A stretch of DNA of 64,000 bases from Caulobacter sp. (GTDB lineage Bacteria; Pseudomonadota; Alphaproteobacteria; Caulobacterales; Caulobacteraceae), in the NCBI GenBank assembly GCA_030680355.1, contig JAUXVF010000025.1, positions 62,001 to 126,000 of the forward strand, in the 5' to 3' direction. Below, piece by piece: positions 1-64,000 of the stretch. The position numbers and the translations under genes are program-made. The first letter of the stretch is position 1, and each line of letters starts with the position of its first letter. Below the pieces are notes generated by a model. That model was not told the DNA's origin. It worked only from the letters and a program-made list of their open reading frames with translations, and made no database searches.

Positions 1-350
1 ACCTCTGTATGACGCCGGCCCCGACGATGCTGCAGCATGAGTGGGCCGCGCACGGCACCTGCGGCTGGTCGACGCCGGAGGCCTATTTCGACCAGGCGGC
101 GGCGCTGTGGGAGTCCGTGAGGCTGCCGGAGATGGCTGGACCGACCCTGACCGCGGGCGAAATTCGCCGGGCCTTCGTCGCGGCCAACCCCGGCCTGGCC
201 CGCAACGGGATCAATATCCGCACGACCGATGACAACCGGCTGCTGGACGTAAGGCTTTGCTACGACCTCGAATTCCGGCCGGCGGCCTGCCGTGGCGGGC
301 TGGGCGCGCCCGACCGGGTCGTTGTGCAGATCGCCTCACGTCGGAACTGA
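1..350 (+). CDS. Ribonuclease T2 family protein, 3' part only
   Basis: The reading frame is open from the window edge to a TGA at 348-350, so only the C-terminal part of about 116 residues is here. It carries the second catalytic motif of the RNase T2 family, HEWAAHGTC, preceded by a typical Pro-rich stretch. T2 enzymes are usually exported endoribonucleases that cut single-stranded RNA through a 2',3'-cyclic phosphate; the catalytic Glu and second His are both present. The conserved Lys before the second His in most members (HEWxKHGTC) is Ala here. The signal peptide and first motif would lie upstream of the window. Confidence 0.85.
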   Translation, partial: LCMTPAPTMLQHEWAAHGTCGWSTPEAYFDQAAALWESVRLPEMAGPTLTAGEIRRAFVAANPGLARNGINIRTTDDNRLLDVRLCYDLEFRPAACRGGLGAPDRVVVQIASRRN

Positions 351-365
351 TAACGGCTCCCTAAC
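350..365 (+). promoter_or_regulatory. Possible CtrA-like tandem site upstream of flagellin 1
   Basis: TAAC at 351-354 and TAAC at 362-365 are separated by exactly 7 bases (xTAA-N7-xTAAC). This resembles the CtrA recognition pattern TTAA-N7-TTAA of Caulobacter with one mismatch per half-site. The same arrangement precedes the second flagellin gene at a similar distance from its ATG. Binding is inferred, not shown. Confidence 0.4.
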
Positions 366-387
366 GTCGAGGGTCCAGACTGGCGCC

Positions 388-402
388 GAGGCAAAACGCC
401 TC
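388..402 (+). promoter_or_regulatory. Leader hairpin of flagellin 1
   Basis: GAGGC-AAAAC-GCCTC is a perfect 5-bp stem with a 5-base loop. It lies 22 bases after the tandem TAAC site and 40 bases before the ATG at 443. The second flagellin leader has an equivalent hairpin at the same offset from its TAAC pair. In Caulobacter the regulator FlbT acts on the folded 5' leader of flagellin mRNA, so a post-transcriptional role is plausible. Confidence 0.45.
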
Positions 403-442
403 GCGGAGCAAAACGCGTCCGCGCCGGAATGTCAGGCCCGTT

Positions 443-1276
443 ATGTCGCTCAACAGCGTCAACACCAACGTGGGCGCCATGATCGCCCTGCAGAGTCTGA
501 CGGCGGTCAACGCCCAGCTCTACACCGCGCAACGGCGCATCAGCACCGGGCTGAAGGTCGCCAGCGTCAAGGACAACGGGGCCATCTGGGCCATCGCCCA
601 GAACCAGCGCGCGGAGTCCCGGTCGCTTGATGCGGTGAAAACCTCGCTCCAGCGTGGGCAGTCGATCGCCGATATCGCCATCGCCGGCGCCGAATCCATT
701 TCCGACTTGCTGATGCAGATGAAGGAGAAGGCGCTCGCCGCCTCCGACCCGACCATCACGGCCACCGACAAGGCGGCGTTCAACGAAGACTATATCGCCC
801 TGCGCAAACAGATCGACAGGGTCACCTCGAATGCGACGTTCGGCGGGGTCAGTCTGATCTCGTCGGGCAGCGCCGGGAACATTCGCGCCCTGGCCAACGC
901 CAGCGCCAGCGCGACGGTTGATGTCGATCATATTGATCTGTCGACGACGGGCGGGACGATCGCGGGAACCCTGACGGATCTGTCGGGAACGGTCAGCGCC
1001 ACTGACCTGGCCGCCATCGATACGGCCCTGAGGGCGGTCAACACCGCCGCGGCGAAGTTCGGAACCGGCTCAAAGGCTCTCGACACCCACTTCACCTTCG
1101 TCGGCAAGCTGCAGGATGTCATCGACGCCGGCGTCGGCCGTCTGGTGGACGCTGACCTTGGCCGGGAAAGCGCGCGGCTGCAGGCTCTTCAGGTCATGCA
1201 ACAGCTGGCGATCCAGGCCCTGTCGATCGCCAACCAGGCGCCGTCGCTGCTGCTGCAGCTGTTCCGGTCGCGATAG
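443..1276 (+). CDS. Flagellin (copy 1)
   Basis: A 277-residue flagellin, the filament subunit exported by the flagellar type III apparatus. The N-terminal D0/D1 domain (about residues 1-140) starts MSLNSVNTNVGAMIALQ and includes the heptad region around STGLKVASVKDNGAIWAIAQ; the C-terminal D0/D1 domain (about 195-272) contains VDADLGRESARLQALQVMQQLAIQALSIANQ. The central variable region is short, as in the 25-29 kDa Caulobacter flagellins. No strong ribosome binding site is seen before the ATG. It lies in tandem with a second flagellin 182 bases downstream. A 6-bp hairpin overlaps its TAG stop (about 1272-1285). No fljL/fljK-type assignment is possible from sequence alone. Confidence 0.95.
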   Translation: MSLNSVNTNVGAMIALQSLTAVNAQLYTAQRRISTGLKVASVKDNGAIWAIAQNQRAESRSLDAVKTSLQRGQSIADIAIAGAESISDLLMQMKEKALAASDPTITATDKAAFNEDYIALRKQIDRVTSNATFGGVSLISSGSAGNIRALANASASATVDVDHIDLSTTGGTIAGTLTDLSGTVSATDLAAIDTALRAVNTAAAKFGTGSKALDTHFTFVGKLQDVIDAGVGRLVDADLGRESARLQALQVMQQLAIQALSIANQAPSLLLQLFRSR

Positions 1277-1361
1277 GGACCTATCCCGTTTCCGGTCACA
1301 CCCACCTTCACCCGGGCGAGCGGCGATCGAGGCCGTCAGACGCCGCCGTCGCTGGACGGGA

Positions 1362-1377
1362 CTAACCTTTTGATAAC
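1362..1377 (+). promoter_or_regulatory. Possible CtrA-like tandem site upstream of flagellin 2
   Basis: CTAA-N7-ATAAC: TAAC at 1363-1366 and 1374-1377, spaced by 7 bases, as before flagellin 1. It begins 97 bases before the flagellin ATG (93 in copy 1). The shared spacing argues for a common regulator; CtrA is the obvious candidate by pattern. Confidence 0.4.
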
Positions 1378-1399
1378 GCTGTTCCTCGAAAATTCACCC

Positions 1400-1414
1400 G
1401 GAGCACAACGCTCC
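1400..1414 (+). promoter_or_regulatory. Leader hairpin of flagellin 2
   Basis: GGAGC-ACAAC-GCTCC forms a perfect 5-bp stem with a 5-base loop (ACAAC against AAAAC in copy 1). It starts 23 bases after the last C of the TAAC pair, exactly as in copy 1, although the surrounding bases differ. Confidence 0.45.
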
Positions 1415-1458
1415 CGGTAGCAGAACGCGGCCGGCCTGGGGAAAACGGGCTCTTCGTC

Positions 1459-2277
1459 ATGTCGCTGAACAGCGTCAACAGCAACGTCGGCGCGATGATC
1501 GCGCTGCAGAACCTCAATTCATCCAATGCGGAGCTCGCCCGGACCCGGCAGCGGATCAGCACCGGATTCAAGGTTTCCAGCACGAAGGACAACGGCGCGG
1601 TATGGGCCATTGCTCAAGGCCAGCGCGGCGAGCAGCGAGCCCTTGACGCCGTCATCGGGTCGATCCAGCGCGGACAGTCGGTCGTTGACGTCGCCATCGC
1701 TGCTGGCGAGACGATCTCCGGGCTGCTGGTGAAGATCAAGCAGATGGCGCTGCCGCTTCTGGAGAATGACCAGCAGAACGCGGCTCTGCTGGCGCTGTCC
1801 TCCGACTACCTCGACTTCCTCGACCAGATCGACGCCGCCGCCGCGAGCGCCTCTTTCGCCGGCATGAACCTGATCTCGTCGGGCGGGGCCGATCAGGTGA
1901 AGGCTCTGGCCAACACGGTCGGCTCCGAGACGATTGATCTCGATCACGTCGACCTCTCGACGGACAGCCCGGCGATCAATCCGCTCCGTCCGGACGGGGT
2001 CGGTTACATCACCATCGCTGACATCGACTTTGCGATCGCCAGCACCAACGCCGCCCTGGCGAAGCTGGGCACGGGTTCGAAGGCGCTGGAGGCCCACCTC
2101 GTCTTCGTCCGCAAGCAGCAGGACACGGTCCAGGCCGGCATCGGCCGCCTCGTGGACGCCGACCTGGCGAGGGAATCCGCCCGCCTGCAGTCGGAGCGGG
2201 TGAAGCAGGAGTTGGCCGTCACCGCGCTCGGTGTCGCCAACAGCGGGCCGTCAATGCTGCTTCAACTGCTCCAGTAG
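1459..2277 (+). CDS. Flagellin (copy 2)
   Basis: A 272-residue flagellin with the same architecture as copy 1: N-terminal helices (MSLNSVNSNVGAMIALQN, STGFKVSSTKDNGAVWAIAQ), a short variable middle (about 140-195) and a C-terminal coiled region with VDADLARESARLQSERVKQELAVTALGVAN. The two proteins are clearly paralogous but diverged in the middle and in the codon choice, so this is not a recent duplication. Multi-flagellin filaments are known in Caulobacter. No other flagellar genes are nearby, so export and assembly genes must be elsewhere. Confidence 0.95.
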   Translation: MSLNSVNSNVGAMIALQNLNSSNAELARTRQRISTGFKVSSTKDNGAVWAIAQGQRGEQRALDAVIGSIQRGQSVVDVAIAAGETISGLLVKIKQMALPLLENDQQNAALLALSSDYLDFLDQIDAAAASASFAGMNLISSGGADQVKALANTVGSETIDLDHVDLSTDSPAINPLRPDGVGYITIADIDFAIASTNAALAKLGTGSKALEAHLVFVRKQQDTVQAGIGRLVDADLARESARLQSERVKQELAVTALGVANSGPSMLLQLLQ

Positions 2278-2316
2278 ACGCTCAAGAGGCGCAGGGAGCG
2301 GACGTTGCCGAGGGCG

Positions 2317-2439
2317 TCAGCCGGCGGCGGGCGCCGGCGAGGCCCCGATGCGCGCGGCGGCCAGTTTCATGCGGTGCATCAGGGTCTTGAGCCGGGCGTC
2401 CCGCGACTGCGGGCGCAGGATAGTCAGACGACGGGCCAT
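2317..2439 (-). CDS. Small basic protein translationally coupled to the sigma-54 regulator
   Basis: A 40-codon ORF starting MARRLTILRP and ending APAAG. Its ATG overlaps the TGA of the upstream sigma-54 response regulator (TGATG), which suggests translational coupling. Third codon positions are almost all G or C, as in true genes of this genome. The product would be strongly basic (about ten Arg/Lys) with one Asp and no Glu, probably one amphipathic helix. I do not recognise a family. It could be a fortuitous ORF, but the overlap and codon bias favour a gene. Confidence 0.5.
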   Translation of the reverse strand: MARRLTILRPQSRDARLKTLMHRMKLAAARIGASPAPAAG

Positions 2440-3890
2440 CAGCTTGCCTCCGAGAGTTCGACATCCAGGCCCTGTTCGCGGACCTTGCGATAGAGGGTTG
2501 AGCGGCCGATGCCGAGGCGACGGGCGACCTCGCTCATGTGGCCGGCGTAGATTTCTATGGCCAGCTGGATCAAATCGCGTTCGACCTCGTCGAGCGGGCG
2601 AACATGGCCGCGGCCATCGAGGATCCGGACTGGCGACTCCTTGCTGATCTCGGCCATCAGGGTCTGTGGCGAGGGCATCGCCGCCGCCGCGGACACCAGC
2701 GCTTCGGGCGCGATCTTGACCCCCGAGATGGCCGGGAAGTCGTGCGGCTGCAGAACGGGCGCGTCAGCCAGGACGATGGCGCGATAGACGGCGTTCTCCA
2801 GCTGGCGAACATTGCCCGGCCAGTCGAAGCCGTTGAGGATGGCCAGAGTCTCGGGGCTGACCCCGGCGACGCGCTTGCCTTCCTCGAGATTGAACCGGCG
2901 GATGAAGGCCTCGGCCAGGGACGGAATGTCCTCGCGACGTTCGCGCAGCGCAGGGGCTTCGATCGGGTAGACGTTCAGGCGATAGAACAGGTCCTCGCGG
3001 AATCGCCCTTCGGCGACGGCGTTGGTCAGATCACGGTTGGTCGCCGAGACGATCCGGACGTTCACCCGCACCGAGCGCTTGGCGCCGATCGGGTCGATCT
3101 CGCTCTCCTGGAGCGCCCGCAGCAGCTTGACCTGCATGTCCAGCGGCAGTTCGCCGACTTCGTCCAGGAACAGGGTGCCGCCGTCGGCCTCCCGGAACTT
3201 GCCGAGGTGCTTTTCAGAGGCGCCGGTGAAGCTGCCCTTCTCATGGCCGAACAGGATCGACTCGACGAGATTTTCGGGGATGGCGCCGCAGTTCACGGCG
3301 ACGAAAGGCTTGCCCGAGCGATCGGACGCGCCGTGCACGGCGCGGGCGATGACTTCCTTGCCGACGCCGCTCTCGCCGCTGATCAGCACCGGGATCGAGG
3401 ATTTCGCCGCCCGTTCGCCCAGCCGTTTGACGAGGGTCATGGGAGCGGAGTCGCCGATCAGGTCCTTGAAGGTCATCCGGCCGGACGTGTGTTTCTTGAG
3501 GCGGTCGACCTCAGTGCGCATCTCGCCCATCGAAAGCACGTTGCGGATCGAAACGATGATCCGCTCGGGGCTGGCGGGTTTGACGAAGAAGTCGCCGGCG
3601 CCGGCCTGCATGGCCTTGACCACGGTCTCGACGCCGCCGCCGGCGGTCAGCACGATGACGGGCTGGGCGTAGCCGCGGGCGCGCATCTCCTTGAGGGTGT
3701 CCTGGCCGTTCAGGCCGGGCATCTGCAGGTCGAGCAACACGACGTCGGCGGCCTGGCCGCTGGTCAGGTGTTTGAGCGCCGAGTCGCCGTCTTCGGCCTG
3801 GGCGACGGCGAAACCTTCCCGCTCGAGAACCGCCTGGATCAGGCGCCGCTGTGTCGGATCGTCGTCAACGACTAGGACCGTTTTGGTCAT
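2439..3890 (-). CDS. Sigma-54-dependent response regulator, TacA-like
   Basis: A 483-residue NtrC-class regulator. A receiver domain (about 1-120) has the acidic pair DDD near residue 9, phosphoacceptor Asp54 in LLDLQMPG and a conserved Lys. The AAA+ domain (about 140-375) has Walker A GESGVGKE, the sigma-54 contact loop as GSFTGA rather than GAFTGA, Walker B LFLDEVGEL and an Arg-finger region. The C-terminal Fis-type helix-turn-helix is about residues 440-478. The start chosen is the ATG at 3890 because MTKTVLVVDDD is the normal family start; an upstream in-frame start adds 15 unlikely residues. The N-terminus (DDDPTQRRLIQAVLE) is reminiscent of Caulobacter TacA, which drives stalk genes, but orthology is not proven here. 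A hybrid kinase lies just upstream on the same strand. Confidence 0.93.
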   Translation of the reverse strand: MTKTVLVVDDDPTQRRLIQAVLEREGFAVAQAEDGDSALKHLTSGQAADVVLLDLQMPGLNGQDTLKEMRARGYAQPVIVLTAGGGVETVVKAMQAGAGDFFVKPASPERIIVSIRNVLSMGEMRTEVDRLKKHTSGRMTFKDLIGDSAPMTLVKRLGERAAKSSIPVLISGESGVGKEVIARAVHGASDRSGKPFVAVNCGAIPENLVESILFGHEKGSFTGASEKHLGKFREADGGTLFLDEVGELPLDMQVKLLRALQESEIDPIGAKRSVRVNVRIVSATNRDLTNAVAEGRFREDLFYRLNVYPIEAPALRERREDIPSLAEAFIRRFNLEEGKRVAGVSPETLAILNGFDWPGNVRQLENAVYRAIVLADAPVLQPHDFPAISGVKIAPEALVSAAAAMPSPQTLMAEISKESPVRILDGRGHVRPLDEVERDLIQLAIEIYAGHMSEVARRLGIGRSTLYRKVREQGLDVELSEAS

Positions 3891-4020
3891 ATGAAGATCA
3901 CCCACCGAAACCGGCCTCTGCCCAGCATGGGACAAGGCTCTTGTTGGTCCGTATTGATACAGGGTCGGGGTAAAGACCGGGTTTCGGAGACCTGAGTCGG
4001 GGGTTAACGGCGGCAGGCCG

Positions 4021-5889
4021 TCAGGCGACCGCCGACGCCCGATCGTCGCCGTTCATCGCCTGTTCGATCTCGGCGATCAGGGCGCCGATCTGGATGGGCT
4101 TTGAGACATGGCCCGAGAAGCCCAGGGACAGGTAGCCGCCATGTCCGTGAGTCAGAACGTCGGCGGTGACGGCCAGGGCCCGGGTGTCGCGGTTGGGGCC
4201 GTCCGCGGCGCGCAGGGCGGCCAGGGCCTCGACGCCGCTCATGCCCGGCATGCGGATGTCGAACAGGATGAGGTCGAAGGGCTGACCGGCGGCGTGTCGC
4301 AGGGCCTCCGCCCCGCTGTTGGCGCGCACGCACTGGTGACCGAGGGCGTTCAGGATCTGGTTGAGCACCATGAGGTTCACGGCGTTATCGTCGACGATCA
4401 GGATCGACAGGCTGGGCGTCTGGCCGGCCGGTTCGACGACGTTGTCTTCATGTTCCGCGACCACCGCCGGCTCCGCGGCCCGGGTCAGAGGCAATTCCAG
4501 GAAGAAGCAGGAGCCCTCGCCCGGGCGGCTCTCCGCCCAGAGATTTCCGCCCATGAGTTCTGTCAGCTGGCGCGAGATCGCCAGGCCCAGCCCGGCGCCC
4601 CCGAACTGGCGCGAGATCGACTGGTCGGCCTGGGAGAAGCGCTCGAACAGGGCCGGGAGAGCGCTCTGCTCGATGCCGATGCCGGTGTCGCGGACCGCGA
4701 TGCGCAGACGGACGCGGCCGTCGGGCAGCGAGGCATGGTCCACGGTCAGGGTGACCCCCCCTGCGCTGGTGAATTTCAGGGCGTTGCCGATCAGATTGAA
4801 CAGCACCTGGCGCACCCGGCGGGCGTCCATGAGAAGCTGGACGGGCAGGCCGGCCGCGATCTCGATCTTGAGGAAAAGGCCTTTCTCCTCCGCAGAGGGG
4901 CCCCAGAGACGGCCCAGGTCGTCAAGCATGACCTGAAGGTTTTCGGACCGGGTGGCTACTTCCAGCTGTCCGGCGTCGATCCTGGAAATGTCGAGGATGT
5001 CGTTGAGGATCGACATCAGATACTCGCCGCTGTGGATCAGCGTGTCGATCTGCTGAATCTGCTCGCCGCCGGTCGCCGAACGCTTCAGCATCTGGGCCAT
5101 GCCCAGGACCCCGTTCATCGGGGTGCGGATTTCGTGACTCATGGTGGCCAGGAAACTGGCTTTGGCCTCGCCGGCCACCCGGGCTTCCTCGCGGGCCTGT
5201 TCGGCCTCGGCCCGTTCGGCGACCAACCTTTCGATCAGCTGGTTGTTGCGCTCGCGCATGGTGGTCCAGTCGCCGAGGATACGGCCGACGCCTCCGGCAA
5301 GCAGACCGAGCATGGCCGCCAGCATGCCGGTCACCGCCAGAAGAATCACCGCCGTGACGGGCGGGAACAGGGCGATGATGACCAGCGCGACGCCGACCAG
5401 AACCGGCCAGGCCGACATCCAGAGCAGGCGGGGCGACATGCTGCCCTGGGCGACGGCGACAACCAGCAGCAGACAGGCCATAAGGCCCGTGAACACCAGT
5501 TCCGGCGCGGCCGGCGCATACAGCACCGGCGCCACCCCGCCCGTCATGGCCACGGCCGCGCGCATGCACGCCACATTGCTGATCTTGCGAATATCGACGC
5601 CGGCTTCGGAGGTCTGGGGCGCGGCCTGCCAGCGCCGATAGATGGTCTGGGCCACCCAGTCGCCGCCCATGTTGGCCAGAGTCGTGCACAGGCCGATCCA
5701 CGGATGACCGAGCAACGCCAGAAGGATGCCGAAGGGAAGAGTCAGGGCCCAGAGCATGGGCAGCGGCGAGATCAGCCCCGACAGCATGACGTCGGGCGCG
5801 GACAGAACCGGCAGGAGCCCGTCGCTGTCTTCCGCCAGGCCTGCGGCGGCGGGCTCGTCCATCACTGTGACGCGGACATCAGCCTGCAT
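4021..5889 (-). CDS. Membrane-bound hybrid sensor histidine kinase
   Basis: A 622-residue inner-membrane kinase. Residues about 35-200 hold several hydrophobic segments (a pair near 36-75, another cluster near 110-205), followed by a coiled-coil linker, HisKA with phospho-acceptor His252 in [11 protein letters not shown], an HATPase domain (about 360-485) with N, G1 and G2 boxes (GAGLGLAIS) and a C-terminal receiver (about 497-615) with Asp in ILFDIRMPG. No periplasmic loop large enough for a ligand domain is obvious, so it may sense a membrane signal. It ends 131 bases upstream of the TacA-like regulator start and could feed it, although a hybrid kinase usually needs a phosphotransferase, and none is encoded here. 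Confidence 0.9.
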   Translation of the reverse strand: MQADVRVTVMDEPAAAGLAEDSDGLLPVLSAPDVMLSGLISPLPMLWALTLPFGILLALLGHPWIGLCTTLANMGGDWVAQTIYRRWQAAPQTSEAGVDIRKISNVACMRAAVAMTGGVAPVLYAPAAPELVFTGLMACLLLVVAVAQGSMSPRLLWMSAWPVLVGVALVIIALFPPVTAVILLAVTGMLAAMLGLLAGGVGRILGDWTTMRERNNQLIERLVAERAEAEQAREEARVAGEAKASFLATMSHEIRTPMNGVLGMAQMLKRSATGGEQIQQIDTLIHSGEYLMSILNDILDISRIDAGQLEVATRSENLQVMLDDLGRLWGPSAEEKGLFLKIEIAAGLPVQLLMDARRVRQVLFNLIGNALKFTSAGGVTLTVDHASLPDGRVRLRIAVRDTGIGIEQSALPALFERFSQADQSISRQFGGAGLGLAISRQLTELMGGNLWAESRPGEGSCFFLELPLTRAAEPAVVAEHEDNVVEPAGQTPSLSILIVDDNAVNLMVLNQILNALGHQCVRANSGAEALRHAAGQPFDLILFDIRMPGMSGVEALAALRAADGPNRDTRALAVTADVLTHGHGGYLSLGFSGHVSKPIQIGALIAEIEQAMNGDDRASAVA

Positions 5890-5957
5890 GAGTGGTCCGC
5901 CCTTTTGCGGGATGTTCCTTGGCTGTCGACTGTATTGCGGGACAGGTTAAGGACCCT

Positions 5958-6848
5958 TCACTGGCGGATGTAGGCGCGCAGACTCTCCGTCAGATGACGG
6001 AACACCATCTGTACCCGCGACACCGTCCGCTGGTCCTCGTGCATGGCCAGCCACATCTCTAGGTCAAACCGGACGATCTGGGGCAGCACCGGCAGGAGGT
6101 CCCGATCAGTGGCGGCGATCCCCCGCTGACAGCCGCCAATGCCAAAGCCGGCCCTCAGGGCGGCCAGCTGCGCCAGATCGCTGTCGCTGCGAAAGGCGAA
6201 GGTCTCGCGGGCGATCTTGATTCCGTCGTTCGCCAGAGCCTGCCCGGCGCTGTCGTCGCGATCAAAGCCGATCAGCGGATGGTCGGCCAGTTGCTCGACC
6301 GTGTGCGGAAGGCCGTGGGCCTCGGCATAGCGCCGGTGCGCATAGAGGCCGATCGGGACCGCGCCGATCCGGCGGGCGACCAGGGCCGCCTGCCGGGGGC
6401 GGATCATGCGCACGGCGATGTCGGCGTCCCGGCGCAGCAGGTCCTCATTGCGGTTGGTCAGGGCCAGTTCGATGATGACGCCGGGGTGTTGCTCGCGAAA
6501 CGTCGCCAGGATCGGCGGCAGCACGACCCCGCCGATGATCTCGCTGGCGGTCAGCCGCACCACGCCGCGCTCGCCGCCCGGCTCGCCGCTGATCGCCCGC
6601 GCCGCGGCCTGGGCCGCCGCATGCATCTCCTCGACACGCGGCAGCAGCTCCAGCGCCGCCGAGGTGGGGATCAGCCCCTGGGGGGAGCGGGTGAACAGGA
6701 CCGCGCCCAGACCCGCTTCCAGCGCCGCCACATGGCGGCCGAGGGTCGGCTGGGTCAGGCCCAGGGCGCGGGCCGCCGCCGACAGGCTGCCCTGCCGCAT
6801 GACCTCCCGAAACGAGGCGTAAAGAGTCCAGTCGATCGAACGGGCCAT
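5958..6848 (-). CDS. LysR family transcriptional regulator
   Basis: A 296-residue LTTR. The winged helix-turn-helix occupies about residues 8-68 (FREVMRQGSLSAAARALGLTQPTLGRHVAALEAGLG), followed by the periplasmic-binding-protein-like effector domain (about 95-290). It starts at the ATG at 6848 and is divergent from the membrane protein gene at 6943, the usual LysR target position. The 94-base gap between them is locally AT-rich. The effector is unknown. Confidence 0.93.
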   Translation of the reverse strand: MARSIDWTLYASFREVMRQGSLSAAARALGLTQPTLGRHVAALEAGLGAVLFTRSPQGLIPTSAALELLPRVEEMHAAAQAAARAISGEPGGERGVVRLTASEIIGGVVLPPILATFREQHPGVIIELALTNRNEDLLRRDADIAVRMIRPRQAALVARRIGAVPIGLYAHRRYAEAHGLPHTVEQLADHPLIGFDRDDSAGQALANDGIKIARETFAFRSDSDLAQLAALRAGFGIGGCQRGIAATDRDLLPVLPQIVRFDLEMWLAMHEDQRTVSRVQMVFRHLTESLRAYIRQ

Positions 6849-6942
6849 ACAAATATGAATATCAGACAGAAGGTATTGTGCAATTTTCGAATGCTGAGCG
6901 GCGAGCGAAAGGAAAGGCGTCAGATCAAGAAGGGACGCCCCG
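6849..6942. promoter_or_regulatory. Divergent intergenic region, LysR / membrane protein
   Basis: This 94-base gap separates two divergent starts and is unusually AT-rich near the LysR end (ATATGAATAT, TTGTGCAATTTT), as expected for promoter and operator sequence. TTGTGCAA is a short palindrome. AAGAAGGGA provides the ribosome binding site for the plus-strand gene. No exact LTTR box can be fixed by eye. Confidence 0.35.
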
Positions 6943-7593
6943 ATGTTTGTTGGTCACTACGCCGCCGCCCTGGCCGCCCGCGCCGCCGAGCCGCGCGCGC
7001 CGCTGTGGAGCTATGTCGTCGCCTGTCAGCTGGTCGATATCGGCTGGGGCGGACTGATTATGACCGGCGCGGAGCGGTTCAGCGTCAACCCGGACCTGCC
7101 CGGCAGCGCGCTGGAGCTCTATCACATGCCCTGGACCCACAGCCTGCCCGCGGCGATCGCCTGGTCGGTCGGCGGCGCGTTGTTGGCGCGGGGGCTGCTG
7201 AAGACGCCCTGGCGCGCGGCGTTTGTCGTGGGGCTGGTGGTGTTCTCCCACTGGCTGCTGGATTTCCTGGTCCATCGTCCGGATCTCGAACTGTGGTTCG
7301 GCGGCGACAAGGTCGGGCTGGCCTGGTGGAACTATCCCGTGCCGGAGGCGACGCTGGAGATGGGCCTGCTGGCCGCGGCCGGCGCGCTGTGGGCGTGGAA
7401 GCGGGCGAAGGAAGGTCTTTCGGCCTGGCCGGCGGCGGTGTTCCTGCTGGTCCTGACGGCGGTGCAGGTCATCGGTCAAACAACGCCCGCCGGCGACGAC
7501 CCGATCCAGACCGGGGTCATGGCCATCGGCAGCTATCTGGCCATCGCGGCCATCGCCTGGCTTGTCGAACGGCGGGCCGCACCGGTACGGTGA
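6943..7593 (+). CDS. Conserved integral membrane protein
   Basis: A 216-residue protein with about five to six hydrophobic segments. Conserved-looking polar residues sit in the membrane region: FVGHYAAALAA at the start, CQLVDIGWGG, MPWTHSLPAA, FSHWLLDFLVHRPDL. The His/Asp pattern (GHY, WTHS, HWLLDFL.H) resembles YdjM/LexA-binding membrane-associated metal-dependent hydrolase-like proteins, but the catalytic role is unproven. It is divergent from a LysR gene and lies just before a Tat-exported esterase, with which it may be co-transcribed. Confidence 0.75.
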   Translation: MFVGHYAAALAARAAEPRAPLWSYVVACQLVDIGWGGLIMTGAERFSVNPDLPGSALELYHMPWTHSLPAAIAWSVGGALLARGLLKTPWRAAFVVGLVVFSHWLLDFLVHRPDLELWFGGDKVGLAWWNYPVPEATLEMGLLAAAGALWAWKRAKEGLSAWPAAVFLLVLTAVQVIGQTTPAGDDPIQTGVMAIGSYLAIAAIAWLVERRAAPVR

Positions 7594-7615
7594 CACCGGT
7601 TTCCCGGAGATGCTG

Positions 7616-8557
7616 ATGGCGGCCGACTGGACGAGACGCACCCTGCTGACGGCGACGGGTCTGGCCGCCGCCGCTCCGGCCCTGGCGGCCGCGCCCAGAG
7701 TCATGCCGATCTGGCCGGACGGGCCGCCGGGCGGGCAGGGGGTTTCGGTCGCCGAGACGGTGGTCGAGCGCAATCCACCGCCCAATCCCCTGCGCGACCG
7801 CTATGTGAAGCATGTCCGCGACCCAGCCCTGACCGTGTTCGAACCTCGCAAGCCCAATGGCGCCTCGCTGCTGATGACGCCCGGCGGCGGCTACAAGTGG
7901 GTGGTGATGGACAAGGAGGGTTACGAGTGCGCCGCGCGCTTCGCCGCGGCCGGTGTCACCGTCTATGTGGCCAGCTATCGCCTGCCGGCCGATGGCTGGG
8001 CTGCGGGACCCGCCGCGCCGCTGCAGGACGCCCAGCGGGCCTTGCGGCTGGTGCGATCGCTCGCCGCTGACCGCGAGCGCGTCGGGGTGATGGGCTTCTC
8101 GGCGGGCGGCCATGTCGCCGGGTGTTTGAGCCTGATGTTCGACCGTCCGGCCTATGATCCCGTCGACGCCATCGATGGCCTGTCGGCGAGGCCGGACCTG
8201 GCGACGCTGATCTATCCGGTGGCGACCTTGCGGCAGGGCCTGGCGCACGCCGGCTCGCGGGCCGAATTGCTGGGTGCGACGCCGACCTTGGCGCAGGAGC
8301 GGGACTGGTCGCTGGAGGAAAACGCCCGCCCCGACGCCCCTCCGACCTTCCTGCTGCATGCCGGCGACGACGCCTCTGTGCCGGTGGAGAACAGTCTGAA
8401 CCTCCATGGCGCCCTGCGCGCCGCCGGGGTCACCACCGAACTGCATGTCTTTGAGGAGGGCGGCCATGGCTTTGGTCTGCGCTTCACGGCCGGCAAGCCG
8501 GTGGCGGCCTGGCCGGATCTGGTGCTGGCCTGGTGGAAGCGGAAGGGTTTCGTCTGA
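7616..8557 (+). CDS. Exported alpha/beta-hydrolase (esterase/deacetylase-like)
   Basis: A 313-residue hydrolase. The start at 7616 is preferred over 7610 because GGAGA lies at the right distance and gives a clean twin-arginine signal (TRRTLLTATGLAAAAPALAA). The mature protein has the oxyanion-hole region TPGGGYKW, nucleophile motif GFSAGGH, acidic residue in HAGDDASVP and catalytic His in GGHGFG. This matches the acetyl-esterase/xylanase-deacetylase-like group of alpha/beta-hydrolases, probably acting on acetylated sugars in the periplasm. It follows the membrane protein stop by 22 bases and likely shares its transcript. The substrate is an inference. Confidence 0.88.
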   Translation: MAADWTRRTLLTATGLAAAAPALAAAPRVMPIWPDGPPGGQGVSVAETVVERNPPPNPLRDRYVKHVRDPALTVFEPRKPNGASLLMTPGGGYKWVVMDKEGYECAARFAAAGVTVYVASYRLPADGWAAGPAAPLQDAQRALRLVRSLAADRERVGVMGFSAGGHVAGCLSLMFDRPAYDPVDAIDGLSARPDLATLIYPVATLRQGLAHAGSRAELLGATPTLAQERDWSLEENARPDAPPTFLLHAGDDASVPVENSLNLHGALRAAGVTTELHVFEEGGHGFGLRFTAGKPVAAWPDLVLAWWKRKGFV

Positions 8558-8602
8558 CCCCGGGCGTTGCGACCCGCCCTGCGCCGGTCCATATCCGCCG
8601 GC

Positions 8603-10405
8603 ATGAACGCTCCCGTGAAAACCCCCGACGCCGCCGAAGCCCTGCCCGAATGGCGCTTGGACGACCTCTACGCCGGTCGTGACGACCCGCGCATCGAGAC
8701 CGATCTGGTTGAGGCCAAGCGGATCAACGACGCCCTGGTCGCCCTCAAGGGCCATTTCGTCGCCAGCCGCGCCGATGCGGCCGCCCTGGGCGCCCTGATC
8801 GACCGGGGGGTGACGCTCTATGAGCAGGCGACCAACGCCCTGTGGTCGGTCGGCGCCTACGCGACCCTGGCCGCCTCGACGGCGCGGGACGATCCGGAAT
8901 GGGCCCGGTTCGAGGGCGACCTTCGCGCCCGCTCTTCCCAGATCGCCGCCGACAGCCTGTTCTTCACCCTGGAACTGAACGAGCTGGAGGACGATGAGAT
9001 CACGGCGGCCCTGGCGGCCCACCCGGCCGCAGTCCGCTGGACGCCGTGGCTCCGCCGCCTGCGTCTGTCGCGTCCGCACGAGTTGTCGGCGGACCTCGAA
9101 CACCTGCTGGTCGACCGCGCGCCCGCCGTCGCCAACTGGACCCGGCTCTATGACGAGACCCTGGCCAAACTCACCGCCAAGGTCGGCCGCGAATACCTGA
9201 CCCTGCCCGAGGCGCTGAACCGGATGTCCGATCCCTCGGCGGCGCGGCGCAAGGCGGCGGCCAACGGTTTGGCCGAGGCTCTGCACGACCGCACCCCGAC
9301 CATGGCCCTGGTCATGAACACCCTGGCCTTCGAGAAACAGGTCGAGGACCGCTGGCGGCGGTACCCCGATCCGGCCCGCTCACGGCACATCGCCAACGAG
9401 GTCGACGCCGAGGCGGTGGGCGCCATGGCCGAGGCGGTGACCGAAAGCTACGCGACGACCAGCCACCGCTACTATGCGGCCAAGGCCAAGCTGATGGGCC
9501 GCAAGACTCTCGACTACTGGGACCGCAACGCCCCGCTCGACGCCGCCGCGCCGAAAACCTACGGCTGGACCGAGGCGCAAGGCGTGGTGCTCGACAGTTT
9601 CTCGGCCCTGGCCCCGAAGTTCGCCGACGAGGCCCGCGCCTTCTTCGCCCAGCCCTGGATCGACGCCCGCCCGCGCCCCGGCAAACAGTCGGGCGCCTAC
9701 AGCCATTCGGTGACCTCCGATCGCCACCCCTATGTCTTCCTCAACTACATGGGCGAGCGGCGCGACGTTCTGACCCTGGCCCATGAACTGGGCCACGCGG
9801 TGCACCAGACGATGTGTGCGCCGCTCGGCACCCTGCTGGCCGACACGCCCCTGACCCTGGCCGAGACCGCCTCGATCTTCGGTGAGGGTCTGGTGTTTGA
9901 ACGGCTGCTGGCCGAGGCGGCGCCCGCCGATCGGCGCGCCCTGCTGGCCGGCAAGATCGAGGACGGGCTCAACACCGTCGTGCGCCAGATCGCCTTCCAC
10001 CAGTTCGAGACCCGCTTCCACGACGCCCGCCTGCACGGCGAGTTGTCGGCCGACGAGATCGGCGACCTGTGGCTGGAGGTGATGGGCGAAAGCCTCGGCC
10101 CTGCGGTCAAGCTGAACGGCGGCTATGAGCACTACTGGGCCTATGTCAGCCACTTCGTGCACGCGCCCTTCTATGTCTACGCCTACGCCTTCGGCGACCT
10201 GCTGGTGCGGGCCCTGATGGAGAAGCGGCGGGAGGACCCGGTCGCGTTCGTCCCCCTCTACGAAGCGCTGCTCGCCGCCGGCGGGACCAAAACCTATGTC
10301 GAAGCCCTGGCCCCGTTCGGGCTGGACCCGCGCCAGAAGGCCTTCTGGGCCGCCGGCTGCCGCGACATCGAACGTCTGGTCGCCGAGTTCGAGAGTCTGA
10401 CCTGA
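8603..10405 (+). CDS. pepF: M3 family oligoendopeptidase F
   Basis: A 600-residue cytoplasmic zinc metallopeptidase of family M3. The zinc motif HELGH is at about residues 394-398, and the third ligand Glu follows in LAETASIFGE. An N-terminal helical lid (about 20-190) precedes the catalytic domain, as in PepF. It degrades short peptides such as processed signal peptides. The start at 8603 gives MNAPVKT; an upstream in-frame start at 8567 is less likely because it would begin in an Arg-rich segment. It stands alone, followed by an inverted pair of repeats. Confidence 0.93.
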   Translation: MNAPVKTPDAAEALPEWRLDDLYAGRDDPRIETDLVEAKRINDALVALKGHFVASRADAAALGALIDRGVTLYEQATNALWSVGAYATLAASTARDDPEWARFEGDLRARSSQIAADSLFFTLELNELEDDEITAALAAHPAAVRWTPWLRRLRLSRPHELSADLEHLLVDRAPAVANWTRLYDETLAKLTAKVGREYLTLPEALNRMSDPSAARRKAAANGLAEALHDRTPTMALVMNTLAFEKQVEDRWRRYPDPARSRHIANEVDAEAVGAMAEAVTESYATTSHRYYAAKAKLMGRKTLDYWDRNAPLDAAAPKTYGWTEAQGVVLDSFSALAPKFADEARAFFAQPWIDARPRPGKQSGAYSHSVTSDRHPYVFLNYMGERRDVLTLAHELGHAVHQTMCAPLGTLLADTPLTLAETASIFGEGLVFERLLAEAAPADRRALLAGKIEDGLNTVVRQIAFHQFETRFHDARLHGELSADEIGDLWLEVMGESLGPAVKLNGGYEHYWAYVSHFVHAPFYVYAYAFGDLLVRALMEKRREDPVAFVPLYEALLAAGGTKTYVEALAPFGLDPRQKAFWAAGCRDIERLVAEFESLT

Positions 10406-10407
10406 AT

Positions 10408-10566
10408 TCTCCCCTCGGAGAGGGGAGGAGGACCACGCGGAGCGTGGTGGAGGGGGCTGTGCGGCTGCACGCGGTCCAATCCTGAATTCAGACCTTTGCG
10501 GCCTGGCCGGCGCTGTCCCCTCCACCATCCTTCGGATGGTCCCCCTCCCCGACGTCGCGGGGAGGA
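10408..10566. repeat. Inverted pair of palindromic intergenic repeats
   Basis: Two copies of one composite element face each other. Copy A (10408-10455) has a CTCCCCT/AGGGGAG hairpin then CCACGC-GGA-GCGTGG. Copy B (about 10518-10566) is its reverse complement in plan, with ACCATCC-TTC-GGATGGT then CTCCCCG/CGGGGAG. A spacer of about 60 bases lies between. Related pairs occur at 15796-15940, 29519-29653 and 54561-54711. Confidence 0.8.
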
Positions 10567-10606
10567 ATATGTTTGCCTGCATTCAAACGATCGTTAGACT
10601 TTCGCC

Positions 10607-11080
10607 ATGTCAGACGATCTTACCGAAGCCCAGGCGGGCGTTATTCCCGACGGCTTCAAGCCGCTGAACTGGACGCGCGGCTTCGGCCGCCAGATCGGGC
10701 CGCTCTACGAGAAGTATGAGGGCGACGACTGCAGTCTCGGCTTCCGGGTCGAGGAGCATCACACCAATGGCATGGCCAACTGTCATGGCGGCATGCTGAT
10801 GACCGTGGCCGACGTGGCCTGGGGGCGGGTGATTTCAGTGCAGCGGTCCCACTACTGGGTGACGGTCCGGCTGACCTGCGATTTCCTGTCCGCGGCCAAG
10901 CTCGGCGACTGGGTGCAGGGCACATCCGAGATCACCTCCGAGGACGACAGCGTCTACACCGTGCGCGGCCAGCTCTGGTCGGGCGACCGGCTGCTGATGA
11001 CCGGCTCGGCCGTCTACAAGGTGATCGGACCCCGGCCGCCTCGCCCCGGCGAAAAGGCCTATGAGGCCGCCCGTGGCTGA
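10607..11080 (+). CDS. PaaI-type hotdog-fold thioesterase
   Basis: A 157-residue hotdog-fold protein with the PaaI/YbaW-like core [16 protein letters not shown] (Asn/His-Gly-Gly followed by an Asp on the long helix), typical of acyl-CoA thioesterases with small or aromatic acyl groups. The 3' end overlaps the start of the next hydrolase gene by 20 bases, so the two are probably translated from one mRNA. Confidence 0.85.
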
Positions 11081-12014
11081 CGACCCTTCGCAATGGCCGT
11101 CGTTTCCGGCGCCCCTGGCCGAATTCAACGGCGAAACGCCGCCGTCGCCGCCCTGGTTCGACGCCGCCCTGGCGCGGGCGCCGGAACGGACGAGCTTCGA
11201 CTTTGAGGGCGCCGATATCGAGCTGCTGACCTGGGGCGAGGTCGGCAAGCCGGGCCTGCTGCTGCTGCACGGCAACGGCGCCAGCGCCGACTGGTGGAGC
11301 TTCATCGCCCCCTTCTTCGCCGACGACTGGCGGGTGGCGGCGTTCAGCTGGAGCGGTATGGGCCGTTCGGACTGGCGGGAAGCCTACAACGCCGACCAGT
11401 TCGCCCGGGAGTCCTTCGCCGCCGCCGAGGCCGCGGGCCTGTACGCGGCCGGCAAGCCGGTGTTCGTCGCCCACTCTTTTGGCGGCTTTCCGACCATGCT
11501 GGCGGCCAGCCGATACGGTGATCGGCTGAAGGCGGTCGTGCTGGTCGATTCCATGGTCCGGCCGCCGGAGCTGGAATGGCGCGGCCCGCCCAAGCGCGTA
11601 ACGCCCAACCGGGTCTATCCGACCCTGATTGAGGCCCTCGGCCGCTTCCGCCTCGCCCCGCCGCAGGGCTGCGAAAACCCCTTCATCGCCGATTGGATCG
11701 CCCGCAACGCGCTCAAGGAGGTCGAGGGCGGCTGGACCTGGCGATTCGATCCCTTCATGTGGTCCTCATTCCTGATGGAGGATCGCGGACCCCTGCTGGA
11801 AACCGTGACCTGCCCGTTGGCGATGATGTGGGGTGAGCGGTCGCGGCTGGCCGAGCCCAGCATCCTTGGCTACATGCGCGGTCTGCTGCCGCCCGGGTCG
11901 CCGCAGATCGCCATTCCCGACGCTGACCATCATGTGATGATCGACCAGCCGCTGGCCTTCGTCGCCGCCCTGCGCGGACTGCTGGCCGGCTGGCCGGGGC
12001 CCGACGCGGCCTGA
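11061..12014 (+). CDS. Alpha/beta-hydrolase
   Basis: A 317-residue cytosolic alpha/beta-hydrolase. The oxyanion-hole motif [13 protein letters not shown], nucleophile elbow AHSFGG and catalytic His in DADHHVMID are visible, with a lid region between about residues 165 and 235. It overlaps the thioesterase gene by 20 bases, suggesting a functional pair acting on acyl thioesters or esters. The substrate cannot be told from sequence. Confidence 0.88.
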
Positions 12015-12027
12015 CCGGCCAATAGAC

Positions 12028-12056
12028 TTGAGCGTTCGCGCCGAGCGTTGTATGGC
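12028..12056 (+). promoter_or_regulatory. Candidate promoter for the cox IV / pnt genes
   Basis: TTGAGC at 12028-12033 and TATGGC at 12051-12056 are separated by 17 bases, 28 bases upstream of the ATG at 12084. The match to sigma-70 consensus is only fair. Confidence 0.25.
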
Positions 12057-12083
12057 CCGGACAGCAACTGACGGGAACGACTG

Positions 12084-12314
12084 ATGGCTTCCGAATACCA
12101 CCGCGGCGAAATGGACATCTCCGAACAGAGCGCGACCTATCAAGCGGTCATGGGCCTGACGAAGTGGGGCTCCCTGGCCATCGCCGTGGCGCTGCTGGTT
12201 CTGACCCTGTGGTTCTGCACCACGGCGGGCTTTCTGGGCGGCCTGATTCCCGGCGTCGTGATGGCGGCGCTCGGCATTCTCCTGCTGCGCGAAAAGAAGA
12301 CCGGCGGGCACTAG
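12084..12314 (+). CDS. aa3-type cytochrome c oxidase subunit IV family protein
   Basis: A 76-residue protein with a short polar N-terminus (YHRGEMDISEQSATYQAVMGLTKWG) followed by two closely spaced hydrophobic segments (about 30-48 and 50-68). This is the bacterial COX4_pro_2 pattern: a small accessory subunit of the aa3 terminal oxidase. In many alphaproteobacteria it lies immediately upstream of pntAA, as here. The gap to the transhydrogenase gene is 132 bases. Confidence 0.85.
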   Translation: MASEYHRGEMDISEQSATYQAVMGLTKWGSLAIAVALLVLTLWFCTTAGFLGGLIPGVVMAALGILLLREKKTGGH

Positions 12315-12446
12315 GCCGCCGTTTCATGCTGCGGCGCGGCATGAGCTTTCCCGCCACGCCGCCGCTAGGCTCGACAACGGGCAAGATCATCCCCTAAACA
12401 AGCTTCCAGTGGACGTGACTCGCAACGCGTCCGGATGGGGAGCTAC

Positions 12447-13856
12447 ATGGCTGTTATCGCCGTCACCAGGGAACGCCGGGCCGGGGAAACGCGGGTCGCC
12501 GCTACGGCCGAGACGGTCAAAAAGCTGATCGGGGCCGGATACTCGGTCACGGTCGAGACCGGCGCGGGCGCCGGCGCCGCCATTCCCGACGCCGAGTTCG
12601 CCGCCGCCGGCGCCACCGTCGCCAAAACCCTCAAGGATACGCTGGCCAAGGCCGACGTGCTGTTCAAGGTGCGGGCGCCCGAGGCCGAGGAAATCGCCGC
12701 GCTCAAGCCCGGCGCCATGGTCGTGGCCACGCTCAATCCGCATCAGGACCGCGCCACTCTGACCGCCCTGGCCAAGGCGAAAGCCACGGCCTTCGCCATG
12801 GAGTTCGTGCCCCGCATCACCCGGGCCCAGGTCATGGACGTGCTGTCCAGCCAGGCCAATCTCGCCGGCTATCGCGCCGTCATCGAGGGCGCCAACGCCT
12901 ATGGCCGCGCCTTCCCGATGATGATGACCGCGGCCGGCACCATCGCCCCGGCCAAGGTGTTCGTCATGGGCGTCGGCGTCGCCGGCCTGCAGGCCATCGC
13001 CACCGCCCGTCGCCTCGGCGCCGTGGTCACCGCCACCGACGTGCGGCCGGCGACCAAGGAACAGGTCGAGTCCCTGGGCGCCAAATTCCTCGCCGTCGAG
13101 GACGAGGAGTTCAAGAACGCCCAGACCGCCGGCGGCTACGCCAAGGAGATGTCGAAAGAGTACCAGGCCAAACAGGCGGCGCTGGTCTCCACCCACATCG
13201 CCAAACAGGACATCGTCATCACCACGGCCCTGATCCCGGGCCGCCCCGCGCCCCGGCTGGTCACCGCCGCCCAGGTCGCCTCGATGCGACCCGGCTCGGT
13301 GCTGGTCGACCTGGCCGTCGAACAGGGCGGCAATGTCGAGGGCGCCAGGCCCGGCCAGGACTATGTGACCCCCGGCGGGGTCAAGATCATGGGCATTCCC
13401 AACCTGCCCGGCCGCATCGCCGCCGACGCCAGCGCCCTCTACGCCCGCAACCTGTTCGCCTTCGCCGGGCTGCTGCTCGACAAGGACGGCAAGCTGGCCC
13501 CCGATTTCGAGGATGAGATCCTCAAGGCGGCCCTGGTCACGAAGGGCGGCGCCATCGTCCATGAGCAGCTGAAAACGGCGCCCGTCGCCGCCAAGGCTTC
13601 GCCGGGCAAGGCCGCCAAGGCTGCAGCGCCTGCCAAGGCAGCGCCCGCCAAAGCCAAGCCCGTCGCGAAACCGGTCGCCAAGGCCGTGGCCGCCAAGCCG
13701 GCCGTCAAAGCCGCGCCAAGGGCCGTCGCCAAGGCCCCTGCCAAGGCGGCTGCCAAGCCCGTGCCGAAACCGGCCGCGAAGGCCGCTCCGAAGGCCGTCG
13801 CGAAACCCAAGGCGCCGGCCAAGCCGGCCGCCAAGCCCGCTCCGAAGAAGAAGTAG
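12447..13856 (+). CDS. pntA: NAD(P) transhydrogenase subunit alpha part 1 (PntAA), with basic tail
   Basis: The soluble NAD(H)-binding dI component of the proton-translocating transhydrogenase, which drives NADPH formation from NADH. The start at 12447 is chosen because GGGGAG lies 5 bases upstream and [19 protein letters not shown] is the family start. The catalytic domain fills about residues 1-375, with the nucleotide-binding segment [22 protein letters not shown]. Residues about 376-469 (bases 13572-13853) form a low-complexity tail with 24 Lys, one Arg, no acidic residue, and otherwise mostly Ala and Pro, like the C-terminal part of histone H1. Usual PntAA proteins stop near residue 375-390. 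pntAB follows 10 bases downstream. Confidence 0.95.
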
Positions 13857-13866
13857 AGGTCACCCG

Positions 13867-14223
13867 ATGGACGCCGTCGATCCCACCGTCTTCCGTCTGG
13901 CCATCTTCGTGCTGGCCATCTTCGTCGGCTACTACGTGGTCTGGAGCGTGACGCCGGCGCTGCACACGCCGCTGATGGCCGTGACCAACGCCATCTCCAG
14001 CGTGATCATCGTCGGCGCCCTGCTGGCCGCCGCGGCCCATCCGACCGGCGCTGATCTGTCCGGCGGTGGCGCGATTCCGGCCAATGTCTGGGTTTCCAAA
14101 GGCGCCGGCGCCCTGGCCGCCGCCTTCGCCGCGGTGAACATCTTCGGCGGCTTCCTCGTCACCCAGCGGATGCTGGCCATGTACAAGAAGAAGGACCCTG
14201 CGAAGGGCAAGGGGGCGAAGTGA
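13867..14223 (+). CDS. pntAB: NAD(P) transhydrogenase subunit alpha part 2 (PntAB)
   Basis: A 118-residue membrane component (part of dII) with about three transmembrane helices: [38 protein letters not shown] and [21 protein letters not shown]. It contributes half of the proton channel with PntB. The gene lies 10 bases after pntAA and 37 bases before pntB. Its C-terminus is short and Lys-rich ([13 protein letters not shown]). Confidence 0.95.
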
Positions 14224-14260
14224 GCTTTGATCACGCAACGCTTCCGGGGGAACTGACCGC

Positions 14261-15679
14261 ATGAACGCCAACATCGCCGCCGTCGCCTACATCGTCTCGG
14301 GCGTGCTGTTCATTCTGGCGCTGCGGGGGCTGTCGAGCCCCGAGACCAGCCAGGCGGGCAACCGCAACGGCATGATCGGCATGGCCATCGCCGTCGGCGT
14401 GACCCTGCTGACCCTCTGGGGCCAGGAGAAGCTCGACGCCATCACCCTGGGTCTGATCGCCCTCGGCGTCGCCGTCGGCGGCGGGATCGGGGCGCTGATC
14501 GCCCGTCGCGTGGCCATGACCTCGATGCCGCAGCTGGTCGCCGCCTTCCACAGCCTGGTCGGCATGGCCGCCTGTCTGGTGGCCGTGGCCGCCATCTACA
14601 CCCCCGACGCCTACGGCATCGCCGAGGCCAACGGCCATATCCACCTGCAGTCGCTGGTCGAGCTGGCCATCGGCCTGGCCATCGGGGCGGTGACCTTCAC
14701 CGGCTCGGTGATCGCTTTCGCCAAGCTCAACGGCAACATGAGCGGCGCGCCGATCCTGCTGCCCGCCCGCCATCTGCTGAACCTGGCCATCGCCGCCGCC
14801 ATCGTGGTGCTGACGGTGATCCTGGTGATGAGCGGCGGCGCGGCCATCTGGGCCTTCTGGGGTATCTTCGCCCTGGCCCTTCTGGTCGGGGTGACCCTGA
14901 TCATTCCCATCGGCGGCGCCGACATGCCGGTCGTGGTCTCGATGCTCAACAGCTACAGCGGCTGGGCCGCCGCGGCCCTGGGCTTCACCCTGCAGAACGT
15001 CACCCTGATCATCACCGGCGCCCTGGTCGGCAGCTCGGGCGCGATCCTCAGCTACATCATGTGCAAGGCGATGAACCGCAGCTTCATCTCGGTGATCCTC
15101 GGCGGCTTCGGCGCCGATGACGCCGCGGCCGGCGCCGGCGGCGTGGTCGAGACCCGCCCAGTGAAACAGGGCAGCGCCGAGGACGCGGCCTTCATCATGA
15201 AGAACGCCTCCAAGGTGATCATCGTCCCCGGTTACGGCATGGCCGTCAGCCAGGCCCAGCACGCCCTGCGCGAGATGGCCGACAAGCTGAAGGAAGAGGG
15301 GGTCGAGGTGAAATACGCCATCCACCCCGTCGCCGGCCGCATGCCCGGCCATATGAACGTGCTGCTGGCCGAGGCCAACGTCCCCTATGACGAGGTGTTC
15401 GAGCTCGAGGACATCAACAGCGAGTTCGCCACCGCCGACGTGGCCTTCGTCATCGGCGCCAACGACGTCACCAACCCCGCCGCCAAGACCGACCCGACCA
15501 GCGCCATCTACGGCATGCCGATCCTCGACGTGGAAAAGGCGCGCACCGTGCTGTTCGTCAAACGCGGCATGTCGAGCGGCTACGCCGGTGTCGAGAACGA
15601 GCTGTTCTTCCGCGACAACACCATGATGCTGTTCGCCGACGCCAAGAAGATGGTCGAAGGGATCGTGAAGAACCTTTAG
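14261..15679 (+). CDS. pntB: NAD(P) transhydrogenase subunit beta (PntB)
   Basis: A 472-residue subunit with about nine transmembrane helices in residues 1-265 (rest of dII) and a soluble NADP(H)-binding dIII domain (about 290-472). dIII contains the Rossmann motif VPGYGMAVSQAQHA and the conserved stretches IHPVAGRMPGHMNVLLAEA and FVIGANDVTNPAA. The length is normal for the family. The gene closes the pnt operon; a repeat pair follows about 115 bases later. Confidence 0.97.
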   Translation: MNANIAAVAYIVSGVLFILALRGLSSPETSQAGNRNGMIGMAIAVGVTLLTLWGQEKLDAITLGLIALGVAVGGGIGALIARRVAMTSMPQLVAAFHSLVGMAACLVAVAAIYTPDAYGIAEANGHIHLQSLVELAIGLAIGAVTFTGSVIAFAKLNGNMSGAPILLPARHLLNLAIAAAIVVLTVILVMSGGAAIWAFWGIFALALLVGVTLIIPIGGADMPVVVSMLNSYSGWAAAALGFTLQNVTLIITGALVGSSGAILSYIMCKAMNRSFISVILGGFGADDAAAGAGGVVETRPVKQGSAEDAAFIMKNASKVIIVPGYGMAVSQAQHALREMADKLKEEGVEVKYAIHPVAGRMPGHMNVLLAEANVPYDEVFELEDINSEFATADVAFVIGANDVTNPAAKTDPTSAIYGMPILDVEKARTVLFVKRGMSSGYAGVENELFFRDNTMMLFADAKKMVEGIVKNL

Positions 15680-15795
15680 GCGACGCTTGGGCCATAGCAG
15701 AGTGGGGCGGATGGCTTGCCATTCGACCCACGCGTTCTCAGGGGCGATGTCATCGTAACCCCGCCCTCCGTCCGCTCGCTCGCAGGTCAATTCTT

Positions 15796-15940
15796 CCTCT
15801 CCCGGAGGGAGAGGTGGCCCGGCAGCGCCGGGTCGGAGAGGGAAGAACGGGTGGCTGACGAGATGAGCGCCTGACTCCCTCAACACCGGCGTCTCCCTCT
15901 CCATCACCTCCGGGTGGTCCCCCTCTCCCTCCGGGAGAGG
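15796..15940. repeat. Inverted pair of palindromic intergenic repeats
   Basis: Copy A (15796-15842) starts CCTCTCCCGGAGGGAGAGG, itself a palindrome, followed by a GGCCCGG/CCGGGTC hairpin and GGAGAGGG. Copy B (15892-15940) has the same parts in reverse-complement order and ends CCTCCGGGAGAGG. The architecture equals that of the pair at 10408-10566, and the position after the pnt operon suits a transcription barrier. Confidence 0.8.
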
Positions 15941-16099
15941 AAAGTCCGACGGGGTGAATTCGGATTGCCTGACTCAAGGCGTGGAAACTCAAACCTTTTT
16001 CCCCCGCTACCCCGCGGCGCAAAGCCTATCCGTCCCCACCCCGCTGACAGCCCGTATCCTTCGCCTCATCCCGCCGCACGGGGAGGGCGCCACGGCCAG

Positions 16100-16350
16100 G
16101 CGATCCGATGCGGCGGCGGGATGAGGTTCGAGCGGGAAGCTTGGGCCGGCGTCAGTTGTTCAGGTCCCTCCGTCGCCGCCAAAGGCATCCCGGCGGAGCT
16201 GGCAACCCGAACGACCCCTGGCCGGACGAGCGACAGGCGACGGGGGGATACCGTCGCGGTCCGGGGACGGCTTCGCTGCCGCCCGCCCGTCGGAGGCTTC
16301 TGCCGGCTATGCCCTAAGAGGGCTGCCTACCGGCGGCCACCGGATAACGG
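16100..16350. ncRNA. Possible structured RNA, unassigned
   Basis: Several good hairpins are packed together: GCGACGG-loop-CCGTCGC at about 16227-16253 (7 bp), GCCCT-AAG-AGGGC at about 16312-16325 enclosed by GCCGG/CCGGC, and a CCTG/CAGG pair around 16214-16235. There is no coding signal in either strand. Identity and strand are unknown, and high GC content alone produces many hairpins. Confidence 0.3.
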
Positions 16351-16614
16351 ACTTCGCGGCGCGCGACGGCCTTGGCCCTCTTGCACCCTCTACCCCCCTC
16401 AGCACCCGCTGAGGCCGAAGCGCGCCGCGCCCTCCTCACCTTCACTGGGCAAAACCCGTGAAGCGGCGAAGCCATGCCTGCGTGTCGAGGCCCTCTGTCC
16501 GGTGCTCGCCAACGCCGACAGGCTGACCGTCGGCGATCACCCGCCCATGCGGGTAAAATTTCGATATGCAATTTAAGAGATGGTAGGCGACTAATCAATC
16601 TCAGGAGCGATCCC

Positions 16615-16830
16615 ATCACTCCCATCCGCATCCAACGTCTGATCGCCGCCGTGTTCCTGATCCTCGGCGGCTGGTGCCTCGTCGCCCCCGGCATGGCCGC
16701 CGATCTTTGCCTGACGCCGGCCTGGCGGGCGCCGGATGCGCCGGTGGCGCCGATGCTGATCGGCTGTTTCGGGGCGCAGGCCATGCTCGGCCTTTGCATC
16801 CTCGGCTGGCGCAGAACAGCGGCGGCCTGA
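16615..16830 (+). CDS. Small membrane protein, start codon uncertain (possible ATC) or decayed gene
   Basis: The protein-like part reads TPIRIQRLIAAVFLILGGWC... and ends GWRRTAAA, about 71 residues with two hydrophobic segments (about 8-24 and 45-62). AGGAG at 16603-16607 is well placed, but the only codons at the right distance are ATC (16615, 16624); no ATG, GTG or TTG is in frame between 16477 and 16650. The first in-frame ATG, at 16474, would add 47 residues without protein character. The C-terminus looks cut compared with similar small membrane proteins I remember at about 110-125 residues. It may use a rare ATC start or be a pseudogene. Confidence 0.35.
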   Translation: MTPIRIQRLIAAVFLILGGWCLVAPGMAADLCLTPAWRAPDAPVAPMLIGCFGAQAMLGLCILGWRRTAAA

Positions 16831-17040
16831 CCGAGTCTATTCGTGAGCTGGACCACAACATCGCCCGGCCGCGGGGTTGTCCCTCCGCGTCTCCGAGACT
16901 AGAAACCCGCCTCCCGGTCACAATCTCGCCGGGTTGGACCAGCATACGGCCGGTCCGCATCCTTTCCCCAAGTCGTAGCTCGCGCGTCAGACCTCGTCGC
17001 GCCCCGCCACAGGCTCGACAGACTGACACGAGGCCGATCC

Positions 17041-17970
17041 TTGTTCCGTGAATTGTTCGCCCGCGAAAGCCGGGTTCCGCCCCTGATGGGCACTGGTCTG
17101 GCCGCTGTCCTGATGGGCGCGGTGGCGGTTGTGTCCGCCCATGCCGGCCTGCCCAGCCGGGCCGAGCGCGCCGACCGCGCCGTCTCGGTCGTGGCCGCCG
17201 CCGCCGCCGAAGCCAGTCCCCACGCCGCCGAACCCGCCTTCGCCTTCGCCTCGCCCCTGGCTGGCTACGCCGTCAACTCACCGTTCGGCCTGCGCAAGAT
17301 GCCGTGGGAAGAAGGCGGCCGCCTGCATGAGGGCGTCGATATCGCCGCGCCCAGCGGCACGCCGGTGCGGGTGACCCTGGCCGGAACCGTGCTGCGGGCC
17401 GGGACCGACGGCGGCTATGGCCGTTTCGTCGAGGTTGATCACGGCGATGGCCTGACCTCGCTCTACGCTCACCTTGGCCGCCCGGCCAAAGGCCTGCGGC
17501 GCGGCATGCCCCTGCCGGCCGGTTTCGTGGTCGGCTATGTCGGCTCCAGCGGCCGGTCCACCGGCGCCCATCTGCATTTCGAGATTCGCCAGGATGACCG
17601 GCCACTGAACCCGGTCGCCTTCATGGGCCGCACCTTCGCGACCGCCGACGCGCTGCCTCTGTCGACGGCGGCCCGCGTGTCGCGCCGCATCCGCATCGCC
17701 CAGGTCGGCGGCTGGCCGCGCGGCCTGACGACCGTTTCCCGCAAGACCGATCGTGTCGCCCTCTCGCCGCCGGCCGAGACCCCGACGCGTGTTCACGCTG
17801 TCGTCCCGCCGCCGGCGGCCGATGCCGCGGCCCCTTCGGAAAGCCTGGTCAGGAGCCCGTCAGCCAAGCCCGGCCCCGTCCCCGGCGACCTGCCGCTGAC
17901 GCGCCGAACCGCGCCGACCGGATCGACCAAGGTCGCCCCCGCGACCCAGGACGTGATTGTTTCGAGCTAG
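17041..17970 (+). CDS. LytM/M23 family metallopeptidase
   Basis: A protein of about 309 residues from a TTG at 17041, or about 294 from the ATG at 17086; neither has a clear ribosome binding site, and the ATG gives a good hydrophobic signal (MGTGLAAVLMGAVAVVSAHA). The M23 domain lies at about residues 75-200 with the zinc ligands in HEGVDIA and HLHFEIR, both intact, so it should be an active peptidoglycan endopeptidase. The C-terminal 100 residues are Pro/Ala-rich and disordered-looking. It probably works in the periplasm in wall remodelling. Confidence 0.88.
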   Translation: MFRELFARESRVPPLMGTGLAAVLMGAVAVVSAHAGLPSRAERADRAVSVVAAAAAEASPHAAEPAFAFASPLAGYAVNSPFGLRKMPWEEGGRLHEGVDIAAPSGTPVRVTLAGTVLRAGTDGGYGRFVEVDHGDGLTSLYAHLGRPAKGLRRGMPLPAGFVVGYVGSSGRSTGAHLHFEIRQDDRPLNPVAFMGRTFATADALPLSTAARVSRRIRIAQVGGWPRGLTTVSRKTDRVALSPPAETPTRVHAVVPPPAADAAAPSESLVRSPSAKPGPVPGDLPLTRRTAPTGSTKVAPATQDVIVSS

Positions 17971-18365
17971 GCGCGCCGCGCCAGAAGACGGTCGGCCGCA
18001 AGAGCCGCCAGTCCGATGCCGACAACCGCCGTCACGCTGACCCACAGCGGATGCGGCAACATCAGCAGATTGGCGACCGTGGCGGCGAGCACCACGCCCG
18101 AGGCGATGAAACCGGCCCGCCGGTCTCGCTGGGAGACCAGCAGGGCGACCGCCGACGCCGCGAAAGCGGCCACGGCCCAGCCGACGACCAGCATGATCAG
18201 CGCGGCGACCGGCATCCCGGCGATCATCGCCTTGACCGCGACCGGATCGGTGAAATCAACGCCGCCCGGCGGCGGGAAAACCCTGTGACCCAGGGCCTCG
18301 CCGCCCATGACAATCGCGAAGCCGACCACAATGCCGACGACGACGCCCAATCCGAGCCGCAGCAT
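17967..18365 (-). CDS. Small integral membrane protein
   Basis: A 132-residue protein with four hydrophobic segments, starting MLRLGLGVVVGIVVGFAIVMGGEALGH. The start at 18365 has a strong GGAGG eight bases upstream; the longer open frame to 18527 adds an unlikely charged leader. The pattern (GxxxG-rich first helix, HRVFPPP loop) is common in conserved hypothetical membrane proteins. Its last 4 bases overlap the end of the convergent M23 gene. Function unknown. Confidence 0.75.
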   Translation of the reverse strand: MLRLGLGVVVGIVVGFAIVMGGEALGHRVFPPPGGVDFTDPVAVKAMIAGMPVAALIMLVVGWAVAAFAASAVALLVSQRDRRAGFIASGVVLAATVANLLMLPHPLWVSVTAVVGIGLAALAADRLLARRA

Positions 18366-18416
18366 TTGCTTTCCTCCCGCTCTTTCCCTTCGCTCAGCTT
18401 TCACTAGATAGGGCCC

Positions 18417-19412
18417 ATGCTCAAGCTCGCCGGTCGGGGCATGGCGGGTCTCGCCCTCGCCCTGCTTGTCACCATCGCCTTTGGAGGCCTCATGTCCGCC
18501 GCCAGTCAGCCGCCGTTGCGCGGCCACATGATCGACGTCGGCGGACGCTCGCTACACATGGTCTGCGCCGGCCCCGAAGCCGGCCGGCCGGTGGTCGTTC
18601 TGGAGGCCGGGGCGTTCGGCCTTTCGGCGGACTGGGGCGCGGTCCAGGCCGGGCTGGCGGCCCACCGCATCCGGTCCTGCGCCTATGATCGCGCCGGACT
18701 TGGCCGCTCCGATCCCGGACCGCGACCGCGTGACGGCCTTGCGGTCGTCGGCGACTTCGAACGCATGCTGGCCGCTTCCGGCGAGCCGGGTCCCTACATC
18801 TATGTCGGCCATTCGATGGCCGGCCTCTATGCGCGGCTGTTCGCGGGGCGCAACCCGGACAAGGTGGCCGGACTGGTGCTGATCGACGCCGCCACGCCGG
18901 AAGCGGCGGAGCTGGAGGCGGCTCGCCGGTGGATCGGCGGCTTCGCCACGATCTCCCGCGTCGCCGGCTGGGGCGCATCGGCGGGCCTGTTCAAGCCGGT
19001 CTCGCCCTGGATGGGCGACCGCATCGGTCTGCCGCCGGAGGCCGCGCGTGACAAGCGCCGCGCCTTCGCCTCGGGCATCCACAACCGCTGGGCGGCCGAC
19101 GAAGTGGGCCAGTGGATGGCCGCGTCGCGTCAGGCCGCCGAGCTGCCGGGCTATGATCCGGCCTGGCCGGTGGCCGTGGTCACCGCCGGTCCCGTCGCCG
19201 GTCGCGAGGCCTGGAAGGCCGTTCAGACCGCGCCGGCCCGGGCCTCGCGTCATCCCTATATCGCCCATGTCGCGGGCGCCGGTCACGCCACCCTGTTGGG
19301 CGGGGACCATGCCGACGAGATCGTGAAGGCCGTGCTGTTCGTCCGGGACGCGGCGCAGGCTATGGACAAGGGCAAGGCTTCGAGTCGGGAGGACGATGAC
19401 AGCGGCGCTTGA
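18417..19412 (+). CDS. Membrane-anchored or exported alpha/beta-hydrolase
   Basis: A 331-residue hydrolase with an N-terminal hydrophobic segment (about 5-27) that is a signal peptide or anchor. Catalytic features: oxyanion region VVLEAGAFG, nucleophile elbow VGHSMAGLYARLFA and His in GAGHATLLGGDH. It is close to the group annotated alpha/beta-hydrolase near the ABC exporter in related genomes. It overlaps the ABC ATPase start by 17 bases, so the three plus-strand genes 18417-21590 form an operon. Confidence 0.85.
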   Translation: MLKLAGRGMAGLALALLVTIAFGGLMSAASQPPLRGHMIDVGGRSLHMVCAGPEAGRPVVVLEAGAFGLSADWGAVQAGLAAHRIRSCAYDRAGLGRSDPGPRPRDGLAVVGDFERMLAASGEPGPYIYVGHSMAGLYARLFAGRNPDKVAGLVLIDAATPEAAELEAARRWIGGFATISRVAGWGASAGLFKPVSPWMGDRIGLPPEAARDKRRAFASGIHNRWAADEVGQWMAASRQAAELPGYDPAWPVAVVTAGPVAGREAWKAVQTAPARASRHPYIAHVAGAGHATLLGGDHADEIVKAVLFVRDAAQAMDKGKASSREDDDSGA

Positions 19413-20319
19413 GCTTGAGGGTGTAACCAAACGTTACGGCGCCTTCACCGCCGTGGACGACCTCTCCTTTACCGCGTCTCGCGGCCAGATCCTGGGCTTC
19501 CTGGGGCCGAACGGCGCGGGCAAGACCTCCACGATCCGTATGGTGCTGGGCCTGGTCGAGCCCACGGCCGGCCGTATCAATGTGCTCGGCGCCGCCGACG
19601 CGCGGGCCGTGCGGGAACGGATCGGCTTCCTGCCCGAGGAGCGCGGCCTCTATCGCCGCATGACCCCCATCGACGCCATCGCCTTCCTGGGCGGCCTCAA
19701 GGGTCTGTCGACGGCCGAGGCCAAGCGGCGGGCGACGGTGATGCTCGAGGCCCAGGGTCTGGGCGCGGCGGCTCGCCGCCAGATCCGGCACCTGTCCAAG
19801 GGCATGGCCCAGAAGGTCCAGCTGATCAGCGCCATCGTGCATGAGCCCGAGCTGGTCATTCTCGATGAACCGTTCAGCGGCCTCGACCCGGTCAATCAGC
19901 AGGCTCTGGAGGGCGTGATCCGCGGCCTCGCCGATCGCGGCGCGACGGTGATCTTCTCGACCCATGTCATGCAGCATGCCGAACGGCTCTGTGACCAGGT
20001 CGTGCTGCTGGCCGGCGGCCGCAAGGTGTTTGACGGCCCGGTGGCCGAGGCCAGAAGCCACGCCCCACGGTCCCTGGTGCTCGAAGGCGCGCTCGATGAA
20101 GCGGCCGTCGCCGCCCTTCCGGGCGTCGCCTCCATCGCCTCCGAGCCGCTGGACGACGGCGGCCTGCGCGTCACCGCGGCCCTGTCGTCCGGCGCCGCCG
20201 GGCAGGACGCCCTCAAGGCCGCCTTCGCCGGTGGTCTGGATATCGTCCGCTTCGAAATGCGCGAACCCAGCCTGCATGACGCCTTCATCGCCCTGACCGG
20301 CGGGGAGGCGGCCCTATGA
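19396..20319 (+). CDS. ABC transporter ATP-binding protein (NatA-like)
   Basis: A 307-residue ATPase with Walker A GPNGAGKTS, signature LSKGMAQKVQ (a variant of LSGGQ), Walker B LVILDEPFSGLD and an H-loop in STHVMQHAE. The C-terminal DUF4162-like domain (about 225-305) is typical of NatA-type exporters. Its stop overlaps the permease start (ATGA). Confidence 0.93.
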   Translation: MTAALELEGVTKRYGAFTAVDDLSFTASRGQILGFLGPNGAGKTSTIRMVLGLVEPTAGRINVLGAADARAVRERIGFLPEERGLYRRMTPIDAIAFLGGLKGLSTAEAKRRATVMLEAQGLGAAARRQIRHLSKGMAQKVQLISAIVHEPELVILDEPFSGLDPVNQQALEGVIRGLADRGATVIFSTHVMQHAERLCDQVVLLAGGRKVFDGPVAEARSHAPRSLVLEGALDEAAVAALPGVASIASEPLDDGGLRVTAALSSGAAGQDALKAAFAGGLDIVRFEMREPSLHDAFIALTGGEAAL

Positions 20320-21590
20320 GGCGTCTCCTCCGCATCGCCGCCCGCGAGTACGTCGCCTATGTGCGCACCGTCGGGTTCTGGCTGTCGATGCTGCTGATGC
20401 CGGCGATCGGCGCGGCGGCGATCAGCGCGCCGGCCCTGCTCGAGAAGAACGCGCCGCCGCCGGTGATCGCGATCATCGATCAGACCGGCCACGGCTTCGA
20501 CAGGGCGGTCATCGACAGCCTCAAGGGTGAGGCTGGCAAGCGGCCCATCGCGGAGATCGCCTATGTCTCGGTCAGCCCTACCGCGCCCCTCGACGCGGCT
20601 CTCAAACGCTGGCTGACGACCGGTATTGGCGGCGACGGCGGCCGCAAGCTGTCGGCCGCGGCTGTCATCCATGGCGTGGATGACGCCATCACCATCGACT
20701 TCTGGAGCAACAACCTCGCCGACCGCTCGCTCGAGCGCGAGGTCAGCGCCGCCGTCGCCGACGCCCTGCGCGTTCGACGCATGGCGGCCCTGGGGGTCGA
20801 CCCGGCGGCGCTGAAGGCCGCCCAGAGCCTCAAGCCCAAGGTCGTCTCCTTCTCCCCCAAGGCGGCCGCCGCCGGACAGGTGGGACTCCGTGACCGCCTG
20901 CCCGGCATCGTCGGGTTCGGCGCGGCTATGCTGCTCTGGTCGATGGTGTTCACCGGCGCCGGCATCCTGCTCAACAGCGTCATCGAGGAAAAATCCAACC
21001 GCGTGCTCGAGGTGCTGCTGGCCTCGGCCTCGGTGCCCGAGATCATGTTCGGCAAGATTCTCGGCGTCGCCGGGGTGACCCTGACGGTGCTGGGGGTCTG
21101 GGCCGCCGTCGGCGGGACCCTGATCCTGACGCTCAATCCCGGCCTGGCCGCCGACATCGGCGCGGTGCTGATCGGCAGGGGGCTGGTGTTCTACTTCCTG
21201 CTCTATCTGGTCGGCGGCTATCTGATGTACGCGGCGATCTTCACCGCCATCGGCTCGTTCTGCGAGACCACCCGTGAGGCCCAGACCCTGCTGGGGCCGA
21301 TCATGGCGCTGCTGACCATTCCGGTGATCTTCCTGACCCAGGCCATTCGCCGGCCCGATTCGCCGATGCTCGAGGCCCTGTCGTGGTTCCCGCCGTTCAC
21401 GCCCTTCCTGATGACGGCGAGAGCAGCCAGCGAACCGCCGCTGTGGGAGGTTCTGGGCACCGGCGTCCTGATGGCGGTGACCGTGGCGCTGGTGGTCTGG
21501 ATCGCCGGCCGGGCTTTCCGGGCGGGGGCGCTGTCGAGCGGCAAGATCGACTTCAAGGGCCTGATCGCGCGGGTCCGGGGCGGAGCCTAG
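20316..21590 (+). CDS. ABC transporter permease (NatB-like)
   Basis: A 424-residue ABC-2 type permease: one N-terminal transmembrane segment (about 20-42), a large extracytoplasmic domain (about 45-200), then five or six helices (about 205-405). This is the NatB/YhaP layout. With the upstream ATPase it forms an exporter of Na+ or a small compound; the substrate is not predictable. A bidirectional terminator follows. Confidence 0.92.
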   Translation: MRRLLRIAAREYVAYVRTVGFWLSMLLMPAIGAAAISAPALLEKNAPPPVIAIIDQTGHGFDRAVIDSLKGEAGKRPIAEIAYVSVSPTAPLDAALKRWLTTGIGGDGGRKLSAAAVIHGVDDAITIDFWSNNLADRSLEREVSAAVADALRVRRMAALGVDPAALKAAQSLKPKVVSFSPKAAAAGQVGLRDRLPGIVGFGAAMLLWSMVFTGAGILLNSVIEEKSNRVLEVLLASASVPEIMFGKILGVAGVTLTVLGVWAAVGGTLILTLNPGLAADIGAVLIGRGLVFYFLLYLVGGYLMYAAIFTAIGSFCETTREAQTLLGPIMALLTIPVIFLTQAIRRPDSPMLEALSWFPPFTPFLMTARAASEPPLWEVLGTGVLMAVTVALVVWIAGRAFRAGALSSGKIDFKGLIARVRGGA

Positions 21591-21618
21591 GCGCGCGGCG
21601 AGCGCACAGCTTGAAAAC

Positions 21619-21652
21619 AAAAAGGCCGCCCGGTTGCCCGGACGGCCTTTTT
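21619..21652. terminator. Bidirectional intrinsic terminator between the ABC operon and rpsU
   Basis: A-rich tract, GGCCGCCCGG stem, TTGC loop, CCGGACGGCC stem, then TTTTT. One C/A mismatch interrupts the stem. The A tract on one side and T tract on the other allow function for both converging transcripts. Confidence 0.9.
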
Positions 21653-21674
21653 AATTCAGCGATGAAGCCTTGGC

Positions 21675-21911
21675 CTAACGGCCGGCGGGCTTCTTCGGGG
21701 CGGCGATCAGGCCCTCGCGCTGCATGCGCTTGCGGGCCAGTTTGCGAGCGCGCCGGACGGCCTCGGCCTTTTGACGGGCGCGCTTCTCCGAAGGCTTCTC
21801 GTAGGCCACGTGCCGCTTCATTTCGCGGAACGAGCCTTCGCGTTGCATCTTCTTTTTCAGGGCTTTCAGCGCCTGGTCGACATTGTTGTCGCGGACGAAA
21901 ATCTGAACCAG
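21675..21911 (-). CDS. rpsU: 30S ribosomal protein S21, apparent CTG start
   Basis: The frame encodes a 78-residue S21: (M)[19 protein letters not shown]..., [20 protein letters not shown] and ...[16 protein letters not shown]. The residue before VQIF is encoded by CTG (21911-21909). AAAGGAG lies 8 bases upstream, the right place for that codon. Going upstream in frame there is no ATG, GTG or TTG before an in-frame TGA at 21959-21957, and the first internal ATG is codon 22. S21 is essential for initiation on many mRNAs, so a weak CTG start could be regulatory; a sequencing error is the alternative. The gene is divergent from the COQ9 gene. Confidence 0.9.
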
Positions 21912-22078
21912 GGGACTCTCTCCTTTGAACGCCCGCGCTAGCCGTGCGGCGGGCGGTCAAAAATTAAAATTGGTTTTGCCCAGGGAGAAGGCCTCCCGTG
22001 GCGAGGCGCGCGAGATAGCAGAGGCGAACGGGCTTGTCTATCGGCGACGGCGCCGGAAGGTCGGTGTAATGTGGCGTC

Positions 22079-22711
22079 ATGACCGCACCCGACGACTGGG
22101 CCGTCCGCGCTGAACAGCAGGTTCTGGACGAGGCCCTCACGCTGATCCCCGCCCGGGGCTGGAGCCGGACCATGACTCTGGCCGCCGGCAAGGCGGCCGG
22201 TTTGTCGGCCGGCGAATGCGACCTGCTGTTGCCCAACGGCCCGCGCGACCTGGCCGCGCTGCTCTCGCGCCGGCATGACGCCGCGGCCCTGGCGGCGCTG
22301 CCCGACCCCGCCGCCCTGAAGATTCGCGAGCGCATCCGCGCCGCCGTGGTCGCCCGGCTCGACGCCGCCCAGGCCGACCGCGAGGCCGTGCGCCGCTGGG
22401 CCGGCTTCCTGGCCCTGCCGACCAACCTGCCGCTGGCCCTGCGGCTGGTCTGGGACAGCGCTGACGGCCTTTGGCGCTGGGCCGGCGACACAGCCACCGA
22501 CGAGAACCACTATTCCAAACGGGCGATCCTGGCCGGGATCCTGATCTCGACCCTGGCGCTGGACCTGCAGGCCGGCCGGGCCGCGGCGCTGGAGGCCCTC
22601 GACGCCCGCATCCAGAACGTCATGGACTTCGAGAAGTGGAAGGCCGGCTTCAAGCCCGCCGACCTGGCGAAGGAACTGGTCGGGGCGCTGGCCAGGGTCC
22701 GCTACGGCTAA
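22079..22711 (+). CDS. COQ9 family ubiquinone biosynthesis protein
   Basis: A 210-residue COQ9-family protein. These are TetR-fold-like lipid-binding proteins that assist the hydroxylation/deamination steps of ubiquinone biosynthesis. Diagnostic parts are the N-terminal helices (ALTLIPARGWSRTMTLAAGKAAGL) and the C-terminal segment DENHYSKRAILAGILISTLALDL. Divergence from rpsU is a common alphaproteobacterial arrangement. It ends 4 bases into the convergent purK gene. Confidence 0.92.
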   Translation: MTAPDDWAVRAEQQVLDEALTLIPARGWSRTMTLAAGKAAGLSAGECDLLLPNGPRDLAALLSRRHDAAALAALPDPAALKIRERIRAAVVARLDAAQADREAVRRWAGFLALPTNLPLALRLVWDSADGLWRWAGDTATDENHYSKRAILAGILISTLALDLQAGRAAALEALDARIQNVMDFEKWKAGFKPADLAKELVGALARVRYG

Positions 22712-23889
22712 TCGGTCTCGGGCCGGACTTCCGGATCCCAGACCTCGTGGGCCACAAGCCGCGCGGGCGCCGGCCGGCGCGACGACGCGGCGATCTGCTC
22801 GGGCGCGAGGGCCCGCACGCGGTTCACATGTCCCATCTTGCGGCCGGGGCGCGGCTCGCCCTTGCCGTAGAGGTGCAGCCGGGCCGCCGGATCGCGGGCC
22901 AGATCGGCCCAGTCCAGACTCTCGTCGCCGAGCAGATTGGTCATCTCCACCGACACCGCCGGCGTCGTGTCGCCCAGCGGCCAGCCGGCGACGGCGCGGA
23001 TATGCTGTTCGAACTGGTCGACCTCGCAGCCGTCCTGGGTCCAGTGGCCGGTGTTGTGGACGCGGGGCGCGATCTCGTTGACCAGCAAGGTCCCGTCGCC
23101 CAGATCGAACAGCTCGATGCCCATCACCCCGACATAGTCCAGCCGCCGCAGCACCTCGCCGGCGATGCGTTCGGCTTCCGCCTGCAGGGCCGGGCTGGCG
23201 GCGGCGGGCGCGAAGGTGGTGCGCAGGACGCCGCCCTCATGGACGTTTTCGGACAGGGGATAGCAGGCGATCTGACCGTCGCGGCCCCGGGCGGCGATGA
23301 TCGACAGCTCGCGGTGGAATTTGGCCTGGGCCTCGAGAATGGCCGGCACGCCGCCGATGGAGGCCAGGGCGTCGGCGGCCTCGTCGGCGCCGCGAACCCA
23401 GATCTGGCCCTTGCCGTCATAACCCTCGCGGCGGGTCTTGAGCAGGGCGGGCAGGCCGATGCGGGGCAGGGCGGCGGCGATGTCGGCGGCGCCGGCGACG
23501 GGCGCGAAGGCCACGGTCGGCGCGCCGGCGGCGTTGAGGAAGGCCTTTTCGTCGACCCGGTCCTGGGCCACGGCCAGGGCCTGGCGGCCCGGCGCGGTCG
23601 GGGCGCCCAGGGCGTTGAGCGCCTGGACGGTGGCGGCGGGCACGTTCTCGAATTCGTAGGTGACGACATCGGCCATCCCGGCCAGCCGGGCCAGGGCGTC
23701 CGGGTCATCATAGGGCGCGACCAGCGTCTGGCGGCTGACCCGCGAGGCGGGCGAGCCCTCGTCCGGCGTCAGGATGACCACGTCCAGACCCAGCCGCGCC
23801 GCCGCCAGGGCCAGCATGCGGCCCAGCTGGCCGCCGCCGAGGATGCCGATGGTCGAGCCGGGCGGGAGGGGAAAGCGCGTGTCGGTCAT
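22708..23889 (-). CDS. purK: 5-(carboxyamino)imidazole ribonucleotide synthase (PurK)
   Basis: A 393-residue ATP-grasp enzyme that makes N5-CAIR from AIR, bicarbonate and ATP in purine synthesis. The N-terminal preATP-grasp has TIGILGGGQLGRMLALAAARLG; the ATP-grasp domain includes KTRREGYDGKGQ, NEIAPRVHNTGHWT and the metal-binding EIAPRxHN motif. The start overlaps the purE stop by one base (TGATG), so the two are translationally coupled. Confidence 0.96.
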   Translation of the reverse strand: MTDTRFPLPPGSTIGILGGGQLGRMLALAAARLGLDVVILTPDEGSPASRVSRQTLVAPYDDPDALARLAGMADVVTYEFENVPAATVQALNALGAPTAPGRQALAVAQDRVDEKAFLNAAGAPTVAFAPVAGAADIAAALPRIGLPALLKTRREGYDGKGQIWVRGADEAADALASIGGVPAILEAQAKFHRELSIIAARGRDGQIACYPLSENVHEGGVLRTTFAPAAASPALQAEAERIAGEVLRRLDYVGVMGIELFDLGDGTLLVNEIAPRVHNTGHWTQDGCEVDQFEQHIRAVAGWPLGDTTPAVSVEMTNLLGDESLDWADLARDPAARLHLYGKGEPRPGRKMGHVNRVRALAPEQIAASSRRPAPARLVAHEVWDPEVRPETD

Positions 23890-24377
23890 CAGTCCTCGAC
23901 GGTTTCGGCCACGGCCTCGGCCTGGCGGGCGGCGTAGGCGGCCACGCGGTCGGCCAGGGCCGGATCGCCCAGGGCCAGGATGCGGGCGGCCAGCAGGCCG
24001 GCGTTCTTGGCCCCGGCCGCGCCGACGGCCAGGGTGCCGACCGGAATGCCGCCGGGCATCTGGACGATGGAGAGCAGGGAATCGAGGCCGTTCTGCAGTT
24101 TCGACTCCACCGGCACGCCGAGCACCGGCAGGTCGGTCATCGCCGCGGTCATGCCCGGCAGATGGGCCGCGCCGCCGGCCCCGGCGATGATCACCTGATA
24201 GCCGGCCGCGCGCGCGCCCTTGGCGAAGGCGTACATCCGGTCGGGCGTGCGGTGGGCGGACACGATCTTTGTGTCAAAGGCGACGCCGAGCGCCTCGAGG
24301 CTGTCGGCGGCGTGTTTCATCGTCGGCCAGTCGGAGCGGCTTCCCATGATGATGGCGACGGGCGGGCTGGCGCTCAT
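23889..24377 (-). CDS. purE: N5-CAIR mutase (PurE)
   Basis: A 162-residue class I PurE that converts N5-CAIR to CAIR. It starts [23 protein letters not shown], and the active-site stretches [15 protein letters not shown] and [13 protein letters not shown] are intact. The start at 24377 matches the family length; the open frame further upstream lacks homology. First gene of purEK, divergent from the diguanylate cyclase. Confidence 0.96.
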
Positions 24378-24507
24378 ATCGAAGTCATCCCCTGTCGGAA
24401 CGCGAAAAACACCGCCCCGGAAGGCCGCGGAGTATAGGCGCCGCTTGTGGCGCCGCAACCGATGCGTCAGATTCCCCTCGGGTCGGGTGTAATGATATGA
24501 TTCTTCC

Positions 24508-25221
24508 ATGAAAATCGGCGGCGCACGGGCAGACGCTTTCTCGGCGATCCGCAAGCGCGCCCTGGCTCAGGCCGGGGCGAAGGCGACCGGCTCGGTCGCC
24601 GCGCCGGCGGACAAGACGGCCTTCCTCGGCCTGACCGAGGCTGACCTGACGCCGGCCGTCCAGGGGGCGATCAAGACCCTGCTGACCGAGGTCGACGATC
24701 TGCGCGGCGAGGTGAAGCGACTGAAGGGCCGGCTGAGCGAGGTCGAGGCCCTGGCCGACCATGACGTGCTGACCCCGCTGCTCAATCGCCGGGCCTTTCT
24801 GCGCGAGCTGCACCGCATCAGCGCCTTCTCCGCCCGCTACGGCTCGCCCGCCAGCCTGGTCTATTTCGATCTCGACGGCTTCAAGAGCGTCAACGACCGC
24901 TTCGGCCACGCCGCCGGCGACACCGCGCTGAAGGTCGTCGCCGACCGGCTGATGGCCAATACGCGGGAAAGCGACGTCGTCGGCCGCCTCGGCGGCGACG
25001 AGTTCGCCGTCATCCTGGCCCAGGCCGACCTCGAAACCGCCGGCACCAAGGCCGAGATGCTCAAACGGGTCATCGAGGACACGCCGGTCGATCTGGGCGA
25101 CTGGTCGGCCCCGATCCGGGTCAGCTACGGCGTGCGCCTGGTCGAGCCCGGCATCGACCCCGAAACCGCCCTGGCCCAGGCCGACGCCACCATGTTCGTG
25201 CGCAAACGCGCTCGCACCTAG
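24508..25221 (+). CDS. Diguanylate cyclase (GGDEF protein)
   Basis: A 237-residue soluble protein. The N-terminal 85 residues form a coiled-coil-rich region ([25 protein letters not shown]), followed by a GGDEF domain with the intact catalytic motif RLGGDEFAV and, exactly five residues before GGDEF, an RESD I-site for product inhibition. It should make c-di-GMP. Architecture and length resemble Caulobacter DgcB, which also has an N-terminal coiled coil, but orthology is only suggested. No sensor or EAL domain is present. Confidence 0.92.
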
Positions 25222-25605
25222 GGCGCGTCCCGCCTGTCCCCGGTTGGGGGTTTTCATCAGTGAAGCGGCGGGTTGAGTTTCCCCGACCGGGGGACAAACC
25301 CCGTCAATGCGCCCCCCGGCGGTGCCCCCCCCGCCCGGCGCAGGCCGGGGCGGGCGGAGGCGAAGGCCTTGCCAGGCAAGGCGTCAAAGGGCGCGGTCGC
25401 GGCGTCATCAGCTATTGTACCGCCGCGTTGGGGGCCGGGGACCGGCGCGGCGGCGTGGGCGCTGGCGGTGGGGACAGTTGTCGCGGACTGTCCCGGGTTG
25501 TCTCGGGATTATAGGGGGCGGGAGTCTTGCGGTGGGGAGGGCGGTAGGGCTGGTGCTGTCTCTTAGGCGACCTTGAAGCTGTCCGCTTTCGGTCCTGTCC
25601 TTGCG
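25222..25605. other. GC-rich intergenic region with a long inverted repeat
   Basis: No gene seen. A long inverted repeat (GTCCCCGGTTGGGG at about 25236-25249 and CCCCGACCGGGGGAC at about 25282-25296) could form a 13-14 bp stem with a loop of about 32 bases just after the GGDEF stop. The rest is runs of C and G and ends beside the gene remnants at 25606. Confidence 0.6.
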
Positions 25606-25740
25606 CTACTGGAGCTTGGCGAGCGTCGCGTGCGCCAAGCGCCTGGCCGCGGCGAGCTCGAAGAAGAATAGCGAGGGGCTTGCGACTTCTCATTCCAGGA
25701 GGACAAAGCCGGCGTCAGTCGTCACCCAGTCCACGCGCAT
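25606..25740 (-). pseudogene. Fragment of an ATP-grasp domain protein
   Basis: On the minus strand one frame reads RVDWVTTDAGFVLLE, a TGA stop, then EVASPSLFFFELAAARRLA and a TAG at 25608-25606. This resembles the end of ATP-grasp domains (RVDxVxxDGxxxLxELExxxPSLFL...). An in-frame stop and the absence of the rest of the domain mark it as a remnant. The 5' part is missing, replaced by the IS6 remnant. Confidence 0.5.
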
Positions 25741-25793
25741 ACAGAGCAGTGGTGCTGCCAGTCCAACGCTATGCTCTCTCCATCAAGGGCTTG

Positions 25794-26166
25794 ATGCCCG
25801 GAGCGGAGGCTGCGTTGAGGTCGATTTCCTACAGGAGCCACCGCTTTCCGTCGGAGGTGATCTATCATGCGGTCTGGCCGTATTTTCGGCTCACCCTGAG
25901 CCTTCGGGGCGTCGCGGAACTGCTCGCTCAACGGGGCGTCGAAGCCAGTTGCGAGACCGTCCGGGCTGGACGCAGAAGTTCGGCCGGTTGTTTGCGCACA
26001 ACCTCAGACGGTCACGACCAAAGCCTCGGCCCAGAACTTGCTCGCCACCGACGCTGCCGTCCACAACGTGTTCATTCTCCAGCCCCACCTGATCCGCCGA
26101 CCGACCCTTCGCCTCTTCCGGGCCGAGGCGCATCGGACGTGGGCGGCTGCGACCGCCGCGGCCTGA
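25794..26166 (+). pseudogene. IS6-family transposase remnant without catalytic core
   Basis: The N-terminal part (SYRSHRFPSEVIYHAVWPYF, RLTLSLRGVAELLAQRGVE, ASCETVR) is the HTH region of IS6-family transposases. A frameshift near 25965 moves the match to another frame (GWTQKFGRLFAHNLRRSRPK). The C-terminal end (NLLATDAAVHNVFILQPHL, RRPTLRLFRAEAHRTW) follows after a third frame and ends at a TGA at 26164-26166. The DDE catalytic region between is deleted. No terminal inverted repeats are recognisable. Confidence 0.75.
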
Positions 26167-26253
26167 CCGACGGATTGGCGTAGGGGCCCGCTGCTCGCGG
26201 CCTACCTGACAGAATCGGCCCGACATATGACCGCACCTAGACAGATCGCATGA

Positions 26254-28743
26254 TCAGGCCAAACCACCTCCAGCAGCGCAGGGGCCATCCTCCGATGACA
26301 GAGGCGTCTCCCCTGCCTGAACCTCCTTCTGCGTCAACGCGGCCTCGATCGCTGCAAACAGCTTCGCAGCTTCGATAGGCTTGGCGACCGTCCCGTCCAT
26401 GCCGGCCTCGCTGTAGGCGGTCACTTGATCAGCCATCACATTGGCTGTCAGCGCAATGATTGCAGTCCGAACATGGCTCTTTGCGGCTTCCTCCTGGCGA
26501 ATGATCCGCGTCGCGGTCACTCCGTCCATGATGGGCATCTGGATGTCCATCAGGATCATGTCCCAGTGCTCTCGGCGCCATGCCTCCAGGGCCTCTTGGC
26601 CGTCATTGACCACGATCGGGCTGACGCCGACTTGATTAAGGAGCGTCCGAAGCACGATCTGATTGATGGCGTTGTCTTCAGCCACGAGAATGCGCAGCGC
26701 ATCTGGACTCTCAAGCGCCGTCTCCGTCGTCGTCTGATCGTCCTGGGGAACGGGTAGTCCGCCCTCGAAACAGCTCAACGGCAGCCGGGCGGTAAAGGTC
26801 GAGCCCTTGCCTTCATCGCTTTCGACTGTGATGTCACCGTCCATCATTCGCGCCAGTCGGCGTGATATCGCCAGACCCAGACCTGTGCCGCCGAACCTGC
26901 GGGTGATCGACGTGTCGGCCTGAGTGAAATTCTCAAACAGGGAGCCCAGCGTGTCCGCCGCGATCCCGATTCCTGTGTCAGAGACGGCGAAAAGCAGGTC
27001 GCCATCGACCTGCGTCAGCCTGAGGGTGATCTGGCCCTCTGGGGTGAACTTCATGGCGTTCGATGTAAGATTGTTGACAATCTGAGTGACGCGCGTCGGG
27101 TCTCCCTTGAAGACCCCCTCCGCCTCAGGGGCAATCTCGAGCGTTATTGCGATGTCCTTTCCGGTGGCCATGACCACCAGGTAGTTTGTCGTCGACCGCA
27201 CGATTCCCGCCAGGTCGACTGCTCCATCCTCGAGAGCAAGACCTCCAGCCTCGATCTTGGAGATGTCCAGGAGTTCATTGAGGATGTTCAGCAGCAGATC
27301 TCCCGACTGCAGGATCACCTGCACCTGCTCGAGATGTCGGTCGGAAAGCGCCTCTTTCGCGAGCAAATGCCCCATGCCCAGAATGCCGTTGAGCGGCGTC
27401 CGGATCTCATGGCTCATGGCGGCCAGAAAACTGGACTTCGCGCTGTTGGCGGCCTCTGCCTCTTCCTTGGCCCGTATCAAGGCGGCCTCGCCGGCTTTCC
27501 GTTCCGTGATATCCTGCAGAGCGCCGATGAGACGCAATGGGCGTCCATCCTTGTCGGTGATCAGTTTGTTGGCGCTGGAGGCCCATATCTCCTTTCCGTC
27601 AGAGCGGACCGTCCTGTATTCCGGGCGATAGTGATCGCCTTTTTCAACATGGCGGCGCCACGCAGCCTCGACCTCGGGGCAGTCTCTTGGGTCGATGGTC
27701 GAATAGATGTCGCGGTACAATTCTTCATAGGTCTTCGGCTCGGTAAAGAACGTGTCCTCCGCTCCGGCTTTGTTCAATTCGCGACGGACGTAGTCGATCT
27801 CATAAACATGGATGTCGGCGATCTCCAGGGCCAGAGTCAGGCGTTGCTCGGAGCGTTCGGAGCGTTCGAGGGCGGCCTGCAGCTCGGCCAGCGCCAGAAG
27901 GTCAGCCTCTTTCCGCTGCCGTTCAACCGCCTCAAGTTGAGCGCCCAACCGGAGCCGTTCGAAACCGTTCGCCTTTGACGTCGCTGCCGCTCTGGCGATC
28001 TCGCCGATTTCGTCGCTGCGCTCGACATATGGGACTTCGACGGTGAAATCGCCGTCCGCCAGGGCGGTTAGCGCGACGCTCAAATGGTGAAGCGGGACGG
28101 AAACTCTTCGGACAGTGAACCAGCCCACGACGCCGGCTACCAGGGCCAGCGCAGCCAACATCCCGAACAGAAACAGATCGGCCTTCCGAATTTCCATTTC
28201 GGAGGCCCAGAGGGCGTCATCAAGTTTGGTGTTCTGGCGTCTGACCAGACCGTTCTCCCCGACGAGGAGGGCTTGGATGCTGCTGAATACGGCACGCGTC
28301 GCGGTGAGCTGAACCTTGTCGGCGACTGTGGGGACTGCCTGCTCTCCGCCTTTGAGGATGCGCGCCTGCATTTCCCGCAGGCGGGGTAGTGCGGCCCTGA
28401 CTTTTCGCCAGTCATTTTGTATTTCGTAGTCGTCAGACCGAGTGGCGAGTCGGTCCATTCGTCCGGAGAGGCGGTCGACAATGACCCATTGAGCCTCCCA
28501 TTCGGTGATGAAATTTGGATCGTGGCTGATAACAAAACCTCGGACCGCATTGCCCGAGGCCAGCGTCGCGACGTTGAGCTGAAGTCCGGTGATGGCGGCG
28601 GGTGCATGAACGTCGGCGACGTCCGAAATCATGGTGCGCGCCGAAGCCATCCTCAGGACCGCCATCACGACGACGGCTGCCAGCAACACGAAAACGGCGC
28701 CCAGGCCGATCGCTAGTCGAGCAAATATTCTGAGATTTGGCAT
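26254..28743 (-). CDS. Large hybrid sensor histidine kinase with HAMP and PAS
   Basis: An 829-residue kinase: transmembrane segment 1 (about 10-32), periplasmic helical sensor (about 35-190), transmembrane segment 2 (about 191-212), HAMP (about 213-265), coiled coil, PAS/PAC (about 305-418, with the PAC part [16 protein letters not shown]), HisKA with His446 in [11 protein letters not shown], HATPase (about 555-675, GTGLGLAIS) and a receiver domain (about 695-815) with Asp in ILMDIQMPI. The start at 28743 gives [10 protein letters not shown] before the first helix; the first ATG at 28800 is possible. Its codon choice is noticeably less GC-rich than its neighbours, and it sits between IS and REP remains, suggesting acquisition. 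Confidence 0.92.
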
Positions 28744-29114
28744 CGGGTTCAGCTTGCTCCGGCCACACGGTTCACTGCTGCGCGCGTTGCGAGGACGCAA
28801 GATGGATCAAGCCGGTTTCATATTGGATAACGCCGCTCGTCAGAACTAACCTGGTAGCCCAGGCTTGGGTCACCCACGAGGCCGCCTTCCTTCGACTGGT
28901 CCCGCGCCAGATTCGTCCGGTGACAAAGATCGGCTCGGGCGTACCTGCAAGATGGCCGAGGGCTATCTGAGCAGGAAAACAGGGACACACACTCATTTCC
29001 GCAGAAAGGAGTGTGTCCCCGTTCTACGCTCATGACGCATATCAAGGCGGGCCCGCCGCATCCGCGCTGTCTGTCAGCCGATAGCCGACTCCAGACAGTT
29101 CAAAGGATGCGCGA
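28744..29114. other. Intergenic region between hybrid kinase and host attachment protein
   Basis: About 370 bases. The only clear features are the REP-like palindrome at 28979-29020 and an AAGGA ribosome binding site near 29102 for the next gene. A minus-strand frame at 28772-28996 lacks gene-like codon bias. Confidence 0.5.
28979..29020. repeat. REP-like palindrome
   Basis: GGGACACACACTC at about 28981-28993 and GGAGTGTGTCCCC at about 29007-29019 pair into an 11-bp stem with a 2-base bulge and a loop of about 13 bases. The GGGACACAC core resembles the extragenic palindromes mobilised by REP-associated tyrosine transposases. No such transposase is in the window. Confidence 0.55.
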
Positions 29115-29510
29115 ATGATTCTTCCCACAGGCGCCACGGTCGCCGTCGTCGACGGCGGCAAGCTGCTGATGTTCCACAACACCGGTCATGAGACGGTGAC
29201 GCTCTCGCCGCTGCCGGCGCCGGCCATCACGTCGGGCGGCGTTTCGACCGGCCATCGCGTCACCGCGGGCAATCCCGATCATGACGCCCATGACGAGGAC
29301 GGCTTCGCGGCCGGCGTGGCGGCGATGCTCAATGCGCAGGCCCTGTCGGGCAAGCTCGGCGACCTGGTGGTGATCGCCGCGCCCCGGACGCTGGGCGAAC
29401 TGCGCAAGCATTGGCACAAGGCGCTGCAGGCCAAGCTGGTCGGCGAGATCGCCAAGGACCTCACCGGCCAGACGCCCGATCACATCGCGGCGGCGATCGC
29501 GAAGGCCTAG
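29115..29510 (+). CDS. Host attachment protein family
   Basis: A 131-residue protein. The C-terminal pattern DLVVIAAPRTLGELRKHWHKAL followed by EIAKDLTGQTPDHIAAAI is diagnostic of the host_attach (AtsE-like) family, first named from Agrobacterium attachment loci. Its biochemical role is unknown; the fold resembles an eRF1-like/RNase H domain. A good AAGGA precedes the ATG. Stand-alone gene followed by a repeat pair. Confidence 0.88.
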   Translation: MILPTGATVAVVDGGKLLMFHNTGHETVTLSPLPAPAITSGGVSTGHRVTAGNPDHDAHDEDGFAAGVAAMLNAQALSGKLGDLVVIAAPRTLGELRKHWHKALQAKLVGEIAKDLTGQTPDHIAAAIAKA

Positions 29511-29518
29511 GGCGCGGT

Positions 29519-29653
29519 CCCTCTCCCAGCGGGAGAGGGAGGGGCCCGGCGCGTAGCGACGGGAGGGTGAGGGGTTACGGCGTTTGCCGAACCCCCACAC
29601 CTTAATCCCTCATCCGACCTGCTCCGCAGGCCACCTTCTCCCTCCGGGAGAAG
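29519..29653. repeat. Inverted pair of palindromic intergenic repeats
   Basis: Copy A (29519-29575) begins CCCTCTCCCAGCGGGAGAGGG; copy B (about 29607-29653) ends CTTCTCCCTCCGGGAGAAGG. They are in inverted orientation between two convergent genes, where they could stop transcription in both directions. Confidence 0.8.
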
Positions 29654-29661
29654 GATCGTCG

Positions 29662-31239
29662 TCAGAACCGCAGGGCTTTGGCTTCCATGACCTGGGGCAG
29701 GGCCTGGATCTGGGCCAGCAGGTCTTCGGCCGGGGCCATGTCGACGCCGATCAGGGCGATGGCGTCCTCGCCGGCGTCGACCCGGCCGAGGTTGAAGGTG
29801 GCGATGTTGACGCCGGCCTGGGCCAGCAGCATGCCGATGGCGCCGATGAAGCCCGGCTTGTCGCGGTTGTTGACGTAGAGCATGGCCGGCGAGAAGGCCG
29901 CGTCCAGCTCCATGCCGTTGACCTCGACGATGCGCGGCGCGCCGCCGACCACCGTGCCGGCGAAGGTGCGGGTGGCGGCCTCGGTGACGACGGTGATGCG
30001 GATCAGGTTCTCATAGACCGGGCTGGCTTCCTGCAGGCTCTCGGAGACGACGATGCCGCGCTCCTTGGCCACGGCCGGGGCCGAGACCATGTTGATCTCC
30101 GCCAGCATCGGCTTGAGCAGGCCGGCCAGGGCCGCCGAGCTCATCGGTTTGACGTTCATCTCCGAGACCGGGCCTTCATAGGCGATGTCGATGGTCAGGA
30201 TGCCGAAGTCGACCATCTGGCCGGCCAGGCCGCCCAGCTTCTCGGCCAGGGCCACGAAGGGCTTGAGGCGCGGGGCTTCCTCCGCGGTCACCGAGGGGCT
30301 GTTCAAGGCATTGGTCACCGCGCCGGTCAGCAGATAGTCGCTCATCTGTTCGGCGACCTGCAGGGCGACGTTCTCCTGCGCCTCGCTGGTGCTGGCGCCC
30401 AGGTGCGGGGTGGCCACGACCCGGTCGCTGCCGAACAGCGGGTTTTCCTTGGCCGGCTCGGTGACGAAGACGTCGAAGCCGGCGCCGCCGACATGGCCGC
30501 TGTCGAGCAGGGCGCGCAGGGCGACCTCATCGACCAGGCCGCCGCGGGCGCAGTTGACGATCAGCACGCCCTTTTTGGTCTTCGCCAGGTTTTCGGCCGA
30601 CAGGATGTTGCGGGTCTTGTCGGTCAGCGGGGTGTGCAGGCTGATGACGTCGGCGCGGGCCAGCAGGTCGTCGAGCTCGACCTTCTCGACGCCGATCTCG
30701 ATGGCCCGTTCCGGCGACAGGAAGGGGTCATAGGCGATGACCTTCATCTTCAGGCCCAGGGCCCGGTCGGCGACGATCGAGCCGATGTTGCCGGCCCCGA
30801 TCAGGCCCAGCGTCTTGGCGTAGAGCTCGACGCCCATGAAGCGGTTCTTCTCCCACTTGCCGGCCTGGGTGGAGGCGTCGGCGGCCGGCATCTGGCGGGC
30901 CAGGGCGAACATCATGGCGATGGCGTGCTCGGCGGTGGTGATCGAGTTGCCGAACGGGGTGTTCATGACCACCACGCCCTTGGCCGTGGCGGCGGGGATG
31001 TCGACATTGTCGACGCCGATGCCGGCGCGGGCGATGACCTTGAGCCTGCCGGCGGCGGCGATGACGTCCTTGTCGAGCTTGGCGCCCGAGCGGATGGCGA
31101 CGCCGTCATAGTCGCCGATCACGGCGATCAGCTCGTCCTTGGTGAGGCCGGTCTTGATGTCGAAGTCGACGCCGCGGCTCTTGAAGATGTCGACGGCGGC
31201 GGGGCTGAGCTTGTCTGCGATGAGGACGCGGGGGGGCAT
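29662..31239 (-). CDS. serA: D-3-phosphoglycerate dehydrogenase
   Basis: A 525-residue long-form enzyme that makes 3-phosphohydroxypyruvate, the first step of serine synthesis. It has a substrate-binding domain, an NAD-binding Rossmann motif (GLIGAGNIGSIVADRA), the catalytic Arg in NCARGG, Glu in the FVTEP region and His in ATPHLGAST, an intervening domain, and a C-terminal ACT domain (about 450-525, NNRDKPGFIGAIGMLLAQAG) for serine feedback. The start at 31239 matches the family N-terminus (MPPRVLIADKLSPAAVDIF). It is second in the serC-serA operon. Confidence 0.97.
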   Translation of the reverse strand: MPPRVLIADKLSPAAVDIFKSRGVDFDIKTGLTKDELIAVIGDYDGVAIRSGAKLDKDVIAAAGRLKVIARAGIGVDNVDIPAATAKGVVVMNTPFGNSITTAEHAIAMMFALARQMPAADASTQAGKWEKNRFMGVELYAKTLGLIGAGNIGSIVADRALGLKMKVIAYDPFLSPERAIEIGVEKVELDDLLARADVISLHTPLTDKTRNILSAENLAKTKKGVLIVNCARGGLVDEVALRALLDSGHVGGAGFDVFVTEPAKENPLFGSDRVVATPHLGASTSEAQENVALQVAEQMSDYLLTGAVTNALNSPSVTAEEAPRLKPFVALAEKLGGLAGQMVDFGILTIDIAYEGPVSEMNVKPMSSAALAGLLKPMLAEINMVSAPAVAKERGIVVSESLQEASPVYENLIRITVVTEAATRTFAGTVVGGAPRIVEVNGMELDAAFSPAMLYVNNRDKPGFIGAIGMLLAQAGVNIATFNLGRVDAGEDAIALIGVDMAPAEDLLAQIQALPQVMEAKALRF

Positions 31240-31306
31240 GGGCGGTGTTCCTTCGAGGCACGGGCGCCGCATCGCGGTCGTCCCGGCTTGATGTCATGAG
31301 AAGAGG

Positions 31307-31335
31307 TCATCCCCGACCGGGCGGGCCGGGGATGA
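31307..31335 (-). promoter_or_regulatory. Hairpin in the serC-serA spacer
   Basis: TCATCCCCG and CGGGGATGA form a perfect 9-bp stem with an 11-base loop, six bases after the serC stop. There is no T tract, so it is more likely an mRNA-stability element or processing site than a terminator. Confidence 0.45.
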
Positions 31336-31340
31336 GAAGA

Positions 31341-32516
31341 TCAGGCGGTGGCCAGCTCGGCGGACAGGGACGCGAAGGCCCAGTCGAGCCAGGGCGTCAG
31401 GGCTGTCACGTCGGCCGTGTCGACCGTCGCGCCGCACCAGATGCGCAGGCCCGGAGGGGCGTCGCGATAGCCGCCGATGTCGTAGGCGGCCTTTTCCTTC
31501 TCCAGCAGGCCGGCCAGTTTCTTGGCGAAGTCGGCCTGGGCCTCGGCGGAGAGGGCGGTGATGGCCGGATCGACGACCTTCAGACAGACCGAGGTGTTCG
31601 ACCGCTGGGCCGGATCGGCGGCCAGGAAGTCGACCCAGGGCGTGACCGCGACCCAGTCGGCCAGGGCCTTCAGGTTGGCGTCGGCGCGGGCCTTCATGCC
31701 GGTCAGACCGCCGACCGAGGTCGCCCAGTCCAGCGCGTCCAGGTAGTCCTCGACGCAGAGCATCGAGGGGGTGTTGATCGTCGCCCCCTCGAAGATGTCG
31801 AGGCTGACCTTGCCGGCCTTGGTCATGCGGAACAGTTTCGGCATCGGCCAGGCCGGGACGTAGCTCTCCAGCCGGGCGACGGCGCGCGGCGACAGGATCA
31901 GCACGCCGTGGGCGGCCTCGCCGCCGAGCGCCTTCTGCCAGGAGAAGGTCACGGCATCGAGCTTGCTCCAGTCGAGGTCCTGGGCGAAGGCGGCGCTGGT
32001 GGCGTCGCAGATCACCACGCCCTCGCGGTCGGCGCTGATGAAGTCGGCGCCCGGCACGCGCACGCCGCTGGTGGTGCCGTTCCAGGTGAAGACCAGGTCG
32101 GCGTCCTTGCGGACCTTCGTCAGGTCCGGCAGCTGGCCGTAGGGGGCGTCGAGCACCTCCACGTCGGGCAGCTTGAGCTGTTTGGTGACGTCGGTGACCC
32201 AGTCCTTGCCGAACGATTCGAAGGCCAGCAGCTGCACCGGCCGGGCGCCGAGCATCGACCACATGGCCATCTCGACGGCGCCGGTGTCGGAGCCCGGGAC
32301 GATGCCGATCAGGAAGTCGGCCGGAACGCCCAGCACCTCGCGGGTGCGGTCGATGGCCAGCTTCAGTTTGGCCTTGCCGGGCTTGCCGCGGTGCGAGCGT
32401 CCAAGGACGGCGTCGTTGAGCTTTTCGGGGGTCCAGCCGGGTCTCTTGGCGCAGGGGCCTGAAGAGAATTCGGGGCGCGCCGGGCGCAAGTCCGGCTTAT
32501 GCGGATTGGTATTCAC
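31341..32516 (-). CDS. serC: Phosphoserine aminotransferase
   Basis: A 391-residue PLP enzyme of the alphaproteobacterial SerC type. It has an N-terminal [18 protein letters not shown], the PLP Lys in [14 protein letters not shown] and a C-terminal Arg-containing [12 protein letters not shown]. It transaminates 3-phosphohydroxypyruvate from SerA. The GTG at 32516 is preferred because GGGAGA lies seven bases before it; an ATG at 32531 (MGDIAVN) has no space for a ribosome binding site except AAGG directly adjacent. Confidence 0.95.
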
Positions 32517-32622
32517 TGCGATGTCTCCCATCCTTGCAGATGGACAGCGCCCCGTTGGGAGGGCGTGGCCCGCCGCCGAACAACTCCATTTCGCTGCGCC
32601 GCACAAGAGAAGATTTTCCGAC
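32517..32622 (-). promoter_or_regulatory. Probable serC leader RNA
   Basis: The alphaproteobacterial serC motif is a known cis-acting RNA upstream of serC-serA. Here the leader can form either GGGC-CAC-GCCC (32561-32571) or GGGCG/CGCCC (32548-32565). Both use the same bases, so they exclude each other. A third hairpin CCATC-TGCAAG-GATGG (about 32528-32543) overlaps the first ATG and touches the GGGAGA of the GTG start. The exact Rfam match was not tested. Confidence 0.55.
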
Positions 32623-32693
32623 GGGCGGTGGAAGAACCACTGGCGCGGCGGCGGCGTGGGCCTTACGTGCGGCGTCTGGCGGGGAGATGACGG

Positions 32694-33596
32694 GTGCAGT
32701 CGCGGGCGCGGATCGACTGGGTTGTGCTGGGCGTCCTGGTCCTCATCTGGGGCTCGGCCTTCGCCGGGCTGAAGATCGCCGTGGGCGGCATTCACCCCTT
32801 CTGGGTCTCGGCCTTCCGCCTCTGGGTCGCGGCCTTCACCCTGTGGATCGTCGCCGCGTCGCGCGGCGAGCAGCTGCCGGCCTTCACCCCCGACCGCCGG
32901 AGCCTGTGGCTCCCCTACGGCCTGATGGGTCTGGTCGGTTTCGCCGCGCCCTTCTTCATGTTCTCGACCGCCGCGGCCAGCCTGCCCAGCGCGGTCAACG
33001 CCATCTGCAACGGCGCCTCGCCGGTGTTCACCGTGGTCATGGCCCACTTTTTCCTGGGCGACGAGCGGATGACCGCGCGCAAGGGGATGGGGGTGGCCCT
33101 GGGCTTCGCCGGCCTGCTCACCCTGGTCGCGCCGCGGCTGTTGTCAGGCGTCGCGATCGAGTCGGTGGCGCTGGGGCTGGCCATCGCCGCCGCGGCGCTC
33201 TACGGCGCGTCCAACATCATCATGCGCAGGATTCCGCCGGTGAGTTCGACGGTCGGCGGGCTGATGATGTGCCTGTCCGGCGCCGTGTTCGCCACCATTG
33301 GCGCGCTGGTGATGGCGGGGCCGCCGCCGATGCCGCCGCTCTGGCCGCTTGTCGTGACCCTCCTGCTGGGCGTGTTCTCAAGCGGCCTGGGCACCGTCGG
33401 CTGGGTCTGGCTGATCCAGCGGCGGGGCGCGGTGTTCACCAGCATGACGGTCTATCTGCTGCCGCTGTGGGCGACGCTGATCGGGGTGGGGCTGATGCAT
33501 GAGCGGCCGGCCTGGACGGCCTTCGCGGCCCTGACGCTGATCCTGACCGGGGTGGGGCTGACCACGGCGCGCGGGCGGCGCGGCGCTCAGTCCTGA
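32694..33596 (+). CDS. EamA/DMT family transporter
   Basis: A 300-residue permease with ten hydrophobic segments in two EamA repeats (about 8-145 and 155-290). The second repeat carries the typical [27 protein letters not shown]. Such proteins export metabolites or amino acids. It is divergent from serC and might export serine-related compounds, but this is only suggested by location. Confidence 0.9.
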
Positions 33597-34015
33597 GGCG
33601 CGAGGCGGGCCTGCCGCCAGGCCAGGGTGGTGCCGACCAGGATGCCGATGATGATTCCCATGGTGACGACATTGGTCACGGCTGCGAACAGCCGGTCATG
33701 GCCGCGCTCCATCACCAGATAGAAGGCGTGCAGGCTGAACTGGATACCTTGCAGGATCATCGCCGCGCCGAGCCACAGGCTGGCATAGCGGATGGCCAAG
33801 GCCAGGAAGCCAAATGCCAGAAGGCCTTCGCCGATCAGGACGGGAACGGTCCTGCTGGCCACGGGCAGGGTGAGCTGAATCACCAACGCCAGCGTCGTGC
33901 CCAAAAACAAAAGCGCCGCGCCCAATCGCTCGGGCACGGCGCCTTTCAGCCAAGCATACAGGCAGGTCCCAATAAGGACTGCCCAGCCGACCAGGGGTTC
34001 GAACGACGTGTACAT
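33587..34015 (-). CDS. Small membrane protein with an internal terminator-like hairpin
   Basis: A 142-residue protein with four to five hydrophobic segments and no recognised family. The reading frame contains a strong hairpin plus T-rich tract (33901-33946) about 70 bases after its start. Its 3' end overlaps the convergent EamA gene by 10 bases. Function unknown. Confidence 0.7.
   Translation of the reverse strand: MYTSFEPLVGWAVLIGTCLYAWLKGAVPERLGAALLFLGTTLALVIQLTLPVASRTVPVLIGEGLLAFGFLALAIRYASLWLGAAMILQGIQFSLHAFYLVMERGHDRLFAAVTNVVTMGIIIGILVGTTLAWRQARLAPQD
33901..33946 (-). terminator. Intrinsic-terminator-like element inside a coding region
   Basis: On the minus strand: GCGCCG and GCCC pair with GGGC and CGGCGC across an 8-base loop, followed by CTTTTGTTTTTGG. 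Stem and T tract are as good as the genuine terminator at 21619. It lies within the small membrane gene (33587-34015) and might terminate read-through from the upstream gene at 34076-34417 or attenuate this gene. Confidence 0.6.
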
Positions 34016-34075
34016 TCCCTGAGTCTCTAGCCCTATTTGGGCCAGTGGGAAGTTAAACTATCGCAATTCCCGGCT

Positions 34076-34417
34076 TTAGCCGACGTCGCGCAGGTCCTTG
34101 TTGGACCGCATCGTCGCCAGTTCGGGGGGCTTGTCTTCGAAGCCGAGCATCTTCGTGCGAACGCCGATGCGCAGTTTCACTTCGTTGAGCTCGTTGTGCA
34201 CGCCCACGATCGCGGTGCGGGCTTCGCCCAGCGCGGAAAGCGCCTCGACGAGCTTGGCGGAGGCGGCGTCGCCGACCACAGCCGAAAGATTGACGTCCTT
34301 ACGGGCCCTGAGCAGGTCCGCCATCAGTTCGGAAGCCTCGATCATGGCCGCGTCGAGCGCATGCTCGGTCGCGAACAGTTTGCGGGCAACCCGTTGGGCA
34401 ACAAAAGCTTTTTCCAC
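34076..34417 (-). CDS. Conserved helical protein of unknown function
   Basis: A 113-residue protein, almost entirely alpha-helical by eye (MEKAFVAQRVARKLFATEHALDAAMIEASELMADLLRARKD), with no signal peptide or membrane segment. I do not recognise a family. Leading GGAGGGA sits before the ATG (rc of TCCCTCC near 34424). The sensor kinase gene to its right is divergent. Confidence 0.65.
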   Translation of the reverse strand: MEKAFVAQRVARKLFATEHALDAAMIEASELMADLLRARKDVNLSAVVGDAASAKLVEALSALGEARTAIVGVHNELNEVKLRIGVRTKMLGFEDKPPELATMRSNKDLRDVG

Positions 34418-34563
34418 CTAAATCCCTCCATCAACCGGTAGCAGTGGGAAAGGTAAACCAAACCTTAACGCCTGACTAGGTAAATGAAGGGTTAAATTGT
34501 CGCAGAAGCGAAACGTTAGGAAGATTGTGCGAAGGGAGGCACACGAGGGGCTGTTTTAGTGCA

Positions 34564-36447
34564 ATGAGCCAAATCCCAAACGCGACCCGTTCGGCCAGCC
34601 ATGCGCCTTTTCAGGCGCGTATCGCCAGCGTGGCGCTGATCACCACGGTGGCGGTCCTGCTCGCCGCCTGCACCACCTTCATGATTCAGCAGTGGGCGGT
34701 CTCGATCCAGGAGACCCGCGCCGCCAGCCGGGCCAGGGACGAAGTCGTGGCGGTCATGGCCGCGCCGGCCCTGGCGCGGGGCGAAGAAGCCGAGGCCCGC
34801 CATGTCGTCGCGGCCATCGTCGGCCTGTCGGATGTCCATTCGGCCAGCCTTATCGACACCCAGGGCCGGATCCTGGCGACCAAACGGGACCAGCGCGTCA
34901 GCCCGTCCAAGGAATACACCACCCGGACGCCGGTGACGCTTGACGGGCGGACGGTCGGCGCCCTGCTGACCACGGCCGAGACGCCGCGGCTCGCCGCCCT
35001 TCTGCCCCGCTACCTGGCCCTGACCCTGGCCCTGTTCTTCGGCGCGGCCGGGATCGCCATGTTCGTGGCCAACACCCTGGCCCGGCGGATCATCCAGCCG
35101 GTCAATCGCCTGTCGGACGCCATCGCCGAGGTGGCCAAGAGCGGCCGCTTCACGCCGGTCGTCGAGGAAAAAGCGGATGATGACCTGTTCCGCGGCCTGG
35201 CCCGCAGCTTCAACCAGCTTCTGAACAAGCTGGACGCCAACGACCGTGATCTGCGCCGCACCATGGGCGAACTGGTCGAGGCCCGCGATCACGCCAACGC
35301 CGCCAATGTGTTGAAGTCACAGTTCCTGGCCAATATGAGCCATGAGATCCGCACGCCTCTGAACGGCGTTCTGGCCATGGCCGACGTCATGTCCCGCGGC
35401 AATCTCGACGACAGCCAGCGGGAACGGCTGGGGGTCATCCGGGAGTCCGGCGAGCTTCTGCTCAGCGTCATCAATGACGTGCTGGATCTTTCCAAGATCG
35501 AGGCCGGCCGGCTGGAACTGACCGAGCAGGATTTCGCGCTCGAGGACATCTGCGAGGGCGCGGTCAGCACCTTCTCGATGCTGGCGGTTCAAAAGAACCT
35601 GCGCTTTGACCTGTCCATCGACGCCGATGCCCAGGGCTGGTGGACTGGCGATCCCGATCGCATCCGCCAGATCCTGAACAATCTTTTGTCCAACGCCGTG
35701 AAATTCACGGTCGAGGGCGCGGTCGCGGCCCGGTTCTCGCTGTCATCGGGCGGCGGTCTGAGGCTGACGGTCGCCGACACCGGCATCGGCATCGCGCGCG
35801 ACAAGCTTCCGAACCTGTTCGAGAAATTCATTCAGGCCGACAATTCCACGACCCGCCGGTTTGGCGGCACGGGCCTGGGCCTGGCCATCTGCCGTGAACT
35901 GGTCCAGTTGATGGGCGGCTCCGTCACCGCCCGCAGCATCGATGGCGAGGGCTCGACCTTTACGGTCGAGATGCCGCTCCAGCGCGCCGTCGCGCCGCAG
36001 GTCGCCGACCCCGTCGAAGATGCCGTGGAGGCGCTTGACGAACGCCGGATCCGGATCCTCGCCGCCGAGGACAACGCCACCAACCAGAAGGTCCTGCAGG
36101 CCATCCTGGAGCCGCTCGACGTGCATCTGCACATCGTCTCGGACGGCGGCCAGGCTGTCGACGCCTGGCGCGATGGCGATTTCGATCTGATCCTGATGGA
36201 TGTGCAGATGCCCGTCATGGATGGCGTCGAGGCGACCAAGGCCATTCGCTCGGCCGAGGCCGCCGGCGCCGCGCGGCGCATTCCCATTCTGGCTTTGACG
36301 GCCAACGCCCTGACCCACCAGGTGGAATCCTACCTCGCCGCCGGGATGGACGGGCATGTTTCCAAGCCGATCGAATTGAGCCGTCTCTACGCGGCGATCG
36401 AGACGGCGATGGCCGAGTCCACAGCCGCCAGATCCCAGGCCGCCTGA
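34564..36447 (+). CDS. Hybrid sensor histidine kinase with HAMP domain
   Basis: A 627-residue kinase: transmembrane segment 1 (about 19-43), short periplasmic sensor (about 45-145, CHASE8-like), transmembrane segment 2 (about 148-170), HAMP (about 172-225), coiled coil, HisKA with His260 in [11 protein letters not shown], HATPase (about 370-480, GTGLGLAIC) and receiver (about 492-612) with Asp in ILMDVQMPV. The ATG at 34564 is chosen; an in-frame TTG at 34525 would add a Cys/Arg-rich leader. No cognate regulator is adjacent. Confidence 0.92.
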   Translation: MSQIPNATRSASHAPFQARIASVALITTVAVLLAACTTFMIQQWAVSIQETRAASRARDEVVAVMAAPALARGEEAEARHVVAAIVGLSDVHSASLIDTQGRILATKRDQRVSPSKEYTTRTPVTLDGRTVGALLTTAETPRLAALLPRYLALTLALFFGAAGIAMFVANTLARRIIQPVNRLSDAIAEVAKSGRFTPVVEEKADDDLFRGLARSFNQLLNKLDANDRDLRRTMGELVEARDHANAANVLKSQFLANMSHEIRTPLNGVLAMADVMSRGNLDDSQRERLGVIRESGELLLSVINDVLDLSKIEAGRLELTEQDFALEDICEGAVSTFSMLAVQKNLRFDLSIDADAQGWWTGDPDRIRQILNNLLSNAVKFTVEGAVAARFSLSSGGGLRLTVADTGIGIARDKLPNLFEKFIQADNSTTRRFGGTGLGLAICRELVQLMGGSVTARSIDGEGSTFTVEMPLQRAVAPQVADPVEDAVEALDERRIRILAAEDNATNQKVLQAILEPLDVHLHIVSDGGQAVDAWRDGDFDLILMDVQMPVMDGVEATKAIRSAEAAGAARRIPILALTANALTHQVESYLAAGMDGHVSKPIELSRLYAAIETAMAESTAARSQAA

Positions 36448-36565
36448 CGCCGGTCGATTGTGAACGACGGACAACGGCGCCGTCAGAACCGTTTCAGGCG
36501 ACAGGTGTTTACCTCCTCTCAAGGCCGCCGCTTCCGGCAGCCCCCAACGAAGAGGAGATCTCGTC

Positions 36566-36982
36566 ATGAAGAAGTTTCTCATCCCTCTGTTGGCGAGCTC
36601 CATGCTCGTCGGCGCTGCCCTTCCCGCCGCCGCCGCCAACCCCTGGCAGAACATCAACCAGCGCCAGGCCCAGCTCGATCAGCGGATCGACGCCGGCGTC
36701 CGCAACGGCTCCCTGACCCGGCCCGAGGCTCTGCGGCTGCGCGCCGAGTTCCGCCAGATCGCCCGGATCGAGGCCAACTACCGGCGCTCCAACGGCCTGC
36801 AGGCCTGGGAACGGCGCGATCTGGACCGCCGGTTCGACATCCTGAGCGCCAAGATCCGCTACGAGCGCCACGACCGCGATGACCGTCGTGGTCCCGGTGG
36901 ACGCGCGCCGATCGCCGACGCGGACCGTGACGGTCATCCCGACCGGCACGACCGCTTCCCCCACGATCCGCGCCGCTGGTAG
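36566..36982 (+). CDS. Small exported Arg-rich protein
   Basis: A 138-residue protein with a clear signal peptide (MKKFLIPLLASSMLVGAALPAAAA) and a good GGAGA ribosome binding site. The mature part is helical and rich in Arg, Gln and Asp and ends in a His/Asp/Arg-rich tail (HPDRHDRFPHDPRRW). It looks like the periplasmic Arg-rich helical proteins common in Caulobacterales. No functional assignment. Confidence 0.75.
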   Translation: MKKFLIPLLASSMLVGAALPAAAANPWQNINQRQAQLDQRIDAGVRNGSLTRPEALRLRAEFRQIARIEANYRRSNGLQAWERRDLDRRFDILSAKIRYERHDRDDRRGPGGRAPIADADRDGHPDRHDRFPHDPRRW

Positions 36983-37042
36983 CACCCGCGCGATCGCCGT
37001 TGACGCCTCCGCCTCCCCCCGGGCGGAGGCGTCTTGGCGTGG

Positions 37043-37855
37043 TCAGAGCCGCAGCCGGCTTTCGATCACCGTGACCGCCTGGCCGCGCAGCAGCACCCGG
37101 TCACCGCGATGCTCGCAGTTGAGGTCGCCGCCGCGGCCTGGATAGGCCTGGTGGAACCGCAGATCGACGCGGCCGAGCTTGCCCGCGAACAGCGGCGACA
37201 GGATGCAGTGGGCCGATCCCGTCGCCGGGTCCTCGGGAATGCCCGAGCCGGGCGCGAAGAAACGGCTGACCACGTCATAGGGTTTGCCCGGATCGGCGAG
37301 GGCGGCGGCCGACAGGTTGCCCCGCCCGCCCGTGGCCTCGCCGACGATTTTTTCCAGCGCCGCCAGGTCCGGTTTCAGGGCGTGGACCGCGGCCTCGCTG
37401 TCGAACACCGCCACCAGATAACTGCCGGCCCAGACCTCGGCCGGGGTCGCGCCGAGCGCTTCGGCCAGGCCAGCGGGGAGGGCGGTCTGTTTCGGCGGAT
37501 TGGCCGGAAAGTCCATCTCATAGCCTTCGCCCCGCCGGACCACCGTCAGGGGACCGGACTTGGTGTCGAAGGTCACCGCCGGCGCATCGAGGCCAAGCTC
37601 GCTGAACAGCACATGGGCCGCCGCCAGGGTGGCGTGGCCGCAGAGCGGCACCTCCAGCGCCGGGGTGAACCAGCGCAGGCCGAACCGGGCCGGGTCGGCC
37701 GTGGTCAGCAGATAGGCGGTCTCGGCCTGGTTGTTCTCGGCCGCCAGGGTCTGCATCCAGCCCGCGTCGGGCCAGGCCGCCATCGGCGCGACGATACAGG
37801 CGGGATTGCCCTTGAACGGGCCCGAGGCGAAGGCGTCGACGGTCCACTGGCGCAT
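37043..37855 (-). CDS. PhzF family isomerase
   Basis: A 270-residue PhzF-like protein of two pseudo-symmetric domains. It shows the start [17 protein letters not shown], the catalytic Glu in [22 protein letters not shown] and [16 protein letters not shown]. PhzF proteins are isomerases acting by acid/base catalysis; outside phenazine clusters the substrate is generally unknown, and no phenazine genes are present here. Divergent from a GNAT gene. Confidence 0.92.
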
Positions 37856-37901
37856 GGCGGCTGGAGCTCCTATTAGCCGCGCGGCAGAATTGGAGAGACC
37901 G

Positions 37902-38357
37902 ATGGTCTTCGAACGCGCGGCCGGGAACGGCTACACGATCAGCGACGATCCGGCGAGGTTCGACCTCGCGCTGGGCCATGTCTGGATCAGCGAAAAATCC
38001 TACTGGGGCAAACAGATTCCCTACGACGTCTTCGCCACGGCGGTGCGGGGCAGCCTGACCTTCGCCGCCTATGGACCGGCCGGCGGGATGGCGGCCATGG
38101 CCCGGGTGGTCACCGACCGCGCCACCTTCGGCTGGCTGTGCGACGTCTTCGTTGATGAGGCCCATCGCGGCCACGGCCTGGGCAAGGCGCTGATGGGCTA
38201 TTTCAAGGTTCACCCCGACCTGCAGGGGTTCCGCCGCATGCATCTGGCCACCGCTGACGCCCATGACCTCTACCGTCCGTTCGGTTTCACCGACCTGACC
38301 GGCGCCGACCGCTGGATGGAGATCCGCGATCCGGACGTCTACACGCGGGGGCGGTGA
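37902..38357 (+). CDS. GNAT family N-acetyltransferase
   Basis: A 151-residue acetyltransferase. The acetyl-CoA binding motif A is in [21 protein letters not shown] (R/Q-x-x-G-x-G/A as RGHGLG). The start at 37902 has GGAGAG ten bases upstream; the longer frame from 37731 is antisense to PhzF. The C-terminal [13 protein letters not shown] resembles the group annotated GNAT near PhzF. Substrate unknown. Confidence 0.88.
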
Positions 38358-38365
38358 CCCCCTGC

Positions 38366-38461
38366 TGTCATCCCGGCCGCAGCAAAGCGGAGAGCCGGGA
38401 CCCAGAAGCCAGTGCCTGTGAGGCTGGGTCCCGGATCGGCCTGCGGCCGTCCGGGATGACA
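38366..38461. repeat. TGTCATCCC-type intergenic inverted repeat
   Basis: Outer arms TGTCATCCCGG and CCGGGATGACA enclose a second inverted pair (GGGACCCAG near 38398 and CTGGGTCCC near 38424). This is a different repeat type from the CTCTCCC family. It lies between two convergent genes. Confidence 0.75.
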
Positions 38462-38468
38462 GTTGAGT

Positions 38469-39041
38469 TCAGACCGGCGCCACCACCGTCACCTCGGGCC
38501 AGCGCGTGCGGGCCGAGGTGGTGGTCCGCTCCCAGCCCGCCGCAGTCGGCCGGTTGGGATTGGGCCTCAGGATCATGGCGAAGACGTCCTCCAGCCCGAA
38601 CGGCGCTTCGATGGTCAGGCGGTCGTCGGCTTCCAGCCGCACGCCCACGCCGAAGGCCGGGCAGACGAACCGGCTGAGCGCCTCGGCGCTGCTGGTCAGC
38701 GGTTCATAGGGCTCGCCGAAATGGGCCTCGAACCACAGATGCACCCGGGCCTGGTTGCGCACCTCGACCAGGGCGTCGAGCGGCGGCGGGCAGAGGGCGG
38801 CGGCCCGTTTGATGTGCACGTCCTCGGCGTCATAGCTGGTGTCGGGGTCGAAATAGACCAGGTCGTAGTCGCGTACGCCGTAGTCCGGCTCGCGGCCGGT
38901 CACGTGGTTCCAGACCCTTTGGTAGACCGCCCCGGAGACGATCAGCCAGTCGGGCAGGTCGAGCTCGCGCGCCAGGGTCAGCACCGTCATCATCGACGGC
39001 GAGGCGCGCAGGATGTCCTCGAGACGGCGTTCGAGTGTCAT
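38469..39041 (-). CDS. Nucleotidyltransferase family protein
   Basis: A 190-residue protein of the NTP_transf_6 / DUF925 type. The nucleotidyltransferase core is seen as LIVSGAVYQRVWN (a G-S-like loop) and the acidic pair in VRDYDLVYFD. The C-terminal half includes FGLEDVFAMILRPNP. Its target is unknown. The start overlaps the thiD stop (ATGA), so it follows thiD in one operon. Confidence 0.82.
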   Translation of the reverse strand: MTLERRLEDILRASPSMMTVLTLARELDLPDWLIVSGAVYQRVWNHVTGREPDYGVRDYDLVYFDPDTSYDAEDVHIKRAAALCPPPLDALVEVRNQARVHLWFEAHFGEPYEPLTSSAEALSRFVCPAFGVGVRLEADDRLTIEAPFGLEDVFAMILRPNPNRPTAAGWERTTTSARTRWPEVTVVAPV

Positions 39042-39862
39042 CGGTCCCTCATCGCCTCTCTCAGGGGCCAGGCGTGATCGAGCGGCCCGTGGCCGGCGCC
39101 GAAGCCCGGCGCGCGCAGCATGGCCTCGTGAACATAGGTCCAGGCCCGGGCCACGGCGCTGGTCAGGTCCAGCCCCTGGGCCAGGCCGACGGCGCAGGCG
39201 GACGCGAGCGTGCAGCCGGTGCCGTGGGTGTGGCGGGTGTCGATCCGCTCGCCCTCGAACACCGTCTCGCCGGCCGGGGTCATCAGCAGATCAACCACCC
39301 GCTCGCCGGGCACATGGCCGCCCTTCATCAGCACCGCCGGGGCGCCCAGGACCAGCAGGGCCTCGCCGGCGCGGCGCAAGTCGTCGGTGGAATGGGCGGG
39401 CAGGCCGGTCAGGGCCTCGGCTTCGGGCGCGTTGGGGGTCAGAAGCGCCGCGCGGGGGATGAGCAGGGTCCGCACCGCCTCGACGGCGCCGGCCGGCAGC
39501 AGGGCCGCGCCGCCCTTGGCGATCATCACCGGGTCGATGACGGCCGGGACGCCGGGCGCGCTGTCGAGCAGCCGCGCGACCAGTTCGACCGTGGCGACGT
39601 CGCCCAGCATGCCGGTCTTGATGGCGTCGGCGCCGATGTCGTCGAGCACCGCCCGGGCCTGGGCGGCGATGATGTCGGTGGGGATGGGGTGAACGCCGCT
39701 GACGCCCAGGGTGTTCTGCACCGTGACCGCCGTGATCGCCGTGGCCGCGTAGCCGCCCAGGGCCGTGACCGTCTTGATGTCGGCCTGGATGCCGGCGCCG
39801 CCGCCGCTGTCGGAGCCGGCGATGATCAGGACGCGGCCGAGGAAGGAATCAGGGGAGGGCAT
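39038..39862 (-). CDS. thiD: Hydroxymethylpyrimidine/phosphomethylpyrimidine kinase
   Basis: A 274-residue ribokinase-fold kinase that phosphorylates HMP and HMP-P in thiamine synthesis. It shows the substrate site GSDSGGGAGIQADIKT near the start, the anion-hole and catalytic base in HTHGTGCTLASA, and MLGDVATVELVARLL. No thiamine riboswitch is visible in the 39-base gap upstream. It is followed by the coupled nucleotidyltransferase gene. Confidence 0.95.
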   Translation of the reverse strand: MPSPDSFLGRVLIIAGSDSGGGAGIQADIKTVTALGGYAATAITAVTVQNTLGVSGVHPIPTDIIAAQARAVLDDIGADAIKTGMLGDVATVELVARLLDSAPGVPAVIDPVMIAKGGAALLPAGAVEAVRTLLIPRAALLTPNAPEAEALTGLPAHSTDDLRRAGEALLVLGAPAVLMKGGHVPGERVVDLLMTPAGETVFEGERIDTRHTHGTGCTLASACAVGLAQGLDLTSAVARAWTYVHEAMLRAPGFGAGHGPLDHAWPLREAMRDR

Positions 39863-39901
39863 GGGCTGTTTGTAGCGGTGCGGCCGGTCGCGAGGGAGTC
39901 C

Positions 39902-40219
39902 TCAGTCTTCGGTCTTCGTCGCCGCCCCGATCTTCGCGCTCTCACGCTTCAGCGGCTTTGCCACCGGGCAGACCTCGGTGACGAAGTCGTTGAGGGTGTT
40001 GAGCATGTTGTCCGGCGTCAGGCTGTAGTGGACGAACTGCCCACGCTTCTCGCTGCGCACCAGCCCCGCCGCCTCCAGGATCGTCAGGTGCTGCGACACC
40101 GCCGGCTTGGAGATTTCGAACCGCGCGGCGATCTCGCCCGCGGTCATCTCGGCATGGGCGAGATAGGCCAGGATCTTCCGGCGGACGGTTGAGGAGAGGG
40201 CTTCGAAGACGCGCTGCAT
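39902..40219 (-). CDS. ArsR family transcriptional regulator (SdpR-like)
   Basis: A 105-residue winged-helix protein starting MQRVFEALSSTVRRKILAYL, with the recognition region ISKPAVSQHLTILEAAGLV. Metal-binding Cys residues of classical ArsR are absent; a single Cys (VCPVAK) is near the C-terminus, so it may respond to something other than metal. The start at 40219 is typical of the family; the upstream TTG at 40228 is unlikely. It is divergent from the membrane-protein/desaturase pair, its likely target. Confidence 0.92.
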   Translation of the reverse strand: MQRVFEALSSTVRRKILAYLAHAEMTAGEIAARFEISKPAVSQHLTILEAAGLVRSEKRGQFVHYSLTPDNMLNTLNDFVTEVCPVAKPLKRESAKIGAATKTED

Positions 40220-40310
40220 GGTTACCAATTAAGGAGTTTCCTAATCACTTGCAAATGGGCATGTTTAGGTATTTAAGGAAAAAGCTAATTAACTTACAGG
40301 GGTAAGGGCA
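40220..40310. promoter_or_regulatory. AT-rich operator region between arsR-type gene and desaturase operon
   Basis: A sharply AT-rich island in a GC-rich genome. TTAAGGA occurs at 40229-40235 and again at 40273-40279. The first lies in an imperfect palindrome, ATTAAGGAGTTTCCTAAT (40228-40245). These are likely sites for the divergent ArsR-type repressor. AGGGG at about 40298 is the ribosome binding site for the plus-strand gene. Confidence 0.5.
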
Positions 40311-40724
40311 ATGTCCTGGCTGGGTCGGATTTTCCACGGCGGTTGCGAACGAACGACAACGTTGGGGCGGGCGGTGACCGGCCTGACGATGGGGGCGCTG
40401 GTTGGCGCCGGACTGGTGTTCTTGGGCACGGCCGTCGTCCTGGGGCCGTTGGCGATCTACGTGGGCGCCGTGTCACTGTTCTTCTGGGCGTTCGGACTCT
40501 TCGTGATCGCAACGCCGGGATGGTGGCTCCTCCACCGTCTCGGCGCCCGATGCCAGACGGCGGCGATGATCTATGGCGGTGGCCTCACCCTCGCCGTTGA
40601 AGCGGTTTACCTGGCGGCGGACTATGGGGTCCTGCGGGGCGGTCCGATGCTGCTGGCAGGCCTTTCCGGGGCGGCGGTCGGCTGGGTCGTCGCCAGGGTC
40701 GCCTACGCGCCGGCCCCGACATGA
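40311..40724 (+). CDS. Small membrane protein coupled to desaturase
   Basis: A 137-residue protein with about four transmembrane segments (about 20-45, 47-70, 82-103, 112-132), with no recognised family. Its stop overlaps the next start (ATGA), so it is coupled to the desaturase. It may help that enzyme in the membrane; this is inferred from position only. Confidence 0.7.
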   Translation: MSWLGRIFHGGCERTTTLGRAVTGLTMGALVGAGLVFLGTAVVLGPLAIYVGAVSLFFWAFGLFVIATPGWWLLHRLGARCQTAAMIYGGGLTLAVEAVYLAADYGVLRGGPMLLAGLSGAAVGWVVARVAYAPAPT

Positions 40725-41638
40725 CCATCGACCCGCACACCGACGACCCGTATGGCGTCCATTCAATCATGCCGGATTCCGACGCCGACGCCGTCAGCGG
40801 TCGCGTGGCCTGGGACCCGGTTCATTCGTTCTGGAACGGCGGCATGCTGGCCGGAACGGTGCTGCTGGCCCCGGTCTTCTTCAGCTGGAGCGCGGTGGCC
40901 GTCTTTGTCCTGCTGACCGGCGCGACCCTGCTCGTCGGCCATTCCGTCGGCTTCCACCGCCGCCTGATCCACGACAGCTTCAAGTCTCCGCTGTGGCTGG
41001 ACTATCTGATGATGTGGATCGGCACGCTGGTCGGCATGAGCGGGCCGCTGTGGATGATCGAGGCTCATGACACGCGGGACTGGGGTCAGCGTCAGCCGGC
41101 CTGCCACCCCTACCTGTCCAACAGGGCCGGCTTCTGGACCGACTATGGATGGAACCTGCATGGCCGGTTGGTCCTCGACCATCCGCCCCGTATCGAGATA
41201 CCGGACTCTATCGCGGGCGACCGGTTTTACCGCTTTCTCGAGCGCAGCTGGATGCTGCATCAGCTGCCGCTGGCGGCGGGCCTGTTCTGGCTCGGCGGCT
41301 GGCCCTGGGTGGTCTGGGGCGTCTGCGTGCGGGTCTGCCTGTCCGTGACCGGGCACTGGTTTGTCGGCCGTTTCGCGCACCGGCAGGGCCCGCAGGCATG
41401 GCTTGTGTCGACCTCGGGCGTGCAGGCCCATGATGTGCCCTGGGCGGCGATCCCGACCATGGGCGAGGCCTGGCACAACAACCATCACGCCTGGCCCGGT
41501 TCAGCGAGACTTGGCCTCTATCCGGGACAGGCGGACTGGGGATTCGCGTTCATTCGGCTGCTGGAGCGGCTGGGGCTGGCCTGGGACGTGAGGACGCCGG
41601 ACACCTTGCCACCGCGCGAGGAACTGATCGCCGTCTAG
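40721..41638 (+). CDS. Acyl-CoA desaturase-like protein with altered second His box
   Basis: A 305-residue membrane di-iron desaturase homologue. Box 1 (HSVGFHRRLIH) and box 3 (WHNNHHAWPGSARLG) are intact. Where delta-9 desaturases have HRxHH, this has EAHDTRDWGQRQPACH, keeping only one His of the motif. About four transmembrane helices are seen (about 42-72, 83-107, 178-212). I recall a subfamily with HDxRDWxQR here, so it may be a true enzyme with changed ligands or reaction. The first in-frame ATG is used; a later ATG (MPDSDAD, 40769) is possible. Confidence 0.82.
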   Translation: MTIDPHTDDPYGVHSIMPDSDADAVSGRVAWDPVHSFWNGGMLAGTVLLAPVFFSWSAVAVFVLLTGATLLVGHSVGFHRRLIHDSFKSPLWLDYLMMWIGTLVGMSGPLWMIEAHDTRDWGQRQPACHPYLSNRAGFWTDYGWNLHGRLVLDHPPRIEIPDSIAGDRFYRFLERSWMLHQLPLAAGLFWLGGWPWVVWGVCVRVCLSVTGHWFVGRFAHRQGPQAWLVSTSGVQAHDVPWAAIPTMGEAWHNNHHAWPGSARLGLYPGQADWGFAFIRLLERLGLAWDVRTPDTLPPREELIAV

Positions 41639-42441
41639 CCGTCGATCGCCCGCTGCACCGCCAGCGCCTGTACGGTCTCGCGGACGTCATGCACCCGCAC
41701 GGCCGCCACGCCGGCCCGGGCGCCTTCCAATGCCACGGCCAGCGACCCGCCCAGCCGGTCGCCGGCGTCTGTCGCCAGCGGGTCGATGGCGGCGATGAAC
41801 CGCTTGCGGCTGGCGCCGAGCAGGATCGGAAAGCCCAGGGCCACGAACCGGGGCAGGGCGCGGATCAGGGCCAGGTTGTGGGCCAGGGTCTTGCCGAAGC
41901 CGACGCCCGGATCGAGCCAGATCTTCTCACGGGCGACGCCGGCGGTCAGGGCGACCTCGGCCCGGGCCAGCAGGAAGGCCTCGACCTCGGCCACCACGTC
42001 GTCATAGCGGGGGTCGTCCTGCATGGTGCCGGGCTCGCCCAGCATATGCATCAGCACGACCTCGCAGCCGAGTTCGGCGGCCATGGCCGGGGAGTCCGGG
42101 GAAAAGCGCAGGGCGCTGACGTCGTTCCACAGCGTCGCCCCGGCGACCACGGCGGCGTGGGCCACCTCGGGCTTCATGGTGTCGATGGAGATCGGCACGG
42201 CGGTCTCGGCCCGCAGGGCGGCGATCAGCGGCAGGACGCGGGCCATCTCCTCGGCCTCGGCCACCGGCGCGGCGCCGGGCCGGGTCGACTCGCCGCCGAT
42301 GTCGAGCCAGTCGGCGCCCTCGGCGATCAGCCGGCGCGCGTGGGCCAGGGCCGCTTCAGGGTCGAGATGGCGGCCGCCGTCGGAGAAGCTGTCGGGCGTG
42401 ACGTTGACGACGCCCATGACCAGGGTGCTAGTGCCGCTCAT
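41635..42441 (-). CDS. folP: Dihydropteroate synthase
   Basis: A 268-residue enzyme that joins p-aminobenzoate to the dihydropterin pyrophosphate. It shows MGVVNVTPDSFSDGG, WLDIGGESTRPGA, ISIDTMKPEV, LGASRKRFI and VHDVRET. The start at 42441 gives MSGTSTLVMGVVNV, the usual N-terminus; the longer frame is antisense to the next gene. Its ATG shares bases with the divergent gene's ATG (CATG at 42439-42442). The stop overlaps the convergent desaturase end by 4 bases. Confidence 0.96.
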   Translation of the reverse strand: MSGTSTLVMGVVNVTPDSFSDGGRHLDPEAALAHARRLIAEGADWLDIGGESTRPGAAPVAEAEEMARVLPLIAALRAETAVPISIDTMKPEVAHAAVVAGATLWNDVSALRFSPDSPAMAAELGCEVVLMHMLGEPGTMQDDPRYDDVVAEVEAFLLARAEVALTAGVAREKIWLDPGVGFGKTLAHNLALIRALPRFVALGFPILLGASRKRFIAAIDPLATDAGDRLGGSLAVALEGARAGVAAVRVHDVRETVQALAVQRAIDG

Positions 42442-42883
42442 GTCGTCGAATCCCCCGTCTGCCGAAACACCGCCCTGGATCGAAGCCAGCCGCGCCTTCC
42501 TGCACCTTCTCGAAGCCGAGGGCGAGGGCGCCGTGGCCGACCTGAAGGCCGCGCTGACGGCGCTCGTCGCCGCCGCCGAGGGCACGCGCCTGCCGGAGAT
42601 CGATGAGGACCAGGAGCATGACCCCCTGGTTCATGAGGAAACCTGGTGGATGGCGCACGTTCAGCGCCGGTTCCCGAAGCTCGGCCTCTATGCCGCGCCC
42701 GACGGTCTCTACGGCGATGCGGCGGGCGACCTGGCCGAACTGGCGCTGGAGCTTGAGCAGAGCCTGTCGATCGCCGACGCCGGCAAGCCGGTGCTGGCGC
42801 AATGGGAATGGCGGTTCGGCTACGATACGCATTGGGGCTGGGCTCACGCCCAGCCCCTGCTGATGCATCTCGCGACGGGCTAA
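42440..42883 (+). CDS. Conserved hypothetical protein (possibly DUF5063)
   Basis: A 147-residue soluble acidic protein: MSSNPPSAETPPWIEASRAF, EGTRLPEIDEDQEHDP, VHEETWWMAHVQRRFPKLGL, QWEWRFGYDTHWGWAHA. The Trp-rich C-terminal half is reminiscent of the DUF5063 group, but this is not certain. The start overlaps the folP start on the opposite strand, leaving no room for a separate promoter or ribosome binding site. The true start may be further downstream. Confidence 0.65.
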   Translation: MSSNPPSAETPPWIEASRAFLHLLEAEGEGAVADLKAALTALVAAAEGTRLPEIDEDQEHDPLVHEETWWMAHVQRRFPKLGLYAAPDGLYGDAAGDLAELALELEQSLSIADAGKPVLAQWEWRFGYDTHWGWAHAQPLLMHLATG

Positions 42884-42886
42884 AGG

Positions 42887-44785
<1,899 letters not shown>

Positions 44786-44857
44786 TCGATCAGTCTTCCT
44801 GTGCTCTACGTCATCTAGATAGGACGGCGTCGGCGGTTTCGCCACGCGCGCGTTTCG

Positions 44858-46096
44858 TCATGGGCCGGGTTCGATGTCAATGCCGCCCCTGGCCGCTTCG
44901 AAACGGGGCAGGACCAGCGCGCGACAGCGAACCGGGCTGTCCCCTGCAAGGATCGGGCAACTGACGCCGCCGTCGGCGTCGACGATCACCGGCAGGGTCG
45001 GCCGGCAGGCCGCTGGAATGGATTTGAGCCTTCTACGCTGACTTTCCGGCAGTTTCGGGGCCAGCCTGGCGAGAGCCCGCACCGTCAGGCCGGGCTGGTC
45101 GGCGGCAATCTCGAACCGGCCGTCCCAGACCATCGCCAGCCCCGGTGTCAGGGACAGGGACGGCAGGCCGCCGCGGGCGACCTCGCCGGCGTCGCGCATG
45201 ACCTGGATATCGGCCCAGCCCACCACGATCCGGGCGCCGGCCAGGGTGGTCACGAACGGCTCGCCCGCGCGCAGACCGGCGGCGATGCGGGACAGGCTGT
45301 CCGAGCGGGGCGGCCGCGTCGTGCCGGCGGCGCAGAGGGCGGCCATGGCGATGGTGGCGGGCGCGGCGGAGCGGGGCAGCGTCAGAATCCCGTCTGTTCC
45401 CGAGACGCCGGGGTCGGACGGGGCGGCGGTGGGGCCGGGCGCGCGCCTCGACGGATCGGCCGCCGCCGCCCCGGCGGTGAGAGCGGCCCGCGCCCGGCTT
45501 CTGGCTGACCGCATGTCGGCGTTGGCGGGGTCGTCGATCCAGGTCTCGCCGGCCTGCCGCAGATAGTCCCGCAGGGCCTGGCGACCGACGTCCAGCAGTG
45601 GCCGCAGCAGGAACAGGTCGCGTCCCTGCGGCCAGGCCGGGGACGGCGCCCATTGCCGGGCGTCGGGCACGGAGGAGCCCTCGGCCCGCATGGCGGCGGA
45701 TTCGGCCAGGTCGTCGGCGGTGTGACCCATGAGGATGACCCGGGCGCCGGCCTCGCGCGCGGCCTCGGCCAGCAGGGCGTGACGGGCGGCGCGGGCGGCG
45801 GCGGACAGGCCGGTGGCCGGCTTCTCCCCCACCCAGTTCAGGGCCTGAAAGTCCGCGCCCAGCCGCCGGGCCGTCTCGCCGCAGCGGGCGGTCCAGCCGC
45901 CGCTGAGCGGGTTGAGCCCATGGTCGACGGTAAGGGCGACGACCGACCGGCCGTGGGCTCGCGCCCAGTCCAGGGTGATCAGCAAAAGGGCCAGGGAATC
46001 GCCGCCGCCGGAGAAGGCGACCGCCAGTGGGGCTGGCGAGGCGGCGCTCAGGCGGCGATCGAGGATCGGCAGGGCGAGGTCGTGGGGCGGTTGCAC
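44858..46096 (-). CDS. tilS: tRNA(Ile)-lysidine synthase
   Basis: A 412-residue N-type ATP pyrophosphatase that makes lysidine at C34 of tRNA-Ile(CAU). The PP-loop is in VAFSGGGDSLALLL (about 26-39), followed by LTVDHGLNPLS and LMGHTADDLAES. The start is a GTG at 46096. The C-terminal half is more divergent, with a long Ala/Pro/Gly-rich insertion (about 210-230). The tilS-ftsH order is widespread in bacteria. Confidence 0.93.
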   Translation of the reverse strand: MQPPHDLALPILDRRLSAASPAPLAVAFSGGGDSLALLLITLDWARAHGRSVVALTVDHGLNPLSGGWTARCGETARRLGADFQALNWVGEKPATGLSAAARAARHALLAEAAREAGARVILMGHTADDLAESAAMRAEGSSVPDARQWAPSPAWPQGRDLFLLRPLLDVGRQALRDYLRQAGETWIDDPANADMRSARSRARAALTAGAAAADPSRRAPGPTAAPSDPGVSGTDGILTLPRSAAPATIAMAALCAAGTTRPPRSDSLSRIAAGLRAGEPFVTTLAGARIVVGWADIQVMRDAGEVARGGLPSLSLTPGLAMVWDGRFEIAADQPGLTVRALARLAPKLPESQRRRLKSIPAACRPTLPVIVDADGGVSCPILAGDSPVRCRALVLPRFEAARGGIDIEPGP

Positions 46097-46137
46097 GCGT
46101 CCACTATCGGCCTATCGCCCGCCGGCGGGGAGCGATT

Positions 46138-46995
46138 TCAGCCCGCGCACTTGGCCTGGGCGCGCGCCGTCTGGGCCCGGCTCATGACCGCCGCCGGCGC
46201 CTTGGGGTAGCGATGGGCCAGCTCGTCCAGCGTCTGACAGGCGTCGACCGGCTTCTTGAGCGCGATCAGCGAGCGGGAGAGCTCCAGCACCGCGTCGGGC
46301 GCCCAGCTGGTCTTGGGCCAGCCGCGGATGGCGCCGATGAAGGCGCCCGCAGCGTCGGCGTTGGCGCCCCGCACCGACAGGGTCTTGCCCAGCCAGTAGC
46401 GGGCTTCCGGCCCCTTGGACGAATCTCCGAAGCGTTTCACGAAGTCGGCCAAGGCGGTCTCGGCCGTGCCGTAGTCGCCGTCGAGCATGAATTTCCGCGC
46501 CCGGGCGAAGGCGGCTTCCGGGTCTATGGCGGCCGGGGCCTCGGCGACGGGCTGTTGCGGCGCCAGGCCATGTTCAGCCGAAGCGACGGCTTCGATCTGG
46601 CTGGTCCGGCCTTCGAGCGCCGTCAGGCGATCAGCCAGGGTCCGGTTGGCGGCCTCGGCCGCGCCCAGCGCCTGGCGGGCCTGCTGCAGTTCGAAAGTCA
46701 CGGTGTCGTTCTGCCCGTTGAGCCGGGTCAGGGTGGCTTCGAGATCGGCGACACGATCGGTCAGGCTCTGGACCTGGGCCTCGGTCTCGGCCGGCATGAC
46801 CACGACCGGCTTGCCGCTGTCGCGCCCCTGGAAAACGATCGAGCGCAGTTCCCGCACCACCTTCTCCATCTTGTCCAGCCGTCGCACGGACCGGTCGTCG
46901 AGGGGGTCGGGCATCGGAGTCTGCGACAAGGCCGGGGCGACGGCCAGGGCGAAGATCACGGCGGCGAGGCTGGCGAGGAGGGTGTTGCGCTTCAT
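46138..46995 (-). CDS. cpoB: Tol-Pal associated periplasmic protein CpoB (YbgF)
   Basis: A 285-residue exported protein with a signal peptide (MKRNTLLASLAAVIFALAVAPALS), a coiled-coil trimerisation region (about 75-140) and C-terminal tetratricopeptide repeats (about 165-280, FARARKFMLDGDYGTAETAL, ARYWLGKTL). CpoB links cell-wall synthesis with outer-membrane constriction and binds TolA. Downstream of pal, 110 bases away and separated by a terminator-like hairpin. Confidence 0.94.
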   Translation of the reverse strand: MKRNTLLASLAAVIFALAVAPALSQTPMPDPLDDRSVRRLDKMEKVVRELRSIVFQGRDSGKPVVVMPAETEAQVQSLTDRVADLEATLTRLNGQNDTVTFELQQARQALGAAEAANRTLADRLTALEGRTSQIEAVASAEHGLAPQQPVAEAPAAIDPEAAFARARKFMLDGDYGTAETALADFVKRFGDSSKGPEARYWLGKTLSVRGANADAAGAFIGAIRGWPKTSWAPDAVLELSRSLIALKKPVDACQTLDELAHRYPKAPAAVMSRAQTARAQAKCAG

Positions 46996-47052
46996 GGCGT
47001 GATGATGCGTCCGTTGCGGCGTCGAAATTGGGGCAGGGGCGTCAAACGCAAA

Positions 47053-47079
47053 GAGGGGACCGCGCTGGGCGGCCCCCTC
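47053..47079 (-). terminator. Terminator-like hairpin between pal and cpoB
   Basis: On the minus strand GAGGGGGCCGC and GCGGTCCCCTC pair (one mismatch), followed by TTTGCGTTT. It lies 27 bases after the pal stop. Partial termination would make Pal more abundant than CpoB. Confidence 0.65.
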
Positions 47080-47105
47080 CCGGCATTACGACAGTCGGAA
47101 GCGCG

Positions 47106-47645
47106 CTAGCGCGCACCCTCGACGATGACGGTGTGGCCGTTGCGGTTGCGGGCCCAGGCGGTTTCGTTCGAACCCGGATCCACCGGCCGCTCCTTGCCCC
47201 AGGACAGGGTGGTGATGCGGCTGGAGGCCACGCCGCGGCTGACCAGATAGTCGCGAACGGCGTTGGCGCGACGGGCGCCCAGGGCGAGGTTGTACTCGCG
47301 GGTGCCGCGTTCGTCGCAGTTGCCCTCGATGCGGACCTTCACCGACGGATAGCGCAGCAGCCAGGACGCCTGGGCGTCCAGGGCCGACATGCCGTCCGAA
47401 CGGACGTCGTAGCGATCGAAGTCGAAATAGACGAAGTCGCCGATGTTGATGACGAAGTCCTGCACCGAGCCCGGGATCGGCCGCGTGTCGATCGGCGCGG
47501 GCGCCGGCGCGGGGTGGTAGGGCGCGGGCGCCGGCGTCGGCGTTGGCGCCGGCATCGGCTTGGGCTTCGAGGCGCAGGCGGCCATTGAAGCGGTGGCGGC
47601 GACAATCAGCGCCAGTCTGGCTGCGCGTTTGGCGTCGAAGCTCAT
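47106..47645 (-). CDS. pal: Peptidoglycan-associated lipoprotein Pal
   Basis: A 179-residue outer-membrane lipoprotein. The lipobox is SMAAC with the acylated Cys at about residue 24, then a Pro/Ala-rich linker (about 26-55) and an OmpA-like domain (about 60-175) with the diaminopimelate-binding Asp/Arg in NCDERGTREYNLALGARRANAV. It anchors the outer membrane to the wall and interacts with TolB. A strong GGAGGAGG precedes the ATG. Confidence 0.97.
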   Translation of the reverse strand: MSFDAKRAARLALIVAATASMAACASKPKPMPAPTPTPAPAPYHPAPAPAPIDTRPIPGSVQDFVINIGDFVYFDFDRYDVRSDGMSALDAQASWLLRYPSVKVRIEGNCDERGTREYNLALGARRANAVRDYLVSRGVASSRITTLSWGKERPVDPGSNETAWARNRNGHTVIVEGAR

Positions 47646-47773
47646 GTAGCTTCCTCCTCCGGAAAAATTATCAGGCGCCGATAGTGACGCCAGATCGCTC
47701 TGTTATGCGAACGGAAACTCAGGCTACACCTCACAATGGCGTCAGACTGGGCTCCCGCAACCCCAAACAACGG

Positions 47774-49078
47774 TCAGTTGAGCAGCGGCGACCAGGCCGG
47801 GTCCGACCCGGAGCCGGGATAGGGCGCCGGTCGCAGGATGCGGCCGGTGATGTCGACTGTCCACAGATGCGGCGACCCGCCCTGGGAATCCCGGAAGAAC
47901 ATCAGCACCCGCCCGTTGGGCGCCCAGGTGGGCCCCTCATCCAGGTAACTCGTTGTAAGAATACGCTCATCCGAGCCATCGGGGCGCATGACGCCGATGT
48001 GAAACTGGCCGCCCTGCTGCTTGGTGAAGGCGATGAAATCGCCGTTCGGGCTCCAGACCGGGGTCATGTAGCGGCCCGAGCCGAACGAGATGCGGCGCGC
48101 GCCGCTGCCGTCCGATCCCATGACATACAGTTGCGGCGATCCGCCGCGGTCGGAATTGAACACGATCCGGGTCCCGTCCGGCGAAAAGCTCGGCGAGGTG
48201 TCGATGCCGGGGTCGGAGGTCAGGCGCGATTGCGACCGGCTGGCCAGATTCATCACCCAGATGTCGCTGTTGCCGCCGCGCTCGACCGAGTAGGCGACGC
48301 GGCCGCCGTCGGGCGAGAACCGCGGCGCGAAGACCATGCCGGGGAAGCGGCCCAGGGTTTCCTGCCGCGCGGTCTCGATGTTGAACAGATAGATGCTCGA
48401 CCCGGTCGGCCGCAGCGCCATGTAGGTGATCTCCTGGCTGGTCGAGGAGAAGCGCGGCGTCATCACGATGTAACTGCCGTCGGTCAGGGAGCTGGGGTTG
48501 GCGCCGTCCTGGTCCATGATCATCAGGCGTTTGATGCGGTCGCCGCGCGGCCCGCTCTCGGCCACGAACACCACGCGGGTGTCGAAATAGCCCTTCTCGC
48601 CGGTCAGCCGCTCATAGACGGCGTCGCTGATCTTGTGGGCCACGCGCCGCCAGTTTTCCGGCGTCGAGGTGAACTGCAGACCCAGCAACTGTTCGCCGCT
48701 GAACACGTCCCACAGCCGGAAGTCGACCCGCAGCCGGCCGTCGGCCTCGACGGTGACCTGGCCATTGATCAGGGCCTGGGCGCTGATCGCCTTCCAGCCC
48801 TCGAAACTGGGCTGGATGCCGATGTCGAGGTTGCGTTCGGGGAAGGCGGCCGGATTGACCGGCGCGAACAGGCCCGAGCGTTCGAGGTTGCCGGTGATCA
48901 CGGCCGCCATGTCGCCCCCGCGCTGGGCGCCGGTGAAGGCCGGCACGGCGATGGGCATCGGGCGGACCTCGCCCTGGTTGACGTCGATCACGATCTCGGC
49001 GCGCGCGGATGGCGCGATGGCGACGCCGCTCACGAGACAGAGGGCGAAGAGGGCGGCGAGGACAGTTTTGAGGGTCAT
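47774..49078 (-). CDS. tolB: Tol-Pal system beta-propeller protein TolB
   Basis: A 434-residue periplasmic protein: signal peptide (about 1-28, ending SARAEI), an N-terminal domain and a six-bladed beta-propeller with WD40-like repeats ([52 protein letters not shown]). It connects Pal and TolA. The start at 49078 matches the family; the longer frame to 49144 lies inside tolA's end. It ends 128 bases before pal begins. Confidence 0.96.
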
Positions 49079-49091
49079 CGGGGCTCTCCGG

Positions 49092-49868
49092 TCAGCGATT
49101 GCCGCAAACCTGGTTGGCGTTGAAGTTGACAGTGATCTTCTCACCGTAAAGTTCCGGCGGGAAATTCGGAAAGGGTTCGGTCATCCGGACGGCCCTGACG
49201 GCGCGGTCGGAGGCTGACTTGACGATCGAGCTGGACGCATCGTCCCCCGAAGATACGGGGGTGGAAAGAAGGCGACCGTTTGACGAGACGATGAATGACA
49301 CCCGAATATTGACGTCAGCGCCGCCTTCGACCTGACAGTTGGGGTTCCAGCGCTGGCCGAGATCCGACCCCAGGGTCAGGAGGTAGCCCTTCGCCCCGGC
49401 CGACGGCCCGGCGCTGGTTCCCACCGCCACGGTCCGGTCGCGCTGGGCCTGTCCGCCGCCGCCGCCGGCCGCGCGGCTGGGACGCGGCCGCGAGCTTTCG
49501 ACATCGGTCAGCAGTCGGTCGAGATCCAGGTTGGCCCTCTGGGTCGGCTTGGGTTTGGGCTTGGGCGTCGGATCGGGTTTGGGCGGGGTCTTGCTCGGCT
49601 CGGGGATGGGTTCAGGCGGCGCGACGGGCTCGGGCTCCGGCTCAGGAACGACTTCCTCGCCCTGGGAGATTTCCTCGACGTTGGACAGCTCGGCCATCCG
49701 CGCGGCGGGCGGCCCCTGGCTGACGATGGTCACCGGGATGGCGCCGCCCATGAGCAAAGGCTTCTTGAAGAAGACCCCCGCCAGGAACACGGCCGCGAAC
49801 AGGCCGACATGCAGGGCGAGCGAGGCCGCGAGGGCGGGCGTCAGGCCTGTCCGCTCCCGGTCCGCCAT
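49092..49868 (-). CDS. tolA: TolA-like energy transduction protein
   Basis: A 258-residue protein: cytoplasmic N-terminus, one membrane segment (about 13-33), a Pro/Glu then Pro/Lys-rich stretch (about 70-115: [21 protein letters not shown]), a flexible Gly-rich part, and a C-terminal TolA/TonB domain with two Cys ([15 protein letters not shown]) that probably form a disulfide. The stretch is much shorter than the long helical domain of E. coli TolA, as is usual in Caulobacterales. It sits between tolR and tolB. Confidence 0.93.
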
Positions 49869-49872
49869 ACGT

Positions 49873-50361
49873 CTACTCCGCGGTCCTGGTCTTGGCCTCG
49901 CCGGAGGACGGCCCGCCGGTGTCGGTGATCAGGTTGATCTTGGAGAAGCCGCCGGTGGACAGGGCCGCCATGACCTGGGCCACGACCTCATAGGCGGCCT
50001 TGCCGTCGGCGCGGACATAGATGGGCTTGTCATAGCCGCCGCGCGCCAGGGCCTCGAGCCGGGGCTTGAGGGCGGCGAAGGCGATCTCGTCGTCCCCCAC
50101 GAACAGGCCGCCGTCGGCCTTGATGGTCAGGGTGATCGGCTCGGACTGGTCCTGCATCGCGCCGGCCTCGGTCTTGGGCAGCTCGATGGGCACGCCGCTG
50201 GTCAGCAGCGGGGCGCTGATCATGAAAATGATCAACAGCACCAGCATCACGTCGACCAGCGGCGTGACGTTGATTTCGGAAAGGGCGCCGCGCCGGCCGC
50301 GTCCGCGCCGGGTGCGGCGCTTGCCGACCGCGCCGAAGGCGTCGGTGGAGGAGAGGGCCAT
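49873..50361 (-). CDS. tolR: TolR (ExbD family)
   Basis: A 162-residue protein with one transmembrane segment (about 35-55) containing the essential Asp in [17 protein letters not shown], and a periplasmic domain (about 65-145). It uses proton motive force with TolQ to drive TolA. Starts 4 bases after tolQ ends. Confidence 0.96.
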
Positions 50362-50364
50362 GGC

Positions 50365-51063
50365 TCAGATCTTCTCCGCCAGCCGGCGCTGGATGGCGGT
50401 CGACAGGTCGTCGGCGAAGCCTTCCAGTCGGGCGCCGAACCGGCCGGCGTCGGTGGAGAACTTGTTGTAGGCGATATAGGCCGGAATGGCCGCCGCCAGG
50501 CCGATGGCGGTGGCGAACAGGGCTTCGGCGATGGCCGGCGCGACCACGGCCAGCGAGGTGTTCTTCTCGATCGCGATGTTCTGGAAGGCGTGCATGATGC
50601 CCCAGACGGTCCCGAAAAGACCGATGAAGGGCGAAGCGGTGGCGACGATGGCCAGGCTGCCCAGGCCGTCCTCGACCTTCTGGCTCTCGCGGGCGATCTG
50701 GCTGTCGAGCACCCGGTCGATGCGCTGGATCAGCAGGGCGGTCTGGGTGTCGCCGGCGGCGCCGCGGGTGCGGGCCTCCTTCCACTCACGCAGGGCGGCG
50801 TTGAGCAGTTTCGGCAACGGGTGTTTGGAGCCGGCCGCCTCCTGGCCGATGTCCTCGAGCGGGCGGCCCGAGCCGACCTTGTCCTCGAACTTGTTGGCCT
50901 CGGCGTTGAGGGCCGTGAAGCGGAACAGTTTGTCGATGATCACCGCCCAGGACCACAGCGAGGCGAAGGCCAGGCCGATCATCACCAGGCGCACCACCCA
51001 GTCGGCGTTGCTCCAGAGCGTGACGATGGAAAAGGTGTCGGCCGTGATGGTCTGTGCGTCCAT
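50365..51063 (-). CDS. tolQ: TolQ (ExbB/MotA family)
   Basis: A 232-residue protein with three membrane segments (about 20-40, 135-160, 170-195). The MotA/ExbB core is in [28 protein letters not shown] and [22 protein letters not shown]. The start at 51063 ([12 protein letters not shown]) fits the family; the open frame to 51219 is longer without homology. First of the tol genes after ybgC. Confidence 0.96.
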
Positions 51064-51133
51064 GCTTTCGCATCCCAGAAACAGGTTCGCCGCAATACAT
51101 CCGTGCGGCTTTGGTGAAACTATGGCGTGACGC

Positions 51134-51598
51134 TTAACGCGCGACCGTGTCGCCCATGCAAAACCAGGGCCGAAGCGCCTCGACAAGCCCCGGCGGCGGT
51201 TTGCGCGGCCGTCCATCAAGGCTGATGCAGGCCGCCGACACCTGGGCCGTGGCGATTAGCGTATCGCCGCACAGGATGCGTTGGCTGATCGCCAGTCTGG
51301 GACCCTTTGCCGCATCATAGGTGGTGATCACCCGCAGGGCGTCGTCGATCCGGGCCGGCCGTTTGAAGTCGATCTCCAGCCGGGTGACGACAAAGGCGGC
51401 CGGATCGTCGCGCTCGAGCAGGTCGGTATGCGACACCCCCGCCAGCCGCAGGAAATCGCTTCGGCCCCGCTCGAAATAACGGACGTAGTTGGCGTGATAG
51501 ACGACGCCGGTGAAGTCGGTGTCCTCGTAATAGACGCGGACGGGAAGGATGTGCTCGCGGCCTTCGAACCGGCCGGCGGTGGGGGAGTCCTGATCCAT
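51134..51598 (-). CDS. ybgC: Tol-Pal associated acyl-CoA thioesterase YbgC
   Basis: A 154-residue hotdog-fold thioesterase. The active-site sequence YYEDTDFTGVVYHANYVRYFERGRS has the catalytic Asp. The ATG at 51598 is preferred over the TTG at 51604 because AAGGA is six bases upstream. The gene is classically placed next to tolQ. Acts on short-chain or phospholipid-related acyl-CoA/ACP. Confidence 0.95.
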   Translation of the reverse strand: MDQDSPTAGRFEGREHILPVRVYYEDTDFTGVVYHANYVRYFERGRSDFLRLAGVSHTDLLERDDPAAFVVTRLEIDFKRPARIDDALRVITTYDAAKGPRLAISQRILCGDTLIATAQVSAACISLDGRPRKPPPGLVEALRPWFCMGDTVAR

Positions 51599-51655
51599 CG
51601 GCAATCCTTATGGGATTGCGCGAACGGCGTCATCCCGCCGACCCTGCGTCAGACC

Positions 51656-52192
51656 CTAGTTCACGATGCTGCAGGCTTCCGGGGACCGGAGCGCGGTCCG
51701 TTTGGCCCCGGTCACCTTCGTGACAAAGGCCAGAAGTTCAGCGTGTTCATTTCGGGCCATGAGGCGGCCGGCCAGAACCAGGAGCACGCCAAAGGCGATC
51801 ATGCCCAATGGCATCAACAACGCCGCCGCCGCGACGAGGCTGGAGGTCTCGACAGCCCAGACGACGGTCGAGAACGCGAAGAGTCCGATGCCCCCGAACC
51901 AGACGGCCATGAAGAGAATCGAGAAAACGGACATGCCGGACCGGCAGGTGATTTCCGTACCGGCCCCACGGTCCACGAACTTCACGCGCATCACCGTCTG
52001 GAAGGAATTGCGGTTCCGGATGCGTTTGCGAAGGCTGGCGGAGGAGTCTCCGACGGCGCCGATCACCGGGTTGTCGCCGAACAGGCTGAAGTCACTGTCG
52101 ATGGCCGCGCGGAGCCGATCGGCGCAATCCTGGGACCTCAGCGGAGACTGCAGGACTGCCGGCGGCGGCGCCAGGAATTCAGGGACTCGCAT
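51656..52192 (-). CDS. Membrane protein of unknown function between ruvB and ybgC
   Basis: A 178-residue protein. The N-terminal part (MRVPEFLAPPPAVLQSPLRSQDCADRL...) is a soluble domain seen in many Caulobacterales hypotheticals, then two hydrophobic segments (about 85-110 and 118-142) and a cytoplasmic tail. It starts 4 bases after ruvB ends. The gene is an addition to the usual ruvB-ybgC order. Function unknown. Confidence 0.7.
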   Translation of the reverse strand: MRVPEFLAPPPAVLQSPLRSQDCADRLRAAIDSDFSLFGDNPVIGAVGDSSASLRKRIRNRNSFQTVMRVKFVDRGAGTEITCRSGMSVFSILFMAVWFGGIGLFAFSTVVWAVETSSLVAAAALLMPLGMIAFGVLLVLAGRLMARNEHAELLAFVTKVTGAKRTALRSPEACSIVN

Positions 52193-52196
52193 GCCG

Positions 52197-53231
52197 TCAC
52201 CCCTCGTCGAACAGCCCGCTCTGCCCCTTCGGCGTCGGCGGTTCGGTCAGGCCCAGGTGCAGGTAGGCCTTGCCGCAGGCCATGCGGCCGCGCGGGGTGC
52301 GCTGGATGAAGCCCTGCTGCATCAGGAAGGGCTCGATGACGTCTTCGACGGCGTCGCGGGCCTCGGCGATGGCGTAGGCCAGGGTTTCGACCCCGGCCGG
52401 GCCGCCGCCGTAGTTTTCGATCAGGGCGCGCAGGTAGCGGCGGTCCAGGGAATCCAGCCCGGCCTCGTCCACTTCCAGCCGCGCCAGGGCGCGTCCGGCG
52501 TGGCCCTTGTCGATCAGCTCGGCGCCATCTGCCGCGGCGAAATCACGCACCCGGCGTAAAAGGCGCCCCGCGACCCGGGGCGTGCCGCGGGCGCGGGCGG
52601 CGATCTCGGCGGCGCCGTCCTCGCTGAGCGGCGCGCCCATCTTGCGGGCCGCGCCGAGCAGCACCTGCTGCAGTTCGAGGGGAGTGTAGAACTCCAGCCG
52701 CAGGGGGATGCCGAAGCGGTCGCGCAGGGGCGTGGCCAGCAGGCCGGCCCGGGTCGTCGCCGCCACCAGGGTGAATGGGGCCAGGTCGATGCGGATCGAG
52801 CGTGCCGAAGGGCCCTCGCCGATGATCAGGTCTAGGACATGGTCCTCCATGGCCGGATAGAGGATCTCCTCGACGTTGGCCGCCAGCCGGTGGATCTCGT
52901 CGATAAACAGGACGTCGTTGGGCTCGAGATTGGTCAGGATGGCGGCCAGGTCACCGGCCTTGGCCAGCACCGGTCCGCTGGTGGCGCGAAATCCGACGCC
53001 CAGTTCGCGGGCGACGATCTGGGCCAGGGTGGTCTTGCCCAGTCCCGGCGGCCCGAACAGCAGGACATGGTCGAGCGCCTCGCCGCGGGCGCGGGCGGCG
53101 TCGATGAACACCCTCAGATTGGCCTTGGTCTGCGCCTGGCCGACGAACTCGGCCAGGGTCTGCGGCCGCAGGGCCTTGTCGGTGGCCTCGAACGGCTGGG
53201 CCTGGCCGGAGATGACGCGGTCGTCGGTCAC
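52197..53231 (-). CDS. ruvB: Holliday junction branch migration ATPase RuvB
   Basis: A 344-residue AAA+ motor: Walker [10 protein letters not shown], Walker [11 protein letters not shown], sensor [12 protein letters not shown], and a C-terminal winged helix that ends with [17 protein letters not shown]. Overlaps the ruvA stop by 4 bases. Confidence 0.98.
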
Positions 53232-53842
53232 CGCCCGATCTCCTTCAGCGCGGCCTTGATCAGGGCCGAGACATCCGCCTCATCGCCGAGGTTCGCCACC
53301 GCCTGCTCGACGGCGCGGCGGCCGACCGGTTCGGCGATGCCCAGCCCCATCAGGGCGGCGACGGCCTCGCCGGCGGCCGAGGGCCGGTGCGGCTGGCCGG
53401 CCGGGACGTTTGCGTGGCCGAGGGCCACCGGTCCGTCGGTGATCGGCTTGTCTTTCAGCTCGGTGACGATGCGCAGGGCCAGTTTGGGCCCTACGCCCTG
53501 GGCGCGGCCGACCAGGGCCTTGTCCTCGCGGGCCACGGCGGCGGCCAGTTCCGGCGGCGGCAGCACATCGAGCACGGCCATGGCCGCCTTGGGCCCGACC
53601 CCCTGGATGGCCTGCAGCAGCAGGAAGGCGCCGCGTTCCTCCCGGGTCAGGAAGCCGTAGAGTCGCGGTCCCTGGGCCTCGCTCCACTGATGTTCGACAT
53701 GAACCAGGGCTTCCTCACCGACCGCCGGCAGCCGCGACAGGGTGCGGGCGCCGCAGCGGACGACATAGCCGACGCCGCCGACGTCGATCAGGGCCTCTTC
53801 CTCGCCGATCTCGGCGACCAGGCCGCGCAGTCGCCCGATCAT
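53228..53842 (-). CDS. ruvA: Holliday junction DNA-binding protein RuvA
   Basis: A 204-residue protein: OB-fold domain I (about 1-62, [21 protein letters not shown]), tandem helix-hairpin-helix (about 70-140, [32 protein letters not shown]) and a short domain III that contacts RuvB (about 155-204). Normal length. Lies 97 bases after ruvC. Confidence 0.97.
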
Positions 53843-53939
53843 CCTGCTTCGCTCCTTGCGGAGCTTCGCAGGACAAGTCCCGCGAAGAGGATTGCTGCAA
53901 CGCGGAGGACTCGCCCTCCGAAGCCTAGGCGAAGGAGGG
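53843..53939. repeat. Palindromic spacer between ruvC and ruvA
   Basis: Two palindromic parts: TCCTGC...GCAGGA (about 53852-53873) and CCCTCC-GAAGCCTAGGCGAA-GGAGGG (about 53913-53939). The second is a common intergenic palindrome type in this group. The operon probably reads through it. Confidence 0.55.
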
Positions 53940-54446
53940 TCATGCCACCCGTCCCAGGGCGCGGGCGCGCCGGCTGTTGGCGTGGGTGACGGCGACGGCG
54001 AGGGCGTCGGCGGCGTCCTGGGTCGGCGACCCGGCCGCCGGCAGCAGCCGGGCGATCATGAAGGCGATCTGGGCCTTGTCGGCGCCGCCGGCGCCGACCA
54101 CGCATTTCTTGACCTCCCGGGCGGCGTACTCGGCGACGCTGAGGCCGGCCCTGGCCGGGGCGATCATGGCCGCCGCCCGGGCGTGGCCCAGTTTCAGCGT
54201 CGACTGCGGGTTGTTGTTGACGAAGGTTTCCTCGACCGCCGCCTCATGCGGCGCGTGGGCCTCGATCACGGCCGTGACGCCGTCGAACAGGTGCAGCAGC
54301 CGATCGGAAAAGGGCGCCTTGTCGTCCGGCGCGATGACTCCGTGGGCGATCCAGGTCAGGCGCGAGCCGTCGACGGCGATCACGCCCCAGCCGGTGCGCC
54401 GCAAGCCGGGGTCGAGCCCGAGAATTCGAATCGCGGTCGTGTTCAT
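53940..54446 (-). CDS. ruvC: Crossover junction endodeoxyribonuclease RuvC
   Basis: A 168-residue resolvase. Catalytic acids are in [26 protein letters not shown], and the C-terminal [14 protein letters not shown]. The start at 54446 ([14 protein letters not shown]) is chosen over the adjacent ATG at 54449 because GGAAC is better spaced. First of the ruv-tol block. Confidence 0.96.
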
Positions 54447-54560
54447 CATGTGTTCCACTAATGTGGCGCAACCCTGAACGAACTGCAAAGACGCAAACGC
54501 CGCAGCGCGATGCGCCGCAGTCGGGCGCGGGACCATGGCGTCCAGGTTGGCCCCGGAAAG

Positions 54561-54711
54561 CCCTCCTCCTCGATGGAGGAGGGTTGGGTGGTGGTGTGGC
54601 CGCTATGTCAGGCCGAGAGGCGCCGGATGGCGCCGGCGCCCAATCGCGCTCTTCCCGCTACACTGGAGCTACACCTCCATCCCCAACCCTTCCCCCATCG
54701 AGGGGGAAGGG
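54561..54711. repeat. Inverted pair of palindromic intergenic repeats
   Basis: Copy A at 54561-54597 (CCCTCCTCC-TCGAT-GGAGGAGGG then TTGGGTGGTGGTG) and its inverted relative at 54672-54711 (CACCTCCATCCCCAACCC then TTCCCCC-ATCG-AGGGGGAA). The general plan matches the other CTCTCCC-type pairs. It marks the left edge of the mgtC/M20 insertion. The remaining sequence from 54450 to 54750 contains no gene. Confidence 0.75.
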
Positions 54712-54750
54712 AGATCATTGTTCGGCGGCCCTGCGGGGAAGCCCGAGGCC

Positions 54751-55461
54751 TTACGCGTTGCGGGGTTCGATCTCGAACTCGATGACCTTGTGATCGGCGC
54801 GCAGCTCGGCGGCCAGCCGGTCGATGGCGGTGCGGTTGAGGGCGCTGACCGTGGCTCCGTGCTCGATATACTGACCCTTTTTCAGCAGCCGCTCGCTGAG
54901 CGGGGCCGAGCGCAGCCCCAGGGCCTTGAGCCGGGCGCGCAGGTCCTCGGCGCCGGGCGCCGATCCGCGGGCGTAGCGGATGGTGACGTCGGCCAGGGAC
55001 TGCTGCGGCAGCCGCTGGTCGATGATGCGGAAACCGGCCAGGATCACCAGGGCCAGGAAGGTGCCGGTGATGGCCACTTCCCAGAAGCCCATGCCGAACA
55101 GGATGCCGATCCCGGACGTGGTCCAGACTGAGGTGGCGGTGGTCAGGCCATGGACGTTGAAGCCCTCGCGGAAGATCACGCCGCCGCCTAGGAAGCCGAC
55201 GCCGGTCAGGATGCCGTGGGCCATGCGGACCGGATCGATGCGCATGACGTCGTGGGGGGTGGTGTCGCCGGCCCAGGCCAGCTGATGGTTGGCGGCCAGC
55301 ATCAGCAGGGCCGAGGTCACCGCCAGCAGGCTGTGGGTGCGGAAGCCCGCCGGCTGGCCGCGAAAGCCGCGCTCGAAGCCGATCAGGCCGCCGGCCGCCA
55401 GGGCGCCGAGCAGGGGCAGAATATACTGTGGCGCGAGGGCGGTGCTCAGAAAATCGTTCAT
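54751..55461 (-). CDS. MgtC/SapB family membrane protein
   Basis: A 236-residue protein with five hydrophobic segments in the first 160 residues. Family motifs: GGLIGFERGFRGQPAGFRTHSLL, GVGFLGGGVIFREGFNVHGLTTATSVW. The C-terminal 75 residues form a cytoplasmic ACT-like domain. MgtC-type proteins modulate membrane ATPase and Mg2+-limitation responses. The ATG at 55461 is preferred over the TTG one codon upstream. Divergent from the M20 peptidase. Confidence 0.92.
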   Translation of the reverse strand: MNDFLSTALAPQYILPLLGALAAGGLIGFERGFRGQPAGFRTHSLLAVTSALLMLAANHQLAWAGDTTPHDVMRIDPVRMAHGILTGVGFLGGGVIFREGFNVHGLTTATSVWTTSGIGILFGMGFWEVAITGTFLALVILAGFRIIDQRLPQQSLADVTIRYARGSAPGAEDLRARLKALGLRSAPLSERLLKKGQYIEHGATVSALNRTAIDRLAAELRADHKVIEFEIEPRNA

Positions 55462-55601
55462 CAATAATCCTCCGAACCCGGAACAATGCGCTGATCCGCG
55501 GTGGATGCAAATCGCCGTTATTCGCCGCGCGATTTTGCCGCGCCCTTGCGCCGGACGGGGCGAACAGTGTGAAACTGCGGCGTCAGTGGAGGAGGCGAGT
55601 C

Positions 55602-57020
55602 ATGGGCGTGTTGAGCAGGATTCTGGCCGGGGCGGCCGTGGCCGCGATCCTGCCCGGACTGGCGGGCGCGCAACCCGCGCCGCGGGCCGGCCAGGCCGCC
55701 TTCCGCGAGACCTACAAGGAATTGGTCGAGATCAACACCACCCTGTCGGTGGGCAGTTGCACGGCCGCGGCCGAGGCCATGGCGGCGCGGCTGCGGGCGG
55801 CCGGCTATCCCGACAGCGATCTGCATCTGATCGTCGCGCCCGGACATCCCCGCGAGGGCAACCTCGTCGCCGTCCTGCCGGGAACCGATCCGAAGGTCAG
55901 GGCCATCCTGCTGCTGGCCCATCTCGACGTGGTCGAGGCCAATCGCGCGGACTGGACGCGCGATCCCTTCACCCTGATCGAGGAAGACGGCTGGTTCTAC
56001 GCCCGCGGCGCCGCCGACGACAAAGCCCAGGCGGCGATCTGGGTCGACACGATGATCCGCTACAAACAGGAGGGCTTCCGGCCCAGGCGCACGGTCAAGA
56101 TGGCCCTGACCTGCGGCGAGGAGAGCGAGGGCGCCCTGAACGGGGCCAATCTGCTGGTCACCGAGCACCGCGACCTGATCGACGCCGAATTCGCCCTCAA
56201 TGAAGGCGCCGGCGGTCTGCTGGACGACGCCGGCAAGCCGGTGTCGCTGTCGATCCAGTCCGGCGAGAAGGTCTACCAGGACTTCACCCTGGAGACGACC
56301 AACCCGGGCGGCCATTCCAGCCGGCCGGTCAAGGACAACGCCATCATCCACCTGGCCGCGGCCCTGGTGCGGATCAGCGCCTACGAATTCCCCGTTCAGC
56401 TCAACGACACCACGCGGGCCTATTTCACCGCGATGGCGCCGCTGGTCGACGCCGACAGCGGCGCGGCCATGCGGGCCATCGTCGCCGATCCGTCGGACAA
56501 GGCGGCGCTGGCCGTCCTGGCCCGCAACGCCACCTGGAACAGCATGCTGCGCACCACCTGCGTGGCCACCCTGGTCAATGCCGGCCACGCGCCCAACGCC
56601 CTGCCGCAGCGGGCCACGGCCAACGTCAACTGTCGCATCTTCCCGGGCGTGTCCTATGAGGCGGTGCAGGCCAAACTGGCCGAGCTGGCGGCCGATCCGG
56701 CGGTGTCGATCGCGCCGGGCAAGACCCACCGCCTGACCCCGCCGCCGCCGGCCCTGTCGCCGATGGTCATGAAGCCCCTGCGGGCCCAGGCGGCGAAGAT
56801 GTGGCCGGGCGTGCCGATCGTGCCCTTCCAGTCGACGGGGGCCACCGACGGCAAATATCTGAACAGCTACGGCATCCCGACCTACGGCCTGACCGGCATC
56901 TTTTCCGACAACAGCAACAGCGGCGTGCACGGGCTGAACGAGCGGCTGCGGGTCAAGTCGCTCTATGACGCGCGGGACTTCCTTTACCTGCTGGTCAAGG
57001 ATTACGCCTCGGCGAAGTAG
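55602..57020 (+). CDS. Exported M20 family metallopeptidase
   Basis: A 472-residue M20/M25/M40 enzyme. Signal peptide MGVLSRILAGAAVAAILPGLAGA, metal-binding LLAHLDVVEA, GAADDKAQAA, catalytic Glu in TCGEESEG, lid/dimerisation domain (about 225-375) with the PGGHSSRP motif, and SNSGVHGLNERL near the end. The start at 55602 has GGAGGA eight bases upstream. Probably a periplasmic carboxypeptidase/dipeptidase. Confidence 0.93.
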   Translation: MGVLSRILAGAAVAAILPGLAGAQPAPRAGQAAFRETYKELVEINTTLSVGSCTAAAEAMAARLRAAGYPDSDLHLIVAPGHPREGNLVAVLPGTDPKVRAILLLAHLDVVEANRADWTRDPFTLIEEDGWFYARGAADDKAQAAIWVDTMIRYKQEGFRPRRTVKMALTCGEESEGALNGANLLVTEHRDLIDAEFALNEGAGGLLDDAGKPVSLSIQSGEKVYQDFTLETTNPGGHSSRPVKDNAIIHLAAALVRISAYEFPVQLNDTTRAYFTAMAPLVDADSGAAMRAIVADPSDKAALAVLARNATWNSMLRTTCVATLVNAGHAPNALPQRATANVNCRIFPGVSYEAVQAKLAELAADPAVSIAPGKTHRLTPPPPALSPMVMKPLRAQAAKMWPGVPIVPFQSTGATDGKYLNSYGIPTYGLTGIFSDNSNSGVHGLNERLRVKSLYDARDFLYLLVKDYASAK

Positions 57021-57050
57021 GGGGCTCGCCCCGCTGATCCAGCCTGCGTG

Positions 57051-57137
57051 GTTCGACACGCGCCCTGCGGGCGCTGCTCACCATGACATGCAATATTGGC
57101 CGCCATCCTGAGCCGCCGCGAAGCGGCGTGTCGAAGG
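57051..57137. repeat. TTCGACACGC-type inverted repeat
   Basis: Two inverted copies: GTTCGACACGC-GCCCTGCGGGC-GCTGCTCACCATGAC (about 57051-57087) and its reverse counterpart ATCCTGAGCCGCCGCG...GTGTCGAAGGAC (about 57103-57137). It lies between the M20 peptidase and yebC, marking the right edge of the inserted segment. Confidence 0.7.
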
Positions 57138-57143
57138 ACGCGC

Positions 57144-57902
57144 CTAGCCCTCGTAGTTCGCCGCGTCCTCGTCGCTGATGTCGGCGTTGGAATAGACGGT
57201 CTGCACGTCGTCGTCGTCATCGAGGGCGTCGAGCAGCTTCATCACCGTGCCGGCCTGGTCGCCGGTCACGGGCACCAGGCTCTTGGGCCGCCAGACGATC
57301 TTGGTGGTGGCCGCCTCGCCGAACTGGGCCTCCAGCGCCTGGGCGACCTCGTTGAGGTCTTCGAAGGCGGTGAAGATGGTGTGGCCCGAGCCCTCTTCGC
57401 CCAGATCGGCTTCGACGTCAGCGGCGCCGGCGAGAATGGCGGCTTCCATCATCGCGTCTTCGGTGGCGATCGCGGTCGGATACTCGATCTGGCCCATGCG
57501 GTCGAAGTTGAAGGTCACCGAACCGGTGGCGCCCATGTTGCCGCCCAGCTTGCCGAAGATGGTGCGGACATTGGCGGCGGCGCGGTTCTTGTTGTCGGTC
57601 AGCACCTCGACGATGACGCCGACGCCACCGGGGGCCAGGCCCTCGTAGCGGATCTCGCTGTAGTCGGCGAGATCGCCCATCTGCGAGCGTTTGATGGCCC
57701 GCTCGATGACGTCGCGCGGCACCGACTCGGCCTTGGCGTTGGCGACGGCCAGACGCAGGCGCGGGTTCATGTTGGGATCAGGCAGGCCGGCCTTGGCGGC
57801 CACGGTGATCTCGCGGGACAGTTTGGAGAACAGCTTGGACCGCACCGCGTCGGCGCGCCCCTTGCGGTGCATGATGTTCTTGAATTTTGAATGGCCAGCC
57901 AT
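57144..57902 (-). CDS. YebC/PmpR family protein
   Basis: A 252-residue protein of the YebC/TACO1 family, with start [55 protein letters not shown] and the acidic C-terminus. These bind DNA or help ribosomes through proline stretches. In many proteobacteria it lies immediately before ruvC; here 2.6 kb intervenes. Confidence 0.96.
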
Positions 57903-57944
57903 GGATGCGGTGTCGGTCCCGTCGGTGGAAAGGGTTGCGGGCTT

Positions 57945-58553
57945 CTAGCGCTGGTTGGCGTCGGTTTCCAGCGGCAGGCAGTCGATCCGCTCGATCCGGC
58001 CCTCCGAGAGCCGGAAAACCGCGTCCTGCGGCACGTCGAGTTTAAGCGCCTCATCCTTCGCCAGCCCGGCGTAGAGACCGCGAATGACCCGGCCCGCTAC
58101 GCCATGGGACACCGCGACCAGGGGCATGTCCGTCGCTGTCGCTTCAGCCAGCCAGGCGCCCAACCGCGCCGCCATGCCGTCATAGCGCTCCCCGTCGGGT
58201 GAGGCGAAGTGCCAGTCCCAGCGACTGGTCCCGTTGCGGGCGCCAGGAAAGGCGAAGTCGATGTCCTCGTCGGTCAGACCGTCCCAGACGCCGAGACTGA
58301 CCTCGGCCAGGCGGGAATCGAGCGTCGGAGCGGCGAGGCTTGCGGCGGCGGCGATGATCTCGGCGGTATGGCGGGCGCGGCCCAGCGGACTACAGACCAG
58401 CGGCGTTCCAGCCGGAACCAGCGTGGCCAGCAAGGCGCCCATCTGTCCGGCTTGCCGCCGGCCCAGGCCCGTCAGCGGCGAGTCCAGCCCGCCCTGATAG
58501 CGTCGGGCCAGGTTGAACTCGGTCTGGCCGTGGCGGACGAGGTAGAGGCTCAC
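57945..58553 (-). CDS. Histidine phosphatase family protein
   Basis: A 202-residue phosphoglycerate-mutase-like phosphatase. It has the catalytic LVRHGQTEFN, Arg in CSPLGRARHTAEI, Glu in LAEVSLGVWDG, and second His in AVSHGVAGR. The start is a GTG at 58553 overlapping the ymdB TGA (GTGA), so it is coupled to it. Substrate unknown. Confidence 0.92.
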   Translation of the reverse strand: MSLYLVRHGQTEFNLARRYQGGLDSPLTGLGRRQAGQMGALLATLVPAGTPLVCSPLGRARHTAEIIAAAASLAAPTLDSRLAEVSLGVWDGLTDEDIDFAFPGARNGTSRWDWHFASPDGERYDGMAARLGAWLAEATATDMPLVAVSHGVAGRVIRGLYAGLAKDEALKLDVPQDAVFRLSEGRIERIDCLPLETDANQR

Positions 58554-59386
58554 GCCGTCGCCAACTCCACCACAGGCACCGTCTCGCTGAGCCGGCCGCC
58601 GATGCGGATCGGCTCGACGCGCAGGGCCAGGCCGGTGCGGTCGTCGGTCTCCACGAACACGCCGCAGACCGTGGCCGGGCCCGAGGCCGGCTGATAGCGG
58701 CCCTGGCTGATCTTGGTGGTGAACCGGCGCAGCGGCTCTTCCTTCTGGTTGCCGATGACGCTGTCGTAGTCGCAACAGGCGCCGGCGTCGGTCTGGTAGG
58801 CGGTGCCGCCGGTCAGGATCTGGCAGTCGGCGGTCGGCACATGGGTGTGGGTGCCCACCACCAGGCTGGCGCGGCCGTCGCAGTAGTGGCCCATGGCCAT
58901 CTTCTCGCTGGTCGCCTCGCAGTGCATGTCGACCAGCACCGCGTCGGCGACCTGGCCCAGCGGGGCCTTGTCCAGCTCGCGGTCGGCGGCGGCGAAGGGG
59001 TCGTCCATGGCGTCCATATGCACCCGGCCCAGTAGATTGATCACGAAGACGGTGCGGCCGCTCTGGGTCTGGAACAGGTGGCTGCCCTTGCCGGGCGCGT
59101 CGGACAGGATCGGATAGTTGGCCGGCCGGATCAGCCGCGGTTCGCGGACGATGTAGGTCAGGGCCTCCTTCTGGTCCCAGCTGTGGTTGCCCAGCGTCAG
59201 GCAATCCGCGCCCGCGTCGAACAGCTCGCCGGCGGTGTTCTCGGTGATGCCGAAGCCGGCGGCGGCGTTCTCGGCGTTGACCACGACGAACTCCAGCCCC
59301 AGCCGACGGCGCAGGTCGGGCAGGTGGTCGGCCAGGCCGTCGCGGCCGGAGCGGCCGACAACATCGCCAAAGAAGGCAAAGCGCAT
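58550..59386 (-). CDS. ymdB: YmdB family metallophosphoesterase
   Basis: A 278-residue calcineurin-like phosphoesterase (TIGR00282). Metal ligands are in FFGDVVGRSGR, VVNAENAAAGFGI, LGNHSWDQKE and VGTHTHVPTAD. YmdB of Bacillus hydrolyses 2',3'-cAMP and affects biofilm and sporulation. It is directly downstream of the formyl-THF ligase gene (TGA-ATG adjacent). Confidence 0.95.
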   Translation of the reverse strand: MRFAFFGDVVGRSGRDGLADHLPDLRRRLGLEFVVVNAENAAAGFGITENTAGELFDAGADCLTLGNHSWDQKEALTYIVREPRLIRPANYPILSDAPGKGSHLFQTQSGRTVFVINLLGRVHMDAMDDPFAAADRELDKAPLGQVADAVLVDMHCEATSEKMAMGHYCDGRASLVVGTHTHVPTADCQILTGGTAYQTDAGACCDYDSVIGNQKEEPLRRFTTKISQGRYQPASGPATVCGVFVETDDRTGLALRVEPIRIGGRLSETVPVVELATA

Positions 59387-59989
59387 TCAGTCGTCCTTTC
59401 GGGCGGCAATATAGCCGGCCTCGGTGAGAAACCCATCCAGCCGCTGGTCGTGCGGCTCATGGGGCACGGCGTCGTATTCCTGACCCGAAAAGGCCATGCC
59501 GATGAAGGGGGGGCGCTTGCCCGCCTCGCGCAGCGCGTCGAAGGTGCGGTCATAATGGCCGCCGCCCTGGCCCAGCCGCCGGCCGGCCCGGTCAAAGGCC
59601 AGCAGTGGCGTGATGATGATGTCGGGCCGCACCTCGGGCGCGGCGACCAGGGGGGCGGGCAGGCCGGTCAGGTCGTGGGCCAGCCGCTCGCCGGGCGCCC
59701 AGGTGCGAAACACCATCGGGCCGTCCGGGTCCTCGACGGACGGCAGGGCCAGCCGCCATCCGGTCTTGATCATGATGTCGCCCATCGGCCGGGGATCGAT
59801 TTCGGCGCCGAGGGCCTTGTAGATGGCCATCACGCCCGGCCGGGTCAGCTTGAGGGCGACCAGCATGGCCTCGGCGTGATCGGCGGCCATCCAGTCGGCC
59901 TCCGGATGCTCGATCAGCAGACCCTTGCGCCGGTTGCGGGCGTCGATACGGAGCGCGGCTTTCTGGGAGGCGAGAGCGGGATCGGTCAT
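59387..59989 (-). CDS. 5-formyltetrahydrofolate cyclo-ligase
   Basis: A 200-residue enzyme recycling 5-formyl-THF to methenyl-THF. It shows the N-terminal ALRIDARNRRKGL and the ATP/Mg-binding GQGGGHYDRTFD near residue 150. The gene follows the 6S RNA region and starts an operon with ymdB. The link to ZapA and 6S RNA is conserved in proteobacteria. Confidence 0.95.
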   Translation of the reverse strand: MTDPALASQKAALRIDARNRRKGLLIEHPEADWMAADHAEAMLVALKLTRPGVMAIYKALGAEIDPRPMGDIMIKTGWRLALPSVEDPDGPMVFRTWAPGERLAHDLTGLPAPLVAAPEVRPDIIITPLLAFDRAGRRLGQGGGHYDRTFDALREAGKRPPFIGMAFSGQEYDAVPHEPHDQRLDGFLTEAGYIAARKDD

Positions 59990-60035
59990 GTCTGCAATTA
60001 TGGGTGGCGGCGCCGCGAAGAACCGTGAAGGCGTT

Positions 60036-60212
60036 TTAAATCCCCTCGGACCTGTCGTGAACAGGTGGGCGCCGTGTGTCAGGGTCCACGGACCCTGTCA
60101 GGGACAGCTCCCTAGAGGTGAATTAAGGTCCCCGGGATTAGTTGCCTTCGACGAGAGCCACAGCAAGACCCGCCACCTTGCTAGATAGGGCTTCGGGGAC
60201 CAACAATAAAGG
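60036..60212 (-). ncRNA. ssrS: 6S RNA (approximate ends)
   Basis: The stretch lies exactly between zapA and the formyl-THF ligase gene, the standard place of 6S RNA. The minus strand pairs as an irregular rod: GGTGGCG with CGCCCACC, GGACC with GGTCC, an unpaired TTAATTCACC centre and terminal AGGGA/TCCCT. Alternative local hairpins are also strong (GGTCCCCG/CGGGGACC, CAGGGTCC/GGACCCTG). 6S RNA binds the housekeeping RNA polymerase. Ends are not resolved. Confidence 0.75.
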
Positions 60213-60249
60213 GCGATCATCAACCTTGCGCCGGCCGGGGGATGAGCCC

Positions 60250-60576
60250 CTAGCCGGTCGCCAGTTTTTCGATCTTGCGGGCCGCGTGCTCCAGCGCCGC
60301 CACGGCCTTGATCTCGACCTTGGACTGCTCGGTCTGGCTGCGGGCCAGTTCGTTCTGGGCGTGGGACAGCCGCATCCGGGTGTCGGCCAGCTCGTCGGCC
60401 AGCAGCAGGGCGCCCATCAGGAACAGCCGGGTGTCGCCGAGTTGGCCGACGTCCTGGCCGACCTGCCGGACCTGCTCGTCGAACAGCCGGGCGATCTCGG
60501 TCAGATGGCGTTCCTGGCCGTCCTCACAGCCGACGCTGTAGGGCTTGCCATTCACTTTCACGATGACCTGGGCCAT
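60250..60576 (-). CDS. zapA: Cell division protein ZapA
   Basis: A 108-residue coiled-coil protein that stimulates FtsZ bundling. It starts MAQVIVKVNGKPYSVGCEDG and has the conserved R-x-D-like QVGQDVGQLGDTRLFLMGALLLADEL. It begins 5 bases after the zauP stop, in one operon. Confidence 0.95.
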   Translation of the reverse strand: MAQVIVKVNGKPYSVGCEDGQERHLTEIARLFDEQVRQVGQDVGQLGDTRLFLMGALLLADELADTRMRLSHAQNELARSQTEQSKVEIKAVAALEHAARKIEKLATG

Positions 60577-60580
60577 GGGC

Positions 60581-60871
60581 TCAGCCTTCCGTTCCGGTGG
60601 CGGGGTCGTCCCCGAGGGCGGCGCGTATCTCGGCGATGGCCTTGCCGAGAGCGTCCGACGCCTGGGCGCCGGCCTCTTCCAGGGCCTTTTCGCGGGCCCT
60701 GGCGTCGTCCAGTTCGGCGGCCAGCCGGGCGCGGTCCTGGTCGAACAGACCGCCGACCTCCGCGCCGGCCTGGGCCATCTTGTCCGACATCCGGTTCTCG
60801 AGCATCGCCATGGCGCGCTCCAGCCGGCGTACGGCCAGGTCGAGGGCGCTTCCCTCAGCCTCTCCGGTCAT
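60581..60871 (-). CDS. zauP: ZapA partner ZauP (DUF4164)
   Basis: A 96-residue coiled-coil protein: LDLAVRRLERAMAMLENRMSD, DRARLAAELDDARAREKAL. In Caulobacter ZauP works with ZapA to focus the Z-ring and is encoded just upstream, as here. The start at 60871 (MTGEAEGSALDL) is chosen; the longer frame is antisense to tkt. Confidence 0.85.
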   Translation of the reverse strand: MTGEAEGSALDLAVRRLERAMAMLENRMSDKMAQAGAEVGGLFDQDRARLAAELDDARAREKALEEAGAQASDALGKAIAEIRAALGDDPATGTEG

Positions 60872-60998
60872 ATTGGCGGCTCCTTGATCAACCCTCCCTG
60901 TATAGACCGCGCCGGGCGCAGACTGGAAGGCGGGTTGAAACGATCGTCCTGTCGTGCGAACCCGCGCCTGCCCCGCCACCAGCCGAGAGTCGCCCGCA
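60872..60998. promoter_or_regulatory. Divergent intergenic region zauP / tkt
   Basis: 127 bases between two divergent starts and hence likely holding both promoters. No clear -35/-10 pair is visible by eye. Confidence 0.3.
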
Positions 60999-62963
60999 AT
61001 GCCCGTCAGCCCCGTTACGATGGCCGACGCCATCCGCGTCCTCTCCATGGACGCTGTCCATGCCGCCAAGTCCGGCCACCAGGGCGCGCCCATGGGCCTG
61101 GCCGATGTGGCCACCGTGCTGTGGACGAAATTCCTCAAATATGACGCCAGCCGGCCGGACTGGGCCGACCGCGACCGTTTCGTGCTGTCGGCCGGCCACG
61201 CCTCGATGCTGATCTACAGCCTGCTGCATCTGACCGGCTCGAAGGCCGTGACCATGGAGCAGATCCGCAACTTCCGTCAGTGGGGCAGCAACACGGCGGG
61301 CCATCCCGAGTACGGCCACACGCCCGGCGTCGAGGTCACCACCGGCCCGCTGGGCCAGGGCCTCGCCACCGCTGTCGGCATGGCCATGGCCGAGCGTTCG
61401 ATGAACGCCCGCTACGGGGACGACCTGGTCGACCACCGCACCTGGGTCATCGCCGGCGACGGCTGCCTGATGGAGGGCGTCAGCCATGAGGCCATCAGCC
61501 TCGCCGGGCGGCTCAAGCTCGGCAAGCTGACCGTCCTCTTCGACGACAACAACACCACCATCGACGGCGCCGCCACCATCGCCGAGACCGGCGATCAGAT
61601 CGCCCGCTTCAAGGCCGCCGGCTGGGCGGTCAAGGCGGTCGATGGTCACGACCACGGCAAGATCGCCGCGGCCATGCGCTGGGCGACGAAACAGTCGGTC
61701 CCGACCATGATCGCCTGCCGCACCAAGATATCGAAGGGCGCCGGCCCCAAGGAAGGCGACGTCCACGGCCACGGCTATTCCCTGTTCGACGCGGAAGGCG
61801 TCGCCGCCCGCGAGGCCATGGGCTGGACCCTGCCGCCGTTCGAGATGCCCGAGGATGTCACCGCCGCCTGGCGCAAGGCCGGCCGCAAGGGCGCCTCGCC
61901 CCGCCGCAAATGGGAAGCCCGGCTCAAGGCCGACGCCCGCGCCGCCGACTTCACCCGCGCCATGAAGGGCGACCTGCCGGCCGGGGCCTTCGAGGCCCTC
62001 GACGCCCATATCGCCAAACTGCTGGCCGAGCCGGTGGTCAACGCCACCCGCGTCCATTCCGGCGCCGCCCTGGCCGCCCTGACCCCGGCCATCCCCGAGA
62101 TGATCGGCGGCTCGGCCGATCTGACCGGCTCCAACAACACCTTCGTCAAGGGCATGGTCGCCTACGATCTGCCCGACTACGCCGGCCGCTACGTCCACTA
62201 CGGCGTGCGCGAGCACGGCATGGCGGCGGCGATGAACGGCATGGCCCTGCATGGCGGCGTGATCCCCTACAGCGGGGCCTTCATGGTGTTTTCCGACTAC
62301 AGCCGCCCGGCCATCCGTCTGGGCGCGCTGATGGGCGTGCGGGTCATCCATGTGATGACCCATGACTCCATCGGTGTGGGCGAGGACGGCCCCACCCACC
62401 AGCCGGTCGAGCACCTGGCGTCCTTGCGGGCCATGCCCAACCTGCTGGTCTTCCGCCCGGCCGACGCGGTCGAGGCGGCCGAATGCTGGCGTCTGGCGCT
62501 GGAGTCGAAGACCACGCCGTCGGTGATGGCCCTGTCGCGCCAGAAGACCGGCATCGTGCGAACCCAGGGCGGCAATCTGTCGGCCAGGGGCGCCTATGAA
62601 GCCGCCGCCGCCGAGGGCGAGGCCCGGGTTACGATCTTCGCCTCGGGCTCGGAGGCGCCCATCGCCCTGGCCGCCCGCGACCTGCTGCAGGCGCAGGGCG
62701 TGCCGACCCGGGTGGTTTCGACCCCCTGCTGGGAGCTGTTCGAGCAACAGACGCCGGCCTACCGCGCCGCCACCATCGGCAAGGCCCCCGTGCGGGTGGC
62801 CGTCGAGGCGGCGGTCAAGTTCGGCTGGGAGCGGTTCATCGGCGAGGACGGCGTCTTCGTCGGCATGACCGGCTTTGGCGCCAGCGCCCCGGCCGACCGG
62901 CTGTACAAGGAATTCGGCATCACCGCCGAGGCCGTGGCCGCCGCCGCCAGGGCGAAACTCTAA
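60999..62963 (+). CDS. tkt: Transketolase
   Basis: A 654-residue thiamine diphosphate enzyme. Visible motifs: N-terminal MDAVHAAKSGHQGAPMGLAD, phosphate contact RFVLSAGHASML, TPP/Mg site GDGCLMEGVSHEAISLAG and IDGAAT, Pyr-domain GVREHGMAAAMNG and EDGPTHQPVEHL. The start at 60999 fits the family. It runs the pentose phosphate pathway exchange reactions and is followed by a strong terminator. Confidence 0.97.
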   Translation: MPVSPVTMADAIRVLSMDAVHAAKSGHQGAPMGLADVATVLWTKFLKYDASRPDWADRDRFVLSAGHASMLIYSLLHLTGSKAVTMEQIRNFRQWGSNTAGHPEYGHTPGVEVTTGPLGQGLATAVGMAMAERSMNARYGDDLVDHRTWVIAGDGCLMEGVSHEAISLAGRLKLGKLTVLFDDNNTTIDGAATIAETGDQIARFKAAGWAVKAVDGHDHGKIAAAMRWATKQSVPTMIACRTKISKGAGPKEGDVHGHGYSLFDAEGVAAREAMGWTLPPFEMPEDVTAAWRKAGRKGASPRRKWEARLKADARAADFTRAMKGDLPAGAFEALDAHIAKLLAEPVVNATRVHSGAALAALTPAIPEMIGGSADLTGSNNTFVKGMVAYDLPDYAGRYVHYGVREHGMAAAMNGMALHGGVIPYSGAFMVFSDYSRPAIRLGALMGVRVIHVMTHDSIGVGEDGPTHQPVEHLASLRAMPNLLVFRPADAVEAAECWRLALESKTTPSVMALSRQKTGIVRTQGGNLSARGAYEAAAAEGEARVTIFASGSEAPIALAARDLLQAQGVPTRVVSTPCWELFEQQTPAYRAATIGKAPVRVAVEAAVKFGWERFIGEDGVFVGMTGFGASAPADRLYKEFGITAEAVAAAARAKL

Positions 62964-62979
62964 CGCCGGCGGCGCCGGT

Positions 62980-63004
62980 CCCGCGAGACCTCGCGGGTTT
63001 CCTT
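62980..63004 (+). terminator. Intrinsic terminator after tkt
   Basis: CCCGCGAG-AC-CTCGCGGG is a perfect 8-bp hairpin followed by TTTCCTTTC, 17 bases after the tkt stop. Confidence 0.8.
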
Positions 63005-63046
63005 TCGTCTCCCGACTTGGCAGTCTGGCTGTCAGGGGGACTGACC

Positions 63047-63667
63047 ATGAGCCGGATCACCAACGCCTGCCTCGCCGCCCTGCTGGCGATCGCCCTGGCC
63101 GCGCCGCTGGCGCCGGCGATGGCGGCCGAGCCCACGCCGTTGCCGGCCCACGCCCTGCGGCTCGGCTGCTGGGGTGGCGACGCCCCGGTGACCGCGCAGG
63201 AGGTGGCGGCCATCCAGGACCTGATGACCTTCGCCGAGGATAACGACGGCCGGCCGGTTTATCTCGACGCGGTCATCACCGCCGACGCGGGGGCGGGCGG
63301 CTGCCGGCGCGATTACACCGGCAAAGCCAAACGTCCGGCGCCGACGGAAGATGGCGCGGTCATCGTCATGGACCGCTGTGAGAGCAAGGCCCTCTGCTGG
63401 CGACAGGGTCTGTTGCAGATCACCGCCAACGGCCCGCCGATGGTCATCGAACACAGCATCATCCTGCCCCGCCCCGAAGACCTGCCCGAAAGCCTGCCCT
63501 ACCGCATGGGCGGCTATGGCGACTGGCTGAACTACCAGGGCCCGTTCATCGTCCGGTTCCACAGCGGCACCGGCTACGTCTACGTCACCTTCACCCCGCC
63601 GGACCCGGCCCTGGTCGACGTCTGGCGCCGCGCCGCCTGCAACGCCGACCCGGCCGCCTGCCGGTAG
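63047..63667 (+). CDS. Exported protein of unknown function
   Basis: A 206-residue protein with a clear signal peptide (MSRITNACLAALLAIALAAPLAPAMAA). The mature part has four Cys (GCWGG, GGCRRDY, RCESKALCWR) that may form disulfides, and a C-terminal Tyr-rich segment. The start at 63047 has CAGGGGGA eight bases upstream. I recognise no family. Confidence 0.75.
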   Translation: MSRITNACLAALLAIALAAPLAPAMAAEPTPLPAHALRLGCWGGDAPVTAQEVAAIQDLMTFAEDNDGRPVYLDAVITADAGAGGCRRDYTGKAKRPAPTEDGAVIVMDRCESKALCWRQGLLQITANGPPMVIEHSIILPRPEDLPESLPYRMGGYGDWLNYQGPFIVRFHSGTGYVYVTFTPPDPALVDVWRRAACNADPAACR

Positions 63668-63690
63668 CGGCCCGTCCCGACGCGGCGCCG

Positions 63691-63715
63691 GTCACAAATC
63701 CTCACCCGATGTGAC
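63691..63715. promoter_or_regulatory. Inverted repeat in the gap upstream region
   Basis: GTCACA at 63691-63696 and TGTGAC at 63710-63715 form a perfect 6-bp inverted repeat with a 13-base gap, about 25 bases before the candidate -35 of gap. It could be an operator. Confidence 0.35.
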
Positions 63716-63737
63716 CCCCGTCCAATCGGCCCCGGGG

Positions 63738-64000
<263 letters not shown>

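Follow-up and report, generated by a model that had tools for sequence, protein, structure and literature searches.

Start codon of rpsU in the window

How is translation of rpsU, the gene for ribosomal protein bS21, initiated when the first canonical start codon of its reading frame is codon 22? The question is raised by a 64,000-nucleotide stretch of Caulobacter sp. DNA (the window; contig JAUXVF010000025.1 of assembly GCA_030680355.1, positions 62,001 to 126,000), in which we assigned the following features:

21675..21911, minus strand: rpsU coding sequence (bS21), 78 residues including the start, from translation and family models
21909..21911, minus strand: predicted CTG start codon of rpsU, near-cognate, at a conserved distance from the Shine-Dalgarno
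21677-21675, minus strand: rpsU stop codon TAG, from translation
21920..21926, minus strand: Shine-Dalgarno AAAGGAG of rpsU, from sequence, computed pairing -8.9 kcal/mol
21919-21912, minus strand: spacer between AAAGGAG and CTG, 8 nt
21957..21959, minus strand: in-frame stop TGA upstream of rpsU; the stop-to-stop frame starts at 21956
21912..22078, minus strand: rpsU leader and intergenic region, shared with a COQ9-family gene, from sequence
21613..21652, minus strand: terminator-like GC-rich inverted repeat and T-run 3' of rpsU, from direct sequence reading
22079..22711, plus strand: COQ9-family gene, divergent neighbour of rpsU, above the cut-offs of PF08511 and TIGR02396

The open rpsU frame spans 21956 to 21675, and its first in-frame ATG, GTG or TTG is codon 22, so a canonical start would remove 21 N-terminal residues, including VQIFVRDNN. 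The initial annotation had described AAAGGAG-8-CTG directly before VQIFVRDNN and had noted that ATG, GTG and TTG are absent in frame between the upstream stop (21959) and codon 22; our reading of the open reading frame bears out both points and places the arrangement, whose strand had not been given, on the minus strand. A CTG start is read by the initiator tRNA as fMet.

The encoded protein belongs to the bS21 family, scoring above the curated cut-offs of both PF01165 (65.3 bits, cut-off 27) and TIGR00030 (66.8 bits, cut-off 28.95), and is the single S21 match in this genome, a 3.35-Mb draft of 31 contigs that is 90.87% complete. Its divergent neighbour scores 60.4 bits against PF08511 and 140.5 bits against TIGR02396, both over cut-off, and since the NCBIfam model matched bears the name diverge_rpsU, rpsU seems to be in its usual genomic place. 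The 167-nt intergenic region presumably holds the promoters of both genes; we found no sigma-70-type consensus in 21912..22078, which may nonetheless contain a promoter. A simple terminator scan at 21613..21652 reported one plus-strand site, with a yield no higher than that from shuffles. Rfam searches at a permissive threshold returned 11 matches, every one under its gathering score.

Non-ATG starts across Caulobacteraceae

We searched 199 Caulobacteraceae genomes, found an S21 match in 196, and read the rpsU start in 150 genomes covering all 22 of the 22 sampled genera. The start is CTG in 97, ATC in 34, GTG in 16, TTG in 3 and ATG in none, giving a near-cognate codon (CTG or ATC) in 131 of 150 and GTG or TTG in 19. 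These counts combine a first set of 130 genomes (30 loci and 100 stretches, best matches first, from 15 of the 22 genera), with CTG in 91, ATC in 24, GTG in 15 and ATG in none, and a second set of 21 genomes picked mainly for the seven unread genera. Twenty of the latter were readable, the match in G036 lying at a contig end, and gave ATC 10, CTG 6, TTG 3 and GTG 1. CTG is also the start in the named isolates Brevundimonas diminuta ATCC 11568, B. viscosa, Asticcacaulis aquaticus and Caulobacter sp. 602-2. In alignment A1 one row, L031, falls outside the start region and was left out of account.

A sequencing error or a decayed gene could be suspected behind the CTG, since the window comes from a draft assembly (31 contigs, 90.87% complete). 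The recurrence of CTG in 97 of 150 family genomes and in named isolates refutes this explanation, whose probability we consider negligible. Same-position ATG, found in 0 of 150 Caulobacteraceae genomes, occurs among the Caulobacterales loci read in only one divergent clade outside that family.

In the 91 CTG genomes of the first set, the start CTG is never replaced by another Leu codon; the codon after it varies between GTT, GTC and GTA, and the Leu residue 14 positions later is encoded by five different codons. A CAG, an ATT and one GTC further downstream are likewise invariant in these genomes, so the invariance of CTG alone proves little. A change from CTG to ATC takes two substitutions, with ATG or CTC as the intermediate. 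A hairpin in which CCUGGUU pairs with codons 12-14 in the window (z -2.6) was rejected, its complement being absent by eye in the ATC genomes.

CTG would be among the codons discriminated by IF3 under the rule given in a passage of PMC4611024, and it is conserved in relatives, as in an infC-type near-cognate start; it is not a weak canonical UUG or GUG start of the rpsT type. A leaderless start is ruled out by the conserved Shine-Dalgarno and because CUG, as a section of PMC4611024 has it, is unable to replace AUG on such messages. In C. crescentus, ribosome profiling and LC-MS mapped 74.3% of starts to ATG, 0.7% to CTG and 0.25% to other near-cognate codons, according to the main text of PMC4117421, so such starts work in the species. 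That main text names neither rpsU nor infC, and its Dataset S1 may list rpsU. The literature searched, apart from this dataset and one arXiv paper about genes that favour non-AUG starts, yielded no statement that rpsU starts with CTG or ATC.

Alternative start sites and database annotation

Translation might instead begin on a canonical codon further upstream, on the GTT that follows CTG, or by a frameshift from another frame. An in-frame upstream ATG, GTG or TTG is present in 99 of the 130 Caulobacteraceae stretches, which differ in length; a TTG lies two codons before ATC in 7 of 24 ATC genomes, though with only some 2 nt separating it from the GGAGG core; and protein databases hold N-terminally longer S21 proteins. 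Several observations argue against a start outside the CTG position. Thirty-one of the 130 stretches have no upstream canonical codon, and 28 of these are closed by a stop (24 with CTG or ATC), among them the window, with its stop 16 codons up. Past the Shine-Dalgarno there is no upstream codon conservation, except for GTC or GCC just before ATC. Of six database proteins fetched, four have an extension that includes the Shine-Dalgarno itself, translated as GE, and loci of the Rhizobiales type, with a start one codon later, leave the codon at the CTG position free, so that it can be TAA or TAG.

The database proteins were examined in the best 120 of 8000 matches, 119 of which carry the motif. 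All 119 extend by 5 to 56 residues beyond the position preceding VQI, and none begins at that position, which is Ile in 63, Leu in 53 and Val in 3, as ATC, CTG and GTG would give. The N-terminal extensions of these proteins look false when judged from the sequences, and annotators should be warned that database S21 entries of this group likely carry them. We consider initiation elsewhere very improbable, and the initial proposal that CTG is the rpsU start is strongly supported by its conservation across Caulobacteraceae, with the codon at 21911-21909 as the only plausible candidate.

Strong Shine-Dalgarno sequences across Caulobacterales

The search was extended to four further Caulobacterales families (labelled f2-f5), with an S21 match in 150 of 150 order genomes searched. 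Seventy loci (30 and 40) gave ATC 38, CTG 18, TTG 4, ATA 4, ATT 1 and ATG 5, and nine more gave ATC 6, CTG 1, TTG 1 and ATG 1; the 73 non-ATG loci are thus made up of ATC 44, CTG 19, TTG 5, ATA 4 and ATT 1. Every non-ATG rpsU start seen in the order is one base off ATG and keeps the middle T. Of 195 non-ATG loci in the order, 192 have GGAG 5-11 nt upstream of the start, and the computed Shine-Dalgarno energy is -6.4 kcal/mol or lower in all 195, the strongest being -12.8. A 20-genome tree was built from rpsS regions, taking from 30 loci the 20 whose rpsU start was known; on it, parsimony places six start-codon changes. By comparison, then, the Caulobacterales read here, save one clade, are shown to keep a non-ATG rpsU start together with a strong predicted Shine-Dalgarno. 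One genome, G278, has two S21 genes (L254 and L255), with ATA and ATC starts.

Start codons of infC, rpsS and rpsT

As controls we read infC, rpsS and rpsT in the best 30 of 60 order genomes each, adding 16 further infC loci of 17 fetched. Among the 46 infC loci the start is ATA in 26, ATT in 10, ATC in 8, TTG in 1 and ATG in none; the remaining locus (L488), parsed as GTC, probably starts with ATA one codon earlier. In the window's genome infC starts with ATT. By contrast with these near-cognate codons, rpsS starts with ATG in 29 of 30 loci and GTG in one, and rpsT with ATG in 30 of 30, so a near-cognate start marks infC and rpsU and not two other ribosomal genes. At the level of sequence, rpsU shares the infC start signature, with a strong predicted Shine-Dalgarno alongside.

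The AUU start of infC provides autocontrol of IF3, a feedback by a soluble factor which itself does the discrimination. The suggestion made at the outset, that a poor start codon could give rpsU autoregulation of the infC kind, is partly supported: it fits well with the likeness of the two genes' codons, because infC here starts with ATT, draws on a near-cognate set across the order, and is read beside rpsS and rpsT genes that use ATG. These comparisons do not discriminate between S21-poor ribosomes, IF3 and a plain setting of expression level as the basis of control.

The same likeness would be expected if IF3 itself repressed both near-cognate messages and released them when 30S subunits exceed IF3, S21 being a passenger and not the sensor. 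The near-cognate infC starts of the order, with no ATG in 46 loci and ATT in the window's genome, agree with such control, as does the statement in PMC4611024 that IF3 rejects start codons other than AUG, GUG and UUG. By that same rule, the GTG and TTG rpsU starts of 19 of 150 Caulobacteraceae genomes escape IF3 discrimination. Control by IF3 is further opposed by the clade described below, where rpsU has ATG while infC stays ATC (two genes read), and we judge it unlikely.

A divergent clade with ATG

The ATG starts belong to a divergent clade within f4, which encodes a distinct S21 (MVEIYVRQNNVDQAL...KKKxQNE) marked by VRQNN and QNE. When this protein was searched against 398 Caulobacterales genomes (386 with a match), 31 genomes, all of f4, showed at least 81% identity, and the other matches listed at most 77%. 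The rpsU start is ATG in 31 of 31 (27 by script, three plus G744 added), a count that says nothing on how often ATG arises, the loci having been fetched by similarity to the divergent S21. GGAG is present in 0 of the 27 script-scored loci and was seen in none of the other four; the mean Shine-Dalgarno energy is -3.4 kcal/mol, and 4 of 27 loci reach -4.4.

S21 is ordinarily more conserved than rpsS: when five ATC members of f4 are set against eleven genomes from other families, identity is 0.89 for S21 (first 40 residues) and 0.75 for rpsS. In three ATG genomes compared with the rest the order is reversed, with 0.73 for S21 (first 40 residues) and 0.78 for rpsS. These three form one clade adjoining the f4 ATC members in the 20-genome tree. 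In the two clade loci where infC could be read, a third being cut by its contig end, the gene keeps ATC and its Shine-Dalgarno, so the change concerns rpsU and S21 specifically. The joint state of S21, Shine-Dalgarno and start codon in this clade is a single event in one lineage. A horizontal origin of the divergent S21 finds no support: among 190 class genomes, of which 179 had a match, no relative exceeds 79% identity.

The pairing of a strong Shine-Dalgarno with non-ATG starts, and of a weak one with ATG in this clade, could also reflect static tuning, in which a strong Shine-Dalgarno, perhaps with a strong promoter, is offset by a weak start to fix the S21 dose, without feedback. Shifts of start-codon identity within the weak set are in keeping with such an offset. 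Yet a weaker Shine-Dalgarno with ATG would suffice under less constraint, rpsS and rpsT simply use ATG, and the non-ATG start has been held across five families; we regard static tuning as rather improbable.

Starts elsewhere in the class and phylum

Of 289 alphaproteobacterial genomes, 274 had an S21 match, and we read 70 loci outside Caulobacterales (30 and 40), 68 of them resolved by script. A start one codon later, the Rhizobiales type, is the layout of GTG in 37, TTG in 10 and ATG in 9 of the 68, three GTG rows being ambiguous with a preceding TTG. At the Caulobacterales position the start is ATC in 5, TTG in 3, GTG in 2, ATA in 1 and CTG in 1. Several alphaproteobacterial families beyond Caulobacterales also have near-cognate rpsU starts (ATA, CTG and ATC). 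Where rpsU has ATG outside the order, the Shine-Dalgarno energy is -4.4 kcal/mol or stronger in 13 of 13 loci, named contigs included, and a general trade-off between Shine-Dalgarno and start codon is rejected for the class; because these genes keep their Shine-Dalgarno sequences, the coupling in the divergent clade is no general rule. In other Pseudomonadota, outside the class, 21 of 22 resolved loci have ATG and one has TTG, with two further loci left unresolved by the reading.

A tentative model of S21 feedback

We infer from these comparisons that, through its weak start, rpsU couples S21 production to the stringency of initiation, by way of feedback from S21-poor 30S subunits, IF3 or both, and conservation of this start suggests that cells hold back S21 deliberately. 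The best explanation, which we hold tentatively and favour over IF3 control and static tuning, would be feedback of S21 on its own weak-start, strong-Shine-Dalgarno message. The combination of the two elements would make rpsU translation unusually dependent on 30S stringency. S21 joins the platform late and binds it loosely, next to the Shine-Dalgarno helix. Subunits without S21 would accept the rpsU message relatively better, and S21-replete subunits, together with IF3, would reject it. S21 might thereby limit its own synthesis and be replenished when 30S subunits lack it.

S21 has itself changed in the exceptional clade, and its message there lacks both the strong Shine-Dalgarno and the weak start. 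The change hit S21 and rpsU and spared infC, which tips the balance toward S21, though as one event. A bolder form of S21 feedback, which we think doubtful, is that S21 sets the start-codon stringency of 30S subunits in Caulobacterales and that rpsU is the sensor, dropped for ATG and no Shine-Dalgarno when the clade's S21 changed. To our knowledge, S21 has no known start-codon discriminating role, and our literature search found no paper on an effect of S21 on start-codon stringency. The GTG and TTG rpsU starts of some genera, weak but canonical, count against the feedback reading, as does the ATG found one codon later in 9 of 68 loci from the rest of the class. With near order-wide avoidance of ATG on rpsU and a natural contrast clade, the question is directly testable.

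Comparison with known systems

The regulation of rpsU in E. coli is called unknown in a passage of a 2024 review (PMC10931766), which describes bS21 as essential there; the relevant part of PMC6389949 describes it as non-essential. S21 would clash with the position that the Shine-Dalgarno helix takes in S21-less Thermus ribosomes, as a section of the review PMC4611024 notes.

Enterobacterial rpsT (bS20), as treated in part of PMC10931766, resembles rpsU here in having a lineage-wide weak start (UUG) on the gene for a 30S protein for which autoregulation has been proposed. It differs in that UUG is canonical for IF3, and bS20 autoregulation has been neither confirmed nor refuted according to the same pages, which give AUG as the start of alphaproteobacterial rpsT.

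The closest known systems are bS21 autoregulation in Flavobacterium and infC AUU autocontrol. In Flavobacterium johnsoniae, S21-less ribosomes raise rpsU translation, which established autoregulation of rpsU as described in a portion of PMC9976891; the gene is the same, its Shine-Dalgarno is strong, and S21-less 30S subunits have a natural role. The switch there is sequestration of the anti-Shine-Dalgarno in a platform pocket, said in that portion to be absent in other bacteria, whereas here the start codon is the striking element. The Shine-Dalgarno energies here, computed with a different program, stay short of the value below -13 kcal/mol given in PMC9976891, at -8.9 in the window and -12.8 in the strongest of the 195 non-ATG loci. 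For infC, the likeness lies in a near-cognate, IF3-discriminated start with a good Shine-Dalgarno on the gene for an initiation-linked, 30S-bound protein, and in start codons of the same kind as those of rpsU within Caulobacterales; unlike infC, rpsU also uses CTG, GTG and TTG, and its product is a ribosomal protein where IF3 is a soluble discriminator.
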